Assembly: GCA_016839055.1 (NCBI GenBank)
Contig: JAEKNX010000009.1
Coordinates: 62,001-126,000, forward strand
Direction of reading: 5' to 3'
Length of the DNA: 64,000 nt
DNA from: Spirochaetales bacterium
GTDB lineage: Bacteria; Spirochaetota; Spirochaetia; UBA9216
Shown in pieces: positions 1-64,000 of the stretch (position 1 is its first letter; each line of letters opens with the position of its first letter). The position numbers were made by a program, and so were the translations under genes. The notes below the pieces were generated by a model, which was not told the DNA's origin, did not search any database, and worked only from the letters and a program-made list of their open reading frames with translations.

Positions 1-1
1 G

Positions 2-694
2 ACTGTAATAGGAGATTTCCACTGGAGCCCTGATGAGGCGCTCAGGAAAGCTTTCCCGGAAAATATTGTTCCTGCGGCATCGGTCATCAGCTGGTGTCTA
101 CCGACATCAGAGGCTGCACGCAAAGCGAACAGGAAGGAAGACTACTACCCTTCACGCGAGTGGGCCTGGACGAGAACCTTCGGTGAGAACATGAATGACA
201 GGATGAAAAAAGGCTTTTCCGCCTGGTTAACCGAGAAGGGTTTTCCAACGACGGCTCCCGGACTTTCTCCCGATTTCGGCTTTCTTGAGGACACCCCGGT
301 AGGAATAGCATCTCCATGGTCTGAGCGGCATCATGCCTGGGCCGCGGGCCACGGAACCTTCGGAATTTCCGGAGGACTGATAACCAGGCGCGGCATTGCC
401 CACCGTCTCGGGAGCGTTGTGACCAGCCTGCCCCTGGAGGCTGATGTACGCGAGTACGGAGATGATCCCTTTGCATGGTGCCTTAAAACCGCTAAAGGAA
501 CCTGCGGAGTATGCATGAAGCGATGCCCTGTGGGTTCAATAGGCGAAAACCACGAAACACGTGATAAAAACCTCTGCGACGAACACGACATGAAGAGAAT
601 TGCCGCCCAGCACGGAATACGCTACGACTGGAAAGGCATCTACGGCTGTGGCCTCTGTCAGACCGGCGTGCCGTGTGAGTTCAAGAGGCCGTAA
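2..694 (+). CDS. QueG-like 4Fe-4S protein, 5' end outside window
   Basis: The reading frame is open from base 2, well upstream of the first ATG at 191, so this is the C-terminal ~230 residues of a longer protein. The tail carries a ferredoxin-like cluster motif, CGVCMKRCP, and a later cysteine group, CGLCQTGVPC, which resembles the C-terminal iron-sulfur module of epoxyqueuosine-reductase-like proteins. It is therefore probably a cytoplasmic redox enzyme. Without the N-terminus I cannot say whether it is true QueG (tRNA queuosine synthesis) or one of the many QueG-like reductases, some of which serve corrinoid proteins. It ends with TAA directly against the end of the convergent cupin gene (694/695). 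Confidence 0.65.
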   Translation, partial: TVIGDFHWSPDEALRKAFPENIVPAASVISWCLPTSEAARKANRKEDYYPSREWAWTRTFGENMNDRMKKGFSAWLTEKGFPTTAPGLSPDFGFLEDTPVGIASPWSERHHAWAAGHGTFGISGGLITRRGIAHRLGSVVTSLPLEADVREYGDDPFAWCLKTAKGTCGVCMKRCPVGSIGENHETRDKNLCDEHDMKRIAAQHGIRYDWKGIYGCGLCQTGVPCEFKRP

Positions 695-1018
695 TTACGG
701 AGTTCTCGTCGGCGACTTTACCATAAGCAGCCTAAACACGTCCTTTCCGGTATTCTCCGCGCCGTGAGGGATATCAATCGGACATTTTACGAGCATATCA
801 GCTTCGACATCGAAGGATTCATCACCTACCCGGATTATGCCTCTGCCTGCTATTACATAGATAAACACATCATCGGGCTGGGGTATAGACGGAAGAACAC
901 CGCCTTGCTCGAGAAGAAGATGCACTACCGTAGTACCGCTCTTTTCGTACATCTCCCGGCCCTGAACTTTATGGGCTTCGAAAACCAGCGGAGATTCAGC
1001 CAATAATCTAACTTTCAT
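695..1018 (-). CDS. small cupin-domain protein
   Basis: A 107-residue single-domain cupin. The segment QPDDVFIYVIAGRGIIRVG followed by DMLVKCPIDIPHGAEN matches the two beta-barrel cupin motifs, but the first motif lacks the usual HxH metal pair and keeps only Asp/Glu-type residues plus the His of the second motif. Metal binding is therefore doubtful. I chose the ATG at 1018 over the one at 1024 because GGAGG sits 6 bases ahead of the former and directly abuts the latter. The gene is monocistronic and convergent with the QueG-like gene. Its substrate is unknown; such proteins are often sugar- or small-ligand-binding. Confidence 0.7.
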   Translation of the reverse strand: MKVRLLAESPLVFEAHKVQGREMYEKSGTTVVHLLLEQGGVLPSIPQPDDVFIYVIAGRGIIRVGDESFDVEADMLVKCPIDIPHGAENTGKDVFRLLMVKSPTRTP

Positions 1019-1049
1019 AAGCATCCTCCATTAGAATAATTCAGTAAAT

Positions 1050-1067
1050 ACTTACTATAAAGTAAGT
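1050..1067. promoter_or_regulatory. inverted repeat ACTTAC-N6-GTAAGT
   Basis: A perfect 6+6 dyad around TATAAA lies 32 bases upstream of the cupin gene and overlaps a possible -10 element (TATAGT on the minus strand). It is a candidate operator for the cupin gene; the regulator is unknown. Confidence 0.3.
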
Positions 1068-1097
1068 TGCTAAAAATACTCACTTAAATCTAAGGTT

Positions 1098-1130
1098 GGA
1101 ATTTCAAAAGTCTCCGACTTTTAAAATTCC
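1098..1130. other. 15-bp stem hairpin in the cupin-MATE gap
   Basis: Two 15-base arms (1098-1112 and 1116-1130) with one mismatch enclose a 3-base loop. The stem is AT-rich and no U-run follows on either strand, so it is not a standard terminator. It is the only notable structure besides the dyad at 1050 in the ~310-base space between the cupin start and the likely MATE start. It may be a regulator site or an mRNA structure. Confidence 0.35.
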
Positions 1131-1332
1131 CTTTGTTAATTATAAACTCAGCAATGCCAGGATGCCAAATCTTTTTATTAAATTAATGTAAAAACAGACT
1201 ATAAAAGATATAATGCATCAAGGACCGGATTCTAAAGCGGTAAAGCATGGGGCGGATGCGGATAAACAGGGAACAATTCTCGAGCAGCCGAGAAAAAAGC
1301 ACATAGCCGACCGATATCCTCCGCGAGGGAAT

Positions 1333-2649
1333 ATGAACGACAAAAAGCTGGATCTCCAGCGTGACTCAATTGTAAAAATATTTATTCATTACGCTGTGCC
1401 GTCAATACTCGGAATGCTCGCAATGTCGACGGCCCAGGTCGTCGACGGCATATTCATAGGCAGGTTTGTAGGACCCGACGGACTGGCGGCGATTAACCTT
1501 GCCTGGCCCCTTGTCATGGTATTCTCAGGCATAAGCCTAATGATTGGCATCGGCGGTTCTACAATGGCAAATATCAGCCGCGGGGCAGGAGAGAACAAGG
1601 CGGCGGACAACTTCTACAGCCTTACGATGCTACTGCTCGTTCTATTTGGAGCCGCTGTCCTTCTTACCGGGCTGGGACTTCTCAAGTTCATTCCAATTAT
1701 TCTCGGCGCGGATGAGTCAATTGAAACTCTTGTACAGGATTACCTCAGAATAATCCTCATCTTCGCCCCCGTTTTCATGCTGACCTTCACGCAGGACCTC
1801 TTTATAAGGGGCGACGGCCACCCAATTTTTCCTGTAGCGGTAATGCTTGCAGGTTCTGCTACTAACATCATCCTCGATTACCTGTTTGTAGGAAAATTCG
1901 ACCTTGGAATAAAGGGAGCCGCATGGGCAACCGGATGTTCACAGGTTTTGCCATTCGTCCTGATGCTTTTTTATCTGATGGGAAAAACTAACTGGAAGTT
2001 TACTAAACCTGTTTTTCATGGAAAAGACATCTTCAGAATGATGTACAACGGTGTCTCGGAATTCATCGATGAAACCTCAATCGGCATCTCGGTCTACATT
2101 TTCAACCTGGTCCTGATGAGCCGGATAGGAGCATATGGGGTTGCTGCCTACAGTATTGCGGCCTATGTAGGCGAAATATTCGGTATCATCTTCTTCGGGA
2201 CAGCCCAGGCCATCCATGCGGGGGTAAGCGTTAACCGGGGTGCGGGAAACTCAGAGAGGGTTAAAGGATTTCGGAACCTTGCAATCTATACAAACCTCGG
2301 CTTTGGAATAATTGCCTTCATCTTCCTACAGCTCTTCCGTAATCAGGCCGCTGCCGTCTTCGTGAAGGATCCTGAGGTAATTAAGCTTGCATCCGAGATA
2401 ACATTCTACTACAGCTTTGCAATGCTGCTCATGGGAATAAACATCGCCTCGGCCATGTTCTTCACCGCGGTCGATAAGCCTGCCCAATCCGCAGGTATTG
2501 CCCTCTCAAGGAGCCTCGTCATGCTTCTCGTCGGCCTATTTGTACTGCCGATCTTCCTCGGCAACACAGGAATCTGGCTGACTTTCGCATTCGCGGAGTC
2601 AGTAACGCTTATCCTGGCAATAGTGTTCTTCAGGAAGACGAAGATTTGA
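1333..2649 (+). CDS. MATE-family multidrug/metabolite exporter
   Basis: A multi-pass membrane protein of the MatE/DinF group, expected to export cationic compounds in exchange for Na+ or H+. The start of the membrane domain, with AVPSILGMLAM and an IFIGRFVGPDGLAAINLAWP stretch, is the usual MATE N-terminal signature, and about 12 hydrophobic segments follow. The frame can be extended to 1213, but the extra 40 residues are polar and unlike the family. The ATG at 1333 has GAGGG ahead and gives 438 residues, close to normal length. No regulator gene adjoins it, unlike the two other MATE genes in this window. Substrate unknown. Confidence 0.85.
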   Translation: MNDKKLDLQRDSIVKIFIHYAVPSILGMLAMSTAQVVDGIFIGRFVGPDGLAAINLAWPLVMVFSGISLMIGIGGSTMANISRGAGENKAADNFYSLTMLLLVLFGAAVLLTGLGLLKFIPIILGADESIETLVQDYLRIILIFAPVFMLTFTQDLFIRGDGHPIFPVAVMLAGSATNIILDYLFVGKFDLGIKGAAWATGCSQVLPFVLMLFYLMGKTNWKFTKPVFHGKDIFRMMYNGVSEFIDETSIGISVYIFNLVLMSRIGAYGVAAYSIAAYVGEIFGIIFFGTAQAIHAGVSVNRGAGNSERVKGFRNLAIYTNLGFGIIAFIFLQLFRNQAAAVFVKDPEVIKLASEITFYYSFAMLLMGINIASAMFFTAVDKPAQSAGIALSRSLVMLLVGLFVLPIFLGNTGIWLTFAFAESVTLILAIVFFRKTKI

Positions 2650-2700
2650 TATAGAGTAAAACGCCTTAATATAGACTAAAATGGTCAAACATATTATTAT

Positions 2701-2728
2701 TTGCGTTCATTACAGAGGAGCATAAGAT
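2701..2728 (+). promoter_or_regulatory. possible sigma70 promoter for asd
   Basis: TTGCGT, 16 bases, TAAGAT, about 30 bases before the asd start. It is weak and based on spacing only. Confidence 0.25.
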
Positions 2729-2758
2729 TTTTATATCCTCAATTTAAGGAGACCACTA

Positions 2759-3874
2759 ATGGTTAAAGTAGGATTCATCGGATGGAGAGGAATGGTCGGC
2801 TCGGTTCTGATGGAACGAATGCTGACTGAAAAAGACTTCACCGGTTATGAACCCCTGTTTTTCTCGACTTCACAGGCTGGGCAGGATGGACCCGATGTCG
2901 GAGTAAAGATTCCGGCCCTCGCGGACGCATATGACATTGAGACCCTTAAGACGATGGATATCATCGTGACGGCTCAGGGCGGAAGTTATACCGAGAAGGT
3001 ACATCCCGAGCTCCGCGGAGCAGGATGGGACGGCTTCTGGATTGACGCAGCCTCCACCCTCAGGATGAAGGACAATAGCATTATTGTTCTGGACCCGGTA
3101 AACAGAAATGTCATAGAAAAGGGCCTCGAGGCCGGAATTAAAGACTATATAGGCGGAAACTGTACAGTGTCGCTTATGCTGATGGGCCTCGGCGGACTCT
3201 TTGAGAAGGGCCTGGTTGAATGGATAACCTCGATGACCTATCAGGCGGCATCAGGTGCGGGCGCGAAAAACATGCGTGAACTCGTCAAGCAGATGCAGGT
3301 AATCGGAAACGCTTCTCCGGATCTCGACAAGGCATCGTCTGCGATACTGGAACTCGATAAGACTATTACAGAGACTATCAGGAATAATTCGTTTCCCACC
3401 GAAAACTTCGGCGCGCCGCTTGCAGCAAGCCTGATCCCCTGGATCGACAAGGCGATGGACAACGGACAGACCAAGGAAGAGTGGAAGGGCATAACAGAAA
3501 CAAACAAGATTCTCGGACGCAGCGATTTTCCGATTCCGGTTGACGGACAATGCGTCAGAATCGGTTCAATGCGCTGCCACAGCCAGGCTTTTACTATCAA
3601 GCTTAACAAGAACCTGCCTATCTCTGAAATTGAAGAGATTATCGCGTCACACAACGAGTGGGTAAAAGTTATTCCGAATGAGAAAGAAGCGACCCTCGCC
3701 GAGCTCACTCCCGCGAAGACAACAGGAACACTAACAATTCCGGTCGGCCGAATAAGGAAGATGAACCTCGGCGAAGAGTACATCACGGCATTCTCGGTAG
3801 GCGACCAGCTTCTCTGGGGAGCAGCTGAGCCGGTCAGACGTATGCTGAAAATTGCGCTCAAACACCTCAGTTAA
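2759..3874 (+). CDS. asd: aspartate-semialdehyde dehydrogenase
   Basis: NADP-dependent reduction of aspartyl phosphate to aspartate semialdehyde, the branch point to lysine/diaminopimelate, threonine and methionine. At 371 residues it matches the enterobacterial-type Asd. It shows the N-terminal nucleotide-binding start [12 protein letters not shown], the catalytic cysteine at about residue 135 in GGNCTVSLM, and the active-site histidine in [14 protein letters not shown] lies 8 bases before the ATG. It is a single gene with its own terminator. Its product is relevant to the homocysteine operon at 26 kb, because the COG1900-type pathway is thought to start from aspartate semialdehyde plus sulfide. 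Confidence 0.95.
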
Positions 3875-3894
3875 AAAGAAAACAATGAATCTTC

Positions 3895-3927
3895 GACCGT
3901 CCGATTAAATCGGACGGTCTTTTTTGT
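3895..3927 (+). terminator. rho-independent terminator of asd
   Basis: An 11-bp perfect stem (GACCGTCCGAT / ATCGGACGGTC) with a 3-base TAA loop, followed by TCTTTTTT-type U-run. Strong and correctly placed 20 bases after asd. Confidence 0.92.
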
Positions 3928-3996
3928 TTGCCCATCGAAGCTGGAAAACACGGCCTCCTTGACCGGCGGAATTATTTCTTCTATTCTGAGACCGCA

Positions 3997-4770
3997 ATGG
4001 TTATTATTTACTTCCTTCTGGCTTTTACTGCCACAATCTGCGGATCCATGGCTGGACTCGGGGGCGGCGTTATCATTAAACCCGTTCTCGACACCCTAGG
4101 ACTGGATGGCCTTCAGACAATCTCTGTTCTCTCTTCGGCCACAGTATTCTCCATGGCACTTGTTTCGACTATCAGACAAGTGATTTCCGGTTTTAAATTA
4201 GAAAACAGAATGATTTTCTTAGCAGCAGGCGCGGCCATCGGCGGAATATTTGGAGGACAGCTGTTTTCCACCATCTCGGCCACCATGAATACTCAGACTC
4301 TTAAGGGCGTTCAGGCAGTCATCCTGACTATACTCCTTATTATAGTGTTGTTTAAGAATAAACTGCCGGACTGGGAGATTAAAAACCTGTTTGTATCATC
4401 AGCGACCGGCATTATCCTCGGAGCGCTTGCGGCATTCCTAAGTATTGGCGGCGGACCGATAAATGTAGCCATACTTTGTATGTTTCTATCCATGAAGGTT
4501 AAAGACGCTGCTGTCGTCTCAATTTTAATCATCCTCCTTTCACAAGGGGCGAAACTGATGCTAATTGGACTTGATACAGGATTCTCCGTTTATGCGGGCA
4601 TGGACAAACTAGTTTACATGATTCCGGGCGGAATAATCGGCGGCCTGACAGGAACCAGGCTTAACCGAAAACTCTCCCATGCTTTTATTGACAGATTTTT
4701 CACAATAATGATTGTCTGCATAATCTGTCTCAATATATTCAATGCTGTAGATGCTTTTTTCTTCGGTTAG
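3997..4770 (+). CDS. TauE/SafE-like sulfite or organic anion exporter family permease
   Basis: A 257-residue integral membrane protein with roughly 8 hydrophobic segments in two similar halves. Each half opens with a glycine-rich stretch (MAGLGGGVIIKP and FLSIGGGPINVAI), the hallmark of the TauE/SafE (DUF81) family. Members move sulfite, sulfonates or other small anions. The frame runs open from a TTG at 3928 that overlaps the asd terminator, so the ATG at 3997 is the likelier start, although its ribosome site is weak. Substrate not determinable from sequence. Confidence 0.8.
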   Translation: MVIIYFLLAFTATICGSMAGLGGGVIIKPVLDTLGLDGLQTISVLSSATVFSMALVSTIRQVISGFKLENRMIFLAAGAAIGGIFGGQLFSTISATMNTQTLKGVQAVILTILLIIVLFKNKLPDWEIKNLFVSSATGIILGALAAFLSIGGGPINVAILCMFLSMKVKDAAVVSILIILLSQGAKLMLIGLDTGFSVYAGMDKLVYMIPGGIIGGLTGTRLNRKLSHAFIDRFFTIMIVCIICLNIFNAVDAFFFG

Positions 4771-4780
4771 TATTCTTTTT

Positions 4781-6109
4781 CTATAGAATATCAAGCTCCA
4801 GATCAAAAACTGCACCGATGAGCTCGATTTCCTTACGCTGCTTTCCTGTCATAAACAGAAGATGATGTGAATACACCTTCTTCATAAACTCATGTCCGTC
4901 ATTCACTTTCAGAATTCCACCGTTACGGCAGTCTGAAGTTTTATCGTACTGAACATAACCTTCAAGCTCACCTTCAGAGACCATGATCTTCGTCATCGTC
5001 GAATCAAGCTTGGCAAGGGTCAGAGGACCCTCGGGGTAACGTGCGTCAAACATATGCGCATTATCATCCACTATTCCGAGTACCGGAGGCTTGCATGCCC
5101 AGGAGCTGCAGAAAGAGCGGGGAACCAGACCGAAATACCCGCAGTGAGCAAGCAGAACATGATCATCAGGATCCTTAACAAACTCAGGAAAGCCGGGGAT
5201 TTTCTCATGCTTTGTCGCCGCGTCACCCATCAGGAAGGGGTAAATATTTGTCATCATAATCGGACTTCCGAGTGATTTATGAAGGATGTATTTCGTCGTA
5301 AGGGTGAGCGTATCTCCTTCACATGCCCATATCATCCCGTATTTCTCATACAGCATATTCCACGCAAGGCAAGGTGTAGTATCCGAACATGAGGACTCAT
5401 TCAGGCAATTAATTCCCATTCCGCCGACCAAGTCATCATCCATATCCCTTTCTATGGCAAGAAACAGTTTTACAGCACTAAGGAGTGCCTTGTTTGACAG
5501 ACCTTCAATCGGGAAATCCCACTTCTTCCATTCCTCTTCGGCGTCTTTATCAGGAATATCCTTTGCACTCTGAGCAAGTTCCTTCCAGCTTTTCTTCTCG
5601 ATCTCTACACCGAATCTGCTTTTAATAGTATCGGTGCATTCGTCACCCCACCAGTAAAAGCACTTGAAAATTTCGGGTTGCATTCCCTCCCCGGGATTAT
5701 CCTGATACACCCTGAACTTGGTCTGCTTCATCTCTCTTTTAACCGAAAGAGCTCTGCAGAGGGTCTTTGACTGTTCGAGGTTATAGGGCATTATAAGGTT
5801 TATACCCTTTGATTTCATAAAATTATTGATTTCCCAGTCCCACATTGAGAAGGTGCCGAACTGGGAGGTTATAACAAGAATGGGATACCCCTTCTTCCTG
5901 ATGGCTTCGAGCTCTTCAGACATATCGTAGGCATCACCGAGGATCTGGGGAAAGAGTACTGCGTCGGCGTCTTCCGGAATATCAGCTCCGAGTGGGAGCT
6001 CTGGAAGAATTTCCGCATATTCGAAGAGAACACCTGAGAGAAAATCTATCTGGGCCTTGAACTGTTTGTCCCTTGACGGGAAATACAGTGGTATTAATTT
6101 TGCTTTCAT
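4781..6109 (-). CDS. L-fucose/L-arabinose isomerase-like protein
   Basis: A 442-residue soluble protein whose layout (N-terminal Rossmann-like half, then a C-terminal half with GGMGINCLNESSC, CEGDTLTLTTKYIL and HCGYFGLVPRSFC) resembles the FucI/AraA superfamily proteins of unassigned function. The Glu/Asp/His residues scattered through the C-terminal half could bind Mn2+ as in true isomerases, but I cannot assign them with certainty. AGGAG lies 9 bases before the ATG. It is transcribed after the GlcG/HbpS-like gene upstream, with 105 bases between. A sugar or sugar-acid isomerase is plausible; the substrate is unknown. It is not the canonical FucI, which is at 45.5 kb. Confidence 0.6.
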   Translation of the reverse strand: MKAKLIPLYFPSRDKQFKAQIDFLSGVLFEYAEILPELPLGADIPEDADAVLFPQILGDAYDMSEELEAIRKKGYPILVITSQFGTFSMWDWEINNFMKSKGINLIMPYNLEQSKTLCRALSVKREMKQTKFRVYQDNPGEGMQPEIFKCFYWWGDECTDTIKSRFGVEIEKKSWKELAQSAKDIPDKDAEEEWKKWDFPIEGLSNKALLSAVKLFLAIERDMDDDLVGGMGINCLNESSCSDTTPCLAWNMLYEKYGMIWACEGDTLTLTTKYILHKSLGSPIMMTNIYPFLMGDAATKHEKIPGFPEFVKDPDDHVLLAHCGYFGLVPRSFCSSWACKPPVLGIVDDNAHMFDARYPEGPLTLAKLDSTMTKIMVSEGELEGYVQYDKTSDCRNGGILKVNDGHEFMKKVYSHHLLFMTGKQRKEIELIGAVFDLELDIL

Positions 6110-6214
6110 CTTATCTAACTCCTGTAATTAACAACAAATACTTATACTTGTTAACAAACGACAACAAATGGTAACCCAAGAGCCACAGGCTGTCAAGATA
6201 AAATTTAAAACGTT

Positions 6215-6628
6215 TTAGATCTTACTAAAAAGCTCGGCGCCTGCCTTCGCCAGCTCCATATCGACCTCATCAGGAAGCCCGCTGACCCCTACCCCGCCTA
6301 TCACCCGGCCGTCAAAGATGATCGGATAACCGCCGTCCCAGCCGGTGTAGCGCAGATCTCCGAAATTAGTAATAGGAAAGTCGAATTCCCGCGCAGCCCT
6401 GCCTATGTTCCCCGATTCGTTGCATTCGCGGGCGGCTGTATATGCCTTGTTTATTGAAATATTGATTACCGACGGCCTACAGTTATCTGTCCGGAGGAAG
6501 GCCAGCAATTCTCCATGTGAATCAACCACTGCTATCGATGCTCCCTTGCCGTAGGCTTCTACCCTGGTCCTTATCATTTCGATAATTTCAGCTGCCTCGG
6601 AATGTGAAAGATTATTAGTTGTGTACAT
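6215..6628 (-). CDS. GlcG/HbpS family protein (DUF336)
   Basis: A 137-residue single-domain protein with the family pattern: a helical N-terminus, GASIAVVDSHGELLAFLRTD, NKAYTAAR, and a glycine-rich end with YPIIFDGRVIGGVGVSGL. Family members bind haem or small ligands or accompany glycolate, propanediol and sugar catabolism; biochemical roles differ. TAAGGAG precedes the ATG at a good distance. It is probably co-transcribed with the isomerase-like gene downstream and is divergent from the PadR gene. Confidence 0.8.
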   Translation of the reverse strand: MYTTNNLSHSEAAEIIEMIRTRVEAYGKGASIAVVDSHGELLAFLRTDNCRPSVINISINKAYTAARECNESGNIGRAAREFDFPITNFGDLRYTGWDGGYPIIFDGRVIGGVGVSGLPDEVDMELAKAGAELFSKI

Positions 6629-6666
6629 TAAAACTCCTTAATCTACCTTAGCAGTCAACCTTATAC

Positions 6667-6696
6667 TTGACAATACTGTGTCAAGCACAGTATTGT
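6667..6696 (+). promoter_or_regulatory. padR promoter with overlapping perfect operator
   Basis: TTGACA (6667-6672), 18 bases, TATTGT (6691-6696). A perfect inverted repeat, ACAATACTGTG / CACAGTATTGT with a 5-base centre (6670-6696), covers the whole core promoter. A transcript would begin almost at the ATG at 6703. Autorepression by the PadR protein is the natural reading. Confidence 0.75.
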
Positions 6697-6702
6697 ATAT
6701 AT

Positions 6703-7041
6703 ATGAATACTGAAGATTTTGAAGGACTATATAAAAAGAACATACAGGAAATGCGAAGGGGAAACCTGCTGATGGCCGTACTTGCCCTGCTGCCTGTACA
6801 GAAATACGGATACGCGCTCCTGAAAGAGATGAATTCATCCGGCTTCCCCCTGACTCAGGACACCCTCTATCCCCTGCTCAGGCGCCTTGAAGACCAGGGT
6901 CTTTTAAGCAGCGAGTGGATAATAGACACATCAAGGCCAAGAAAATACTATCTGATAAATGAAAATGGAGTGAAAATGCTCGAAAGCCTGAAAGAAGAAT
7001 GGCAGAACCAGAGCGAGCGGCTCAGGGAGGTAATAAAATGA
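6703..7041 (+). CDS. PadR-family transcriptional repressor
   Basis: A 112-residue winged-helix regulator of the short PadR subfamily. It carries MRRGNLLMAVLALL, the recognition region with TLYPLLRRLEDQGLLSSEW, and the PRKYYLINENG wing, followed by a short dimerization helix. The frame extends to 6667, but those residues are encoded by the promoter itself. ATG 6703 fits the family start and lies about 7 bases after the -10 element, so the message would be leaderless or nearly so; no Shine-Dalgarno sequence is visible. The stop overlaps the start of the HAAS membrane gene (ATGA), a common PadR/HAAS arrangement in which the regulator controls the membrane protein. Confidence 0.9.
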   Translation: MNTEDFEGLYKKNIQEMRRGNLLMAVLALLPVQKYGYALLKEMNSSGFPLTQDTLYPLLRRLEDQGLLSSEWIIDTSRPRKYYLINENGVKMLESLKEEWQNQSERLREVIK

Positions 7042-8039
7042 CATTAACAAAAAAATCAAAAGAACTGCTGGAGAGATATCTTGCAGCCGCGGGTAAATAT
7101 CTCCCGATTAAAAACCGAACGGATATTTCAAGAGAAATAGAATCACTCATCCTCGACATCTGTGAAGAACGCTGGCCTGAGATGGAGGTTGATCAGCAGA
7201 AAATGGAGTCTGTTCTTGTGGAGCTGGGCAAACCGTCTAAGCTTGCTGCAAAATATAAAACCGAAGTTCTTCTAATCGGCCCGGAACTTATTCCTGTCTT
7301 CAAGCTCGTCTTGATGATAGTATGTACGGTCACCTCGATAGTCTCACTCTCCACTTTTTTTATTGGTTCATCGCCGATGACGGCCGGGGAGATAGCTGCC
7401 TATTTCATTGAACTTTTCAACTCTCTCTTCGGCGTAGTTGGTTTCATCTTCATAATATTTGTAATCCTCGAACGTATTATTCCAAACAAGGGAGAGTTTA
7501 ATCCTCTTGATCAGAGCTGGAATATAAAAGATCTGCCGGATATTAAAGAAAAAATCCCATCAAAGGCCGAGATAATTACCGGAATATTTTTTTCAATAAT
7601 TGCAATTATAGCCCTTAACGTTTTCACGGACTATATCGGTATTTATAGCTTCGGTTCTGAGGGAATGAATTTTCTGCCCATCCTTGCTCCTGAACTTATT
7701 CAGCTGCTTCCCCTCTTCAGCCTCCGAATAGCAATAGGTGCAATGACTCTCCTGCCTTTCATCATCAGCCGCTCCGCGGAACTTACCCGCAGCGGCTCTT
7801 ACTATTATAATATCTCACAGATGGGGCTATCACTCTTTGATATTGGTATTTTAATTCTGTTTTTAAAACGCGGCATAGAATCCTTTCTTCTCGTCGATAA
7901 CTTTGCAAAAGCCGGATTTGATGAAATATTCCTGCTTTCAGGTACACTTTTCAAGGGGATCCTGATTCTCCTGCTGTGCCTGAGCATCTTCAGCCTTGTT
8001 AAACGCACCCTTGTCATTCTGCCGAAAAGGCATGTATGA
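7038..8039 (+). CDS. HAAS-domain integral membrane protein
   Basis: A 333-residue protein. Residues 1-85 form a helical domain (KELLERYLAAAGKYLP, then EIESLILDICEERW and LGKPSKLAAKY) typical of the HAAS signalling module found next to PadR regulators. About six hydrophobic segments follow, with a charged loop around residue 165. GGGAGG lies 7 bases upstream. Translationally coupled to padR. In related systems the HAAS domain is thought to bind PadR-type regulators, so this may be a membrane partner in envelope stress control; that role is inferred. Confidence 0.75.
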   Translation: MTLTKKSKELLERYLAAAGKYLPIKNRTDISREIESLILDICEERWPEMEVDQQKMESVLVELGKPSKLAAKYKTEVLLIGPELIPVFKLVLMIVCTVTSIVSLSTFFIGSSPMTAGEIAAYFIELFNSLFGVVGFIFIIFVILERIIPNKGEFNPLDQSWNIKDLPDIKEKIPSKAEIITGIFFSIIAIIALNVFTDYIGIYSFGSEGMNFLPILAPELIQLLPLFSLRIAIGAMTLLPFIISRSAELTRSGSYYYNISQMGLSLFDIGILILFLKRGIESFLLVDNFAKAGFDEIFLLSGTLFKGILILLLCLSIFSLVKRTLVILPKRHV

Positions 8040-8048
8040 TGGGGGAGA

Positions 8049-10370
8049 ATGAACAATAAAAACAATAATAAACCGGAACTTCTGGCCCCGGCCGGAAACC
8101 TTAACTGTGCATTAGCCGCGCTTCAGAGCGGGGCTGATGCAGTATATGCTGGAATCAGCCGCTTTAACGCGAGAGAAATGGGTGAGAACTTCACCTTCGA
8201 TGATATGTCCCGCCTGTCTGCCTATACGAAGAAACAGGGCAAAAAACTCTATCTGACGCTGAACACCCTGATCAAAGAACACGAACTCAGTGAATTTGCC
8301 GAATCTGTGAGCAGAATAGCGGCGCTTAAACCCGATGCGGTTATAGTACAGGACATCGGCGTGGTGCGAATGCTCAGGGATTACTTCCCGGAACTGCCAA
8401 TTCACGGTTCTACTCAGATGGGAATTCACAACTCTGCCGGAGTCAAGACTGCTGCAGAAATGGGAATGGAACGCGTGATCCTCGAACGTCAGCTTACAAA
8501 CGATGAACTGAAAACAATATGCGCTGGGCCGACCGAGATCGAGGTCTTCGTGCATGGCGCGCTATGCTGCTCTATCTCCGGCCACTGCCTCTTCTCGTCT
8601 TGGATGGGAGGATGGAGCGGAAACAGGGGCCGCTGTAAACAACCCTGCCGCCGAAGATACCATGGCGAAGAGCACGGAAGTAAAAAAAGCGGCTTCTTCT
8701 TCTCAACCCAAGACTACTACAGCCTCGATATGCTCGATACCCTCACCGACGCCGGCGTCTGCTCACTGAAGATTGAAGGCCGGCTGAAGAAACCCGATTA
8801 CGTTAAAAGCGTGGTAACGGCCTACCGGATGATGCTCGATGCGCCCCCTGAAGAGAAGCCGGTAGTCATCAAGGAAGCAAGAAGCATTCTCGCCGGCTCC
8901 TACGGCAGAATGTGGTCCCATGGCTTTTCAAGCTTGGAGGACATGAGGAATGTGCTCCAGTACACCTCGGCAGGAGTATCGGGCAGACTCGTCGGGACAG
9001 TCGAAAAAGCTGGCCGCAACGGCTTTGAAATGTCGGTAATACAGCGCCTTCACATCGGTGACCGCATCAGGGTACAGCCCAAGTCCGGAGATGAGGGGCC
9101 GTCAATAACCGTCACAAAGATGTCCGTTGACCGTTCGTCTGTTAAATCAGCGACAAAGGGAACCCGGGTGTTCATCAATTGCGACAAGGAAGTTCAGCCT
9201 AGTAGTAATGTGTATAAAATCGGTGAGAGCACCGCAGAAACAGTAAAACGGCCCGCTGATCTGCCGCTGTTCAGCCCTCCGGTTAACCTTAAAATCAGTA
9301 TTAGTGTTAAACCAGCCGGAATCTCGGCTGAAATTATAGAAATAAACGGCAAAAGTCCGGCAGCTCCCCTGAAATGGTCCCAGGAAGAGGCCGTGGATGC
9401 CGCCCAGAACCGCCCGCTGTCACCGGATGATTTAACCGAAGCCTTCCAGGTAACCAGAAACCCGGCTCTTTCGGCTGCAAACCTTTCCGCAGAGACCGAA
9501 GACGGTCTCTTCCTGCCGGCAGGACGGCTAAAGAAGACCCGCCGGGCTTTCTGGGAATGGCTCGAGGAACAGGATGAGGTTAAAACCGCGGTAGCCGAAA
9601 AAGATAACAAGGGTGAGGATCCCAGGCTCGAGCTTATAAGAGAAGCGCTTGCGGTAAAACCCGGCAAGAACTCCGGAGAACCGGGCCGGCCGGCCGTATA
9701 TAACCCCGGAGGAATGAAGACCGACGGAATAGTCCCGGGAAAGGACAGCCTACGTCTGTCCGGTATAAGGGATTTCGACAATAAAACTGATGAGATTATT
9801 CTTCCATTCTTCTGTCCTGAATCAGAACTCGATGAGCTAAGGAAGCTGACTGCTGCTGCGATAAAATCCGGCATCCGCCGCTTTCGGATAACATCCCTCT
9901 ACCAGCTGGATTTTTTCAAAGATACCAAAGATGTGGTACTCTCATCATCCTATCCGCTGCCGACGGCGAACAGTTTTGCTGCCGCCGAGATGGCCGCTCT
10001 CGGCATAAGCCGGGCGCAGATCTGGCTCGAACTCGACAGCACGGCAATCACGCAGGCAGCGGCAGCCTGGCCGGTAAAGCCCGAAATCTACAGACGCGGC
10101 AGGCCCTTCCTGCTGGCAACCCGCGCGGCGCTCGATATTGAGGGCCGGATTACCGACTCACGCGGCAAATCATTTGACGTTGAGAACGACTGCCGGTCCG
10201 ACCTCGATTTCACTGCCCCCGGTGCGGCGGGAAGCCTGGGATGCGTCTTTCCCGAGGAAGTTCTGAGCCTGCCGAGAATTAAGGGCTGTGATGAGTTCTT
10301 TGATTTCAGCAGGATCCGCGAAAAAGACGTCAAGGAAACAAGTTTCAACTATGATTTCTCTCTCATCTGA
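8049..10370 (+). CDS. U32 peptidase-family protein, RlhA-like 23S rRNA hydroxylase
   Basis: A 773-residue cytoplasmic protein. Residues 10-330 are the U32 domain (LLAPAGNLNCALAALQSGAD at the start; IHGSTQMGIHNS; then EVFVHGALCCSISGHC and GNRGRCKQPCRR with the conserved cysteines). The rest matches the long C-terminal extension (DUF3656-like) of the RlhA/YdcP group, which hydroxylates a cytidine of 23S rRNA with help from prephenate and an Fe-S cluster. It is somewhat longer than E. coli RlhA. Residues ~500-570 look like a poorly conserved linker. The start follows GGGGGAGA and lies 10 bases after the HAAS gene, so it probably shares that transcript. Confidence 0.82.
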   Translation: MNNKNNNKPELLAPAGNLNCALAALQSGADAVYAGISRFNAREMGENFTFDDMSRLSAYTKKQGKKLYLTLNTLIKEHELSEFAESVSRIAALKPDAVIVQDIGVVRMLRDYFPELPIHGSTQMGIHNSAGVKTAAEMGMERVILERQLTNDELKTICAGPTEIEVFVHGALCCSISGHCLFSSWMGGWSGNRGRCKQPCRRRYHGEEHGSKKSGFFFSTQDYYSLDMLDTLTDAGVCSLKIEGRLKKPDYVKSVVTAYRMMLDAPPEEKPVVIKEARSILAGSYGRMWSHGFSSLEDMRNVLQYTSAGVSGRLVGTVEKAGRNGFEMSVIQRLHIGDRIRVQPKSGDEGPSITVTKMSVDRSSVKSATKGTRVFINCDKEVQPSSNVYKIGESTAETVKRPADLPLFSPPVNLKISISVKPAGISAEIIEINGKSPAAPLKWSQEEAVDAAQNRPLSPDDLTEAFQVTRNPALSAANLSAETEDGLFLPAGRLKKTRRAFWEWLEEQDEVKTAVAEKDNKGEDPRLELIREALAVKPGKNSGEPGRPAVYNPGGMKTDGIVPGKDSLRLSGIRDFDNKTDEIILPFFCPESELDELRKLTAAAIKSGIRRFRITSLYQLDFFKDTKDVVLSSSYPLPTANSFAAAEMAALGISRAQIWLELDSTAITQAAAAWPVKPEIYRRGRPFLLATRAALDIEGRITDSRGKSFDVENDCRSDLDFTAPGAAGSLGCVFPEEVLSLPRIKGCDEFFDFSRIREKDVKETSFNYDFSLI

Positions 10371-11337
10371 CAATCCGTCGGATTTCTACAGATCAAAGAT
10401 AACAGCTGTAAAAGTCCGCCCCCCGGAGTGGAAACTCCGGGGCGGCGGGCTGTTTTTCATGGGCTCCTGCTTCGCTGACAATCTCTACGAAAAATGGAGA
10501 GAAGCGAGGCTGAAAGCCCGTATTTCCCCCTTTGGAAACATATATAATCCGGTATCACTCGCCTCGGCCGCGGCGCTTCTCGAAAAAGACGGCGGGATAG
10601 TAGGCTCCGACTGTTTCAAGCAGGGGGAAGACTACTACCACTTTATGTTCCATTCGCAAAAATGCGGCAGAAAGTCCGCAGACTTCGCCACGCAGCTGAA
10701 CGCTGAGATAGAAGTCAGCCGGAATTTCATCAGGAAGGCCGAAGCGGTTGTCCTAACCCTAGGAACGGCCTACGCGTACAGACTGCTTTCCACCGGAGAT
10801 GTCGTAAACAACTGCCACCGGCGTCCATCCGGAGATTTCGAGCGGTATCTGCTGAGCCTTCCCGAGGCATCCGGAGCGCTGAGAGAGACAGTCGACAGCC
10901 TGCTCAGGATAAACTCCAAGCTTAAAATTGTGCTCACCCTCTCACCGGTCCGCCACCTGAGGGATGACGCGGCTGAGAACTCGCTCTCCAAGGCTGTCCT
11001 GAGGTGCGCCATAGATGAAGCCCTCCGCGCCTGCCCCGGCTCAGTCTGGTATTTCCCGTCATACGAGATAGTTCTCGATGAACTACGTGACTACCGCTGG
11101 TACTCAGGAGACCTCTGTCATCCGTCCGATGAAGCCGTCTCCTACATTATATCGAGGTTTATAGAAGCCACTTACGATGATGAGTTTAAAGCCTTCCTCG
11201 CCGAATGGCTTCCAATTCTGCGAGATCTGAACCACCGGCCGTTCTCTCCGGATTCGAATGAACACCGTAAATTTATTGAGAGGGTAAGAGAAAAAGAAGG
11301 GCTGATTAGAAAGCGCTACCCGGATGTAATCGGCTGA
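10351..11337 (+). CDS. GSCFA-domain protein
   Basis: A 328-residue protein with the eponymous motif FFMGSCFADN near residue 40, ISPFGNIYNPVS shortly after, a central AVVLTLGTAYAYR and a late YRWYSGDLCHPSDEA. This is the layout of the GSCFA family, an SGNH-hydrolase-like fold whose substrate is unknown; the Ser of GSCFA and the Asp/His of the late motif may form a catalytic set. ATG 10351 overlaps the last 20 bases of the U32 gene. The 3' end overlaps the convergent cbiZ end by 22 bases. Confidence 0.8.
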   Translation: MISLSSDNPSDFYRSKITAVKVRPPEWKLRGGGLFFMGSCFADNLYEKWREARLKARISPFGNIYNPVSLASAAALLEKDGGIVGSDCFKQGEDYYHFMFHSQKCGRKSADFATQLNAEIEVSRNFIRKAEAVVLTLGTAYAYRLLSTGDVVNNCHRRPSGDFERYLLSLPEASGALRETVDSLLRINSKLKIVLTLSPVRHLRDDAAENSLSKAVLRCAIDEALRACPGSVWYFPSYEIVLDELRDYRWYSGDLCHPSDEAVSYIISRFIEATYDDEFKAFLAEWLPILRDLNHRPFSPDSNEHRKFIERVREKEGLIRKRYPDVIG

Positions 11338-12050
11338 TAACGATCTATGGACATGCTGAGGGCTTCCCTGACAGCCTCGGCAAACAGCTGACCGAGCTTT
11401 GTATGCTTGCCGCAATATTCTTCCCCCCTGCCGGCGGCCTGGGGTGAAAAGACCAGCAGCGAATCAGTCCCCGTTCCGGTAGCCGTCCTTTCAGACCGAA
11501 TACTCTTGACTCCCCGCTCGAACAGTACCGATGATTTTGCCTCAGTGCAGACAATGAAGGCCTCAGCCGCCGCGGAATCAGACAGACTGATATTTGTTCC
11601 CGCGGCAATGTTGATTGTGCCGTATCTTGCAGACTGCGTCGAGCTGAACATCTGCCGGGGCATAAACTCTGCCGGATCTCCGGCGGCAAGCGCGTTAGAC
11701 AATCCCGATGTTAAAAAACAAAAGACTGAGACGCCGCCCTGCCTTCGTTCGGCATAGGTAAAACTTTCCATTGAAGCGGCCGTCATCATTGCGGCACAGG
11801 GACTATCAAGCCCGAGATATTCCGCCCGCTCGGCAAGGGTCTCACGCGGTTCGGGAAAATCAGTTTTCATCCCTCGGAAATTTTCATCGACTTTCATGTT
11901 CAGAAAACTGCTTATTCCGCTAAGGCCTCCGTTTAAAACGGCCGAGGAAAGGGCTCTTACCGGGGTTCTGAAACTCAGTGAGAAATAATCATCGCCGCAG
12001 CGGCAGTCAAAAGACATGTTTCCCGCATTAATTTCAAGTTCTGTTTTCAA
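11316..12050 (-). CDS. cbiZ: adenosylcobinamide amidohydrolase
   Basis: A 244-residue enzyme that removes the aminopropanol side chain from adenosylcobinamide, giving adenosylcobyric acid. This lets a cell remodel scavenged corrinoids carrying foreign lower ligands. Family features seen are SGLSNALAAGDP in the middle and TGTGTDSLLVFS in the last third, together with an MSIDRYQP-type end. It is the last gene of the leftward cobalamin operon and overlaps the ATPase gene by 4 bases (ATGA). Its position after a BtuFCD-like importer supports the assignment. Confidence 0.88.
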   Translation of the reverse strand: MKTELEINAGNMSFDCRCGDDYFSLSFRTPVRALSSAVLNGGLSGISSFLNMKVDENFRGMKTDFPEPRETLAERAEYLGLDSPCAAMMTAASMESFTYAERRQGGVSVFCFLTSGLSNALAAGDPAEFMPRQMFSSTQSARYGTINIAAGTNISLSDSAAAEAFIVCTEAKSSVLFERGVKSIRSERTATGTGTDSLLVFSPQAAGRGEEYCGKHTKLGQLFAEAVREALSMSIDRYQPITSG

Positions 12051-12823
12051 GTGTCCTCTCCCCCAAGCCCGAAGATGACCGAACCGTCGTCACTGCGGTA
12101 TTCTTTAAGCGTTACTTCAAACACCTGTTTAATCATGTCAGGGGTAAGAATCTCGCAAGGTTTTCCTAAGGCAATGCATCTGCCGCCGTCGAGAAGAACC
12201 CCCTGATCAGCATAATGCAGGGCCTGGTTGAGATCATGGAGAACGGCTACTACAGTCTTTCCGGAGCGGACCTCTTCCCGAAGAAGCCCGAGCAGCATCG
12301 TCTGGTGCTTAAGATCGAGATGGTTTCCGGGTTCATCAAGCAGAAGAATTTCCGTCTGCTGAACAAGCACCCTTGCAAGAAGTACTCTCTGATATTCTCC
12401 TCCGGAAAGACTTCGGATTGAACGATCACGATAGACTTCCAGATCAAGCCTTCCGAGAATACGGTCGATGATCTTCTTGTCTTCACCCGATTCATAGGGA
12501 AGAAAGCCCTGATAGGGATACCGACCCATAGAAACAAGCTCACCGACTGTGTAATCAAAGTTGATGCTGCTGGTCTGAGGTACCATGCCCATCATCTTCG
12601 CCCGCTGTTTACCGGGATAAGAGGAGATCTCCCGTCCGTTTATATGAACAAAACCGGCGGCCGGTTTTCGCGTTCCGTTGATCAGTGAAAAGAGGGTTGA
12701 TTTTCCCGAACCGTTCGGACCCAGTAGAACCATGAAGGTGCCGGGTTCAACTTCAAAACTGATCGGATGAAGGTGAAATCCCTGCCGATAGTTATATTCA
12801 GCCTTATCAATTTCCAGAAGCAT
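12047..12823 (-). CDS. btuD: cobalamin-type ABC importer ATPase (BtuD/FecE family)
   Basis: A 258-residue ATPase with Walker A GPNGSGKST, signature LSGGEYQRVLLARVL, Walker B ILLLDEPGNHLD and H-loop VLHDLNQAL. Subfamily position (FecE/BtuD) plus neighbours cbiZ, a FecCD permease and a riboswitch make B12 the likely cargo. The start overlaps the permease stop by one base. It would couple ATP hydrolysis to import of cobalamin from the periplasm. Confidence 0.88.
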   Translation of the reverse strand: MLLEIDKAEYNYRQGFHLHPISFEVEPGTFMVLLGPNGSGKSTLFSLINGTRKPAAGFVHINGREISSYPGKQRAKMMGMVPQTSSINFDYTVGELVSMGRYPYQGFLPYESGEDKKIIDRILGRLDLEVYRDRSIRSLSGGEYQRVLLARVLVQQTEILLLDEPGNHLDLKHQTMLLGLLREEVRSGKTVVAVLHDLNQALHYADQGVLLDGGRCIALGKPCEILTPDMIKQVFEVTLKEYRSDDGSVIFGLGGEDT

Positions 12824-13836
12824 CAGAGCGATTTCCTCCTCTGCTTTCTAAGCATTATCAGAAAAAACGGCCCGCCAATTAGCGCAGTAATTACTCCAAC
12901 CGGAATTTCCTTAGGTACCATCAGGCTTCTGGCGGCAATGTCGGCAATAATCATCAGGCAGGCACCACCGGCGGCAGAAGCCGGAAGAAGCTTACGGTGA
13001 TCCGCACCGGTAAAAAGCCGCAGCAGATGAGGAACAATGAGGCCGACAAAACCGATAATTCCCGAGACCGAGACCACAGCGGCGGTCAGAAGACAGCTTA
13101 CCGCCAGAAAAAAAAGTCCGGTACGCTCCGGGTTGACGCCTAGAGAATGCGCCTCATCGGCACCTAGAGAAATTATGTTAAGTTTAACGGAGTTCATGTT
13201 AATCAGAATTATCGAGATGAAGACAACGAGAAATGATACTCCCACCTTCATCCAGGTGGCAGACGCGAAACTGCCCATCATCCAGAACACTATGCGGTCT
13301 GTCTGATCGCGGTTAAGCATCATAAGAAAGGATATTGCGGCCTGGAATATATACCCTATTGCAATTCCTCCGAGAAGAAGGCTTCCGAAATCCCCTCCCG
13401 TTCTGCCGCCGATCATCAGTACAAGCAGGATAGTCAGAAGAGAGCCGAGAAAGGCCGCAAATGTTATTGCCCCCACCCCGGCGGCGACAGCTTCGATACC
13501 GAATATTATCGCGACAGTCGCTCCGAGCGAAGCTCCTGATGAAATCCCGAGAAGGTAGGGTTCTGCTAAAGGATTCTGAAAAACAGCCTGAAACACCACT
13601 CCAGCGGTGGCTAATCCGGCTCCGGTTACGGCAGCAAGCATGATTCTAGGAAATCTTATCTGAAAGAGAATGAGTTTTGCCGTTTCGGATATTCCGGAAT
13701 CAATGAACCCGAGCCCGTCAAGAATTGCCCTGATAACTGTCAGAATGCTGATATCGGCCGCGCCGAAGGCAGCAGATGAGAGAACCGCTATAGGCAGCAG
13801 CAGAAAAAGCAAAATGGCGGGGAGGTTTCTATTCAT
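12823..13836 (-). CDS. btuC: cobalamin-type ABC importer permease (BtuC/FecCD family)
   Basis: A 337-residue protein with about 10 membrane segments. It has the FecCD landmarks: RFPRIMLAAVTGAGLATAG, NPLAEPYLLGISSGASLGA, LLGGIAIGYIF and ISGIIGFVGLIVPHLLRL. It forms the homodimeric inner-membrane channel for the importer. Its start overlaps the binding-protein gene by 8 bases, indicating tight coupling. Confidence 0.92.
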   Translation of the reverse strand: MNRNLPAILLFLLLPIAVLSSAAFGAADISILTVIRAILDGLGFIDSGISETAKLILFQIRFPRIMLAAVTGAGLATAGVVFQAVFQNPLAEPYLLGISSGASLGATVAIIFGIEAVAAGVGAITFAAFLGSLLTILLVLMIGGRTGGDFGSLLLGGIAIGYIFQAAISFLMMLNRDQTDRIVFWMMGSFASATWMKVGVSFLVVFISIILINMNSVKLNIISLGADEAHSLGVNPERTGLFFLAVSCLLTAAVVSVSGIIGFVGLIVPHLLRLFTGADHRKLLPASAAGGACLMIIADIAARSLMVPKEIPVGVITALIGGPFFLIMLRKQRRKSL

Positions 13837-14704
13837 TTATTGCCGAGAATACTGAATTCAATATCTCAAGTCCTTCAATAAGTCTCGGCCCCTGCCGGCT
13901 TATTACATCTTCATCTATTCCGTAAACCCTGTTCGTCTTCACTGCGGACAGCTCTGAATAGATGGGGGTCTGTTTGAACAGATCCTTCTGTCCTTCTCCG
14001 ATTATTATGATATCAGGGTCGGATTCCACTAGTTTCTCCAGCGAAAATGACCATCCCCTTATTTCTGAGGCGATATTGTTTCCGCCGGCAGTCTCAAGCA
14101 TGGCCCCGATGAATGTATCGCCTCCGGCAGTCCAGTCTCCGCTCTCACCGAAGCCGACAACATAATAAACCGACGGACGGCTGTCGCCGAGGGCCCGACT
14201 TTGAAGTCTGGAATATCTGACCTTCATGTCGGAGATGAGTGCTTCAGCCTCTGCTAAAGCTCCTATTTCGGCGGCGACCTGACTGATTACATCATACACA
14301 TCATCAAAGGTCTGCGGCTCAAAAAAGAATTTTACCTTAATACCGGCATTAGCTAGCAGATCGCCAGCCTCTTTCGGTGCATGGGTTGAGGCGATTACTA
14401 CATCAGGTTTCAGCGAGATGATGGTCTCAATGTTCGGCTGCTGAATAGGACCCACCGATTGTACCTTCCCGGCCTCAGCAGGAAAATTGCAATAATCGGT
14501 TCGCCCGACTATAAGTTCTCCCTTCCCGAGAGCAAAAACAGTCTCGGTAATGCTCGGAGCGAGGGATACTATTCTAAGAGGACGCTCCGCCCCGGACCTG
14601 GCATCCTGCATTGACGCATCTTCCTGTGTGCCGCCAGCGACCGCTCCCGACGCAGCTGTAGATATAAGCACTACTGCGATAATAAATTTCTTTACTATAT
14701 TCAT
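13829..14704 (-). CDS. btuF: periplasmic cobalamin-type binding protein (BtuF family)
   Basis: A 291-residue class III binding protein. The N-terminus is a signal peptide (KKFIIAVVLISTAASGAVAGG). The mature part begins with RIVSLAPSITETVFALG, the standard BtuF/FhuD start, followed by the PNIETIISLKPDVVIAS strand and the long connecting helix. Cleavage could be after AVA-G; no lipobox cysteine is present. It would deliver cobalamin from the BtuB-like receptor to BtuCD. The upstream propeller lipoprotein gene ends 9 bases before it. Confidence 0.88.
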   Translation of the reverse strand: MNIVKKFIIAVVLISTAASGAVAGGTQEDASMQDARSGAERPLRIVSLAPSITETVFALGKGELIVGRTDYCNFPAEAGKVQSVGPIQQPNIETIISLKPDVVIASTHAPKEAGDLLANAGIKVKFFFEPQTFDDVYDVISQVAAEIGALAEAEALISDMKVRYSRLQSRALGDSRPSVYYVVGFGESGDWTAGGDTFIGAMLETAGGNNIASEIRGWSFSLEKLVESDPDIIIIGEGQKDLFKQTPIYSELSAVKTNRVYGIDEDVISRQGPRLIEGLEILNSVFSAINE

Positions 14705-14713
14705 TTCAACCTC

Positions 14714-16171
14714 TTAATCTCTGTTAATTATTGCAAGCATTCCCGGGCCGTCACCCGTCTGCCAGCTGCTTCCGACAGAATAGACAGGCGCCTCGGCGCT
14801 GCCGGTAACATTAACCGATTTCAGCTCATCTCCGGAATAAAAACTTATATAAATTACTCCGTCTGATTCATCATAACAAAGCCCCGAATAATAGTCAGTA
14901 TCGGGAGCCTCCGCGGTCAGGAGCATCGAAGAGGACGAATGAAGAACTGCGTAATCGTCTGAAGCCTGACCATAGCGGTAGGACTGAACACCGCCGACAC
15001 CGGCGAGATAGACAATCTTCCTATCCTTATCAATACCTTCCCTGAAGCCGACCGGCGAGCCCCCTATTTCAAGATGAGTAATACAAACAGGCTCATCCGG
15101 GCTGCTTATGTCGAAAACCAGAATGACACCGTCATCGGGGTCGGTTCCGGGCTTAACATCACCTGCGCTGTAGCCGGCAGGGATATATTCTCCGCTCGTG
15201 AAGGTTTTAGCCGCTCCTCCGTTTGTCCCCGTGCAGATGATGTTTAGCCTGCCGCCCAGGATGAAAGCAGACTGCGGATTGAGACCGTCGCCGGGATAGT
15301 ATGTTCTATCAGGCCATTTTGCCGAAAGAATGTCTTCAAGACTTAGCTCCTTCACAAGCTGAAAAGCTATGGCCGCGTCAGAGGCCCCTGTTGAAAGGGC
15401 GCCTGAGTTAAACGAGAAGATGCTGAGGGTCGCTTCACGAAAGTAACCGCCGGAGCTGACCTTGCTTCCGGAGGAGGGGGGGTAGTCTGCAAGCTCTCCG
15501 CCCTCGGTCAGCAGAATACTGCTGTCATAACGAACGTTCGTGACATAGAGATATGAGAAGGCACCTTCAGATAAGACCGTTCCGCCGGTGCTTCCCCTCT
15601 TATGATTATCTCCCACGGCATTAGTTAAAGTAGGCGAAGCCTTGGTCTCCTGATTTGAGCCCTCAGGGAGGATTACCTCGGAAAAGCTTTTTACGAAGGA
15701 ATAATCCGTCCCTGCATCATCGAGGTTCACAATCTGGATTTCATCAGTTTCAAGCCCGCCTATGAATGCCCAGTTCTTACCGGGAACAGGGATGAAGGCC
15801 ATCGGGTTATAACCGTTTTTAAAATAATGCCTGCCCTCGTCAAGGTAGTCGAGGGTGGTAATGTTATAGCCTTCGACACTGTTCTGCCCTGAAAGAAGGA
15901 CAGATAGCTTTCCGTCTGAAGCAATGATGTCGGACGGAACTGCCGAATTAGTACCGCTGTGGCCGACAAGCTGAAGATTATTATAGATTGCGCCGGTCAC
16001 CGGATCGAGCCCGCTGAAATTCTCGGAGCTGCCGTTAAGTATCATCACCACCCGCTGCGGATCTGCCTGCATAAAAGCCTGGTAATCCGACACCGGCGGC
16101 TGGGGGCAGGCCGTAAGCAGGAGAGCAGCCGCCGTGAGCAGGCTGAATGCAATAATTTTATTTATCTTCAC
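14714..16171 (-). CDS. beta-propeller-like lipoprotein of the cobalamin operon, BtuG-like candidate
   Basis: A 485-residue exported lipoprotein with signal peptide and lipobox LLTACPQ. The mature region shows repeated short blocks such as LVGHSG...PSDIIASDGKLSVLLSGQ, NPMAFIPVPGKNWAFIGG, GGRLNIICTG and DDGVILVFD, the pattern of a YncE-type beta-propeller. It lies between a TonB-dependent receptor and the BtuFCD importer, the position and architecture of BtuG, the surface B12-binding propeller of Bacteroides. Homology to BtuG itself is not established here; I infer function from architecture and context. It overlaps the receptor stop by 4 bases. Confidence 0.65.
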   Translation of the reverse strand: MKINKIIAFSLLTAAALLLTACPQPPVSDYQAFMQADPQRVVMILNGSSENFSGLDPVTGAIYNNLQLVGHSGTNSAVPSDIIASDGKLSVLLSGQNSVEGYNITTLDYLDEGRHYFKNGYNPMAFIPVPGKNWAFIGGLETDEIQIVNLDDAGTDYSFVKSFSEVILPEGSNQETKASPTLTNAVGDNHKRGSTGGTVLSEGAFSYLYVTNVRYDSSILLTEGGELADYPPSSGSKVSSGGYFREATLSIFSFNSGALSTGASDAAIAFQLVKELSLEDILSAKWPDRTYYPGDGLNPQSAFILGGRLNIICTGTNGGAAKTFTSGEYIPAGYSAGDVKPGTDPDDGVILVFDISSPDEPVCITHLEIGGSPVGFREGIDKDRKIVYLAGVGGVQSYRYGQASDDYAVLHSSSSMLLTAEAPDTDYYSGLCYDESDGVIYISFYSGDELKSVNVTGSAEAPVYSVGSSWQTGDGPGMLAIINRD

Positions 16172-18174
16172 AGACTAATTCTCCCCTTCAAGGCCCATTC
16201 AAATCCGGGTATCGGATAGCCCAGCCTGTCAATATACACCTGATTCGTAAAATTTTCGGCTGTTGCCGACAGGCGGAATGTTTCGTTTATATCATAATTC
16301 ACCGCCGCCGAAAAAATCAGCGCCTGATCCAGATACTTGGTATTTGAATTATTCGTATACCTCTGCCCCAGATAGGAAGCATCTATATTAAAACTAAGCA
16401 GCTCTACAATTGTCACAAGAAGGCCTGCCCGTCCGGAATGCTCGGGACGGTATGCCAACTGCCGGCCGTAATTTACCGAACTCTCGTCCCAGTCTACTAT
16501 CTTAAGCCAGGAGTAAACCGCGCTAACTTCAATATCAATTAGATCAAAAACATTCCGAGAGGAAAAAACACAAGACAATTCGGCTCCGCCGCTTAGGACG
16601 CTGCCGATATTCTTAGGCCGCCAGATACCGCCGGCCGACGGCATCCACTGAATAAGGTCTTCCGCTGTGCTTATAAAGCCCACCGCCTCCAGATGCAGCT
16701 CGGGCTCAGGAAAGCTCAAATACACTCCGGCGTCGCAGCCGAGGCTGCGCTCCGGTTTCAGGTCGGGGTTTCCCGAAGCAAGTGCTCCGGAAGGCCAGAA
16801 GAGATCCTGGAAAGACGGATTCTTATAGGCGGTTCCTATATTTGTCTTGAGATAAAGAGGGCCCTCCTCAATCTCATCCCTGAAGGGCGAGTAGCCTATA
16901 GCCGCCGACCAGGAGAGTGCTCCGTCGATTACAGGCTCAAGCCCCGCATAACTACTATAGCTCCAGTCAAGTCCGGCCGCGGGAGTAAAATCAAGCCTTC
17001 CCCACTCCATATTAAACGCAGCCCGGAGATCTGCCGAGTGCTGATCGGCTGTTCCGTCGACAGCCGAACCGGTGCTGTCGGTCAGGGCTGTTGAATCCAG
17101 CTTGTTCCAGCCGTATCCGCCGGAGACTGTAAGCTCAATAATTCCATCGGCTGAATCCCAGCTGTTTTTCCAGTCCGCACTACAGTCAAGACCCAGTACG
17201 CTGTTGCTGTCGTCTATATTGTCATCGGGGTTCGTATACCGGCTGTAGTTGCCAGAAATACCGGAATCAAGGGCAAAGGCTCCAGCCTCTCCGGTTTCGG
17301 TACTGAGAGCCAGTCCGACCTTATAACCTGCGTCTTCCGCCCTGGCCTCAGGAGTAAGGAATTCCATAATCCCCGGCGTTCCCCGCTCCGATGACTTGCA
17401 GCTTCCGGAAACCGACAGCTCAGACTCACCCGGCTTCCAACGGGCACCGCCTGAGAAATTGACGCTCCATCCGTCATTGTTTTCTCTTTCCTGTTCAGCC
17501 TCTCCGGCCGTATAGGCGTAGCTTCCGCCGGTATATATTCCTCCACCCGATAATTTCCCGCTTATTCCGGCATCCTCGGAGATTGGACCGGAAACCTCGG
17601 CAGCGGCCATATGCGTATTAAATGATGCGTATCCATACTCGAGTTCGGCAGCTACATTTTCCGATGTATTCTTCACGGTAATGATATTAATCACTCCGCT
17701 GAAAGCGCCTTCCCCGTACACAGCAGCTCCGGCTCCCCGGATGACCTCGATTCGCTCAATATTCTGAACCGGGATTCTGCTTAGATCAGAACTCCCGCTC
17801 CAGAGCGACTCGGCAGGCTTCCCGTCGATGAGAACCAGGACATGATCTGAGGCTCCCCCCCTTATACTGACCGACTGAGGTTCGAGAATCCCTCCCTGCC
17901 TTGATACAACGACGCCGGGGGCTCTCTCGATGACATCGGCGACATTGCGCGCTCCGGAGGCTTCTATTGCGCTCTTATCAAAAACAGTTACCTGACCCGG
18001 CCTGATTACAGGGTCATCGGTTATCAGAGAGTCCTCAATAATGATGTCCTCCGCCTCGAATACAAACACATCATCAAGGATGACAGGCTCTTCAGTCTCC
18101 TGAGCAAAACCCGCAGAGACAAAAAGAAGAATGAGAGATAGACAGACGATAATCTTAGTTTGAAGGTTCAACAT
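16168..18174 (-). CDS. btuB: TonB-dependent outer-membrane cobalamin receptor (BtuB-like)
   Basis: A 668-residue receptor. Signal peptide (IIVCLSLILLFVSAGFAQ), then a plug domain of ~130 residues with GARNVADVIERAPGV, VSIRGGASDHVLVLIDGKP and IERIEVIRGAGAAVYG, followed by a beta-barrel ending in an aromatic-rich strand whose last residues are GRISL. The TonB box is probably near residue 25-45 but not clear. The size and short plug are like BtuB. ATG 18174 is preferred over 18204 because it sits just before the signal peptide. It overlaps the upstream lipoprotein gene by 20 bases. Energy would come from TonB-ExbBD encoded elsewhere. Confidence 0.88.
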   Translation of the reverse strand: MLNLQTKIIVCLSLILLFVSAGFAQETEEPVILDDVFVFEAEDIIIEDSLITDDPVIRPGQVTVFDKSAIEASGARNVADVIERAPGVVVSRQGGILEPQSVSIRGGASDHVLVLIDGKPAESLWSGSSDLSRIPVQNIERIEVIRGAGAAVYGEGAFSGVINIITVKNTSENVAAELEYGYASFNTHMAAAEVSGPISEDAGISGKLSGGGIYTGGSYAYTAGEAEQERENNDGWSVNFSGGARWKPGESELSVSGSCKSSERGTPGIMEFLTPEARAEDAGYKVGLALSTETGEAGAFALDSGISGNYSRYTNPDDNIDDSNSVLGLDCSADWKNSWDSADGIIELTVSGGYGWNKLDSTALTDSTGSAVDGTADQHSADLRAAFNMEWGRLDFTPAAGLDWSYSSYAGLEPVIDGALSWSAAIGYSPFRDEIEEGPLYLKTNIGTAYKNPSFQDLFWPSGALASGNPDLKPERSLGCDAGVYLSFPEPELHLEAVGFISTAEDLIQWMPSAGGIWRPKNIGSVLSGGAELSCVFSSRNVFDLIDIEVSAVYSWLKIVDWDESSVNYGRQLAYRPEHSGRAGLLVTIVELLSFNIDASYLGQRYTNNSNTKYLDQALIFSAAVNYDINETFRLSATAENFTNQVYIDRLGYPIPGFEWALKGRISL

Positions 18175-19123
18175 TAATTCCCATTGCGGACATAATACGG
18201 GCACCGGTCATCCAGTCAGGATTCCAGTCCTGTCCGTCAAGAGCTTCGGGCGCGTCGATTAGTTTCAGGTATTTCATTTTACCGCCGGACGGCCAGGCCT
18301 CTCCGGTTTCAGTATGAATAAAATCAGCAAGATCAAAACGGTCGCCGCCGAGATAAGGGCCGAGATAAGGATCAGAAGGTTCAAAATACCTTGAAATCAT
18401 AACTGCTTTTCCAGATGAAGCTATAACCGGTTCATACCTTCCGCTCGAGGAACCGAGGGATTCCGCCTCAACCTCTTCCCTGAAATTTGCCCAGCTGTGG
18501 TAGTTTCCATGCATTCCGCTGACACTTGCCCAGATATAACCGTCATTGGCCGTAAGAGGAGCTTCATTTGCAGTATAAGTTTCAGTTTTGCATTTATACC
18601 AGTTTAAATTGTCTTCTGATACATAGACATGAGCAAGTTCATTCCAGGAATCATCCGGAACACCGTAGAGGATGTTATGATTGGAAAAGGTAATGAAATC
18701 ATCTCCGCTTCCGTTTATTATAACCCATTTAGGATCGAAACGCCAAACCGCACTTCCGCCGTTTCCGAGAACAGTCATAGCAGTTGTGTTTGAACTATTG
18801 ATGGCCGCCGTGCCTTCAGGAGGTCCGCAGGCTCCGTTTTTTGTGTCGTCAACAGGTTTCCCGTCCGCTCCATAGTAGGGAGATGACGAGTCACGGCGGG
18901 CAATACCGACTAGACCGGGTGTGAACTCAACATTTTCAGTCAGGTAAACATTAGCCGGATAGTCGGAATCTGATGATAGAACATCCTGCCATGGTTTGAT
19001 ATCCTCAGAAGGGCTGTAGGGATTCGCCGGATACGAATCCCCACAGGCTGATAACATAATGAGAATAATAACTGCTGTAAGTGCGATTCCAGGTTTTCCG
19101 GCCTTCTCTCTTCCAGCTGCCAT
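18155..19123 (-). CDS. surface-type lipoprotein of the cobalamin operon
   Basis: A 322-residue lipoprotein with a signal peptide ending in the lipobox ILIMLSACGD. The core pattern, LGNGGSAVWRFDPKWVIING then GSGDDFITFSNH and ELAHVYVSEDNLNWYKC, resembles a family of surface proteins with a jelly-roll-like domain. In that family a D-F-x-V/T-F-E/S-N motif precedes a VSxDGxxW motif, and genes often accompany TonB B12 receptors. The ligand is unknown; B12 capture or receptor assistance is inferred from context. It lies 8 bases after the small lipoprotein gene. Confidence 0.6.
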   Translation of the reverse strand: MAAGREKAGKPGIALTAVIILIMLSACGDSYPANPYSPSEDIKPWQDVLSSDSDYPANVYLTENVEFTPGLVGIARRDSSSPYYGADGKPVDDTKNGACGPPEGTAAINSSNTTAMTVLGNGGSAVWRFDPKWVIINGSGDDFITFSNHNILYGVPDDSWNELAHVYVSEDNLNWYKCKTETYTANEAPLTANDGYIWASVSGMHGNYHSWANFREEVEAESLGSSSGRYEPVIASSGKAVMISRYFEPSDPYLGPYLGGDRFDLADFIHTETGEAWPSGGKMKYLKLIDAPEALDGQDWNPDWMTGARIMSAMGINVEPSN

Positions 19124-19130
19124 TAGACTA

Positions 19131-19628
19131 TTACTCCGCAGTCTTTGTCAGATTGGAATAATAGGTGAAGTTGGTTGCTTCAACAGCCTCAGCCTCAGCC
19201 TCTTCTGCCGTATCAAAGGTCGGAAACCCTTCGGAATGCTCTACAGTGGTTACACCGTCTTCTGTAGCTAATGCCCTCCACCTCAAGACAGTGAAGGTGC
19301 CGACCGATGAGGTTGAACTTTCATGAACAGTTGTTTTAAGGACCATGTAGCCATACTGGCCATCAGCAGGATTCTCGGAGACAATATTATAGCTTCCGTT
19401 TACGAATTTCACTATCTCGCCGCTGTAGTCCCATCCGCCCTCACCTGCCGGGGCTCCGTCAAATTCCCAGGTTGTATTCGTGAAGGTCTTTGTCGTGTAA
19501 CTATCCGCCCAGGTTCCCCATAGGGCGTTGTCCCAGGGAAGTCCCCCCATATTGCAGCCGGCGAATACTGTTAAAAGCAGAACCGATAACAGAAGCGTAA
19601 ATAGAAATTTTTTATTTTTTTTGATCAT
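19131..19628 (-). CDS. small lipoprotein, first gene of the cobalamin operon
   Basis: A 165-residue lipoprotein of no family I recognise. The signal peptide (KKFLFTLLLSVLLLTVFAGC) ends in a clear lipobox. The mature part is rich in Trp, Thr and Tyr with alternating strand-like blocks (LWGTWADSYTTKTF, TWEFDGAPAGEGGWDYSG), like small calycin or lipocalin-like lipoproteins. ATG 19628 has AAGGAG 8 bases ahead; the frame extends to 19703 into the riboswitch expression platform, which I treat as untranslated. As the first gene behind a cobalamin riboswitch it is a candidate new component of B12 capture. Confidence 0.7.
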   Translation of the reverse strand: MIKKNKKFLFTLLLSVLLLTVFAGCNMGGLPWDNALWGTWADSYTTKTFTNTTWEFDGAPAGEGGWDYSGEIVKFVNGSYNIVSENPADGQYGYMVLKTTVHESSTSSVGTFTVLRWRALATEDGVTTVEHSEGFPTFDTAEEAEAEAVEATNFTYYSNLTKTAE

Positions 19629-19731
19629 AGCCTTCTCCTTTTTCAAGGGAAGCCGTTTATGATGCCGTTTATTAGTAAGTAAAAAAGGCATATACCGACT
19701 CATTCCTCGAAGTCCATATTCTTGGTGTTAT

Positions 19732-19871
19732 ACATCAACGTTTCCTGACTTACGGCATATCCGGAGTTCATCGCCTTCCCATTTACCTGGTAAACAGTGG
19801 CATTTAATGAACTATGACCGATCACAGTGGCGGGTCCGCGGAGGAATCTCACCTCGCTTCCATTGAAATGT
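19732..19871 (-). promoter_or_regulatory. cobalamin riboswitch
   Basis: Read on the minus strand, the element holds the conserved aptamer blocks in order: GAGGTGAGATTCC, GCGGACCCGCCACTGTGA, GCCACTG, GGGAAGG and AAGTCAGGAAAC (the B12 box). Outer bases ACAT...CAATG (5') can pair with CGTTG/ATGT (3') to close the structure. It lies about 100 bases upstream of the first lipoprotein gene and is oriented to control the whole leftward operon down to cbiZ. The expression platform is not resolved; an ATGCC/GGCAT pairing around a TTTTTT run at ~19680 is one possible off-switch. Confidence 0.93.
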
Positions 19872-19976
19872 ACAGAATATTTTCACATAGATTCTCTTAA
19901 TAAACAAGGATTATTCGGCGGTGTTTAGGTAATATTTTGTCCTTTTTAAAATGGGAGATGATGCTTCAAAATAGCT

Positions 19977-21800
19977 CTAGCTTTCTACCCGGTTTCGTCC
20001 GCCTTCTTTTGCCCGGTAGAGAGCATCATCAGCTGTCTTGAAGAGCCGGAGCCAGGTACTCCCCCGCTCCGGAACTGCCTCGGATACCCCGGCGCTTACG
20101 GTAACAGATACTGAACATTGGGAATCGAGGTGCTCAATTCCCAGCTCTTCAATCCCCGCCCGGAGCCGCTCGGCAATCAGACAGAGTTCAGCAGACGGAC
20201 AGTTCTGAAATATCGCTACAAACTCTTCTCCGCCGTATCTGGAAATGAAGTCTCCCTTCCTGTTTATCAGTTCCTTGAGTCTTGTAGAAACTTTAACAAG
20301 ACAACTGTCTCCGGATAGATGTCCATACCGGTCGTTATAGAGTTTAAAATAGTCAATATCAATGATTATCATTCCAATCTGGACCTCAGTGATGCTGTTT
20401 CGATCCCAGAGCTTCTGCATATAATCATTCAGATAACGCCGGTTAGCAATAGAGGTAAGCGGGTCAATATAAGACAGATCATAGAGTTTTTCCGTTTCCT
20501 TCTCCATCTCCAAAAAGGCTGTATTGAGCTGATTTATTTTTCTGATATAGTCGGCGGTAACGTGTGCCTGAAGGACGGTCTGATATAAGGTGAAACCGAA
20601 AAAAACGATAGCCGGAGACCAGGCGGGAACCAGCAAAATATTGTCGAGTATTCCGAAGATTATTCCGCAGATCAACAAAAGATATCCCGCAAGATATGCA
20701 AGAACGACAGCATCTTTCTTCCTGACAAAAAGACACACAAGTTTGACTGCAATATATAATGATAAGGCCATATTGTAAATCTCGAAAGGGATGAGAAAAC
20801 GGGTATAAAATGCTCTGTCGGTAACTACAATTAGCAGCCAGATAAGACATGAGAAAATTAGTATCAGCCTGAATATTATTTTAGGAAACAGCTCGCTGAA
20901 GACAAAATAAATATAACAGAAAAAAAAGGAAATCGAAGATATTAAAGCTGTATGGATGAATGCTGACCTCAACGCGGCGCTGAAATCCGGAAAAAGAGTC
21001 ACAAAAATAAGTTCATCCTTACTGCCGATAAACAGCGCCATCAGTAGAAAGGTTAACCCTAGAAAAAAATACGGCGGGTTCGGCCGATGCAAATGAGTCA
21101 GGGCAAAGGCCGCGAGATGATAGATACCGATGATGAGCACCGCTCCCAGGATCAGCGCATCGAGTGCGAGATAACGCTCACGGTATGACTTCAGGCTCTG
21201 ATAATCTCCGAAATGAATCTTCCTGCTGAGCCCTCCTACAACATCTTTCCAGTTTGAAACCTGAATTACCAGATCAACCCATTGTCCGCTAGCCCTGAGG
21301 GGGATTAGAGAGGGAATAGATTCAGCGACAGAATCTTCAGAACTCTTCCCAGGCTTCCCGGCGGTATAAAGAAGCACTCCGTCAGAGTATAGGCTGTAAT
21401 TTTCCAGTACATTCGACATCTTCAGGGCTAATTGCTCCGGCCTATCGGCCGGGAGGAGAATACGGAGAGAGTATACCGCATATCCGCGCCGGTGGGGGCT
21501 CCAGTAGCTCGGCAGATCCATAAACTCCGCGGCCTCCGCCACGGGATAAGAGACGAGATTATCTATTTCAGCAAATTCATCCCAGAAAAAAGCCCATTCC
21601 CCCTTAAGTTCAACAATCTCTCCGCTCAGAGATCCCAGGCTGCGGAGGTCAAGGACGCCCCTCACAGCCGAAATAGTGTCTTCATCATTTCCGCAGCCGC
21701 TCAGCAGCAAAGATGAGAAGAAAATAAAGAGGAGGAGGATCCCTGGCCTCGTGATGCTTAATCCTGATGTTCTGGCCTTTCCAATATAATTAGCTTCCAT
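19977..21800 (-). CDS. membrane diguanylate cyclase with 7TMR-DISM sensor
   Basis: A 607-residue protein that makes cyclic di-GMP. Order: N-terminal signal/lipobox-like segment (LLFIFFSSLLLSGCG), a periplasmic sugar-binding-like beta-sandwich (residues ~45-200, ELKGEWAFFW and SYWSPHRRGYAVYSL), seven membrane segments (~215-415), a short coiled linker, and a GGDEF domain (~445-605). The active site reads GGEEF, which is catalytic in known cyclases, and an RxxD inhibitory site (RKGD) lies five residues before it, so product feedback is expected. The outer domain probably senses a carbohydrate-like ligand. Monocistronic; not part of the B12 operon. Confidence 0.93.
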   Translation of the reverse strand: MEANYIGKARTSGLSITRPGILLLFIFFSSLLLSGCGNDEDTISAVRGVLDLRSLGSLSGEIVELKGEWAFFWDEFAEIDNLVSYPVAEAAEFMDLPSYWSPHRRGYAVYSLRILLPADRPEQLALKMSNVLENYSLYSDGVLLYTAGKPGKSSEDSVAESIPSLIPLRASGQWVDLVIQVSNWKDVVGGLSRKIHFGDYQSLKSYRERYLALDALILGAVLIIGIYHLAAFALTHLHRPNPPYFFLGLTFLLMALFIGSKDELIFVTLFPDFSAALRSAFIHTALISSISFFFCYIYFVFSELFPKIIFRLILIFSCLIWLLIVVTDRAFYTRFLIPFEIYNMALSLYIAVKLVCLFVRKKDAVVLAYLAGYLLLICGIIFGILDNILLVPAWSPAIVFFGFTLYQTVLQAHVTADYIRKINQLNTAFLEMEKETEKLYDLSYIDPLTSIANRRYLNDYMQKLWDRNSITEVQIGMIIIDIDYFKLYNDRYGHLSGDSCLVKVSTRLKELINRKGDFISRYGGEEFVAIFQNCPSAELCLIAERLRAGIEELGIEHLDSQCSVSVTVSAGVSEAVPERGSTWLRLFKTADDALYRAKEGGRNRVES

Positions 21801-21871
21801 AAATTCCGTACCTGATAATACTAAATAATGTTCAATTCCGCAATAAAGATAAATTCCGTCTTGGTCATTTC

Positions 21872-22642
21872 TTACTTAATTGCTAATGTCAACATCCGCT
21901 TTGCCTTATGATCATAGGGGCGGCCGTCCAGCCCTCCGAAAAACCTGACTTCGGAGAAACCGGCTTTGGTCAGCAGCTCTGCCATTTCAACAGCGGAATA
22001 CAGCCGGTGCTTGAACTTTGTCTCATGCAGTATTCCCGGGTTCTCATGGTCGGCGCTGATAAACAGCCAGCGGTTCTCTATATGTGTCCACCCGTCCGTG
22101 ATGCTGTATTCCAGCATGATGCAGTAGCCGTCTCGCTCAAACCATTCGGTCTCCTTAAAATGAAGTGCCGCCGTTTCCTTGCCTATTGTATCAATCAGAA
22201 ATGAGCCGCCCGCCTTGAGAGATCTGCATGTATTACTGCAGAACAGCAAATCATCCTCAGGATCATCAAAATACCCGAAAGAGGAGAAATAATTCATCGC
22301 AAAATCAAAGCCGTCTTCCTGTACATATTCCCTTACATCACGGCGGAGAAAGGTAATATCAAGCTCCTCATCCTTCGCGGACTTTTCAGCCTGCTCGAGA
22401 TAGGGCTCAGTAATATCAATACCGGTGACGTGAAATCCACGCCTGGCAAACTCTAATGAATGCCTGCCCTCACCGCAGCAAAGGTCGAGGATATCCATTT
22501 CATCCTTTAATCCCGCAAGTTTTATTAATCCTGAGACATCTATCCCGGTATCTTCCATCCGATCTGGATCAAACATCAACGGGCGGTACTTAACCCAAAA
22601 ATCCGGATTCTTGAACCAATTCTCATAATCTTCTATCAGCAT
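21872..22642 (-). CDS. class I SAM-dependent methyltransferase
   Basis: A 256-residue soluble enzyme. Motif I appears as ILDLCCGEGRHSLEFARRG, followed by the acidic residue ending strand 2 in VTGIDIT, and motif IV-like FDFAMNYFSSFGYF. It is of the Methyltransf_11/25 type. The substrate is not evident; members act on small molecules or modified nucleosides. Divergent from the DUF493-splB-hflX operon with about 50 bases between starts. Confidence 0.88.
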   Translation of the reverse strand: MLIEDYENWFKNPDFWVKYRPLMFDPDRMEDTGIDVSGLIKLAGLKDEMDILDLCCGEGRHSLEFARRGFHVTGIDITEPYLEQAEKSAKDEELDITFLRRDVREYVQEDGFDFAMNYFSSFGYFDDPEDDLLFCSNTCRSLKAGGSFLIDTIGKETAALHFKETEWFERDGYCIMLEYSITDGWTHIENRWLFISADHENPGILHETKFKHRLYSAVEMAELLTKAGFSEVRFFGGLDGRPYDHKAKRMLTLAIK

Positions 22643-22694
22643 AAAGCCCCTCCCGCTATTGATTTATAAGAGATTTCATGATACTCAGTGGATC

Positions 22695-22970
22695 ATGGAT
22701 TTACAACAGCAAAATCAGCTAATACAGTTCCCCATCTCATTTAATCTGAAGATAATCAGTATTATTCACGATAGCGAGAAATCAGCCTTCTCAAGGTTCG
22801 ATATAATTCTCAATAAGTTAGAAATAATCCATGATGGCTGGAACTATAAACCAAGCAGCGGAGGCAAGTACGCCAGCTACCGTGTTGACGTTACAATTAA
22901 TGATGACAAGACCTTCCGCGCTCTATATTCCGAACTAGGAGCTCTCGAAGGAGTTAAATGCGTAATTTAG
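22695..22970 (+). CDS. DUF493 (YbeD-like) small protein
   Basis: A 91-residue ACT-like fold protein. The pattern IQFPISFNLKII near the start, SSGGKYASYRVDVTI in the middle and LYSELGALEGVKCVI at the end matches DUF493/YbeD. Its biochemical role is unknown. ATG 22695 gives the usual family length; the frame could begin at 22659. Its stop overlaps the SplB-like gene by 13 bases, so the two are translationally coupled. Confidence 0.75.
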   Translation: MDLQQQNQLIQFPISFNLKIISIIHDSEKSAFSRFDIILNKLEIIHDGWNYKPSSGGKYASYRVDVTINDDKTFRALYSELGALEGVKCVI

Positions 22971-24202
22971 CCTTCCTTCCGGATGAAGATTTAGAGTTTA
23001 TCAGCGAGAAAACTTCTGAATACCATCTCAGTTACCAGGACAACAGACAACTCAATATTATTGCCTCGGACCTCCGCCGATGGGATGAAGGAACAATCTC
23101 CCAGATCTGGAAAGATCCTGACAACCCGGCGCTTAAGGGCAAAGACCGTAGAAAAAAGGCCATGGACGAAGTCAAGGCTGTCTGGAACCGGAAAAAAGAA
23201 GAACCTAAAAGCTATAAAGATTTCAAGCCCGAATACAAACCGCAGAACCGGTCTATAAGTTTATCGGAAAAATCTCCTGACAGCCCGGTACTCGGCCGCT
23301 GTCCGGTGGCATCCGAGAAGACAAGGTGCTGCAACCTGCAAACCCTTGACGCGGTAATAAACTGCGGTTTTGACTGCAGCTATTGTTCAATAAGGACCTT
23401 CTATCATACCGATGAAATTCAATTTCATCAGGACCTCAGATTAAAACTGGAAAAGATCTCGAAGGAACTAGATCCATCCAGGCAGTACCACATCGGAACA
23501 GGACAATCTTCCGATTCACTGATGTGGGGGAATAAAAACGGCATGATGGACGACATCTTTGATTTTGCCGAATCAAACCCGAATGTCCTGCTTGAACTCA
23601 AATCAAAATCGGCAAACATCGACGGATTACCGAAGCGGCCCATCCCCAAGAATGTTATTACCAGCTGGAGCCTGAATACTCCGGTGATCATCAAAAACGA
23701 GGAGCATCTGACCTCCCCCCTCGAGGACAGGCTTAAGGCCGCTGATAGTATTGCGGCCAGGGGAGGCCTCATTGCATTCCATTTCCATCCTATTGTCGTC
23801 TACAATGGATGGAAGGAAGACTATGCCGGGGTCTTTGATACGCTTATAAACAGGTTTAACCCTGATGATATAACCCATATCTCGTTCGGAACTCTCACCT
23901 TCATTAAGCCCGTTATTAAAGAGCTGCGAGAGAGGGAACTCAAGAGTAAAATCCTGCAGATGCCGATGGAAGATATTGCCGGAAAGCTGTCCTACCCCTT
24001 CCAGGTTAAGAAGGAGATCTTCAGTTTCGCCTACGAGTCTTTTAAGGAATGGCATGATAAACTGTTTTTCTATCTCTGTATGGAAGACACGAGGCTCTGG
24101 GAAATTGTCTTCGGAAAGGCCTTCAGTTCAAACGAAGAGTTCGAGAATAACATGATAAGCAGCTATTTCAAGAAGGTGGAAAAAAAATGGAACGCGCGGT
24201 AA
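22958..24202 (+). CDS. spore photoproduct lyase-like radical SAM enzyme
   Basis: A 414-residue protein with the radical SAM cysteine triad in NCGFDCSYCSI (CxxxCxxC), the spacing used by spore photoproduct lyase-type enzymes, and family landmarks GRCPVASEKTRCCNLQTL before it and HIGTGQSSDSLMW after it. The latter contains the SAM-binding region. True SplB is for spore DNA repair; here no sporulation gene is visible and the protein is longer than SplB, so it may act on another substrate. Such enzymes generate 5'-deoxyadenosine, the input of the DHAP shunt at 62-64 kb. It overlaps hflX by 16 bases. Confidence 0.8.
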   Translation: MRNLAFLPDEDLEFISEKTSEYHLSYQDNRQLNIIASDLRRWDEGTISQIWKDPDNPALKGKDRRKKAMDEVKAVWNRKKEEPKSYKDFKPEYKPQNRSISLSEKSPDSPVLGRCPVASEKTRCCNLQTLDAVINCGFDCSYCSIRTFYHTDEIQFHQDLRLKLEKISKELDPSRQYHIGTGQSSDSLMWGNKNGMMDDIFDFAESNPNVLLELKSKSANIDGLPKRPIPKNVITSWSLNTPVIIKNEEHLTSPLEDRLKAADSIAARGGLIAFHFHPIVVYNGWKEDYAGVFDTLINRFNPDDITHISFGTLTFIKPVIKELRERELKSKILQMPMEDIAGKLSYPFQVKKEIFSFAYESFKEWHDKLFFYLCMEDTRLWEIVFGKAFSSNEEFENNMISSYFKKVEKKWNAR

Positions 24203-25431
24203 TAATCGGACTCAAAGGGGCAAATGCCCAGACAGCGGAACTTGAGACGCTATCACTCTCTATCGGGATAGAAACAATAAAAACATTTATCGTCCCCCTC
24301 GTGAAACCGAGGGCGGCATGGCTGCTCGGGAAGGGAAAGACCGAAGAGATAATCGAATGGGCAATCGACCAGGAGGCTGATTTAATAATCTTCAACCCCG
24401 CCCTCTCACCATCACAGCAGAGGAACTGGGAGGAAGCCTCAGGGCTCTGTGTTATCGACCGGCATGAGGTTATTCTTGAAATCTTCTCACAGCGGGCGAC
24501 AACCCGGGAGGCAGCCCTTCAGACTGGCCTGGCGCGGATGGAATACTCTCTCCCCCGGCTTACCAGGGCGTGGACCCACCTTTCAAGACAGAGAGGCGGT
24601 ACCCGCGGAACAAGGGGTGAGGGAGAAACTCAGCTTGAAGTCGACCGCCGTATAGTCCTGAAGAAGATTGCCAGAATGAAGCGTGATCTGGAGGAGATTA
24701 AGAAACATCGGCATATCCAGCGGGCAAAGCGGATGAACAAGGGAGTCTCGTCGGCCTGTATCGTAGGCTACACTAATGCCGGCAAATCATCACTTCTCAA
24801 CTGTCTCTGCGGCTCGGACGTCCAGGTGGAAGACAAGCTCTTTGCTACCCTCGATCCCACTACGAGGGTACTAGAACTAAAAAACGGCATGAAACTGACA
24901 CTCACTGATACCGTCGGTTTCATCAGGGATCTACCTCATAAGCTAGTCCAGGCCTTCCATTCAACCCTCGAGGAAGCAGTTCTTGCCGATTTCCTGATTC
25001 ATGTCATAGACGCCTCCGACCCTGATGCCGCGGCGCACTACCAGACTACCCTTGAGACGCTCAAAGAGATTAAAGCATCCGACAAACGAGTTCTGACTGT
25101 TTTTAATAAAATTGACTGCCTCGAGGATGATGAAGCCCATGTTTTCAACATTAAACGGATTCAGTTTGAAGCGCAGACTTCAGTCTTCTGTTCTGTCAAG
25201 ACTGGGGAAGGAATTGAAGAACTGCAATCAGCTATTGAGACAATGCTTCGCGAGGGAAGAGCCGAGACGAAATTCCTATTCCCGCCTGATCAGTATAAGG
25301 CCGTCAGCAGGCTTCACCGTGATTGTGAAATTCTGAAAGAAGACTATGTCGATGAGGGAGTTAGAATAACGGCAGTATGCGCTGAAAATGTTCTACACAG
25401 ATTCTCTGAGTATATCATCGGCCAAGATTAG
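24187..25431 (+). CDS. hflX: ribosome-associated GTPase HflX
   Basis: A 414-residue GTPase that rescues or splits stalled ribosomes. N-terminal HflX domain (residues ~1-180) with ITTREAALQ-type text (SQRATTREAALQTGLARM) and RGGTRGTRGEGETQLE, then a G domain with GYTNAGKSS (G1), DTVGFIRDLP (G3) and FNKID (G4). The C-terminal ~60 residues form the usual extension. Start overlaps the SplB-like gene. Convergent stop overlaps the response-regulator gene by 4 bases. Confidence 0.95.
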   Translation: MERAVIIGLKGANAQTAELETLSLSIGIETIKTFIVPLVKPRAAWLLGKGKTEEIIEWAIDQEADLIIFNPALSPSQQRNWEEASGLCVIDRHEVILEIFSQRATTREAALQTGLARMEYSLPRLTRAWTHLSRQRGGTRGTRGEGETQLEVDRRIVLKKIARMKRDLEEIKKHRHIQRAKRMNKGVSSACIVGYTNAGKSSLLNCLCGSDVQVEDKLFATLDPTTRVLELKNGMKLTLTDTVGFIRDLPHKLVQAFHSTLEEAVLADFLIHVIDASDPDAAAHYQTTLETLKEIKASDKRVLTVFNKIDCLEDDEAHVFNIKRIQFEAQTSVFCSVKTGEGIEELQSAIETMLREGRAETKFLFPPDQYKAVSRLHRDCEILKEDYVDEGVRITAVCAENVLHRFSEYIIGQD

Positions 25432-25835
25432 AGGGTGATGCGGCTGTCTATGGCATACTGCATGCACTGCAGCAGTTTATCCTTCGTAATAGGTTTAACA
25501 AGATAATGAGCCGCGCCGTCAAGCAAAGCCTTTTTCATGAGATCGGTCTTGCCGAGGGCACTTACAATTACAACGCAGGCTTCCGGATCTATCTTCCTGA
25601 TTTCATTCATAGCCTCTACGCCATGCATACCAGGCATAGTAACATCCATTGTCACAATATCTATATCGGGATGAAAAGATTTGTATTTTTCTATAGCTTC
25701 CCTGCCGTGAGAGGCTGTGTCAATAATATTAAAACCTTCGGCTTCCAGAAGCTTCGCTACCAGATGCTGAACGAATAACGAATCATCCACTATCAACACC
25801 TTGTAAGAAGTACCATCATCTCTTTTCCCAATCAT
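25428..25835 (-). CDS. stand-alone CheY-like response regulator
   Basis: A 135-residue single receiver domain. The acidic pocket (VLIVDDS), phosphoacceptor Asp in IVTMDVTMPG, Ser/Thr position (IVSALGK) and the conserved Lys (VKPIT) are all present, so it should be phosphorylated. No output domain. The KPITKDKL end is close to that of chemotaxis-type or PatA-type receivers. The partner kinase is not next to it; the nearest kinase gene is at 29 kb. Confidence 0.9.
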   Translation of the reverse strand: MIGKRDDGTSYKVLIVDDSLFVQHLVAKLLEAEGFNIIDTASHGREAIEKYKSFHPDIDIVTMDVTMPGMHGVEAMNEIRKIDPEACVVIVSALGKTDLMKKALLDGAAHYLVKPITKDKLLQCMQYAIDSRITL

Positions 25836-25909
25836 GTTTTCATTGTCTATTTTTTCACGCCTGAATGCAAGCCTAACTTGAAATAAATATTACAATAAGT
25901 TACTGTCAT

Positions 25910-25943
25910 GAATGCCGGATAGTCTGGAGACTTTACGGCATTT
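25910..25943 (+). promoter_or_regulatory. hairpin in the leader of the homocysteine operon
   Basis: AATGCCG / CGGCATT outer stem and AGTCT / AGACT inner stem, separated by a 3x3 internal loop and closed by a GG loop. It sits about 75 bases before the HcyBio start. It has no U-run. It could be a protein-binding site or the remains of an attenuator; I do not recognise a riboswitch class. Confidence 0.35.
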
Positions 25944-26015
25944 CCGATTATACACGATTGCCCTTTAAGAAAATAATAGATGCTGACCGGTCAATCCCTA
26001 ATCAATGGAGTATAC

Positions 26016-27212
26016 ATGAAAACATATGATGAGATTAACAGAAAAATTGAATCCGGAACCGCGGTAGTACTCACCGCTGATGAAGTCATTGATTACGTGG
26101 ACCGCAAGGGTCTAGATGAAGCCGCATCTGAAATAGATGTTGTTACAACGGCTACCTTCGGCCCGATGTGTTCATCAGGATGTTTTCTGAACTTCGGTCA
26201 TTCCAAACCTAAAATGCGGATCACCGAAGCATGGCTCGACGATGTGTCGGCATACGCCGGCATTGCCGCGGTAGACGTCTATCTTGGGGCAACCCAGCTA
26301 AGGCATAATGATCCGGCTAATATGGACTATCCGGGAGAATTCAGCTTCGGAGGCGGTCACGTAATAGAGAAACTCGTCGCCGGGGAAGAGGTCCAGCTGT
26401 TTGCTCTGTCTTACGGAACCGATGAGTATCCGCTGAAGGAACTTCGAACCTATATCACAATCAACGACCTTAACCAGGCAATAATGACGAATCCGAGAAA
26501 CTGCTATCAGAACTATAATGTCGCGATAAACTGTTCGGATAAACCAATACACACATACCTCGGAAAACTTAATCCGAATATGAAAAACCTTACCTATTGT
26601 TCGGCCGGACAGCTTTCTCCGCTTTTAAATGATCCTCATTACAGGACAATCGGCGTGGGTACTAGTGTCTGGCTCGCCGGAGCCCACGGCCATGTATATG
26701 CCGAAGGCACCCAGTTCGGTTCAGCCTGTGAACGCGGAGAAAACGGCGTGCCGACCGAAGGGGCCGGAACCCTCGCGCTCACCGGAGACATGAAGCAGAT
26801 GGATCCTGAGTTTGTCAGAGGAGTCAGTCTGAGGGGCTATGGTGTGTCGCTCGCTCTCGGCGTCGGGATACCTATTCCTATCCTCGATAAGAGTATTTTA
26901 AAAGCCTGTACCGTACGCGACAGCGAAATCCTCGCCCCGGTAATAGATTATTCCTCAGTATATCCCGAACGCGGAGGCGACATACTCTGCAGACTCTCTT
27001 ACCAGCAGCTTCGAAAGGGTGAGGTTATGATAGACGGAAAGAAGGTTATTACCGGCTCCATGTCATCATACTCGAAGGCGCTGAAAATAGCTGAAATACT
27101 GAAAGAAGAAATAAGACAGGGAAATTTCCTCCTATCACAGCCATACCAGATGTTGCCGGGTGCAAAATCGGTAAGTCCTCTTAACATAAAGCCCAAAGGA
27201 GGCGCTGCATGA
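26016..27212 (+). CDS. homocysteine biosynthesis protein (COG1900/DUF39, HcyBio family)
   Basis: A 398-residue member of the family needed in methanogens to make homocysteine from aspartate semialdehyde and sulfide without O-acylhomoserine. Landmarks are TTATFGPMCSSGCFLNFGHS with conserved cysteines, NPRNCYQNYNVAINCS, and GVGTSVWLAGAHGHVY. Known relatives carry the DUF39 core with or without CBS domains; this one lacks CBS domains. ATG 26016 has GGAG 6 bases ahead and is preferred to 25980. First of three overlapping or closely spaced genes; the next starts 4 bases before its stop. Confidence 0.88.
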   Translation: MKTYDEINRKIESGTAVVLTADEVIDYVDRKGLDEAASEIDVVTTATFGPMCSSGCFLNFGHSKPKMRITEAWLDDVSAYAGIAAVDVYLGATQLRHNDPANMDYPGEFSFGGGHVIEKLVAGEEVQLFALSYGTDEYPLKELRTYITINDLNQAIMTNPRNCYQNYNVAINCSDKPIHTYLGKLNPNMKNLTYCSAGQLSPLLNDPHYRTIGVGTSVWLAGAHGHVYAEGTQFGSACERGENGVPTEGAGTLALTGDMKQMDPEFVRGVSLRGYGVSLALGVGIPIPILDKSILKACTVRDSEILAPVIDYSSVYPERGGDILCRLSYQQLRKGEVMIDGKKVITGSMSSYSKALKIAEILKEEIRQGNFLLSQPYQMLPGAKSVSPLNIKPKGGAA

Positions 27213-27631
27213 CCGAAAAAAACATAACCCGAAGGGTGATTCTTACATTCTCAGGCCACGCAGCAGGACAGCCGATAGTGAATGAGCTCGTTAAAAAACA
27301 TGATCTGCAGATAAACATCTACCGTGCCAGAATTACGCCGAAAGAGGAAGGTTATCTGGCCGTGGATCTCACAGGCTCTGAGGAAAACATTGCCTCCGGG
27401 CTTGCATATATAGAATCATTCAACATTAATATAAACGAGACGGGCAACAGCCTCCTCTGGGATGAGGATAAATGCGTCGGATGCGGCAACTGCCTCAGCC
27501 ACTGCCCCACCGAAGCTCTCTATATTGCTGAGCCAAAAAGCCGGAAGGTCAAATTTAACGGCGAGAAATGTATCGAGTGCATGAGCTGCATAAGAAACTG
27601 TCCTTTCGGAGCCTGTTCCTCACTTTTTTAG
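27209..27631 (+). CDS. NIL-domain ferredoxin of homocysteine biosynthesis (COG2768-like)
   Basis: A 140-residue protein: an N-terminal NIL domain (~residues 8-80, VILTFSGHAAGQPIVNELV) and two 4Fe-4S motifs, CVGCGNCLSHCP and CIECMSCIRNCP. This combination is the partner of the COG1900 protein in the methanogen pathway, where it probably supplies electrons or handles sulfide. The ATGA overlap with the upstream gene points to co-translation. Confidence 0.88.
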   Translation: MTEKNITRRVILTFSGHAAGQPIVNELVKKHDLQINIYRARITPKEEGYLAVDLTGSEENIASGLAYIESFNININETGNSLLWDEDKCVGCGNCLSHCPTEALYIAEPKSRKVKFNGEKCIECMSCIRNCPFGACSSLF

Positions 27632-27643
27632 GACAGAAGAGCT

Positions 27644-28453
27644 ATGCGGACTTTCAGATTATTCAGGTATAAGGACGCGTCATATAGAATTTCACTATCC
27701 GGCCCTGGTAAAAAATTCAGCGAAGAGCCGGATAGTAAAAGAATATTCAGACTGCTTACCGATAATATAATAGCAGTCAGGACTGATATAGAAAACTACA
27801 TAAGGAGTCAGCCCGAATTCCTTACCAGCCTGACTCCGGTCAGGCTTACCATCGAGGCCCCCTATGCAGTGCTGCTGATGGCGGCCGCCTCAGAGCTGAC
27901 CGGACTCGGCCCTATGGCCGCGGTTGCCGGAACAATCGCGCAATGTGCGGCCAAGCTGTCGGCCGAAGTTGCACTCAGCTCCGGCTTTAATGAGATTATC
28001 ATTGAGAACGGCGGTGATATCTATATCAGCCTGCATGGTGATGCTAAACTCAAGCATGAGTCAGCGCCGATTACCGCCGGAATATTCAGCGGACTTGATT
28101 CGGCATTCAGCAATCTTGCGCTTAAAATACCGGCCTCGGATCTGCCTGTTTCAATCTGCTCATCTTCTGGAAGAATGGGACATTCGCTGAGCATGGGAGA
28201 CTGTGATCTTTCTACAGTCATCTCTAAAAATGCGGCTCTGGCTGATTGCGCGGCCACACTGGGGGGCAATCTTGTGAAAACGGAGGCTGATCTAGGGCCG
28301 TCAGCCGAGAGAATTGCTGCAATAGAAGGGGTGTCCGGGGTGATTCTAATTAAAAACAGACGGATAGCGATGGCCGGCGAACTGCCGCAGCTGATAAGGC
28401 ATATTGACACCGCAGGACTGGATAAGATAACAAAAACAGTGAGATTTAATTAA
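27644..28453 (+). CDS. UPF0280/COG2122 ApbE-like protein
   Basis: A 269-residue protein of the UPF0280 family. It carries VRLTIEAPYAVLLMAAASE, GLGPMAAVAGTIAQ, IIENGGDIYI and SICSSSGRMGHSLSMGDCD, blocks related to the FAD-transferase ApbE fold. In archaea the COG2122 gene is a third component linked to sulfide-dependent homocysteine synthesis. It follows the ferredoxin by 12 bases, completing the three-gene set in one operon. Its exact activity is unknown. Confidence 0.85.
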   Translation: MRTFRLFRYKDASYRISLSGPGKKFSEEPDSKRIFRLLTDNIIAVRTDIENYIRSQPEFLTSLTPVRLTIEAPYAVLLMAAASELTGLGPMAAVAGTIAQCAAKLSAEVALSSGFNEIIIENGGDIYISLHGDAKLKHESAPITAGIFSGLDSAFSNLALKIPASDLPVSICSSSGRMGHSLSMGDCDLSTVISKNAALADCAATLGGNLVKTEADLGPSAERIAAIEGVSGVILIKNRRIAMAGELPQLIRHIDTAGLDKITKTVRFN

Positions 28454-28492
28454 TGGCGGGAGAAGAACTTCCATCGGCTAAGGAGCTTTGAG

Positions 28493-29056
28493 TTGGGAAA
28501 GATGAAGAACGCGGATTCCGCGAAAACCAGAGAAAAAATAATAAGTGCGGGAGCACGTCTTATTATAAAAAAAGGGGCAGAGAATACCAGTCTCTCGGAT
28601 ATTGCGAACGAGTGCGGCATCAGTAAAGGCACCCTGTATTATTATTATCCGACAAAATCAGAACTCATCTTCGAGATAACAAACCGTCATATAAAGCGCC
28701 TCAGCGAAGATATCATCAACTGGGTCGGAAACATGAGCGAAGATCTTCCTCCGGAAAAAATCCTTCAGGCTGTATACAGCCTTCTCACCCGGGCCAGCAA
28801 AAGAGGAAGACTCCATCTATACCTTATATACGACGGAATTGCCGGAAATGAGGAGTCAACCGCACGGGTAAGAGAAGTATACAAGATATGGAAACAGACG
28901 GTAAAAGATGGTCTCAGTAAAATAATGAAGGATAACCCTAACAAGGACATTCTCGCAGAATTAATCTTGGCCTGCCTCGACGGCATCTTCATTCAGGCCA
29001 GCCTGGGAATCAAGGATATTCCAATTGACCAAATGACCCAGCATATCCTAAGGTAA
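28493..29056 (+). CDS. TetR/AcrR-family regulator
   Basis: A 187-residue regulator. N-terminal helix-turn-helix: REKIISAGARLIIKKGAENTS, then LSDIANECGISKGTLYYYYP. The C-terminal ligand domain is similar to TetR_C_6/8 groups and includes IYDGIAGNEE. TTG 28493 has AGGAG 7 bases ahead; the ATG at 28502 is an alternative. It follows the homocysteine operon by 40 bases and may be its distal gene and regulator, or may control the sensor kinase downstream. Confidence 0.88.
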   Translation: MGKMKNADSAKTREKIISAGARLIIKKGAENTSLSDIANECGISKGTLYYYYPTKSELIFEITNRHIKRLSEDIINWVGNMSEDLPPEKILQAVYSLLTRASKRGRLHLYLIYDGIAGNEESTARVREVYKIWKQTVKDGLSKIMKDNPNKDILAELILACLDGIFIQASLGIKDIPIDQMTQHILR

Positions 29057-29110
29057 GAAATATTTACTAAAACTTGAAACCATCAGCTAAAATTACTACT
29101 ATTAAACATA

Positions 29111-30895
29111 ATGAGCAGTAAACTGAGAAGCCTCAAGCAGAGTTTTCTGTTAATCGTTCTGCTTTCATCCATCCCCTTCCTCCTTGCGGCAAATATCCTG
29201 ACCTTCAGCATTCTGCGGCTCGCTCGTGAACAACTCTACAGTCAGATAGAACAGACTACAAGAACCCTGAATGACACCATTGAATCACTATTGAGATCTA
29301 ACATTCAAACTTATCTTCGTTCCAAGATTGAGGTCGGACTGGATATAATCGAAAAGATTAAAAAAAATCCTGAGACAAACAGGCTCTCTCTTAATGAAAA
29401 ATCGCTGCTTATCATCAAAGAACTTAATTCTTTGAGCGTGGGGGAAACTGGATATTTCTATGCAATAAACACAAGCGGAGTGATGATCTTTCATCCGGAT
29501 AAAAATCTTGTAGGGAGTGACCTTCATCTCCAGACTCCTCTAAAAGAGCAGATGGAAAAGCGCTACGGTTATTTCGAGTATGTATGGCAGAATACTTATG
29601 AAGAAACCCTCCGACGGAAAGCCCTCTATATGACCTACCTCCCTGAACTGGACTGGATACTTACTGCAACCTCCTACCGGCAAGAATTTACGGACATGAT
29701 TGACACTGAATCAGTTAAGGAAACCGTTAAATCAATAAGAGTCGGAAAAAGCGGCTACTCCTATATTGCAAATTCATCCGGAGAAATAATCGCTCACCCC
29801 CTTTACGCGGAGGGCAGTTCAGACATTATGATAGAACAGGATAACTTTAAAATCCTTATGGAGAAGCTCTTTACTCTTGAGGAGGGGTATACTAAATATA
29901 TGTGGAGGGATTCTCCGGACAAAAAGCTACGACAGAAGATTGTCTATGGAAAATATATTGAGGACTTCGACTGGATAGTAGGAACATCAATGTACGAGGA
30001 TGAGATAACAAAGCCCATCACTATCATCTTCACAATCACCTTGGTGTTCACCGCCATAGTGTCGGCATTACTGTTCTTTACTGTCAGAAAAATCAGCCGT
30101 ACGATCGAATACCCGATATCCTTGCTTCATCAAACCCTTGACGAGGCAATCCACGGCAATCTGGGAGTCAGGGTTAAGTCGTCCGGCCCAGTCGAGGTTC
30201 AGGAGCTCGGCGACAATCTGAACATCTTCATAGGAAATCTTGAGCTGAAAACAAAGGATCTTGCGGCTTCATTGCATCAGAAAGAACTTCTTATCCATGA
30301 AATTCAACACCGGGTTAAAAACAATCTTCAGACAATAATCAGCCTGCTGAATCTTCAGGCCGATTTTTCTGATAATCCGGACAGCCGGAGAGATCTTATG
30401 AGCGCGGGAAACAAGGTCTCGGTCATGGCGCTTGTTTATGATCATATACTCCTTGAAGATTCGGATTTCAGCAAGGATGAGCTTTTCATGCCGGATTTCC
30501 TTAAAGCCTATATCAGTTCAATTCTTCCAGCTTACAAAATCGATTATTCAAAGGTCAAGCTTGTTACTGATTTCAAACCGATCTCCCTCATGAGGAATAC
30601 CACAATCAGCCTGGGATTAATACTTAATGAACTTATGACAAACAGTCTGTCGTGTCTGTTGAACGAAGACACTCCTCTCCTTATAAAAATCAGCCTGAAT
30701 AGAATTGATGCTGATTATCTTAGTTTATCCATCGAAGACAACCGTTCCTCCTTCAATCCGGCGAAATGGAACCGAGAGCTCAACCAAACTTCATATATTC
30801 TGGTCGAAGTCCTGACCCAGCAGCTCCGAGGGCGCAGGGAAACCAGAAATATATCGCCGAATATCTATACAATTAAGTTTCCGGCATCAGGGTAA
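29111..30895 (+). CDS. double-Cache HisKA_2 sensor histidine kinase with degenerate ATP lobe
   Basis: A 594-residue membrane sensor. Membrane segment (~10-35), extracytoplasmic dCache region with two similar halves (GETGYFYAINTSGVMIFHPD and GKSGYSYIANSSGEIIAHPL, each followed by LDWILTA/FDWIVGT), a second membrane segment (~300-325), HAMP, then a HisKA_2 motif LIHEIQHRVKNNLQTIISLL with the phospho-His near residue 400. The N box is GLILNELMTNSL, but where the G1 box DxGxG should be it reads IEDNRSSFNP, so ATP binding may be impaired or unusual. No Shine-Dalgarno site is obvious. No receiver gene follows. Confidence 0.88.
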   Translation: MSSKLRSLKQSFLLIVLLSSIPFLLAANILTFSILRLAREQLYSQIEQTTRTLNDTIESLLRSNIQTYLRSKIEVGLDIIEKIKKNPETNRLSLNEKSLLIIKELNSLSVGETGYFYAINTSGVMIFHPDKNLVGSDLHLQTPLKEQMEKRYGYFEYVWQNTYEETLRRKALYMTYLPELDWILTATSYRQEFTDMIDTESVKETVKSIRVGKSGYSYIANSSGEIIAHPLYAEGSSDIMIEQDNFKILMEKLFTLEEGYTKYMWRDSPDKKLRQKIVYGKYIEDFDWIVGTSMYEDEITKPITIIFTITLVFTAIVSALLFFTVRKISRTIEYPISLLHQTLDEAIHGNLGVRVKSSGPVEVQELGDNLNIFIGNLELKTKDLAASLHQKELLIHEIQHRVKNNLQTIISLLNLQADFSDNPDSRRDLMSAGNKVSVMALVYDHILLEDSDFSKDELFMPDFLKAYISSILPAYKIDYSKVKLVTDFKPISLMRNTTISLGLILNELMTNSLSCLLNEDTPLLIKISLNRIDADYLSLSIEDNRSSFNPAKWNRELNQTSYILVEVLTQQLRGRRETRNISPNIYTIKFPASG

Positions 30896-30973
30896 GATGA
30901 AGATCATCGCAGACATCTCCCTCGCCAAGATTATCTAGTCAATTTTCTATATTCTATGATTCATCGCATTTAT

Positions 30974-32233
30974 TTATTTATTTCTTCCATTGAAAATTTC
31001 CAATGCCCCAAAGGCTGCCATAATGTTCTCCGGCGGAACATCTGAGAGGATGTTATGAATTGAGTTGAAGACATATCCTCCTCCGGGTGCAAAAACCTCG
31101 AGACGGGAGAGTACATCGCGCCTGACTTCATCGGGAGTACCGTTGTTTAGTATCTCACGGGGATCAGCGCCTCCTCCCCAGAAGACGAGATCATCACCGA
31201 ATTCCGCCTTAAGCCTCTCGGGCTGCATATCCCGGCAGTTTGTCTGAACCGGATTTATTATTTCAATGCCCTCATCTATAAGAGACGGAAGATACTGGTA
31301 TACCGAACCGCAGGTATGAAGAAAGGTATGCATGGAGCTGTTCTCATGAACAAAGCTGCAGAGCCGGCTGCGGTGTTCATGGAAGAGCTCTCGGTAGATA
31401 TCGAGTCCCATAAAGGGTCCTGAGTCCATCCCAAGGTCATCACCGAAGCGGATGATATCTACACTATCTCCAACGGCCGCACAAACGTTTTCAAGAGTTT
31501 TCATATGTCGCTCCATCAGAATTTCCAGGAGCATTGCGACATTTTTTTTGTCAATATAGAGATCCATCAGAAAATTATCCATCCGACGGAGAAATGTTCC
31601 CCACTCAAATAAATTACAACCGCAGACAATAAGGAGGGCCTTATCGCTCTCATCCCGCAGTACTTTTGTCTTCACCTTAAGAGTATTCCAGAAATCAGGC
31701 TCACCGACTCTGTCCCAGGGAGAATGGGCAAGATTCTGCCAGAGGACCTTATCCATGGCCTCATCGATGGCCTCTTCCATTGCTGAGCGGCTATCCGGAT
31801 ATCCATCCTTCCACGGGAAAAATGTCTGATCGAAGAATCCCGCGCCCTCGGGCATGCTGGCAATAAGTTCGCCATCCCGGTGAAAAACATCGAACTGGCC
31901 TCTCTTTCCCTGTACGGGCCTGAACCAGGAAGGATAATAGCCTTCTTTTCCTCCCCTCATGGTAATCGGGTACCAATCGTCATCGCCGCCGCGAAAAGCC
32001 TGGGCAATATCGATGACATCGACTCCCAGTCTTTCCATTACCGCGGCCTCCGGCAGAGCAAGCTGCTGAACAACATCATAAATCATGGCCTTGCCGTCAA
32101 TCCCGAGATAATCAATAAGGTTTTTATAGGCTAGGGCAGATATCCCCGAGCTCGGAGTAGCCCCGAGATCTACAGGAAGCCTGTCGGGCTGCCTGTGATT
32201 AATAGCCGAGAGTACTCTTTCTCTTGAGTTCAT
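30974..32233 (-). CDS. URO-D-family methyltransferase-like protein (1)
   Basis: A 419-residue protein of the uroporphyrinogen decarboxylase superfamily. Start NSRERVLSAINHRQPDRLPVD is the usual opening of the non-haem branch, and FLHTCGSVYQYLPSLIDEGI carries the HxC motif that binds zinc in MtaA/MtbA-type methyl-corrinoid methyltransferases. It also has DDLGMDSGPFMGLDIYRELF, the equivalent of the active-site segment. A role in haem synthesis is unlikely: the sequence differs and four such genes occur here beside sugar transport genes. Methyl transfer to tetrahydrofolate or coenzyme M from a corrinoid protein is the best guess. Last gene of the ABC operon, 28 bases after the next URO-D gene. 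Confidence 0.8.
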   Translation of the reverse strand: MNSRERVLSAINHRQPDRLPVDLGATPSSGISALAYKNLIDYLGIDGKAMIYDVVQQLALPEAAVMERLGVDVIDIAQAFRGGDDDWYPITMRGGKEGYYPSWFRPVQGKRGQFDVFHRDGELIASMPEGAGFFDQTFFPWKDGYPDSRSAMEEAIDEAMDKVLWQNLAHSPWDRVGEPDFWNTLKVKTKVLRDESDKALLIVCGCNLFEWGTFLRRMDNFLMDLYIDKKNVAMLLEILMERHMKTLENVCAAVGDSVDIIRFGDDLGMDSGPFMGLDIYRELFHEHRSRLCSFVHENSSMHTFLHTCGSVYQYLPSLIDEGIEIINPVQTNCRDMQPERLKAEFGDDLVFWGGGADPREILNNGTPDEVRRDVLSRLEVFAPGGGYVFNSIHNILSDVPPENIMAAFGALEIFNGRNK

Positions 32234-32261
32234 TTTGTGCTCCTCTCCAAGATGTAAAAAC

Positions 32262-33437
32262 TCATGAACCCTTCATGTCCGGAATATCCCACGCGCCCAG
32301 CTCAAGGGGATAATTTCCATATTCTTTCATAAGATTAACTACAAACTCATATCTCTCGGCGCTTACATTGCTCGGAACGGAATGGTCTGACTGGACTATA
32401 TACCCCCCCCCTTTAGCTGCGTTAAGCTTGGTAAGAACCTCCGCCTTCAGCTCATCAAGAGGAGCGTTTGCCCAGTTTAGTGAATCGATATTCCCGCAGA
32501 AACCCATCTTATGCCCATACTGTTTTCTTATATCGACAACATTGAGGCCTGATTTGGCTTCAAGCGGATTATACGCGTCCAGACCAATCTCGATAAAATC
32601 CGGGTAGAGTACCGATGCGTTTCCGCAGCCGTGATAGATTGCCGGAATATTCTTCGAATGGCAGTAATCTATAATAGCCTTCACGCCGGGTTTTAAATGC
32701 TGACGCCAAAACTCGGGAGAAAAAAGCATTCCGTTTACGTAAGCTACATCGCCCCAGATGACCATACCATCGAGCATGCCTCCGGCGGCCTCGATCTGGG
32801 CTTTAACCAGTTCAAGGTTAAACTCATTAACCCGCTTTAAAAACTTACCGAGTTCTTCAGGATAGAGCCCCATCCACATCATCATGTTCTCAGAACCAAT
32901 AATGCGCCAGCCTTCCTCATGTCCCTCACATACCGAACCATATACGGGAAAATCAGGATGCAAAGATTTTACGGTATCTATCCAGGGCGGAGTATTTCGG
33001 GTGATAATCTCCGACACGCCGGCTATCTGGTTGTCCCCGCCCTTGAAAAATCTCCGCTCATCCCAGGGGTCGTCGAACTGAAAAGCAATCATTTTATCAA
33101 TTGTATCGGTCTCAAAATGCTCAAAATACGGCATCTGACTTCCATCCCGATGACGAATAAGAGCTTCAAATCCGGTCCGCACAAGCATATCCCCGTCATT
33201 ATCTGATATTATTTCGAAATTCTTGATATGAGGATCCATATTAGGAGTTGTTACTATCCAGTCGAGATCATAGTGATAATAAGGACTCGCGTCTTTCGAA
33301 AGCCCTAACTCTTCCTGCCACCTCTTGATGAAGGTCAGCCAGAAAAAGTCACTGAACGGAACCCTGTCAGGTTCTTGATGCGCGAGTGCTGTGTTCATAC
33401 GTTTCAGTTTTTTTAAACAGTTTTCGGTCCTAGTCAT
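32262..33437 (-). CDS. URO-D-family methyltransferase-like protein (2)
   Basis: A 391-residue relative of the previous protein but clearly divergent. It has NTALAHQEPDRVPFSDFFW at the start and IYHGCGNASVLYPDFIEIGL with HxC. Later, KMGFCGNIDS supplies a third cysteine at the place where MtaA-type enzymes have their second zinc thiolate, making this the most methyltransferase-like of the four. GGAG lies 9 bases before the ATG. It is preceded by a 32-base palindrome that separates it from the binding-protein gene, so its level may be set separately from the transporter. Confidence 0.8.
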   Translation of the reverse strand: MTRTENCLKKLKRMNTALAHQEPDRVPFSDFFWLTFIKRWQEELGLSKDASPYYHYDLDWIVTTPNMDPHIKNFEIISDNDGDMLVRTGFEALIRHRDGSQMPYFEHFETDTIDKMIAFQFDDPWDERRFFKGGDNQIAGVSEIITRNTPPWIDTVKSLHPDFPVYGSVCEGHEEGWRIIGSENMMMWMGLYPEELGKFLKRVNEFNLELVKAQIEAAGGMLDGMVIWGDVAYVNGMLFSPEFWRQHLKPGVKAIIDYCHSKNIPAIYHGCGNASVLYPDFIEIGLDAYNPLEAKSGLNVVDIRKQYGHKMGFCGNIDSLNWANAPLDELKAEVLTKLNAAKGGGYIVQSDHSVPSNVSAERYEFVVNLMKEYGNYPLELGAWDIPDMKGS

Positions 33438-33490
33438 TACTTCAATCTCCGGTATCGTTCATTGTGTATTGTTGTATCTAATTGAAAAGT

Positions 33491-33522
33491 AATATCCGCC
33501 GCAGATATCTGCGGCGGATATT
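33491..33522. terminator. 32-base perfect palindrome between binding protein and URO-D genes
   Basis: Two perfect 16-base arms with no loop; the GC-rich core is CCGCCGCAGAT and its complement. On the minus strand only a short ACTTTT follows. It could be a partial terminator or an mRNA-stabilising 3' hairpin that raises the binding protein relative to the genes downstream, as seen in many sugar ABC operons. Confidence 0.55.
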
Positions 33523-33537
33523 GAAATTAGGGAGTTT

Positions 33538-34734
33538 TTACCACTGAGGAGGGTAAAAATCTTCCACATCGTCAATAGTTATCATGTGCTGAGGAAGGTT
33601 TCTGATAGGCTCAATTTCCTTGCCGTTAAACCAGTCTGCCGCTGTCTTTACCGCAAGAGCGCCGTCGCCTTCAGCAGTCTGATATGTAATTGCATGAAGT
33701 TTGCCTTCTCGTACCAGGTCCATTCCGACCTTGCTGTTACCAGCGGCTATTACAACAACGTCTTCACGGCCGGCTTTCTTGAGTGCCTCAAAGATTCCGA
33801 GTGACTGGGCAGAGTCGTCTGCAGCGCAGATACCCTTAAGGTCATCTCCGAAACGGGTAAGCCAGTCGGATACGAGCTGCATTGTCTTATCTGCCTCAAA
33901 GCCCGGAGCCTGCATATCGAGAACCTTGATTCCAGGTGCGTACTGAGCCAACTCGGAGACAGGACCGAAACAGCGTGCGAAATACGGTGATCCGCCGGGT
34001 GCATGCTGAACATAGGCAACTCCGCCTTTTCCGCCCAGCTCATCCGCCCAGAGTCTTGCGAGTTTCCTGAACTGACCGAAGTCATCAGGGCCAGTCCATG
34101 TAATTGCATAATCCATCGCTGCCGCATCTGGAAGAGTATTGAAAAGTATTAAAGGAACACCGGCTTTGTTTATTTTTCTTGCCTGCTGGGGAGCTGTTTT
34201 TGCATCAAGCGGGATAAGAAGAATCATGTCAGGGTTTTCATTAATTGCCTGATCGATCATCTGGTTCTGAACCGCGAGATCCCAGTTAGGCGACTGAATT
34301 TTGAGGTCCATTCCGTATACGCCGGCTACTTTCTGAGCGCCGTTTGTACAGGCGGTTGTCCAGGGATGGTCGCCGTGAACTATCATTATAACTTTCTTAC
34401 CAATAGCTCCGTCCGCCGGAGACTCGGGTATATTTGTTTTATTAGTAATTTCACCCGCGAATTCCATGTCCCACCAGTGAAGGGGGTCTGTTTCAGGCAG
34501 AGCCGAGGGATCAGCCGGTCGTGCAGGTACTTTACGGACAGTGCCGCCGATTTTTATGAGCGCCTGGCCGTCAGCAGCCTTCAGATTCATAACTTCTGTT
34601 TCCAGAGCGAGTGATGCTCCAAGGTTTGATGTTGTAGCTTCTTTTTCAACAACCTTTGCTTCCTCTTTCTTACATCCGGTAAATACCACAGCAAAAACTG
34701 CAAGGATCATTAAGAAAATAAGACCTTTTTTCAT
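33538..34734 (-). CDS. ABC importer sugar-binding lipoprotein (RbsB-like, Peripla_BP_4)
   Basis: A 398-residue lipoprotein with signal peptide and lipobox VVFTGCKKEE. After a ~70-residue N-terminal extension comes a type I periplasmic-binding fold (GKKVIMIVHGDHPWTTAC; NENPDMILLIPLDAKTAP; TWTGPDDFGQFRKLARLW; GICAADDSAQSLGIFEALK). It captures the operon's sugar-like substrate. The same fold, including the extension's last part, is duplicated as the sensor domain of the AraC-type regulator at 42.6 kb. Transcribed after the second permease; strong hairpin downstream. Confidence 0.9.
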   Translation of the reverse strand: MKKGLIFLMILAVFAVVFTGCKKEEAKVVEKEATTSNLGASLALETEVMNLKAADGQALIKIGGTVRKVPARPADPSALPETDPLHWWDMEFAGEITNKTNIPESPADGAIGKKVIMIVHGDHPWTTACTNGAQKVAGVYGMDLKIQSPNWDLAVQNQMIDQAINENPDMILLIPLDAKTAPQQARKINKAGVPLILFNTLPDAAAMDYAITWTGPDDFGQFRKLARLWADELGGKGGVAYVQHAPGGSPYFARCFGPVSELAQYAPGIKVLDMQAPGFEADKTMQLVSDWLTRFGDDLKGICAADDSAQSLGIFEALKKAGREDVVVIAAGNSKVGMDLVREGKLHAITYQTAEGDGALAVKTAADWFNGKEIEPIRNLPQHMITIDDVEDFYPPQW

Positions 34735-34767
34735 TCTTTCCTCCGTTTAAATATATTCCAACAGGCG

Positions 34768-35799
34768 CTATGCCTGGTTTTGGACTTCAAGTTCTTTCAT
34801 CAGCTCAGGGCGCTGACCGATAACCTTCTCATGTTTATATGAAACGTAAGCTTCATAGAGCACAACTGATGCCAGGATTATTCCGGCTATAAATATTTTC
34901 ACCTCATTCCCCAATCCAAAGAGGATGATGCCGTTATAAAGCACGTCCAGCATCAGAATAGCGACGAATGTTTTAAATATTCCGCCCTTTCCTCCAGACA
35001 TTGCCGTTCCGCCGATTATTGCGGCTGAGATGACATACATAAGAGATGAGTTTCCCATATTCAAGGTTGCAGCCGCGGACTCCATCGCGAAGAGAACTCC
35101 GCCGATACCTGCCGTTACTCCCGACATTATGAAGGCGGCAATCGTGTACTTGTCGGTATCTATACCTGCAAGCCAGGCGGTTTGACGATTTCCGCCCACC
35201 ATATAGAAATTCCGCCCTATTCTCGTACGCTTCATGAAAATTGCCGAAGCGGCAATAAGCACCAGCGTGATAATAACCCTGGGAGTCACCAATGGGAAAA
35301 TCATTAATGCGAGCCAGTCTGAGACAGCAAATGCATCGGGAGTCGACAGACTTACCGAATTTCCCCCGGTAAATGTGTATATTGCCCCCTGAAGCGCGGT
35401 CATCATTCCCAGCGTTACTATGAAAGAGTTTATCTTCGCCTTGGCCACAAGCAGGCCGTTTATAAGACCTATAAGGCCGCCCGCTATTATCGCGACGGGG
35501 ATGCTCCCTCCAAAACCTATATATTCCTTCAAACCCAGCCCTATAATCGCTGTAAAGGTAATAATAGTCCCTATGGACAGGTCAAGCTGTCCGATAATCA
35601 GAATCACTGTAAATCCGATAGCGACAGTTGCGTTCATAGCCGATGTCCGCATTATAGTCGTCAGATTAAATACATTGAAAAATCTTGGAGCAAATAATGC
35701 CATAAACAGAAAGACTATTGTAAAGAGAATAAAAATCCTGTTTCTGTCTATCGCTACTAAAAGTGATTTTTTACTATTCGGTTTATTAAGCATCGTCAC
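34768..35799 (-). CDS. ABC importer permease (RbsC-like) 2
   Basis: A 343-residue membrane protein of the BPD_transp_2 family with 8-10 segments. It has FTVILIIGQLDLSIGTIITF, the usual S-x-G pattern after the third segment, GRNFYMVGGNRQTAWLAGI as the ATPase-contact loop, and IGGTAMSGGKGG near the end. It pairs with the other permease to form a heterodimer. Its start overlaps the first permease stop by 14 bases. Confidence 0.9.
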   Translation of the reverse strand: MTMLNKPNSKKSLLVAIDRNRIFILFTIVFLFMALFAPRFFNVFNLTTIMRTSAMNATVAIGFTVILIIGQLDLSIGTIITFTAIIGLGLKEYIGFGGSIPVAIIAGGLIGLINGLLVAKAKINSFIVTLGMMTALQGAIYTFTGGNSVSLSTPDAFAVSDWLALMIFPLVTPRVIITLVLIAASAIFMKRTRIGRNFYMVGGNRQTAWLAGIDTDKYTIAAFIMSGVTAGIGGVLFAMESAAATLNMGNSSLMYVISAAIIGGTAMSGGKGGIFKTFVAILMLDVLYNGIILFGLGNEVKIFIAGIILASVVLYEAYVSYKHEKVIGQRPELMKELEVQNQA

Positions 35800-36850
35800 G
35801 CCCCAGAGTTCTTAATGATTTAGCATTGATCCCGACGACAACAATAAAAATTATGCCTCGAATCATATCTTGTGAAAATGTGCCCACACCGAGGAGTGTC
35901 ATGATGTTATTCATCAGACCGATAATGAGAACACCGCCGAGGACTCCTATAATAGAACCGCGTCCGCCGGCGAGGGTCATTCCGCCGATAACGATGGCCG
36001 TTACAGCCTTGAAGTCATAACCTGCGCCATTATAGTAGGCTCCTACCCTCGACAGAGATGTAACTGTAAGACCGCCAAGGGTGGCAGTAAGAGCGCAGAT
36101 TACAAAGCTCAAGCCGATTACCCTTTCAACATTGACGCCCGAGAACTCAGAGGCTTTCCGCGCAGCCCCGGTTATCTTCAGCTGCTGACCGAATTTCGTC
36201 TTTTTCATGATAAAATTCAGCAGGATAACCAGAATTATCATATAAACCACCGGCAAGCCAATCTTGTTAAAAAACCTGAACCGGTAAATATTGTCAAACA
36301 CATCACTTGCCCACTGGGATTTGGCTATCATGTCCGGGTAAATCTGCTTATTCACCCAGACAAGCCTGATAACTCCGAGGGTCACGTAATTGACCGCCAA
36401 TGTCCAGATAATGGGATTAGCCTTAAACTTTCCAATTGCAACAGCATTTATTAAACCTATAAGAAGTCCTGCTGCAACAGCCGCCGCAATGGCCGGAAAG
36501 AAACCATACTGGAGCATCTGTACCGCAATTATACCGGTTAACGCCATTGTGGTAGGAACCGACATATCAGCATAATGTCCTGAATAGGTTACAAAGGCCA
36601 TTCCGACTGCAACTATTCCCAGCATTGAGACAGCATCAACAATATTCAGCATATTTTGTGCGGTAAGGAAATTATTTATTACACCGAGGGCCTGAAGAAT
36701 TATACCGGCAACAAGAAACAGAGCAGCAACCGCGTAGATTCCGGCGCCATGAAAAATTTTCCCCAATATATTATAATTCGTTGTCCGGATATCATCTCCG
36801 GGACTATTCTGCTGTTTTTTTTCCAACACTTCCGTTCCTTCCATCAGCAA
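35786..36850 (-). CDS. ABC importer permease (RbsC-like) 1
   Basis: A 354-residue permease of the same family as its neighbour. The signature blocks are VTYSGHYADMSVPTTMALTG in place of the usual DLSVG motif, KITGAARKASEFSGVN as the coupling loop and IGGMTLAGGRGSIIG. The first block is unusual: the standard G-x-D-L-S stretch reads SGHYADMSV. It overlaps the ATPase gene by 7 bases and the second permease by 14. Confidence 0.9.
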   Translation of the reverse strand: MLMEGTEVLEKKQQNSPGDDIRTTNYNILGKIFHGAGIYAVAALFLVAGIILQALGVINNFLTAQNMLNIVDAVSMLGIVAVGMAFVTYSGHYADMSVPTTMALTGIIAVQMLQYGFFPAIAAAVAAGLLIGLINAVAIGKFKANPIIWTLAVNYVTLGVIRLVWVNKQIYPDMIAKSQWASDVFDNIYRFRFFNKIGLPVVYMIILVILLNFIMKKTKFGQQLKITGAARKASEFSGVNVERVIGLSFVICALTATLGGLTVTSLSRVGAYYNGAGYDFKAVTAIVIGGMTLAGGRGSIIGVLGGVLIIGLMNNIMTLLGVGTFSQDMIRGIIFIVVVGINAKSLRTLGRDDA

Positions 36851-38358
36851 ATCCCCTCTCCGTTTGCAGCCAGAAGTACACTTTCTTCGCTGCAGCCGCT
36901 ATGTTCCATTTCATGAATAAGATGCCCCTGCCTCATAATGAGAACCCTGTTTGAGAGAGAAACAAGTTCGGGAAGATCTGAAGATATCAGGATAATTGTA
37001 CTTCCGTTCTTTGCCAGCTGCTCGATCGATTCATGAATCGTCATCTTTGCACCAATATCAACACCGCGGGTCGGCTCGTCCAGAATAAGAACCTTTGGAT
37101 CGCAGGCCATCCATTTTGCCAGAAGAACCTTCTGCTGATTTCCACCGGAGAGGTTGCCTACTATGCGCTCCGGATCAGGCGGATAGATTGACAACTCATC
37201 AATCAGTTCATTCATTTTAGGAAAGCCGTCGGCTTCATGGTAAACTCCTCTATAAACGAGTTCGGGAATAATACCAGCTAGAATATTCTCTTTGACATTA
37301 AGACGCAGGGCCAAACCTTCGGTTTTCCGGTTTTCAGTCAGATATGCTATCCCCTCCTTGAGGGCATGCGCCATATTCTTCGGCTTTATTTCCTTGTCAT
37401 CCAGGAAAACTCTGCCTCCATTTCTATCATCAAGTCCGACAAGGACCCTCGCGAGCTCACTTCTTCCGGCGCCGGATAATCCGCATATTCCGAGAACTTC
37501 ACCCTTGTATGCTTCAAATGATACATTATGAAAAAATCCGTATCGGCTTAGATTTTCTACTCTTAATCTCTGCTCAGACTGAGCATGACTTTCATGATGA
37601 TAAAAATCCTTAACAGTCTGACCGACCATCATCTGTACGAGCTCCTCGCTTGTAACACTACCGATATCCCGCGTATCAATCTTTTTACCATCTCTCATTA
37701 CCGTAACCCTGTCGGCTATTTCAAAAATTTCCGGCAGGTGATGTGAAATATAGATGATTGCAAGTCCGCGTTTTTTCAGACTTCTTATAATCTCAAAAAG
37801 CCTTTCAACCTCTTCACGCGAGAGGGCCGATGTTGGTTCATCCATTACCAGGATACACGGATTATTCCCGAGTGCCTTACCTATTTCAACAAGCTGACTC
37901 TCGTGCTGGCTAATCTCTTCTATTTCAATATCCGGATCCAGATGTTCCATGCCGACCATCTTCAGACAGCGCTTTGTTTCCTTGTAGATCTTCTCTTTGT
38001 CAAGAAAAATGCCCTTTTTTGGGAGTCTGCCGACAAGTACATTCTCAGAGATACTCAAAGGGAGAGCAAGACTGAGTTCCTGATAAATCATTTCAATTCC
38101 ATTTTTTTTGGAATGAACCGGGCTGTGAAGTTCGGTCTCCCTGGAACCTATGAAAATCTTTCCGGTATAATCATTAAAAGATCCGGCTATAATTTTCATT
38201 AAAGTTGATTTACCCGCACCGTTCTCTCCAATAAGAGCATGAACCTCGCCTGCCCTTACGTCGAAATCAACATTATCGACTGCAAGAGTTCCTGGAAATC
38301 TCTTGCTTACTCCCTGCATACTGAGGGCGATACCTATATCATTACTATTCACCTGCAA
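36844..38358 (-). CDS. ABC importer ATPase with two nucleotide-binding domains (RbsA/MglA-like)
   Basis: A 504-residue protein. Domain 1: Walker A GENGAGKSTLMKI, signature region ISQHESQLVEIGKAL, Walker B CILVMDEPTSALS. Domain 2: degenerate Walker A GLSGAGRSELARVLVG, signature LSGGNQQKVLLAKWM, Walker B VLILDEPTRGVD. This asymmetric layout is standard for sugar importers of the CUT2 class. First ABC gene of the leftward operon, 126 bases after the mutarotase gene. Confidence 0.94.
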   Translation of the reverse strand: MQVNSNDIGIALSMQGVSKRFPGTLAVDNVDFDVRAGEVHALIGENGAGKSTLMKIIAGSFNDYTGKIFIGSRETELHSPVHSKKNGIEMIYQELSLALPLSISENVLVGRLPKKGIFLDKEKIYKETKRCLKMVGMEHLDPDIEIEEISQHESQLVEIGKALGNNPCILVMDEPTSALSREEVERLFEIIRSLKKRGLAIIYISHHLPEIFEIADRVTVMRDGKKIDTRDIGSVTSEELVQMMVGQTVKDFYHHESHAQSEQRLRVENLSRYGFFHNVSFEAYKGEVLGICGLSGAGRSELARVLVGLDDRNGGRVFLDDKEIKPKNMAHALKEGIAYLTENRKTEGLALRLNVKENILAGIIPELVYRGVYHEADGFPKMNELIDELSIYPPDPERIVGNLSGGNQQKVLLAKWMACDPKVLILDEPTRGVDIGAKMTIHESIEQLAKNGSTIILISSDLPELVSLSNRVLIMRQGHLIHEMEHSGCSEESVLLAANGEGIC

Positions 38359-38484
38359 TCCTCGCTATTATTTAAAAAAACCATCTTTATGGTAAACCTG
38401 CTTTATTTATCGCTCAACAGTGAATATTAACTATTCATCTGTAATTTTTTGTACCCTATTGTAAATAAGCACCTTCACGCTAAA

Positions 38485-38808
38485 TCAATCGAGATGATAA
38501 ACTTCCTCCATATCCGACCACCACTCGCCTTCGGCTCTATTCTCAAGCGGCTGCTGCATGGGTTTCATTATTGCCCACCACTGTTGAGTCTTCGGGTCAT
38601 CCGCCATTTTTTTCATATCAGCGTCAAAATCATCACCCACATACTCAAAATAGGCAAAAAGCAGCCCGTCCCTATAAAAAATCGAGTAATTTTGTATGTT
38701 ACATTCAGAAATTTTCTTGTTTATTTCCAGCCAGACTTCAGAGTGATACTTTTTATAGCTATCAAGATATTCCTTTTTAACTCCAATCAACTGCCCAAAT
38801 CTTTTCAT
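38485..38808 (-). CDS. L-rhamnose mutarotase-like protein (RhaM/DUF718 family)
   Basis: A 107-residue single-domain protein. RFGQLIGVKKEYLDSYKKYH with the active-site His in YHSEVW, IFYRDGLLFAYFEYVG and TQQWWAIMKPMQQPLE match the RhaM/DUF718 fold, which interconverts the anomers of L-rhamnose and in relatives L-fucose. It suggests the imported molecule is or contains a 6-deoxyhexose. First gene of the ABC/URO-D unit, with its own promoter and repeat elements upstream. No rhamnose isomerase, kinase or aldolase genes are near. Confidence 0.88.
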   Translation of the reverse strand: MKRFGQLIGVKKEYLDSYKKYHSEVWLEINKKISECNIQNYSIFYRDGLLFAYFEYVGDDFDADMKKMADDPKTQQWWAIMKPMQQPLENRAEGEWWSDMEEVYHLD

Positions 38809-38830
38809 ACTAGTTCCTTTATCTATATTT

Positions 38831-38858
38831 ATCCTACCATGATTTTTCCAGCTGTCAA
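38831..38858 (-). promoter_or_regulatory. sigma70 promoter for the RhaM-ABC unit
   Basis: On the minus strand: TTGACA (38853-38858), 16 bases, TAGGAT (38831-38836). A second -10 reading, GATAAA, has a longer spacer. Confidence 0.5.
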
Positions 38859-38864
38859 GTTTTT

Positions 38865-38908
38865 TGTTAAAATTTTACTATAACTTTGTAATATTTTTAC
38901 TATATTTT
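38865..38908. promoter_or_regulatory. 22-bp-period direct repeat upstream of the rhaM promoter
   Basis: Two copies of TGTnAnAnTTTTACTATA (starting at 38865 and 38887) lie just upstream of the -35 element. A pair of direct half-sites two helical turns apart next to -35 is how AraC-type activators usually bind, and an AraC-type gene is 4 kb away. Assignment to that protein is inference. Confidence 0.4.
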
Positions 38909-39013
38909 AACTGGCAAATGACTGATAGCGTCATTTATTCTGATTTTTAACCCATATTTTCGCAGTAAGTTCGACTAATTTGCTAAATTTTTGATAAATA
39001 TTTCATATTTAGA

Positions 39014-39041
39014 TTGACATAAGACTCCAAAGTGGTAAAAT
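39014..39041 (+). promoter_or_regulatory. sigma70 promoter for the first LacI gene
   Basis: TTGACA (39014-39019), 16 bases, TAAAAT (39036-39041), about 30 bases before ATG 39070. The divergent gap of about 260 bases (38809-39069) holds this, the rhaM promoter and the direct repeats; I saw no clear LacI-type palindrome in it. Confidence 0.6.
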
Positions 39042-39069
39042 ATTGCTAAACTTATTAATGGGAATGCTA

Positions 39070-40101
39070 ATGAAACCTAAACTTCGTGATGTAGCCGAAC
39101 TGGCGGGAGTATCAATTACAGCAGCCTCAATGGCCTTATCTGAAACCGGAAGAATATCTGACGAAACCCGGACTAAGGTGTTGACGGCCGCGGCCGAGCT
39201 GGGATATCAACGTAAAATCAAATCAACTAAAATTACAGACTTCAATCATGTTGCGGTCCTTGTCAGCTGCGATTACGAATGGGCTTTTATCTGGAAATTT
39301 ATTCAGCCGCTGATTGAACAGATCGAAGTTGAACTGAAAACAGTGGATCTCAACCTGATTATGATTCCAATATCACACAAGTCTACACCGGATGAAATAT
39401 TCAATAAAATAAAATCATCTTCCGCCGGCGCGGTTATTTCGCTGCATTTTGGAAATGACAAACTTTTTATCAGACTCGAAGAAAACGGCATTCCTGTAAT
39501 TGTTGTAATGAAATCCGATTTCCATGACCGCTTCTACTCGGTATGTGTTGATGATTTTCAAGGCGCATATGAGGCAGGCTGTCATCTAATCAAACTCGGG
39601 CATAAAAAAATTGCCTACGTAGGAATAGAGCGGCCCGATCTGCCCGCGCTTTCAAATGACAGATTTATCGGATTCAAGAAGGCAATGGATGTAAACCATC
39701 TCGACCTGCCTCCGGAGTATGTTTTTGAATTTGAGGCCGGACATATGGAGAAACTCAAACGGGATATCTATCCGGTATTTAATACAGGCTCGGAGAAACG
39801 GCCTACCGCTGTCTTCTGCCTTGATGATGATCTCGCCCAGCGGTTCATGCTGGCTCTGAAGGATTTAACACTTTCTATCCCCGGGGACGTCTCAATAATT
39901 GCCCCGGGTGATGTTCTTGATTACAATATGCCCTATATTCGGCCTATAACTACAATGCAGATAAACACGACCTACATGGGAAAGATCGTCTCTCAGATGC
40001 TTATTAACAGACTCGAAAATACGCCGGACATTCAGCATGGACTGAAGGTTCAGCAGCATCTGGTCGAACGCGGCAGCTGCAGGGTAATGAATCAGGAATA
40101 G
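39070..40101 (+). CDS. LacI-family regulator (1)
   Basis: A 343-residue repressor. HTH: LRDVAELAGVSITAASMALSE, where the usual TVSR is replaced by ITAASMAL, then the hinge region GYQRKIKSTKITD. The effector domain is a type I binding fold with ICVDDFQGAYEAGCHLI-type text (SVCVDDFQGAYEAGCHLIKL) and DDDLAQRFMLALKD. ATG 39070 is the natural start; the frame extends to 39043. Divergent from the RhaM-ABC unit, which it may control. Its stop overlaps the convergent URO-D gene by 10 bases. Confidence 0.9.
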   Translation: MKPKLRDVAELAGVSITAASMALSETGRISDETRTKVLTAAAELGYQRKIKSTKITDFNHVAVLVSCDYEWAFIWKFIQPLIEQIEVELKTVDLNLIMIPISHKSTPDEIFNKIKSSSAGAVISLHFGNDKLFIRLEENGIPVIVVMKSDFHDRFYSVCVDDFQGAYEAGCHLIKLGHKKIAYVGIERPDLPALSNDRFIGFKKAMDVNHLDLPPEYVFEFEAGHMEKLKRDIYPVFNTGSEKRPTAVFCLDDDLAQRFMLALKDLTLSIPGDVSIIAPGDVLDYNMPYIRPITTMQINTTYMGKIVSQMLINRLENTPDIQHGLKVQQHLVERGSCRVMNQE

Positions 40102-41141
40102 ATCCCAAACTCCTCTATCGCGTCCATCATCGCCAAAACGTTTTCGAGCGGCGTCTCTTCCAGGATTGTATCGTGACTCGCGCCGCCGATATAGCGCCCT
40201 CCCGGCATCATGACCCTTAATATTTCACGAGTCTGCTCCTTCACCTTCCATGGACCCTCCCCGTTAATCAGGATGTGATGTGAATCGATTGCCCCGTTAA
40301 GCACAATCTTTTCCCCGAAATCGCGTTTCAAACCGGCAGGCTCCATTCCAGCTGCGTCCGGCTGTAGCGCATGAAGAGCATCCATCCCGGCACTTATCAA
40401 ATCGGGAATAAACTCCCTGTAACCGCCGCAGCAGTGCAGCATAACCTTCAGCCCGTAATCATGGCCAAGATCAATCAGCCGTTTGAGAGGAGGCAGAATA
40501 AACTCACGGAACATTTCCACGCCCATCAGCGGACCTGTCTGTCCTCCGAGATCATTACCGATAAAAAAAATATCAATCAAATCAGAGGCTTCATCAAAGA
40601 CCTTGACTGAGCTCTCTATATAAAAATCCGTTATCTTTTTAAAGATAAGTTTAACAACCTCAGGATGGTCGTACATCTTGAAGTAGAGCTCCTCGTGCCC
40701 CGCGAGATCAATAGCGTCGTGCCAGAAGGGGGACCATTCCCCTCCAAGGATTGAAAATTCTCCCTTATAGGCTTCAGCCTGCCTCCGGAGCGTGGAAACA
40801 TCAAGCAGGTGGGGATCAGGCCAGAGGTAGTCCTCTACTTCGGTTACAGTTGCTGCATCCTTCAGGGGGTGGCTCATCGGCATACCGTAACCAATCCCCC
40901 GCCTCTGAACTCCGAAGGGGCTGCAGTAGGTTGCCTCCGGAAGAAGCTCTGTTTCCGGCTGCGGATAGTTCGCCGAGACCCTCCTGAAGTCGTCGCCCAT
41001 TCGCCTCCTGAGTGCCTCATCATCGAGTCCAAGCTCATTTTTCGCCTTATTCCAGAATTCCTCGCTGGCTCCGCACCATCTTGGAACCCTGTCTGGAAGC
41101 TCTCCGGCGAAAACCGCAGCAACTCTTTCTTTCGACGTCAT
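40092..41141 (-). CDS. URO-D-family methyltransferase-like protein (3)
   Basis: A 349-residue protein. TSKERVAAVFAGELPDRVPR is the family opening, FIGNDLGGQTGPLMGVEMFR the active-site stretch and VMLHCCGGYREFIPDLISAG the HxC motif, here HCC. IVLNGAIDSHHILINGEGPW replaces the cysteine-containing strand of MtaA. AGGAGGGGG stands 5 bases before ATG 41141; the frame to 41231 is an extension over the upstream gene. 11 bases separate it from gene (4), so they form one unit. Confidence 0.8.
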   Translation of the reverse strand: MTSKERVAAVFAGELPDRVPRWCGASEEFWNKAKNELGLDDEALRRRMGDDFRRVSANYPQPETELLPEATYCSPFGVQRRGIGYGMPMSHPLKDAATVTEVEDYLWPDPHLLDVSTLRRQAEAYKGEFSILGGEWSPFWHDAIDLAGHEELYFKMYDHPEVVKLIFKKITDFYIESSVKVFDEASDLIDIFFIGNDLGGQTGPLMGVEMFREFILPPLKRLIDLGHDYGLKVMLHCCGGYREFIPDLISAGMDALHALQPDAAGMEPAGLKRDFGEKIVLNGAIDSHHILINGEGPWKVKEQTREILRVMMPGGRYIGGASHDTILEETPLENVLAMMDAIEEFGIYS

Positions 41142-41151
41142 ATTCCCCCTC

Positions 41152-42450
41152 CTAGTAGTCTTCCGCAATCCGTGATGCAATCTCCGACCATTCCCAAAGC
41201 CGCCGCGGCTGGTATCTGACAGTCGAAACATCCTTCATGATCAACTCAACATGGCACCTTCCTTCAGTCTTCTCAAGAAAATCCAGGATCTCCTCTTCTG
41301 CCCGTTTCGGATCCCAGCTGCTCTCGGCAAGAATGGCGGGGTTAGGTTTCCGGCTCATTACATAGTCCTGCCCCATATTCTCAACAGCACGCTCGGAATT
41401 ACACCAGGGGCTGACTGATATTTTTCGGAGGTTGGGCACATGCTTCAGCATATCAATCTTGCCGTCAAGGGGTTCACAGCAGCCGTAATAGGTTTTGCCC
41501 CATCGCTTCAGCCAGCGCAGATCATGCTCAACAGCGAATTCCCAATGCATCTCAGGCGACACACCGCTGAAGATCTGTGCGTTGGAGCACCCCCACATAT
41601 TATGCGGCTTCACATGGTTTTCGTCAAAATCATCACCCGGCAGGTCCGAGATGTAGCCGTAGCCGCCCGAGCCTATCCGCGTGTTGTTATTATCAAGCTC
41701 AAGAAGATTCTGCATGGTAAACTGATCGAGTTCGATCATCCATGCGTCTACCATCCTGTCGACGAAGGCATGAACCATCTCCGGCCGCATGGCAAGATCC
41801 ATCATTGCTTCCTGAACGCCCCACCATCTGATAAGAAAATCCCATGGAGTGTACCAGATATGGGACTGCCCGGTTTTCTTCACAGGGATGATACCGCTGA
41901 AAATATCCTTCATTGCTCCCATACTGAATTCGGTGGCTTTTTGAAAATGAGTAATCTTCGGCATCTGAATTTTTTCAAGATCATCCATACTATTTATCTG
42001 GATTTTAAAATGCCTGGAATAGATATCATTCTCAGAATCGGTTGTGGCAATATCCACTTCTTCCAAAATACCAAAATCAGTACTGTGAATAATCATCGGG
42101 CACTCAATAAAGGGGCTTACAATCATATCACCAGGCATATGTTTCCATTGGTAGATTGTTCTCCGAAGTTTCATCTCAAGATCTCTGGCCCAGGGATGCT
42201 GCGTTTTCAGCGTAAGCTCGTCATCTACGTCCATCTCGTGCCAGGGAATCTCGTTTATCCAGACCATTGGCCGCCTGGATTTTAAATCATTCAAATTCTT
42301 CCATAAGCCGGCCCTGTTCAGGTTAACCGGATCTGAAGATATTTCAGAAATCCGCCCCCCCAGCTTCCGCAGCACTTCTTTATCAGTATCCTTTAGAACA
42401 ATTTCCGCTTCAACAGGCGGCACCTCTCTATGACTGGGATCATGCAGCAT
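41152..42450 (-). CDS. URO-D-like protein (4), divergent
   Basis: A 432-residue protein of a distinct URO-D-related group. It lacks the standard opening, but MVHAFVDRMVDAWMIELDQF and KTYYGCCEPLDGKIDMLKHV occupy the positions of the methyltransferase core. The YGCCEPL motif replaces HxC. SPFIECPMIIHSTDFGI and PGDDFDENHVKPHNMWGCS are also notable. It probably shares a corrinoid- or methyl-handling role with its neighbours. AAGGAG lies 11 bases before the ATG. Preceded by a promoter with a TGTAA-N4-TTACA dyad. Confidence 0.7.
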   Translation of the reverse strand: MLHDPSHREVPPVEAEIVLKDTDKEVLRKLGGRISEISSDPVNLNRAGLWKNLNDLKSRRPMVWINEIPWHEMDVDDELTLKTQHPWARDLEMKLRRTIYQWKHMPGDMIVSPFIECPMIIHSTDFGILEEVDIATTDSENDIYSRHFKIQINSMDDLEKIQMPKITHFQKATEFSMGAMKDIFSGIIPVKKTGQSHIWYTPWDFLIRWWGVQEAMMDLAMRPEMVHAFVDRMVDAWMIELDQFTMQNLLELDNNNTRIGSGGYGYISDLPGDDFDENHVKPHNMWGCSNAQIFSGVSPEMHWEFAVEHDLRWLKRWGKTYYGCCEPLDGKIDMLKHVPNLRKISVSPWCNSERAVENMGQDYVMSRKPNPAILAESSWDPKRAEEEILDFLEKTEGRCHVELIMKDVSTVRYQPRRLWEWSEIASRIAEDY

Positions 42451-42474
42451 CAGAGCCTCTCCTTGAAAAATTCA

Positions 42475-42519
42475 TGTAATACTTTACATAGAAATAAACC
42501 CGGACGCCTCTGCCGTCAA
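42475..42519 (-). promoter_or_regulatory. promoter and TGTAA-N4-TTACA dyad for the second URO-D pair
   Basis: On the minus strand TTGACG (42514-42519), 17 bases, TATTTC (42491-42496), then the dyad TGTAATACTTTACA at 42475-42488, two bases after the -10. The arms are identical to those of the LacI operators at 44349 and 45490, but the centre is TACT rather than TCGA. Confidence 0.5.
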
Positions 42520-42584
42520 TCCTTATATCAATTTTTTATAGTTGAATTGTAACTTATTACTGCAAAGCCGCGGGAAAACTTTAA

Positions 42585-44270
42585 TCAGCTGTACTCTGAC
42601 GGATAGACTCCGGTATATTTTTTAAACGTGTTATAAAAATAATTCGCATCGGTATAACCCACAACCAGCGCAATCTGATTGGCTTTTAAACCGGAGCTCC
42701 GGATAAGCTTTTTGGCCTCGGTAATCCGGAGATTGTTCAGATACCTTGAAAAGTTTTCTCCTGCTTCATCCTTGAACAGCTTCCCCAAATAGGCGGGAGA
42801 GACATCAAACTGATAAGCAAGCACTTTAAGCGAAAGGGGGCTGGAATAATTACTGTCGACAAAATCGACAACCTGCTGAATGAGGGATTTCGGCCGGTTC
42901 ATCTCCGAGAGCAGGAACACTATCTCGACTGCAACGCTCTTCAGCCAGTCCAGAGTTTTTTCGATAGTTTTATATTGAAAAAGCTTTTTAAATATTGACT
43001 CATAGCCGCCTATAAGTTCTTTCACCGGCAGATTGTTCGTCTTAATTATATTAAGCAGATTTGAAAGAAGTTCTATGGTAAATCCCCTGAAATACTCCTC
43101 GCTGATAATCCGCTTCATAGTAAAACTATGATAGGTATCGGTAAAGAACCGGTCAATGCCGTCCCTGTTACATTCGAGAACCATCCTGTAAAGATAATCC
43201 AGATCAATATTTTCGGGTTCATCAAAATCGAGAAAAAACTCATCGACATTTCCCGCCGTAAGCAGCTGGACCGGAAGATATCTGAAAGGCTCAACCTGCA
43301 GACCGTTAAACCAGTCTATAGCCAGCTGAATTGCAAGAGCGCCGTCGAGCCTGGGCGACTGGTAGGTTATAGCCTGCAGTTTGTCCTCTTTGAGCATCCT
43401 CATTCCGACCTTGCTGCTTCCATTGGCAACCCTTATTATATCAGCACGTCCTGCTTCCTCCAGTGCCTGATTAATTCCCTGCTGAGCTATATTATCATCC
43501 GCACTCACGATCCCCTTCAGCTGGGAACCATGCTTCTCAAGCCAGTCTTTTACCATGAGATAGGTTCGATGTTTATCCAGGCCGGTTGACTCCACTTCAA
43601 GCAGCTTCATCCCGGGCGCATAATCACACAGTTCGGTTATGAGGCCCCATTTGCGGCCCATGAATGCAGAGGAGCCGGGAATGTGGCAAATAACAGCATA
43701 ACCGCCCTCGCCCTTCATCAAATCAGCAAAATGCCTCGCAAGCATCCTGAACTGCCCCCAATCGTCGGGCCCGGTCCAGGCCGTTATATATTTCAGAGCC
43801 TCATAATCGGGGATCAGATTACTTGCTATCACAGGAATTTTTTTTTCATTTAAGCGCCTGCAGCTCTCAACACTTTCGCAGGCACTCTCCGGAACGAGAA
43901 TCACGAGATCCGGTCTCTCACGAATAACCTCTTCCACCTGTTGTGCCTGCATCTCGATGTCCCAGCCGGAATACTTGAATGTCAATTCTATTCCGAACGG
44001 CTGGGCGGTAGCTTTCATGCCGGCCTCATATGCCCTATGGTAGGGGTGCTCCGGAAGAAGGCAGGCAACCTTCTTCCCTTTGGCCCCGTTCATTGGTGAG
44101 AGCGGAATATTATTTTTCCTCACTCCCCAGCCGGGAAACTCATAATCATACCAATGTCTTCTATCATTCTCCGGAAATGACTCCGGCGCTTCGGGTCTCC
44201 GGGGTATCTCTTTTGTTCGGCCGACCCACAGGACAGGTTTTCGCCCTTCTGAATAACTGAAAAAATCCAT
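42585..44270 (-). CDS. AraC-type regulator with an RbsB-like sensor domain
   Basis: A 561-residue cytoplasmic regulator without signal peptide. Residues ~10-350 are a type I sugar-binding fold that matches the importer's binding lipoprotein at 33.5 kb nearly throughout: both share HWxDxEFxG, TGPDDxGQFRxLAR, YAPGxKxL, SKVGM and AITYQ blocks. Residues ~350-455 are a helical linker; ~460-561 is a double helix-turn-helix AraC domain (LSLKVLAYQFDVSPAYLGKL, then IALVVGYTDANYFYNTFKKY). The likely role is activation of the URO-D/ABC genes when the imported ligand reaches the cytoplasm. No Shine-Dalgarno site precedes the ATG. Divergent from lacI (2). Confidence 0.88.
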   Translation of the reverse strand: MDFFSYSEGRKPVLWVGRTKEIPRRPEAPESFPENDRRHWYDYEFPGWGVRKNNIPLSPMNGAKGKKVACLLPEHPYHRAYEAGMKATAQPFGIELTFKYSGWDIEMQAQQVEEVIRERPDLVILVPESACESVESCRRLNEKKIPVIASNLIPDYEALKYITAWTGPDDWGQFRMLARHFADLMKGEGGYAVICHIPGSSAFMGRKWGLITELCDYAPGMKLLEVESTGLDKHRTYLMVKDWLEKHGSQLKGIVSADDNIAQQGINQALEEAGRADIIRVANGSSKVGMRMLKEDKLQAITYQSPRLDGALAIQLAIDWFNGLQVEPFRYLPVQLLTAGNVDEFFLDFDEPENIDLDYLYRMVLECNRDGIDRFFTDTYHSFTMKRIISEEYFRGFTIELLSNLLNIIKTNNLPVKELIGGYESIFKKLFQYKTIEKTLDWLKSVAVEIVFLLSEMNRPKSLIQQVVDFVDSNYSSPLSLKVLAYQFDVSPAYLGKLFKDEAGENFSRYLNNLRITEAKKLIRSSGLKANQIALVVGYTDANYFYNTFKKYTGVYPSEYS

Positions 44271-44315
44271 AATTTATAGTAGCATAAAATCCATTTCCCA
44301 CCAAACAGAATATCA

Positions 44316-44362
44316 TTGCAGAGCTTCCCCCGATGATGATATACTTTATGTAATCGATTACA
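44316..44362 (+). promoter_or_regulatory. promoter and operator of the second LacI gene
   Basis: TTGCAG (44316-44321), 18 bases, TATACT (44340-44345), then the perfect palindrome TGTAATCGATTACA at 44349-44362 over the expected transcription start. The same palindrome recurs before fucI. Indicates autorepression. Confidence 0.8.
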
Positions 44363-44389
44363 GCTATAGCTTAATCCGAAGGAGCCCCC

Positions 44390-45376
44390 ATGGCAATTAC
44401 AGTAAAAGATGTAGCTCTAAAGGCCGGAGTCTCGACCGCGACAGTCTCCCGGGTGCTCAACAATGATCCCGGAATAAAGCCTCAAACCCGGAAGAAGGTC
44501 AAAACCGCCATCCTTGATACCGGCTACAGAATGAATAAGGCGGCCAGAAGCCTGAAAACCTCCAGGACAGGAACAATAGGTCTTCTTGTTCCCGAGCTGG
44601 TTAACGATTTCTTCATGACTGTTGCCCAGGGGGTCGAGGATGAACTTCACAACAGCGGTTACGGGATGATAATCTGCAATGCGAATGAAAACAGAAGGGA
44701 TGAAGAAGACCGAATCAACCTCCTTATAGAACAATGTGTCGACGGGGTAATCATCATCCCGGCAAGCAGCGAAGGCAGACATTTCAATAAATTACGCAGA
44801 GCCGGCATTCCGGTAGTCATGGTGGACAGACTTGTCGAAGGCTTTGAAGCCGACGCAGTACTCGCGGATAATGTAAACGGCGCCTACTCTGCTGTTGCGC
44901 ATCTGATATCCTCCGGATGCAGAAGATTCGGTTTTATCGGCGGCAGCCTTGAGCTTTCAAACTTCAGTGAACGCTTTGAGGGCTTCAAACGCGCCTTAAC
45001 CGATTACAACATCCCAGTGGAAGAACCAATAATCAAATTCGGTGACGTCCATGTTGAATCCGGTTATGATCTGATGGAAGAACTGATGAATCAAGATAAT
45101 CCGCCGCAGAATATTTTCATAGCAAACTACTTCCTCCATGTAGGGGCGACTAAATACCTGCTCAACAACAGAGAAACAGCGTCGTCGGAAATTAGAATAG
45201 CCGGATTTGATGACATGGCCCTCTCCTCGATTCTCGGATTCTCCAGTGTCACCGTTTCACAGCCGATGCGTGAGATGGGCCGTAGGGCTGCCGCGCTCCT
45301 ACTCCGCAGAATAAACACCAAAACTCCCGCCCCCTGCCAGCTTATCAGATTGAAAACCAGCCTTGTAACTCACTAA
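44390..45376 (+). CDS. LacI-family regulator (2), likely repressor of fucI
   Basis: A 328-residue repressor. HTH: TVKDVALKAGVSTATVSRVL, then the hinge with MNKAARSLKTSRT. Effector domain of type I fold with VVMVDRLVEGFEADAVLADN and IAGFDDMALSSILGFSSVTV. AAGGAG precedes the ATG. The gene carries the TGTAATCGATTACA palindrome at its own promoter, and the same one stands before fucI 145 bases downstream, so it most likely represses both; L-fucose or a related metabolite would be the inducer. Confidence 0.93.
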   Translation: MAITVKDVALKAGVSTATVSRVLNNDPGIKPQTRKKVKTAILDTGYRMNKAARSLKTSRTGTIGLLVPELVNDFFMTVAQGVEDELHNSGYGMIICNANENRRDEEDRINLLIEQCVDGVIIIPASSEGRHFNKLRRAGIPVVMVDRLVEGFEADAVLADNVNGAYSAVAHLISSGCRRFGFIGGSLELSNFSERFEGFKRALTDYNIPVEEPIIKFGDVHVESGYDLMEELMNQDNPPQNIFIANYFLHVGATKYLLNNRETASSEIRIAGFDDMALSSILGFSSVTVSQPMREMGRRAAALLLRRINTKTPAPCQLIRLKTSLVTH

Positions 45377-45458
45377 AAATCACAGCAATTTAATCTCCGG
45401 AAGCCCCTGCATAAAAAAGCAGTCAAATTCAGAACTGCTGTAAAAAATCACTTTTTTC

Positions 45459-45508
45459 TTGATCTTTGAGATATTCGGGTTCATAATAATGTAATCGATT
45501 ACATTATT
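45459..45508 (+). promoter_or_regulatory. promoter and operator of fucI
   Basis: TTGATC (45459-45464), 17 bases, CATAAT (45482-45487). A perfect 24-bp palindrome at 45485-45508 with core TGTAATCGATTACA overlaps the -10 and the start point, so bound repressor would block polymerase. Confidence 0.85.
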
Positions 45509-45521
45509 TCAGAGAAGGTAA

Positions 45522-47330
45522 ATGGCTAAGGAGATAGATATGGAATATACAAACAGACTCAGAGGCGAGATGCCGAAGATAGGAATCCGGCCGACAATTG
45601 ATGGAAGACGGAAGGGAGTCAGGGAGTCTCTCGAAGATCAAACCATGAATATGGCAAGGTCGGCAGCGAAACTTATAAGTGAGAATATGCGCCACCCCAA
45701 CGGAATGCCGGTTGAATGCGTGATAGCAGATACAACAATAGGCGGATTCGCGGAGGCGGCCGATTGCGCTGACAAGTTCAGGAAGGAAAACGTCAGAGTA
45801 TCGCTGACCGTTACACCATGCTGGTGCTACGGTTCAGAAACAATGGACATGGATCCGCTGATGCCAAAGGCAGTCTGGGGTTTTAACGGGACAGAACGTC
45901 CCGGAGCAGTCTATCTTGCAGCGGTTCTTGCCGCCCATGCCCAGAAAGGACTCCCCGCCTTCGGTATCTACGGCAGGGACGTCCAGGATTCAACCGACAC
46001 CTCAATCCATGAGGATGTTAAGGAGAAGATCCTCCGTTTTTCGAAGGCCGCCCTCGCCCTCGCCTACATGAAGGATAAGGCGTACCTTTCCATGGGTAAT
46101 GTTTCGATGGGAATCGCAGGTTCAATTGTAAATCAGGATTTCTTCCAGAAGTATCTTGGGATGAGAACCGAATGCGTTGACATGGTCGAATTCATAAGAC
46201 GTGTCGAAGAAGAAATATATGATGCGGATGAATACAAGCTGGCCCTCGAGTGGACTAAAAAAAACTGCAGGGAAGGCGCGGATAACAACGCGATAGATTC
46301 ACAGCGGACCCGGGAACAGAAGGACGGCGACTGGGAACTCTCGGTTAAGATGACCCTTATAGCCCGGGATCTCATGGTCGGCAACCCGAATCTTGAGAAA
46401 ATCGGTTACGGAGAGGAAGCCCTCGGCAGAAATGCCATCCTCTCAGGATTTCAGGGCCAGCGGCAATGGACCGACTTCAAGTGCAACGGCGACTTCATGG
46501 AAACCATGCTCAATACTTCCTTCGACTGGAACGGAACAAGAGAACCCTATCTCTGTGCAACCGAAAACGACGCATTAAACGGCGTTTCAATGCTCTTCGG
46601 CCATCTGGTTTCCGATACCGCGCAGATCTTCAGCGATGTGAGGACATACTGGAGCCCCGACGCAATAGAGAGGGTAACCGGCTGGAAGCCCGAAGGGCTA
46701 GCGAGCGACGGCCTCATTCATCTTATAAACTCAGGTTCTACCTGTCTGGACGGCAGCGGACAGCAGACCAATAAGGACGGGAAACCGATTATAAAGCCGT
46801 TCTGGGACATCACAGAGGATGAAGTAAAGAAATGCCTTAGCGCTACCCTCTTTCGCCCCGGTTCTACCGACTACTTCAGAGGCGGCGGCTGGTCTACCGA
46901 CTTCCTTACAAAAGGAGGAATGCCATGCACTATGAGCAGACTCAACCTCGTCGACGGCCTGGGTCCTGTCCTTCAGATTGCCGAAGGCTATACCGTGGAA
47001 ATCCCGGATGAAGTCCATAATACCCTCGACAGCAGGACCGACCCCACCTGGCCGACAACCTGGTTTGCACCGATAGTAGACGGAAAAGACGGACCCTTCA
47101 AGGACACATATTCGGTAATGGCCGCCTGGGGCGCTAACCACGGCGCGGTCAGCTACGGTCATATTGGGGCGGATCTCATCACCCTGGCCTCAATGCTTCG
47201 GATTCCGGTCTGCATGCATAATATTGCCGATGAGAAAATTTTCAGGCCGAGCAGCTGGAACGCCTTCGGGATGGACCGAGAGGGTGCCGACTACCGTGCG
47301 TGCACCGCGCTCGGACCAGTTTATAAGTAG
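45522..47330 (+). CDS. fucI: L-fucose isomerase
   Basis: A 602-residue ketol isomerase turning L-fucose into L-fuculose (and D-arabinose into D-ribulose) in the cytoplasm. It follows E. coli FucI almost from end to end: [50 protein letters not shown], the metal-site Glu in ATENDALNG, Asp in SDVRTYWSP and His in WGANHGAVS. Start 45522 has GAAGG nearby; 45540 (MEYTN) has a better AAGGAG and may be the real start. Stands alone behind the LacI operator; no fuculokinase gene is near, while a class II aldolase is at 61 kb. Confidence 0.96.
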
Positions 47331-47357
47331 AAACTTTTAAGGAATTACAAATACAAG

Positions 47358-47388
47358 GCTGCCGGTATTAGTCCGGCAGCTATTTTTT
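47358..47388 (+). terminator. rho-independent terminator of fucI
   Basis: An 8-bp GC-rich stem GCTGCCGG / CCGGCAGC, a 7-base loop, then TATTTTTT. Placed 27 bases after the fucI stop. Confidence 0.9.
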
Positions 47389-47468
47389 AGATATCAGAAT
47401 ATCCGCTCAACAGTAAAAAGCTTAACGCTCAGCTTGAAGATTTATCATGCTTGAGATATAGTCTTTTC

Positions 47469-48116
47469 ATGAATAATCTGATAATTTTCGATCTCGACGG
47501 CACTCTTGCCGATACACGTGCTGATCTCGCAACCGCGGTAAATATGACGCGAAAGCATTACGGACTCGCCATCCTTTCCAAGGATGAGATTGTAACCTAT
47601 GTAGGGAACGGACTGACTTTACTCATGCAGCGCTCTTTCCATGACAGCCCTGAGCAGGATATCGCCGAGGCTTCCGAAGTTTTTAAGAAATATTATTCTG
47701 AAAATCTTATTGATGAAACAACACTTTACCCTGGGGTCATTGACGGACTTAAGGCCCTGGCAGGTTCTGGTCACATTTTGGCTGTACTGTCGAATAAACC
47801 GGGAGACCTCTGCCGTCAGCTGTCCGCTCACTTTAAATTGGATACCTACCTCCTGACCGTTATGGGCGGCGGCGACGCGGCCGAACTGAAACCTCATCCA
47901 GCGGGTCTCAATAATATTATTAAAAAAGCCGAGGCTGAAGGCTTCAGCAGAAACGGATCAAACATATGGATGGTCGGCGACCATTACACCGACCTCGAGT
48001 TTGCTAAAAATGCAGATATTAACAGTATTTTCTGCTCTTACGGCTTCGGAGATCGAAGGGGGCTGACATCCGACCATGAAGTAACGAGCTTCGCAGAGCT
48101 TGCATCCATTCTTTAG
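47469..48116 (+). CDS. HAD-family phosphatase (phosphoglycolate phosphatase-like)
   Basis: A 215-residue soluble phosphatase. Motif I IIFDLDGTLADTRADL with the nucleophile Asp, motif II VLSNKPGD, motif III Lys in ELKPHPAG and motif IV WMVGDHYTDLEFA. The helical cap after motif I marks subclass IA, like Gph/PgmB. Substrate probably a small phosphate ester such as phosphoglycolate or a sugar phosphate. ATG 47469 fits the family; the frame could begin at 47451. Weak ribosome site. Confidence 0.88.
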   Translation: MNNLIIFDLDGTLADTRADLATAVNMTRKHYGLAILSKDEIVTYVGNGLTLLMQRSFHDSPEQDIAEASEVFKKYYSENLIDETTLYPGVIDGLKALAGSGHILAVLSNKPGDLCRQLSAHFKLDTYLLTVMGGGDAAELKPHPAGLNNIIKKAEAEGFSRNGSNIWMVGDHYTDLEFAKNADINSIFCSYGFGDRRGLTSDHEVTSFAELASIL

Positions 48117-48297
48117 ATATACGGCCAGTTAAGATACGACAATTTATAATCTCCCCTCTGGCCGCCTATATACATTTTCTAAAACTAATGCTATGTTCAC
48201 AGTTCTATTAAGGTAATTTCCGGTCTTAACCTTCAACAATACAAAACAATAATTCGCCTGGACTGGGCACAATTGCAGGCTAGTTTAGGAGAAATAC

Positions 48298-50325
48298 ATG
48301 ACATTCGAATTACTCGGATTAAATCCCGAAATCCAGGAAGCGGTAGCGAAGAAAGGCTACATAAAAACAACACCTATTCAGGAGCAGGCTATCCCAGCCG
48401 TACTCAAAGGTAAGGACGTCCTCGGCGGCGCTCAGACAGGAACCGGGAAAACAGCAGCCTTCGCGCTGCCCATTCTGAACATACTCAGCGAAAAGAAGAG
48501 CAAGGGTAAAAATATAAGAGCCCTCGTCCTGACCCCTACAAGGGAACTGGCCGACCAGGTTGGAGAGAGTTTCAGGGATTACGGAAAATTCCTTGAATTG
48601 AAAACTACTAAGATTTACGGCGGTGTGACCATGAATCCACAGGTAACCGCCCTTAAGGATGGTACTGACATTGTCGTAGCCACTCCCGGCAGGCTGCTCG
48701 ATCATGTCGAACAGAAGACTATCGACCTTTCAAATGTAGAAATTCTTGTTCTTGATGAAGCAGACCGGATGCTCGACATGGGTTTCATTAAGGATATTAA
48801 GAAAATTGTCAAAACCCTTCCCAAAACAAGGCAGAATCTTCTTTTCTCGGCGACCTACGGAGGTGATATCAAAAGCCTCTCGGAGGAGATTCTTAAAGAT
48901 CCTGTCTACGTAGAGGTTTCAAAGAGAAACACTGCTGCCGAAAAGGTAGTGCAGATTATATACAATGTTGAGAAAAGTCAGAAACGTCACTTTCTCGCCC
49001 ATCTGATGAGAGAAGAATCCTGGTATCAGGTTCTTGTCTTCGTTAGAACAAAACACGGCGCAAACCGTCTGGCCAAGCAGTTTGAGAAGGAGGGCATTCC
49101 CTCCTCGGCCATTCACTCCGATAAAACTCAGGCAGCCAGAACCAAGGCTATGAAGGATTTCAAGAAGGGTAATCTTCAGGCATTAATTGCTACCGACGTC
49201 GCCGCAAGGGGAATAGATCTGAATGATCTGAGTCATGTAGTTAACTTCGAGCTTCCGCAGATTCCGGAGGATTACGTCCATAGAATCGGCCGTACCGGCA
49301 GGGCCGGAAAATCAGGAACCGCTATAACCCTCGTGGCCCCTGAGGACAGGAGTCAGCTGCAGAGAATAGAGAAGATCCTCAAGTATTCGATACCGTCAAA
49401 GCCGGTTAAAGGGTTCAAACCCGTTTACGAACCGAGGGATAACAATGACAAATCTGCAGGTAAAAGAGGCGGCACATCAGGCGGCAATGGTAAACCAAGA
49501 AACGGTAAACCGGCATACGAACCATGGAAGGAGTATGAAAAAGCTTCTGATAAAAAAACAACCGATCAAAAAGACAGCAGTAGACCCGGAGCAGGCAAAC
49601 CCAGATCAGGCAAACCTGCTTTCGAGCCAAGACAGTATAATGACAAGCTTTCTGATAAGAGGACAGCAGGTCCCTCAGGTAGCGGCAGGCCCGGAGCACG
49701 TAAACCCGAATCAGGTAAATCCGGATCAGGTAAACCTGCTTTCGAGCCAAGAAAGTATAATGACAAGCCTTCTGATAGGAGGACAACCGGTTACGGTGAC
49801 AGCGGCAAGCCCGGACGCGAGCCCGGAAAGTATAATGACAAACCTTCCGAAAAGCGGACAACCGGTTACGGTGACAGCGGCAAACCCGGAGCACGCAAAC
49901 CCGAATCAGGTAGATCCGGATCAGGTAAACCTGCTTTCGAGCCAAGAAAGTATAATGACAGGCCTTCTGATAAGCGGACAACAGGTTCTTCAGGTAGCGG
50001 CAGGCCCGGACGCGAGCCCGGAAAATATAATGACAAGCCTTCTGAAAAGAGAACAGCAGGTCCTTCAGGTAGCGGCAGGCCCGGACGCGAGCCCGGAAAA
50101 TATAATGACAAGCCTTCTGAAAAGAGAACAGCAGGTCCTTCAGGTAGCGGCAGGCCCGGACGCGAGCCCGGAAAATATAATGACAAGCCTTCTGATAAGA
50201 GGACAGCAGGTCCCTCAGATAGCAGCAGGCCCGGAGCACGCAAACCCGGAGCGGCTAAGGCTGGATCAGGCAAACCATTTGCCGGCAATACCCGCAAGTT
50301 CAGCCCGAAAAGACGCAACAAATAA
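48298..50325 (+). CDS. DEAD-box RNA helicase with repetitive disordered tail (RhlE-like)
   Basis: A 675-residue ATP-dependent RNA helicase. Motifs: Q motif TPIQEQAIP, I AQTGTGKTAAF, Ia PTRELADQV, Ib TPGRLLDH, II VLDEADRML, III FSATYGG, IV VFVRTK, V ATDVAARGID, VI HRIGRTGRAG. Residues 1-370 are the core. The tail (~380-675) is basic, low in hydrophobics, and made of about eight copies of a 25-residue unit (YNDKPSEKRTAGPSGSGR type). The tail should bind RNA loosely. The message has a ~180-base leader from the previous gene, as often in cold-induced helicases. AGGAG precedes the ATG. Confidence 0.94.
   Translation: MTFELLGLNPEIQEAVAKKGYIKTTPIQEQAIPAVLKGKDVLGGAQTGTGKTAAFALPILNILSEKKSKGKNIRALVLTPTRELADQVGESFRDYGKFLELKTTKIYGGVTMNPQVTALKDGTDIVVATPGRLLDHVEQKTIDLSNVEILVLDEADRMLDMGFIKDIKKIVKTLPKTRQNLLFSATYGGDIKSLSEEILKDPVYVEVSKRNTAAEKVVQIIYNVEKSQKRHFLAHLMREESWYQVLVFVRTKHGANRLAKQFEKEGIPSSAIHSDKTQAARTKAMKDFKKGNLQALIATDVAARGIDLNDLSHVVNFELPQIPEDYVHRIGRTGRAGKSGTAITLVAPEDRSQLQRIEKILKYSIPSKPVKGFKPVYEPRDNNDKSAGKRGGTSGGNGKPRNGKPAYEPWKEYEKASDKKTTDQKDSSRPGAGKPRSGKPAFEPRQYNDKLSDKRTAGPSGSGRPGARKPESGKSGSGKPAFEPRKYNDKPSDRRTTGYGDSGKPGREPGKYNDKPSEKRTTGYGDSGKPGARKPESGRSGSGKPAFEPRKYNDRPSDKRTTGSSGSGRPGREPGKYNDKPSEKRTAGPSGSGRPGREPGKYNDKPSEKRTAGPSGSGRPGREPGKYNDKPSDKRTAGPSDSSRPGARKPGAAKAGSGKPFAGNTRKFSPKRRNK
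49600..50245 (+). repeat. in-frame tandem repeats of 75 bp in the helicase tail
   Basis: Copies at 50011-50085 and 50086-50160 are identical base for base; a third at 50161-50235 differs at a few sites, and older diverged copies precede them. Unit is 25 codons, so copy number can change without frameshift. Two long open frames overlap here on other frames only because the repeats lack stops. Confidence 0.9.
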
Positions 50326-50334
50326 TACTTAAAA

Positions 50335-50829
50335 TTACTCAAAGCAGGGGCTGAGATCATCAGCTCCTGCTTCTAATAACTTCTTATTCATTTTATTAAG
50401 TTTTCCGATTAAATGCAGATATTCCATCTGTTCATCCGGATCGAGACGAGCAATTACTGCCTGAGTATACGCAATATGAGTCTTGCTGATTCTATCTGCC
50501 AGCTCCTTTCCGATGTCGGTCAGAACAAGATTCTGGACACGTTTATCTTCGGGACTATGCTCCTTCCTGATAACCCCTTGTTCCATCAGCCTGGCGGCTA
50601 CGGGGGTAAATGAGCCCTTTTCAAGAAGTATCAGTGAACTCAATTGCGACATTGTACAATGCCCCTGAAAACGCAGGATCATCACCGCCTTTACGTGAGT
50701 GAAGTTCAGCCCTTCTGGCAGTTTATAAGTCTTCTCATAATCTTTAAAATAGATCTTGTCCATTAATCTTTTAAGATCAAAAACACTTTCCAGAGCGCTG
50801 TCTTCTCTATCGGGAAACTCTGCTTTCAT
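50335..50829 (-). CDS. MarR-family regulator
   Basis: A 164-residue winged-helix regulator. HTH region MSQLSSLILLEKGSFTPVAARLMEQG followed by the wing IRKEHSPEDKRVQNLVLT with the DKR motif. N- and C-terminal helices for dimerization. It starts on the last base of the MATE stop (TAATG), so the two are translated together. The twin sites at 52254-52317 ahead of the MATE gene are its likely targets, which would make the unit self-regulated. Confidence 0.9.
   Translation of the reverse strand: MKAEFPDREDSALESVFDLKRLMDKIYFKDYEKTYKLPEGLNFTHVKAVMILRFQGHCTMSQLSSLILLEKGSFTPVAARLMEQGVIRKEHSPEDKRVQNLVLTDIGKELADRISKTHIAYTQAVIARLDPDEQMEYLHLIGKLNKMNKKLLEAGADDLSPCFE
50342..50372. terminator. hairpin between the convergent helicase and marR ends
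   Basis: A 13-bp stem with one G-T mismatch and a 5-base loop, inside the last codons of marR and 17 bases after the helicase stop. The following bases are moderately T-rich in the helicase direction only. A possible terminator for the helicase. Confidence 0.4.
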
Positions 50830-52220
50830 TATACTGCTGCCTCTTCCATTAGTGATTTCATAGATACCAATTCGTCTGCATCCGGTTCACGGCTCTTTCT
50901 ACTGTCAATTATCAGTACTGCAAGAGTGATTAAAACCGCAAGTGCGTCGGCAATCGGTGTGGCAATCCATACTCCGGTTAATCCTATAAATCCAGGCAGA
51001 ATAAGAACAAAGGGGACAAGGAATATAAACTGCCTGAGCATGCTAAGAACCATAGAAGTTTTCCCCCTCGCAGTCGCCTGAAAGAACGCTACGCCTATTA
51101 TATTAATACTTAAAACCGGAAGCATCAATATAAAATATCTTAAACCCGTTGCAGCAATCCCGGCAGTAGACGAAGCTGAATCAATAAACATCGAGATAAA
51201 CAACTCCGGAAAAGTCTGCAGTACGACAAATACAACTACGGAAAAGACTACTGCAACCCCGATTCCGGACTTCAATGTCTGATAAACACGTTTGTGCCGC
51301 TTTGCCCCGTAGTTATACCCTATTATCGGCTGCAGCCCCTGCTGGATTCCAATAATCGGCATTATAAAAAAGGTGTACAGGCTATTGATGGCTCCCATCG
51401 CGGTAATCGCTGGGGTTCCGCCGTATTCACTGAGTCCTCTGTTTAAAAAGGTCATTGCAACACTTGTTCCGAGTGTTCCGATAAAGGTTGCAAACCCGAT
51501 ACTGAAAATCTTAACCACAATCGAAAGCTGCGGTATAAAATCACGGAATTCCGGACGCAGTTGACTCTTTCCGCGGATATAGAACGATAGCAGGATTGCA
51601 AAACCGGAGAACTGCCCGATAATTGTAGCCAATGCCGCGCCTTCAACTCCCATCCCCGCTCTGACAATAAAAAAATAATCCAGGATAATATTTGTAACCG
51701 CCGAAATCATCATGGCTGCCATAGGAAGCAGAGGCTGCCCCTCTGTTCTGACGGAATTGTTAAAGGTAAATGAGAGCATCTGAAAGATGAAGCCGTACAA
51801 TATTATTCTCATATAACTCAAGGCATAGCTGATAATTTCCTCAGTTGCCCCGAAGATACCAAGCAGTCCCTCCAGATTCACAAAAACTATACCGAGGGTA
51901 ACGGCTGTAATAATTATCCCTGTTCCGACGGTATTTCCAAAAACATGGGCTGCTCCGCGCATATCTTTTTCACCGAGTTTAATTGATATTAGAGCCGATC
52001 CGCCGGCACCTATGAGTGAGGCAAAGGCGAATATTATCATCATTACAGGGAAGGCTATAGTCAGCCCGGCGAGTGCGCCTTCTCCGACGTAATTCCCTAT
52101 GAAGATTCGGTCTACAACATTATAAATTGCATTTACGAGCATGGCAATTACTGACGGCAAGGAATACCGGGCAATAAGCTTTCCAATCGGCTGTGTACCG
52201 AGTTCTTTTGTTTTATCCAT
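50829..52220 (-). CDS. MATE-family multidrug exporter controlled by MarR
   Basis: A 463-residue exporter of the MepA-like group. Opening TKELGTQPIGKLIARYSLPS and VDRIFIGNYVGEGALAGLTI are typical; 12 hydrophobic segments; PIIGIQQGLQPIIGYNYGAK marks the second half. ATG 52220 is preferred because the family begins at this point and AAGGATC lies ahead; the frame extends to 52271 through an operator. Followed directly by marR. Likely exports toxic cationic drugs or metabolites. Confidence 0.9.
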   Translation of the reverse strand: MDKTKELGTQPIGKLIARYSLPSVIAMLVNAIYNVVDRIFIGNYVGEGALAGLTIAFPVMMIIFAFASLIGAGGSALISIKLGEKDMRGAAHVFGNTVGTGIIITAVTLGIVFVNLEGLLGIFGATEEIISYALSYMRIILYGFIFQMLSFTFNNSVRTEGQPLLPMAAMMISAVTNIILDYFFIVRAGMGVEGAALATIIGQFSGFAILLSFYIRGKSQLRPEFRDFIPQLSIVVKIFSIGFATFIGTLGTSVAMTFLNRGLSEYGGTPAITAMGAINSLYTFFIMPIIGIQQGLQPIIGYNYGAKRHKRVYQTLKSGIGVAVVFSVVVFVVLQTFPELFISMFIDSASSTAGIAATGLRYFILMLPVLSINIIGVAFFQATARGKTSMVLSMLRQFIFLVPFVLILPGFIGLTGVWIATPIADALAVLITLAVLIIDSRKSREPDADELVSMKSLMEEAAV

Positions 52221-52253
52221 TTCTGCTTGATCCTTTCGAGTGCTTCGTCTATT

Positions 52254-52317
52254 AGTTAGATTTCTTACCAAATATACAGATAAAACAAAAAAGGTTCAAG
52301 TAGTTAGTTTTCTAACC
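52254..52317 (-). promoter_or_regulatory. MATE-marR promoter flanked by twin operator sites
   Basis: Minus-strand promoter TTGAAC (52294-52299), 17 bases, TATATT (52271-52276). Near-identical 16-bp sites AGTTAGnTTTCTnACC type lie at 52254-52269 and 52302-52317, each a GTTAG-N4-CTWAC dyad, directly outside the -10 and -35. The 48-bp spacing places both on roughly the same helix face. Confidence 0.75.
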
Positions 52318-52338
52318 TTTAATTAATTTTTATGGATT

Positions 52339-53463
52339 TTATGATAAAAAAGAAACATCAACCACAGCTGATGCAGTTTTCCCGCTTTTGGACTTCAGCC
52401 TTATTCCGGATTCTATTTTTTCAATTGTACTTACCCTGTCAAAGCCTTCCGGAATCCGAACCAATCCCTGTATGTATTTCACTTCAAAGGCGACCTCAGC
52501 ATTCAGCAAGTGACTGGTCTTAATACCCTGTCTGCCTATCTCATTGTCTTCAGCCGAGACCGACAGGCCGTCGGCAAGGTGACTGCAGACATCTTCTATA
52601 CCTAGACAGGAGTTCCGGCCGTTCCATGGATGCTGATGCCGGCCTTTATTCTCCATCCAGAGGACTGTCGAGGGCAGGATTTCAGGATCCTTCAGCGCAA
52701 ACCAGAGGTATCTTTCTTCCGGAACCACCATCGCCGTCCAGGCGAAATCCCCTGCCGGCTCATTATATACCTGCAGAATATCTATGAAGCCCTCCCTCGC
52801 TGGAAAAACCGAACAGTCGGTGAAGGGTTTATCACTCCAGATTGTCGGTACTTTTTTCAGTGAATTAAATTTCTGAAACCGGGCCAGGCTGAAGTATTCT
52901 CCGCCGGAATAGCCTCCGCTGCCGTTATTATCTGTATAACCGAAACGTATCGGGCTGGTACTTATATATTTAGGGCTTCCGCCCGGGAAAATAACATGAT
53001 GCCCCAGGGACGCCGGGCCTGAAAAGCCTTCAATCCGGTGACTGATATAAAGGTTGTTCTCTCCTTCACCCATACCTATGGTCTTTGTTACCCTTCCCTT
53101 CCGGACCTCAGTGTCCAGATGAAAAGAAGCAGAGCTACCCCTGCTTTCGTCCTCATTGTAAATCCATCTCTTCTCCGAAGTCTCTCCATGGGGGGGATGA
53201 TTCTCGCCCTTCCAGGAATTGTCTCCCCCGAAGGGCAGACAGAAAAAATCGCCTCTGAGCGGCCCCAGGACAGCAGGCAGCCCGGAGAGTTCCGAGTGCT
53301 CTTCGGCCCAGGGATTAATATAGAAGGGCTCTACCGGATTATCAGAGTCTTTGAAAAATGTAACTGGCGCCATATGTCCGCCGGCCTCTGTAACAGAAAC
53401 ATGGACACAGCCGTTTCCGAAGGTCCAGCTTCTCTGTCCTTTGATGATTTCTGATTTAAGCAT
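52339..53463 (-). CDS. aldose-epimerase-like hypothetical protein
   Basis: A 374-residue soluble protein that I do not place in a named family with certainty. Beta-rich text such as VSVTEAGGHMAPVTFF, FYINPWAEEHSELSG, LPFGGDNSWKGENHPPHGET and YISHRIEGF resembles the galactose mutarotase-like fold (aldose 1-epimerase and relatives), in which GGDN.W..E...PHG-type stretches and His residues bind sugars. ATG 53463 has GGAGG six bases ahead; two upstream ATGs are less well placed. Monocistronic. Next to decayed URO-D and AraC fragments, so it may be left from a larger sugar locus. Confidence 0.6.
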   Translation of the reverse strand: MLKSEIIKGQRSWTFGNGCVHVSVTEAGGHMAPVTFFKDSDNPVEPFYINPWAEEHSELSGLPAVLGPLRGDFFCLPFGGDNSWKGENHPPHGETSEKRWIYNEDESRGSSASFHLDTEVRKGRVTKTIGMGEGENNLYISHRIEGFSGPASLGHHVIFPGGSPKYISTSPIRFGYTDNNGSGGYSGGEYFSLARFQKFNSLKKVPTIWSDKPFTDCSVFPAREGFIDILQVYNEPAGDFAWTAMVVPEERYLWFALKDPEILPSTVLWMENKGRHQHPWNGRNSCLGIEDVCSHLADGLSVSAEDNEIGRQGIKTSHLLNAEVAFEVKYIQGLVRIPEGFDRVSTIEKIESGIRLKSKSGKTASAVVDVSFLS

Positions 53464-53486
53464 ATTCATCCTCCAGGTCAAGTATA

Positions 53487-53762
53487 TCAGATGTCAGACG
53501 CTGACACGCTATTTTTTATCACCCGGTGAAAAGGTATTGATTGGTATGCATTCTTAAAACATTTAATATAATATGAATCAGACTCAAACCCGCATTCTCC
53601 GGCCGTCTCCGCCACAGACTGTCCCTCAGACAAGAGACGAAGTGAATTTGACAGGCGGCCCCCCATAGACCAGGTTTCACCTGTTTTTTCCCGAAATTTG
53701 CAGCAAAAATGATACTTTGAAATACCAGCATGGAAGCTGACATCATCAATATTTGTAAAATT
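53487..53762 (-). pseudogene. AraC-type DNA-binding domain remnant
   Basis: An open frame (to ATG 53774) encodes only the C-terminal AraC domain: IDDVSFHAGISKYHFCCKFREKTG for the first helix-turn-helix and VAETAGECGFESDSYYIKCF for the second. The N-terminal sensor part is missing, and at about 53763 the sequence changes into a URO-D fragment on the other strand. Helices are recognisable but the domain is probably not expressed as a functional regulator. Confidence 0.65.
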
Positions 53763-54035
53763 GATGCCAAACATTCTAATGAGGCTTCAATTGCTCCAAT
53801 GACAACCTGGCTTGAGAAATACGGGGAGCGTATCGGCAATTTCGGCGGAATTGATATGGATGTGCTCTACAGGGAAGATGAGGCAGGGATCCGCCACTAT
53901 GTAAGCGAGCGCTACCAGGAACTGGAAAACGTGCGAGGGACAGCGATAGGCTCGGGCAACCAGATAGCCGATTATATTCCGCCGGAGAATTTCCAGACGA
54001 TGGTTGAAACAGTCAGGAGGCTGAGAAGGTTTTAA
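53763..54035 (+). pseudogene. C-terminal third of a URO-D-family gene
   Basis: Encodes IDAKHSNEASIAP, WLEKYGERIGNFGGIDMDVL and GTAIGSGNQIADYIPPENFQ, the conserved C-terminus of the URO-D-family branch with AKHSNED and GSGNSIxxYxP motifs. There is no N-terminal part here; a 102-residue open frame from ATG 53730 begins in the AraC remnant. The matching N-terminal part lies in opposite orientation at 56355-56853. Confidence 0.75.
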
Positions 54036-54085
54036 TCTTTAAGAAGAGAACATGAACAGTCTTTAAGGATGGGCAATAATCTCCT

Positions 54086-54886
54086 CTAATCGGTGCTGCG
54101 AAGCACCGCCTGCTCAATCCTGTAATATGTCTGGTCCCTTGAATAGAGCAGCATACTCAAGTCCTCTATCAGAATTTGAGGGCCCTGCAGCTTCAAATCT
54201 CTTTCATCAGCCGCCATCTTGAATTCCGCAATTCTGTCCTCAATGGAAACACTTGGCCCAACAGAGGTCTGCAGACAGAAATAGTTCCCGGCCGGCAGCA
54301 CTCGTGACTGAAGAGCTGAATGCTCTCCCTTTACAATCTCCGCCTTAAGGGCAACCATCTCGCCCCTCTCCGGTTCTATCAGATTAAATAGTTCCACATC
54401 ATAGTCGACGTGCTCAAGCCCATGGGCGACCACAAAGGAGTGAATATCCTTCAAACTCAAGCTGCTGTCGGTGATATCTGCTGCGATTCGCAGTTCACGA
54501 TCGGGATAGGTTCGTATCTCACAGGGATTGCCGGATACAGATTCGTACCGTTTAAGCTTTTCACCTATCATGCCCTGCTTTCTCTTCAGCTTTTCAATCT
54601 CTGTAGAGAGCGCCTGAAGTGATTTTTCGAGAAGGTGTTTATAATCATAGCCCTTCCCTTCCAGATTTTCGGAAATATCATTAATTGAAAGGTTAAGCTC
54701 TCTCAATCCTTTGATAATCTCCAGTCGTTCGATCTGCTCATAATCATAGAGACGGTATCCGTTCTCTCCGACAGAGAAGGGTTTCAAGAGTCCCTTTCGT
54801 TCATAAAACCGGATCTGAGAGGTACTCATATGGAGCAGTCCGGCTGTTTCGCCGATTGTTAACCGGCTGCGTTTTTTTCCATTCAT
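54086..54886 (-). CDS. MerR-family regulator with effector-binding domain
   Basis: A 266-residue regulator. N-terminal HTH with LTIGETAGLLHMSTSQIRFY and ERKGLLKPFSVGENGYRLYD, a coiled-coil (residues ~80-120) and a C-terminal GyrI-like ligand domain (~125-266), as in BmrR and other drug sensors. No metal-binding cysteines of the MerR type are visible in the linker. Divergent from the MATE gene, whose promoter has the 19-bp spacer and dyad that such proteins twist into shape. It very likely activates that exporter in response to drug-like ligands. Confidence 0.9.
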   Translation of the reverse strand: MNGKKRSRLTIGETAGLLHMSTSQIRFYERKGLLKPFSVGENGYRLYDYEQIERLEIIKGLRELNLSINDISENLEGKGYDYKHLLEKSLQALSTEIEKLKRKQGMIGEKLKRYESVSGNPCEIRTYPDRELRIAADITDSSLSLKDIHSFVVAHGLEHVDYDVELFNLIEPERGEMVALKAEIVKGEHSALQSRVLPAGNYFCLQTSVGPSVSIEDRIAEFKMAADERDLKLQGPQILIEDLSMLLYSRDQTYYRIEQAVLRSTD

Positions 54887-54892
54887 TTCTTC

Positions 54893-54923
54893 TTGACCTT
54901 AAACCTGGTTTAAGGTTTATCTT
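54893..54923 (+). promoter_or_regulatory. MerR-type promoter with 19-bp spacer and perfect dyad
   Basis: TTGACC (54893-54898), 19 bases, TATCTT (54918-54923). The spacer holds the perfect dyad CCTTAAACC-T-GGTTTAAGG (54897-54915). Long spacer and central dyad are diagnostic of MerR-family activation. Confidence 0.92.
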
Positions 54924-54964
54924 AAATATTATATCAATTTTTGTATAGTTTCGGAGCCATGAAA

Positions 54965-56335
54965 ATGTCTAAAAAGAATAAAATAGATCTTGGGAGTTCT
55001 CCTGTCGGAAAAACGTTCTGGAGATATGCAATTCCATCTATTCTGGCTATGACGGCCCAAAGTGCGGCCGGTATGATTAATTCCATCTTCATCGGCCGCA
55101 CTGTAGGCCCTGAAGGGCTTACAGCTATCACCCTGCTGATGCCTATTGTAATGTTCCTGATAGGTCTCGCTACAATGGTCGCTATCGGGGGAACCACCCG
55201 TGCAGGGATTGAGCTAGGTAAAGGCAATCCTGTTAAAAGCAACAATATGTTCAATGTTACGCTCAGCTCTCTGGCTATACTTGGATTGCTGTCCACCGCC
55301 ATTGTAAATCTACTTTTAACCCGGATTGCTGATCTGGCCGGAGCAACAGGAGAGGCTCGCCTGTATCTGCTGCAATATGGACGCACACTAAGCCCGTTTA
55401 TACTGTTTTTTCTGCTGAACTTTTCATTCATTTTTTTCCTAAAACTCGACGGCCGTCCTATTATTGCTGTTTCCATTGCAGTATTCGGTACCATTCTGAA
55501 CATACTGCTAGGTTACATATTAATCGTGATGCTTGGAATGAAGGTTAAGGGTGCTGCACTCGCTACCGGGATTTCACAATTAATTCCATTTCTGATGTTG
55601 TCAACAGCTATACTGATAAAATCTCGCTGGACTATTCGTCGCCCGGTTTTCAGAAGAAAGGATATCTTCAACATCCTCTTTAACGGCTCGTCCGAATTAT
55701 TGAGTAATTCTGCTTATTCCATATCAGGCTTTTTATTCAATATAATCATTATGAAAAGAATCGGTGTAACTGGTGTGGCTGCCTATGCTGTTTCCCTGCA
55801 GATGGCAGCACTTGCAAATGCAATAGGTTACGGCTTTGCCGAATCCAACCAGACCGGTATAAGCTATAATTACGGCGCCGGAAAGCTTGTAAGAGTGCGT
55901 TCATTCTTAAGATATACCCTCTCAGCATCACTTGCAGCAGGAATTATTATCTTTTTCATAACCTTCTTCCTCGGTGAGAAAATCAGCCTGATATTTATAA
56001 AAGATCCAGCCACTCTTAAATTAGCCGGCCATATTCTAAAATTCTACGCATTCGCATTCCTGGTTTCCGGTTGGAATATATCTCTCGGAACCTATTATAC
56101 GGCAATCGGCGATCCTCGTCTTTCGGGCCTCCTGACTCTCTATCGCGCTCTGCTCTCTTTAATGATAGGCCTGCTGCTGTTTCCGACAATTTTCGGTGAT
56201 AACGGAATATGGATGGCCCTACTTTTCGCTGAAGGCACCAGCTTGATTCTCGGCATCATAATTCACAGATGGAAGCCCTTTGGACTGGATTTCAAGGAAA
56301 TAAAAGAAAAAGGAAAAATCAGAAAAACGGCCTGA
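54965..56335 (+). CDS. MATE-family exporter controlled by MerR
   Basis: A 456-residue exporter, 12 hydrophobic segments. Family text: AIPSILAMTAQSAAGMINSI, FIGRTVGPEGLTAITLLMPI and GISYNYGAGKLVRVRSFLRY. It is more similar in its opening to the MATE protein at 1.3 kb (same IFIGR-VGP-GL-AI order) than to the MarR-linked one. ATG 54965 has GGAG eight bases ahead; ATG 54959 is also possible. The regulatory pair merR/MATE lies between the two halves of a broken URO-D gene. Confidence 0.9.
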   Translation: MSKKNKIDLGSSPVGKTFWRYAIPSILAMTAQSAAGMINSIFIGRTVGPEGLTAITLLMPIVMFLIGLATMVAIGGTTRAGIELGKGNPVKSNNMFNVTLSSLAILGLLSTAIVNLLLTRIADLAGATGEARLYLLQYGRTLSPFILFFLLNFSFIFFLKLDGRPIIAVSIAVFGTILNILLGYILIVMLGMKVKGAALATGISQLIPFLMLSTAILIKSRWTIRRPVFRRKDIFNILFNGSSELLSNSAYSISGFLFNIIIMKRIGVTGVAAYAVSLQMAALANAIGYGFAESNQTGISYNYGAGKLVRVRSFLRYTLSASLAAGIIIFFITFFLGEKISLIFIKDPATLKLAGHILKFYAFAFLVSGWNISLGTYYTAIGDPRLSGLLTLYRALLSLMIGLLLFPTIFGDNGIWMALLFAEGTSLILGIIIHRWKPFGLDFKEIKEKGKIRKTA

Positions 56336-56354
56336 TTAAACATCTAATCAAACG

Positions 56355-56853
56355 CTCCTACTCTGCTGAAATATCTCCCGATATTCTCCGGCATCGAGCC
56401 CGAGCTCAATCAAATCAGGAATAAAGTTGGTTATATAACCGTCAGAATGAAAGAATATCTTCTTTTTGTAATGACGGGCTAAGTCAATATAGTCCTTATA
56501 AAGCGGTTTAAAAAATCACGCCACATCTCCAATTAAATCAAAAGACTTGTCTGGGAACCCCAGTCATCCATAAACCATACGACATCCACATCGGTGCGGC
56601 ACCAGATCTCCATCTCCTTCAGATAGAAATCATAGATGATCGCAAGCGTCTTTATCACATTCTCAGGCTTAAAGGCCAGATCCATAAAAAGCTGCTCGGT
56701 CGTCCGCATCCACTGAAATACTAAAAGTAATTGATTATATAAATTCATTCCTATACTGCCCGAAACCGTCAGAGAAAGAACCACTTTCGCTGAGTCTCTG
56801 CGCCGATATTGCCGTATCCCAGTATTCCGCCGATACAAGAACACCTCCCCCAC
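56355..56853 (-). pseudogene. N-terminal/middle part of a URO-D-family gene, broken
   Basis: The minus strand encodes RTTEQLFMDLAFKPENVIKT and WFMDDWGSQTSLLI, then a TAA (56533-56535), LEMWRDF, a frameshift in a T-run near 56510, and then FFKPLYKDYIDLARHYKKK, IFFHSDGYITNFIPDLIELG and LDA ending at about 56390. These are consecutive blocks of one URO-D-family protein. The final third is absent here and is found at 53763-54035 on the other strand. One nonsense mutation plus one frameshift show it is dead. Together with the intergenic DNA it fills the 618 bases between the MATE gene and the next lacI. Confidence 0.8.
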
Positions 56854-56878
56854 AGCCTGGTTAAAAAATAGAAATCAC

Positions 56879-56929
56879 TTGATCTAACAATAAAGTGATG
56901 TTATTATCAGACAGCTAAACCGCTTTAGC
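56879..56929 (+). promoter_or_regulatory. promoter and operator of the third LacI gene
   Basis: TTGATC (56879-56884), 17 bases, TATTAT (56902-56907), then GCTAAAC-CG-CTTTAGC (56914-56929), a LacI-type palindrome with central CG and one mismatch, at the expected transcription start. Confidence 0.8.
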
Positions 56930-56953
56930 AATCTAATTAATCAGGAAGTCTCG

Positions 56954-58018
56954 TTGATAAAGGGAAAAATTACACTCAAGACAATCTCGGAAGCTCTTGA
57001 GCTATCAAAAACAACAGTTTCACTTGTTCTCAAGGGTGACGGCGACAGATACAGAATAAGCAAAGCCACTCAGGGTCGGATTCTTGGCTATGCTGAGGCT
57101 GTCGGATTTGAACCTGATTTTCTCGCGAGTGCCCTTGTTACAAAAAAGACGTTAACAATTGGCCTAATCTTCCCCGATGTTCATGAATTATTCATGTCTG
57201 AAATGATTAAGGGAATAGAATTGGTTCTATACCCGGCAGGTTATTCGATACTGCTTTCAACAAGCGGATTTAATACTGAATTTGAGCTGCGAAATATCAG
57301 ACAGATGCTCAGACGCAAGGTAGACGGCTTGATTATTGTTCCCTATATTCCAATAGCTGATAAGCATTATAAACATGGCTACCTACGGGAAATAAAGAAG
57401 GCTGCCTGTCCTGTTATTTTTGTCGACCGAATACCACCCGAGAACGATGATCTTAACTGGATAATTCAGAATGATCATGATGCGGCCTTTGAAGCGGTTA
57501 GGCTGCTCCATGACAGAGGCTGCAGGAATATCCGCTGCTTGAGCTTCGATCTCGCGGCATCTTCGGTCACAGACAGAATCCGCGGTTTCAATGACGGAAT
57601 GAAGGCCTGCGGGCTTGCCTCTGATAATGAGAGTCTCATTTTACTGGAGAAGCAGGATCCGGGTTCAGAGGATCTGCATCTGGCACTTATGGCAATGGCC
57701 GAGGGGAAAAAGCCGGTTGACGGACTGCTTGTCACAACAGGCGGACTCGCTCACAAAGTTAAATACCTGATCAGTAAATCAAGTCTCGATATGCAGGATA
57801 TTCAGATTGCGAAGTTCGGAAAAGACCCTGATTATTTTGATACCGGTATGATTCAAATAATTCAGCCAAATGCGGAAATGGGAAAACGGGCGGCACAGAC
57901 CATACTTGATTTTATATCAGATCCGCCGGAGGAACCTGTTCATCTGGAAATTAATTCTTTAACAGTCGAGGGAATTCCAAAAGTCGTAAGTGAGGAAGGA
58001 CGAAATGAAAAGAAGTAA
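56954..58018 (+). CDS. LacI-family regulator (3) of the lyxose-isomerase operon
   Basis: A 354-residue repressor. HTH: LKTISEALELSKTTVSLVLKG, then YRISKATQGRILGYAEAVG; effector domain with IGLIFPDVHELFMSEMIKG and RRKVDGLIIVPYI. It starts with TTG, with AGGAAG 7 bases ahead. Its own promoter carries a palindrome, so it probably represses itself and the three enzyme genes after it. Its stop overlaps the next start by 14 bases. Confidence 0.9.
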   Translation: MIKGKITLKTISEALELSKTTVSLVLKGDGDRYRISKATQGRILGYAEAVGFEPDFLASALVTKKTLTIGLIFPDVHELFMSEMIKGIELVLYPAGYSILLSTSGFNTEFELRNIRQMLRRKVDGLIIVPYIPIADKHYKHGYLREIKKAACPVIFVDRIPPENDDLNWIIQNDHDAAFEAVRLLHDRGCRNIRCLSFDLAASSVTDRIRGFNDGMKACGLASDNESLILLEKQDPGSEDLHLALMAMAEGKKPVDGLLVTTGGLAHKVKYLISKSSLDMQDIQIAKFGKDPDYFDTGMIQIIQPNAEMGKRAAQTILDFISDPPEEPVHLEINSLTVEGIPKVVSEEGRNEKK

Positions 58019-58694
58019 AATCAATAAATTCATAATAGAGGCTGAGGTTTTATTAGCCGCGGGCGTTTTCCCTCTTCCTCCCTGGGCGGCTTGGACACCC
58101 GAAGAATGGAAAAACAGAAAAGATGACTGCGAGGCCATCTTCGAGAGCCGCCTTGGCTGGGATCTGACGGATTTTGGAAGCGGAGACTACTTAAGGCGCG
58201 GACTCCTCCTGATAACAATAAGAAACGGGAATAAGAGAACTGACATCAAACCATACGCCGAGAAAATCATGATAATAAAAGAAAAACAGGAAACTCCATT
58301 CCACTTTCACTGGCATAAAACCGAGGATATCATCAATCGCGGAGGCGGTAATCTTGTCATACAGCTGTACAACTCCGACGAAAACGAAGACTTCGCAGAC
58401 AGTCCCGTTGACTTCCTGACCGACGGGATAAGACGAAGGGTTAATGCCGGGGAAAGGGTAATACTGACGCCGGGAGAAAGCATCACTCTGCAAACCGGTG
58501 TATACCACAGGTTCTATGCCGAAGAAGGTAAGGGCACGGTCATCGCCGGCGAAGTCAGCATGACCAACGATGATTTCGCCGATAACAGATTTTTCGAGAA
58601 CTGCGGAAGATTTCCCGATATTGAAGAAGATGAAAAAATCTACAGAGCTCTCATTGGAGATTATGAGAAAATTACCTCAGGAGGACTGTCTTGA
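58005..58694 (+). CDS. D-lyxose/D-mannose ketol-isomerase
   Basis: A 229-residue cupin isomerase. The core motif TPFHFHWHKTEDIINRGGG carries the metal ligands (two His, Glu), and a later His sits in TGVYHRFYAEEG; LVIQLYNSDENEDF follows the core. This matches D-lyxose isomerases (Mn2+), which convert D-lyxose to D-xylulose and often D-mannose to D-fructose. GAGGAAGG precedes ATG 58005. Second gene of the lacI operon. Confidence 0.9.
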   Translation: MKRSKINKFIIEAEVLLAAGVFPLPPWAAWTPEEWKNRKDDCEAIFESRLGWDLTDFGSGDYLRRGLLLITIRNGNKRTDIKPYAEKIMIIKEKQETPFHFHWHKTEDIINRGGGNLVIQLYNSDENEDFADSPVDFLTDGIRRRVNAGERVILTPGESITLQTGVYHRFYAEEGKGTVIAGEVSMTNDDFADNRFFENCGRFPDIEEDEKIYRALIGDYEKITSGGLS

Positions 58695-59872
58695 AGATCA
58701 ACGCTATAGGCTGCTCCCTCATAGACAATCTGTATTCTCCGGTTGATTTCAGCTCAGAAGGCTACAGGAAATGGTCGGCAGAAAACGGGACAAAAAACGG
58801 GCTGATCACCGGAGGGCTGATCTTCGGCGACGAGCTCGAAGCATCATCAGGCACTGCCTACAATGATATTCTAAAAGAAATCATCGGCGACCTTAAGCCT
58901 GATAAAAACATCGGGGGCCCGGCGGTAGTGGCGCTCATCCATATGGCACAAATTCTGGACAACGAAAAGCATCAGCTTGGTTTTTACGGCAGCCGCGGAA
59001 ACGATTTAAACGGCAGATTTATTACTGAAAAACTCAAATCATTCGGAATTGACGCATCAGGCTATATCACGGTCGAGGGCAAGACTCCCTTTACCGATGT
59101 CCTCTCCGATCCGTCATACAATGATAATAATGGTGAACGTACATTTATTAACTACCTAGGCGCCGCCGGAAATATAAGCGGAAGGACTCTGCCGGAGTCC
59201 TTCTTTAATGCTGACATTCTAATTTTTGGAGGAACCGGTCTGACCCCCGGCATTCATGACGACCTCAGCCTTCTGCTCAAAAAAGGGAGGGAGAGAGGAT
59301 GCATAAATTGCGTAAACACTGTCTATGATTTCCGGAACCAGAAAAAAGCCCCAGACAAACGCTGGCCGCTCGTAGAGAAGGATCAGGACTTTAAGCTAAT
59401 AAATCTGCTGATCGCTGACAACGAAGAGGCGCTGAGAATAAGCGGGAAATCCACAAAGAAGGACGCGGCCGCCTTCTTTCTCGATATGGGAGCAGCTGCC
59501 GGGGTTATTACACACGGGGCAGAGGATTTCATATGTTTTTCAAACGGCAGTCTTTTTAGCGAAAAAGGACTATTTACCATGCCGGTTTCAGCTGAATCGG
59601 GTAGAAAAATGAGAAAAACATCGGCAGCTGTGGCCGATACAACCGGCTGCGGAGACAACTTTGCAGGCGGCCTGTACGCATCAATGACCGGGCAGCTGAT
59701 GGGAACAAAGCCTTCCTTGAAAAAAGCAGCATCCTTTGGCGCTGTCTCCGGCGGATTCGCGGGACTATACCGTGGTGGAGTCTATTATGAAAAATATAAA
59801 GGTGAGAAGCTAGACCGGCTTCATCCCCTCCTAAAAGCTTATGAAGAACAGACAGGAGAAAAACATGAATAA
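58691..59872 (+). CDS. PfkB-family carbohydrate kinase
   Basis: A 393-residue sugar kinase of the ribokinase fold. It starts at TTG 58691 (AGGAGG 7 bases ahead, start overlapping the isomerase stop by 4). Motifs: KNIGGPAVVALIHMA for substrate binding, LGFYGSRGNDLNGRFI, and the catalytic ATTGCGDN-like block DTTGCGDNFAGG with the base Asp. From the upstream isomerase, D-xylulose or D-fructose is the likely substrate. A long insert (residues ~25-65) is unusual for PfkB. Overlaps the next gene's start by 8 bases. Confidence 0.88.
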   Translation: MKINAIGCSLIDNLYSPVDFSSEGYRKWSAENGTKNGLITGGLIFGDELEASSGTAYNDILKEIIGDLKPDKNIGGPAVVALIHMAQILDNEKHQLGFYGSRGNDLNGRFITEKLKSFGIDASGYITVEGKTPFTDVLSDPSYNDNNGERTFINYLGAAGNISGRTLPESFFNADILIFGGTGLTPGIHDDLSLLLKKGRERGCINCVNTVYDFRNQKKAPDKRWPLVEKDQDFKLINLLIADNEEALRISGKSTKKDAAAFFLDMGAAAGVITHGAEDFICFSNGSLFSEKGLFTMPVSAESGRKMRKTSAAVADTTGCGDNFAGGLYASMTGQLMGTKPSLKKAASFGAVSGGFAGLYRGGVYYEKYKGEKLDRLHPLLKAYEEQTGEKHE

Positions 59873-61046
59873 GGCAGTAATATTCGGTGCCGGCAACATA
59901 GGCCGATCATTTATAGGAAACATCTTTGCCTCCAACGGCTGGGAGGTCACATTCATCGACGCCAACCGGGAGCTTGTAGACCTTCTAAACAGCCGCGGCG
60001 GCTACCCCATCCTGATTAAAAAAAACGGACAGCCTGATAAGACTCTCGAAGTCAGAGGAATCAGCGCCGTCCATAGCTCCGAGTATGAAATGATCATGGA
60101 GAAGCTCTGTTCATGCAATATCTGCGCGACATCGGTCGGACAGGGAGCACTTAAGTTTGTTATTCCGCAGTTAGTAGAGGCGGTAAAAAAGAGGCAGGCA
60201 GACGGGGCGGCAACGCTTGATATAATCATAGCAGAGAATATCAGAAATGGTGCAGATTATTTCCGCAGAGTCTTTCGCGAGCATGGTCTGACCGGAGAGG
60301 AAGCAGGCCTTGTTGAAACGAGTATCGGCAAAATGGTGCCGATAATGACAACAGATGATCTTGCCTCAGATCCGCTGCTGCTGCATGCCGAAGAATACAA
60401 CAGCCTGATCCTTGACGAAGACGGCTTTACGGGGAAAATCCCGGACTTTCCCGAGATCAAGGCGGTCAGGAATGTAGCGGCATGGGTAGACCGGAAATTA
60501 TTCATTCACAACCTCGGCCACGCCGCGGCTGCATACTTTGGTTATGAAGCTTATCCGGAGCGGAGGCTGATAGCCGAGGTTATCAAGGATGAGGCTATAA
60601 AGACCCGCATAAGGGCCGCCATGAGCGAAGCGGCCGCCGCCCTGCTGGCCGAATACCCGAAAGACTTCACCAGAGAGGCGCTTGATGAGCATATCGATGA
60701 TCTGCTCTATCGTTTTGGTAATAGCGCCCTCGGCGACACAGTCTTCAGGGTCGGCCGTGATCTTTACCGTAAGCTCGGCCGTGATGATCGAATTCTCGGG
60801 GCAGCAGCGCTCTGCATCAAACATCAGCTTCCTAACAGTCGTATTCTCGAAGTATTCCGCGCAGCCCTCGGTTTCAAGGCGGAGGACATTGCCGGAAACA
60901 TGTTTATTGACGATATTGAGTTTCACTCCCGGCTCGGCATAATCGGCGAGGAGATCATGCTCACGACCAGACTTGGGCTGACAAAAAGTGACAGGGAGTT
61001 AGAGACGCAAATAATGAAAACACTGGGGGAAAATACGGGTTCTTAG
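59865..61046 (+). CDS. mtlD: mannitol-1-phosphate 5-dehydrogenase-like polyol-phosphate dehydrogenase
   Basis: A 393-residue NAD-dependent dehydrogenase. It has the Rossmann start AVIFGAGNIGRSFIGNIFAS, AENIRNGADYFRRVF, VETSIGKMVPIM, and KLFIHNLGHAAAAYFGY with the Lys-X-X-H-N-X-G-H catalytic stretch of the family (Lys near 'RKLFIHNLGH'). MtlD converts mannitol-1-phosphate and fructose-6-phosphate; given a lyxose isomerase and PfkB kinase upstream, a pentitol-phosphate (arabitol phosphate to xylulose-5-phosphate) is an alternative. AGGAG precedes ATG 59865. Last gene of the operon. Confidence 0.85.
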   Translation: MNKAVIFGAGNIGRSFIGNIFASNGWEVTFIDANRELVDLLNSRGGYPILIKKNGQPDKTLEVRGISAVHSSEYEMIMEKLCSCNICATSVGQGALKFVIPQLVEAVKKRQADGAATLDIIIAENIRNGADYFRRVFREHGLTGEEAGLVETSIGKMVPIMTTDDLASDPLLLHAEEYNSLILDEDGFTGKIPDFPEIKAVRNVAAWVDRKLFIHNLGHAAAAYFGYEAYPERRLIAEVIKDEAIKTRIRAAMSEAAAALLAEYPKDFTREALDEHIDDLLYRFGNSALGDTVFRVGRDLYRKLGRDDRILGAAALCIKHQLPNSRILEVFRAALGFKAEDIAGNMFIDDIEFHSRLGIIGEEIMLTTRLGLTKSDRELETQIMKTLGENTGS

Positions 61047-61061
61047 CGTATAAAAGAAATT

Positions 61062-61119
61062 CCTTGGGCCGCCCTCCCCCCACGACCGCCCAAAGGTTGC
61101 CCCCCACCGATTACCGCCC
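61062..61119. other. C-rich spacer with hairpin and G4-type runs
   Basis: Between mtlD and the aldolase gene. CCTTGGGC (61062-61069) can pair with GCCCAAAGG (61088-61096). The minus strand has runs of 3-6 G at 61072-61074, 61076-61081, 61089-61091, 61100-61105 and 61117-61119, so the 3' region of the leftward transcript could form a quadruplex. Base composition differs sharply from its surroundings. Confidence 0.35.
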
Positions 61120-61168
61120 GGCCATGGAGAGACCACAACCGATGGAGGGCTGAGTATCTTTTGCCTAT

Positions 61169-61927
61169 TTAAGTAAGTTGAGCGAGAACCTGCCTTGTTA
61201 TCTTCATAATAAGTTCAGCCTCGCTGGAGCTCTGATTTTCTTCAGCAGGGCCATTCTCACATGGGTGAACTCCGCCGCCTTGAATTCCAAGGTTTTTTCG
61301 GATTAAAACAAGATCATTCACCTGAGCGCAGTTGAATTCTTTCGGCTCGCCTATCTGCTTAAGATTTATCATTATATTACCGTACTGTTCAGCCGATTCC
61401 ATTCGATACATCGCCTGGGTGATACTATCACCCCATGTCAAAAGTCCATGATTAGCCAGCAGGACAGCATTATGCGATATAACATAGGGCTCAATTGAAT
61501 CCGGGACTTCTTTGGTTCCCGGAAGCGCATATTCGGCCACGGGAACAACTCCGAGAGTAAGTATTGATTCGGACATAATAGGACGATCCATCGGTATTCT
61601 AGCTATCGCGAATGCTGTTGATGCCGGCGGATGAGCGTGAACAACAGATTTAACAGTCTTGTTGAGTTGATATACTCTAATATGCATCTTGACCTCTGAT
61701 GAGGGCTTGTTAAGACCAATGACAGTGCCGTCCAGCTTCATCTTCACCAGGGAATTCGTAGACATTCCGCCCTTACTTACCCCGGTTGGGGTAACTATAA
61801 TCATATCCTCCGATATTTTCACCGAAATATTCCCGTCATTAGCGGCGACAAAACCCTTGGTATACATTTTGTCGCCGATTTCACAGATAGCTTTTCTAGC
61901 CTGTATCTCCGTCATATATTCTGCCAT
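61169..61927 (-). CDS. class II aldolase of the DHAP shunt
   Basis: A 252-residue zinc aldolase of the L-fuculose-phosphate family. Zinc ligands: VVHAHPP (HxH) and LLANHGLL. KGFVAANDGNISVK is the substrate loop and VTPTGVSKG the phosphate site. Next to mtnA and mtnK it fits the Ald2 role: splitting 5-deoxyribulose-1-phosphate or methylthioribulose-1-phosphate into DHAP and acetaldehyde or (methylthio)acetaldehyde. It could also cut fuculose-1-phosphate made after FucI. It starts 3 bases after the mtnA stop. Confidence 0.9.
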   Translation of the reverse strand: MAEYMTEIQARKAICEIGDKMYTKGFVAANDGNISVKISEDMIIVTPTGVSKGGMSTNSLVKMKLDGTVIGLNKPSSEVKMHIRVYQLNKTVKSVVHAHPPASTAFAIARIPMDRPIMSESILTLGVVPVAEYALPGTKEVPDSIEPYVISHNAVLLANHGLLTWGDSITQAMYRMESAEQYGNIMINLKQIGEPKEFNCAQVNDLVLIRKNLGIQGGGVHPCENGPAEENQSSSEAELIMKITRQVLAQLT

Positions 61928-61930
61928 TAT

Positions 61931-62986
61931 CTAGTCCCTAAAGAGCTTTGTAAGATTCTCTTTATAAGGAGCCCTTACTATTCCCTTTTCCGTAATGATT
62001 GCTGTTACATACTTGTGGTCGGTAATGTCAAATGCGGGATTGTATGCCTTAACCTCAGCCAGGGCCGTTCTTCTACCGAAACCGTTTCCTATCTCATCGC
62101 CGTCGCGGAGCTCAATTTCAACATCGTCTCCCTTTGCGGTTTTCATATCAATAGTTGAGTATGGTCCGAGAACATAAAATGGAACTCCGTATTCCTTTGC
62201 CAGGATTGCAACCCCCGATGTTCCTATTTTATTAATGACATCGCCATTGGCAGTGATTCTGTCTGCTCCGACAAGAACAGCGTCAATCTTACCCTGACGC
62301 ATTACAATGGAAGCCATATTGTCGCAGATAACTGTGACATCGAGCCCCGCCTTGTAAAGCTCATAAGTGGTTAATCTGGAACCCTGAAGAAGAGGCCTGG
62401 TTTCATCGGCGTAGATCTTGAAATCATACCCTTTTTCCTGTCCAGCATACATCGGGGCCAGGGCAGTACCAATGCCTGAGCAGGCAAGCCCGCCTGCATT
62501 ACAGTGGGTAAGAAGTCCCATACCGGGCTTCAGAAGTTCAAGACCGTATTTCCCAATTGCATAACCCATCTCCTGATCTTCACGGAGAATCTCTTCACTC
62601 TCATCAAGAAAGGCGGATTTGATTTCATCTACCGATTTGCCTAAGACTTCTTCATTCTCAAATCTATCAAACATCCGGTCGAGAGCCCAGAAGAGATTTA
62701 CTGCGGTAGGACGTGAAGTTGCGAAATACTCCTTGAGAGTGAGAACTTCCTTCTTGAACTCAGCGACATCAGAAGCGGCTATCCGATTTGAGCACACATA
62801 CATTCCAAAAGCGGCGGCAATCCCAATCGCCGGGGCACCCCGAACTCTAAGTTTCTTGATTGCTTCCCATATATCTTCCCTTCTATCGAGTTCGAGGAAT
62901 TTCTCCTCCACCGGAAGCAGGGTCTGATCTAAAATCACAAGTTTATCTTTAGTCTCGTTTAACCGAGCTGGTATTATGGTCTTCAT
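61931..62986 (-). CDS. mtnA: methylthioribose-1-phosphate (or 5-deoxyribose-1-phosphate) isomerase
   Basis: A 351-residue aldose-ketose isomerase. VRGAPAIGIAAAFGMYV, the catalytic Cys in LLTHCNAGGLACSG, and the catalytic Asp in VLVGADRITANGDVINK identify MtnA rather than eIF2B-like relatives. It turns MTR-1-P to MTRu-1-P, and in DHAP-shunt organisms the 5-deoxy analogue. 12 bases after mtnK and 3 before the aldolase, so one operon. Confidence 0.95.
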   Translation of the reverse strand: MKTIIPARLNETKDKLVILDQTLLPVEEKFLELDRREDIWEAIKKLRVRGAPAIGIAAAFGMYVCSNRIAASDVAEFKKEVLTLKEYFATSRPTAVNLFWALDRMFDRFENEEVLGKSVDEIKSAFLDESEEILREDQEMGYAIGKYGLELLKPGMGLLTHCNAGGLACSGIGTALAPMYAGQEKGYDFKIYADETRPLLQGSRLTTYELYKAGLDVTVICDNMASIVMRQGKIDAVLVGADRITANGDVINKIGTSGVAILAKEYGVPFYVLGPYSTIDMKTAKGDDVEIELRDGDEIGNGFGRRTALAEVKAYNPAFDITDHKYVTAIITEKGIVRAPYKENLTKLFRD

Positions 62987-62998
62987 TATTTTCCTTCC

Positions 62999-64000
62999 TT
63001 ATTTGCAGTACTTACTGATTAGGTCAAGATAATCCTGCCCTGTTACATAATTAGCTCTGTTTAATATCAATTCTTTTGCCATTAAAAGATTTGTTGTTTT
63101 TGCCTTGTACCTTGCCTGATCATCTTTAATGTCATTAAGATCCTTAACCTGCGCAAAACCTACCGTTCTCCTTGTCATTTCACATCCGCAGACACCGGAG
63201 GTTTCAACAAAAACCTGTTCTATATAAAATTCCTTAAATCCCTCTTTTTTTGCCATCAGATCAGTTACTACACCATCCCAGACTGATAGAAATTTTGCTT
63301 TTGTTACATCCACTGTATCCCTGATTGTCTCCAGCATGTAGGTACAGAATTCATCTTTCCCGGCGCCTTCTTCCATACTAAAAAAAGCTGAGAGATAGTT
63401 CATTATAAGGTTTGCTATAACATTTCCAATGTCATAGGCCATTGGCCCATAAAATGCAAACTCTGGATCTATTACCTTTGTACTCTCTTTATTAACAAAT
63501 ATTGAACCTGTATGCAGATCTCCATGCAGTAGGGCTTGAGCATTATTCATAAAACAATACTTCATTTTTGCAGCTTCAAGGGCCAGCTCTCTGTCATCAA
63601 CAATGATCTTTTTGTGAAAATCTATAAGCGAAGCTTCAATATTATTTCTAGCACCTAGATTAAATGGTTCGGTGAAGACCAGGTCTTCAGTAATTTCGCA
63701 TAGTTCAGGATTTATAAAGCTCTTTACGTAAGCTTTCTTCTCCTTATGCTCCATTACCACGTCTGAGGTCAGCAAAAGTGTTTTCACTATAAAATCTGAG
63801 ATCTGTTCGACAAAGTTGGGATAGATTTCATGATCTATCAGTCCGTATCTCATTATCACGTAATCAGATAAATCTTCCATAATCATACAACACATTTCAT
63901 TATCATATAAATATATTTCAGGAACAAGGCCGCCGGTCAGCTTGTATTCAATTTCAAGTATCCTGCTTTCAATCTCACCCCGGCCGATGTCCAGCGGCCA
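62999..64000 (-). CDS. mtnK: methylthioribose (5-deoxyribose) kinase, 5' end outside window
   Basis: The frame is open to the window edge, adding ~35 residues (with ESRILEIEYKL and LVPEIYLYD) before the first ATG at 63895; 333 residues are visible. Kinase landmarks of the APH-like fold: MIMEDLSDYVIMR hinge, LLHGDLHTGSIFVN (Brenner loop) and VIDPEFAFYGP with DPE instead of DFG, which is typical of MtnK. It phosphorylates the C1 hydroxyl of methylthioribose or 5-deoxyribose. First visible gene of the three-gene shunt. Confidence 0.92.
   Translation of the reverse strand, partial: WPLDIGRGEIESRILEIEYKLTGGLVPEIYLYDNEMCCMIMEDLSDYVIMRYGLIDHEIYPNFVEQISDFIVKTLLLTSDVVMEHKEKKAYVKSFINPELCEITEDLVFTEPFNLGARNNIEASLIDFHKKIIVDDRELALEAAKMKYCFMNNAQALLHGDLHTGSIFVNKESTKVIDPEFAFYGPMAYDIGNVIANLIMNYLSAFFSMEEGAGKDEFCTYMLETIRDTVDVTKAKFLSVWDGVVTDLMAKKEGFKEFYIEQVFVETSGVCGCEMTRRTVGFAQVKDLNDIKDDQARYKAKTTNLLMAKELILNRANYVTGQDYLDLISKYCK

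Follow-up and report, generated by a model that had tools for sequence, protein, structure and literature searches.

The window, by which we mean the whole stretch of 64,000 nucleotides that was analysed, contains a sugar import locus together with a gene for an AraC-type regulator with an N-terminal RbsB-like sensor. The locus includes a minus-strand series that consists of a RhaM-family gene, the importer ATPase, two permeases, the importer's binding protein (SBP) and two URO-D-type genes. The AraC gene is located directly upstream of the URO4/URO3 pair. The features are given below by coordinates and strand, with their evidence in brackets.

30974..32233 (-): URO1, URO-D superfamily (Pfam)
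32262..33437 (-): URO2, URO-D superfamily, distantly similar to MtaA (Pfam; PDB 4ay7, E 2e-5)
33538..34734 (-): RbsB-like lipoprotein SBP of the importer, with signal peptide, lipobox and extension (ORF, BLASTP, Pfam)
34768..35799 (-): sugar ABC importer permease 1 (ORF; place next to the SBP kept in relatives)
35786..36850 (-): sugar ABC importer permease 2 (ORF; kept in relatives)
36844..38358 (-): RbsA-like ATPase with two ABC domains (Pfam ABC_tran, two stretches)
38485..38808 (-): L-rhamnose mutarotase (RhaM) family protein (PF05336, E 5e-32; conserved in the locus)
39043..40101 (+): LacI-family regulator, divergent from the RhaM-importer operon (Pfam)
40092..41231 (-): URO3, URO-D superfamily (Pfam)
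41152..42450 (-): conserved protein labelled URO4, adjoining the regulator; putative URO-D (no Pfam match; Cys-containing motifs and setting)
42585..44270 (-): AraC-type regulator with N-terminal RbsB-like sensor, 561 aa (ORF, BLASTP, Pfam)
44079..44252 (-): extension at the N-terminus of the sensor (about residues 7-64), lacking in E. coli RbsB (alignments)
43233..44078 (-): PBP type I sensor core, about residues 65-346, Peripla_BP_4 (Pfam, E 2.9e-29)
42903..43202 (-): helical linker between sensor and HTH, about residues 357-456 (predicted helices)
42591..42821 (-): AraC DNA-binding domain, residues 484-560, HTH_18 (Pfam, E 1.3e-19)
44390..45376 (+): LacI-family regulator, divergent from the AraC regulator (Pfam)
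45522..47330 (+): L-fucose isomerase family protein (Pfam)

The RhaM gene (38485-38808) lies between the importer ATPase gene and a LacI gene; the opposite strand carries a larger ORF at this place, which is spurious. The repetitive 3' part of a DEAD-box helicase gene (49415-50332) likewise yields long ORFs in its other frames that are spurious. The genome to which the window belongs (G000) has a second RhaM gene, on contig C10, which also adjoins a URO-D gene, and contains 20 URO-D matches over the cut-off. A palindrome, TGTAATCGATTACA, which lies in 44271-44389, where the AraC gene and a LacI gene diverge, is kept in G004 and looks like a LacI-type operator. The only conserved block that the operator search returned is AAAATTTTAACAAAAAACTTGACA-like; in G000, G001 and G004 it precedes the RhaM-importer operon, and no regulator is assigned to it.

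The two halves of the regulator can be classified by their Pfam matches. HTH_18 (PF12833) scores 70.7 bits against a cut-off of 33.6 and covers positions 1-77 of the 80 in the model, as in the AraC/XylS family, whose members carry a double HTH of about 100 residues at the C-terminus, and Pfam also gives HTH_AraC. Peripla_BP_4, the type I sugar-binding model, matches residues 74-321 with 102.8 bits (cut-off 35.1). The linker resembles those of other AraC proteins in the same genome, and also that of an AraC protein in G262 whose gene adjoins one for a corrinoid protein. Orthologs of the regulator are found in G001 and G004 (71-74% identity) and in L036 (58%). The protein begins MDFFSYSEGRK..., and a TAA closes the frame two codons upstream of the ATG; because of this in-frame stop, the regulator has no signal peptide from its own frame. 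A hydrophobic N-terminus, as expected of exported transport SBPs, was looked for in the regulator and none was found. The earlier note, which had described the sensor as lacking a signal peptide, was correct on this point, and the regulator should be cytoplasmic.

Relation of the sensor to the importer lipoprotein

The N-terminal half of the regulator had been described as matching the RbsB-like lipoprotein of the importer, part of its unusual extension included, and our analysis bears this out. Residues 7-346 of the regulator align with residues 54-394 of the SBP with a single gap and 143 of 341 positions identical (42%; BLASTP, E 9e-106). In a search of the whole genome, the SBP (324 bits) is the second match after the regulator itself, while the other PBP-type matches reach about 41 bits or less, the next ones over 183 aa. 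A chance likeness of two RbsB-like proteins is ruled out by this ranking together with the common extension.

The extension comprises about 58 columns common to the SBP and the regulator, located ahead of residue 1 of mature E. coli RbsB and preceding its first strand, with the pattern P-RP..P...PE.D..HW(W/Y)D.E..G.........P.SP..GA.GKK. The SBP itself starts with a hydrophobic segment and lipobox (MKKGLIFLMILAVFAVVFTGC), and its outermost residues after the signal, about 30 in number (NLGASLALETEVMNL...), are missing from the regulator. In structure models built from shallow alignments of six sequences each, with mean pLDDT of 69 for the regulator and 71 for the SBP, the extension is not resolved in either protein, and no listed PDB structural match aligns over most of it. 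The nearest PDB matches of the SBP model are ribose-binding proteins and relatives (7e7m, 4yo7, 2ioy), and the regulator sensor model aligns with the ribose-binding protein 1ba2 over 252 residues at 3.3 A (VIA Z 23.8).

A family of sensors across the spirochaete class

With a profile built from 14 sensors (A1), we searched 395 spirochaete genomes of the class, of which 36 contained a match at E <= 1e-60. The large searches scored the top three to five candidates per genome, and the genomes are mostly drafts, so that absences, such as that of an SBP from a genome, are weak. The rows taken into the tree described below comprise 34 AraC fusions, 27 SBPs and seven proteins that carry the sensor at the C-terminus. 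An N-terminal hydrophobic segment is found in all 27 SBPs and is lacking in 32 of the 34 AraC fusions; the remaining two have one ahead of their likely start or right at it. The AraC sensors are far more varied than the SBPs (core identity 0.44 versus 0.70), and several genomes (G446, G457, G463, G487) contain one SBP and two or three AraC fusions. Viral contigs yielded no relatives, plasmids yielded just generic SBPs at less than 80% coverage, and one scan of genome contigs outside the spirochaetes gave only an HTH match, in Myroides.

In six of the seven proteins with a C-terminal sensor, a Pfam MCP signalling domain precedes the sensor, which again comprises the extension and the RbsB-like part: L053:5096-7972 (G003), L052:11314-14244 (G004), L091, L110, L114 and L115. 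In the seventh (L098), which contains two hydrophobic segments, no signalling domain was recognised. Five of the six MCP-type proteins have one or two such segments ahead of the signalling domain, and because of this order the C-terminal sensor should, from MCP topology, be cytoplasmic. A sensor of this kind at the C-terminus of chemoreceptors, presumably in the cytoplasm, is unusual and testable.

Regulator and importer genes share one locus in several genera. Within 10 kb of the AraC fusions, URO-D-type genes occur in 24 of 34 cases, the importer ATPase in 18, RhaM in 16 and the SBP in 15; at least one of the four is present in 25 of 34, and several of the others lie at contig ends. None of the seven MCP fusions is near any of these genes. 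AraC fusions without such an importer nearby occur in G356, G412 and G251, and there is one in G493. The fusions L092 (G412) and L057 (G356) have as neighbours a sulfatase and an ABC sugar system of another kind, with no RbsB-type importer. At two other loci, L109 (G457) and L113 (G463), a pair of AraC fusions flanks one importer/SBP/URO-D locus, which suggests split roles for the two regulators. As judged from the sequences, the pairing of regulator and importer is an ancient family trait common to many spirochaetes.

The same locus and the same unusual extension would be expected if the regulator had arisen by copying the binding protein of its own importer into an AraC regulator, and the earlier note had proposed that the regulator was built from the transporter's protein. 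In a maximum-likelihood tree of 71 rows, however, all the AraC sensors, from across the class, fall on one side of a branch (support 100/98) and all the SBPs likewise (98/100), each label changing once on the tree. Forcing the regulator and two orthologs together with the SBP and two orthologs costs 236 log-likelihood units, and the AU test rejects this arrangement (p = 2.8e-5). For most AraC sensors, that of the window included, the SBP encoded in their own genome is no better a match than one from some other genome. We therefore regard a copy of the importer's own protein as exceedingly unlikely; the tree and the AU test rule out that the SBP was duplicated locally to give the regulator. What stands of the proposal is common ancestry: by this phylogeny, the regulator sensor and the importer SBP are ancient paralogs kept side by side, with no recent copying. 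Since the root is uncertain, the outgroup being distant, and the MCP group forms no supported clade, it cannot be told which use arose first.

Pocket residues and proposed function

The ligand contacts of E. coli RbsB, at positions 9, 13, 15, 16, 89, 90, 141, 164, 190, 215 and 235, were carried over by alignment, and the residue letters were checked against the numbering. The window SBP and the regulator agree at six of these 11 contacts, namely His13, Asn89, Arg141, Asp190, Gly215 and Gln235 (RbsB numbering), and differ by W/Y, T/H, T/L, F/L and V/L, the first four at positions 15, 16, 90 and 164, respectively. The six residues are widely kept: at positions 13, 89, 141, 190, 215 and 235 they occur in 27/27, 26/27, 27/27, 25/25, 25/25 and 24/25 SBPs, and in 28/34, 34/34, 34/34, 33/34, 30/34 and 32/34 AraC fusions. 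E. coli RbsB instead has N13, D89, N190 and D215. Among the six other RbsB-like rows of the genome, N190 and D215 are each found in 5/6 and D89 in 4/5 of those aligned; these rows are mostly gapped at the early positions. Both window proteins thus display the defining features of the family, the extension and an RbsB core with H13/N89/R141/D190/G215/Q235.

Identity between SBPs and AraC sensors is 0.57 over the 11 contacts (p 0.027) and 0.71 over the eight polar contacts (p 0.0016), versus 0.38 over the core; the six-residue polar signature was named after the residue table had been viewed, and p = 0.0016 uses all eight polar contacts. The 11 contacts exceed the core in conservation among the AraC fusions (0.66 versus 0.44, p 0.006) but not in the MCP set (p 0.22), where the pocket is not clearly kept. 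The pocket data speak for a sugar pocket that is live and belongs to the same family, but fall short of proof that the ligand is the same. The sensor half might also have lost ligand binding and serve in pairing or as a scaffold of the regulator. Non-binding sensor domains have precedents in regulator families, and the AraC sensors have diverged fast; the higher conservation of the pocket within the AraC fusions and the presence of Asn89 and Arg141 in every one of them, however, make such a loss very unlikely.

The earlier note had called for a comparison of pocket residues, expecting the regulator to read the same ligand as the importer. The two proteins agree at the six polar positions and differ at the stacking positions 15, 16, 90 and 164, so the regulator may equally bind another anomer or a compound closely derived from the importer's ligand. 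In a rival scheme, the sensor would read a different internal ligand, such as a demethylated or isomerised product or another anomer, and would report catabolic flux rather than the imported compound. Apart from the stacking positions, the greater variation of the AraC sensors and the genomes with one SBP and two or three AraC fusions favour such a scheme, while the conserved hydrogen-bonding positions are identical in SBPs and AraC sensors. We consider it rather unlikely, though a serious contender.

The reading that we prefer, and hold to be likely, is that the protein is a cytoplasmic one-component AraC regulator that senses the sugar taken up, or a compound closely derived from it inside the cell, and activates genes for import and catabolism. 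The RbsB-like sensor would bind the sugar delivered by the neighbouring ABC importer, or its close derivative; clam-shell closing would be relayed through the helical linker to the AraC DNA-binding domain, which would then activate the import and catabolism genes of the locus, presumably from their promoters. The cell can probably sense in this way what has been taken up. Against this preferred reading stand the stacking positions, the AraC fusions that lie away from such an importer, the operator search, which identified no operator, the transfer of the contact positions from E. coli RbsB by alignment, and the two LacI regulators of the locus, which could serve instead.

The neighbouring genes allow a guess at the class of ligand. 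L-rhamnose isomerase and aldolase genes accompany the SBP in G251, where Pfam confirms RhaA, and the AraC fusion in G456; in the window, G004 and G407, the AraC fusion has a gene for L-fucose isomerase in its vicinity. Corrinoid O-, S- and halogen-demethylases are among the URO-D proteins (PMC10418091). From the RhaM, FucI/RhaA and URO-D neighbours, one may guess that the ligand is perhaps an O-methylated 6-deoxyhexose. The weak assignment of URO4 speaks against this guess, as does the B12-binding_2 domain, which occurs at four places in G000, none of them in the window locus. It is conceivable, although doubtful, that one ligand-binding module, extension included, serves outside the cell in the importer and inside it in the AraC regulator and at the C-terminus of chemoreceptors, each time for the same compound family, possibly methylated 6-deoxy sugars. 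If true, uptake, gene control and swimming would be tied to one chemistry in spirochaetes.

As far as databases and literature show, three features are apparently new, namely a family that spans the class and shares the extension of the SBP, its stable pairing with URO-D, RhaM and ABC genes, and the related use in chemoreceptors. In the literature, we found no description of an RbsB-like/AraC fusion and no paper joining rhamnose mutarotase and uroporphyrinogen decarboxylase. The importer receptor and the regulator sensor, paired across the class and with the same fold and pocket signature, offer a soluble protein for seeking the ligand of an uncharacterised importer/URO-D locus. In addition, a natural and stable joining of a transport receptor to an AraC HTH is useful to those who design biosensors, a field in which fusions of this kind are difficult to make.

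Comparison with known systems

XylR of E. coli (4fe4, 4fe7) contains a cytoplasmic N-terminal PBP-type sensor and a C-terminal AraC HTH, and controls sugar uptake and catabolism. The regulator described here has the same domain order, and its HTH matches that of XylR by sequence. With phmmer, 4fe4 and 4fe7 were matched through the HTH only (regulator residues 485-560), and the XylR sensor was not matched; XylR is also absent from the best 50 structural matches listed for the regulator model, an absence that does not exclude a likeness. XylR has 392 aa and the regulator 561 aa, with a longer linker and the SBP-specific extension, and the regulator sensor is clearly of transporter SBP lineage.

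Btr of Bacillus subtilis has an N-terminal HTH and a siderophore-type binding domain of another PBP class. The NCBIfam model for Btr (NF049932) gives the regulator 51 bits against a cut-off of 900, through the HTH only, which places it outside Btr as defined by that model. The likeness lies in the design, a one-component transporter regulator with a sensor like the importer's own binding protein; the Btr sensor resembles FeuA, the binding protein of the importer (PMC9609785, citing Gaballa and Helmann 2007). By these comparisons, the regulator may work like XylR or Btr, with membership shown for neither.

LacI/GalR regulators also carry a PBP-type ligand domain, which originated from sugar-binding PBPs (PMC6079105). 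They differ in having an N-terminal LacI HTH where the regulator has an AraC HTH, and the locus carries both kinds. A further likeness is to the hybrid two-component sensor BT1754 (2x7x), in which an RbsB-like sensor is coupled to transcription control. The BT1754 sensor is periplasmic and signals through a kinase, whereas the regulator of the present locus is a soluble, one-component protein.
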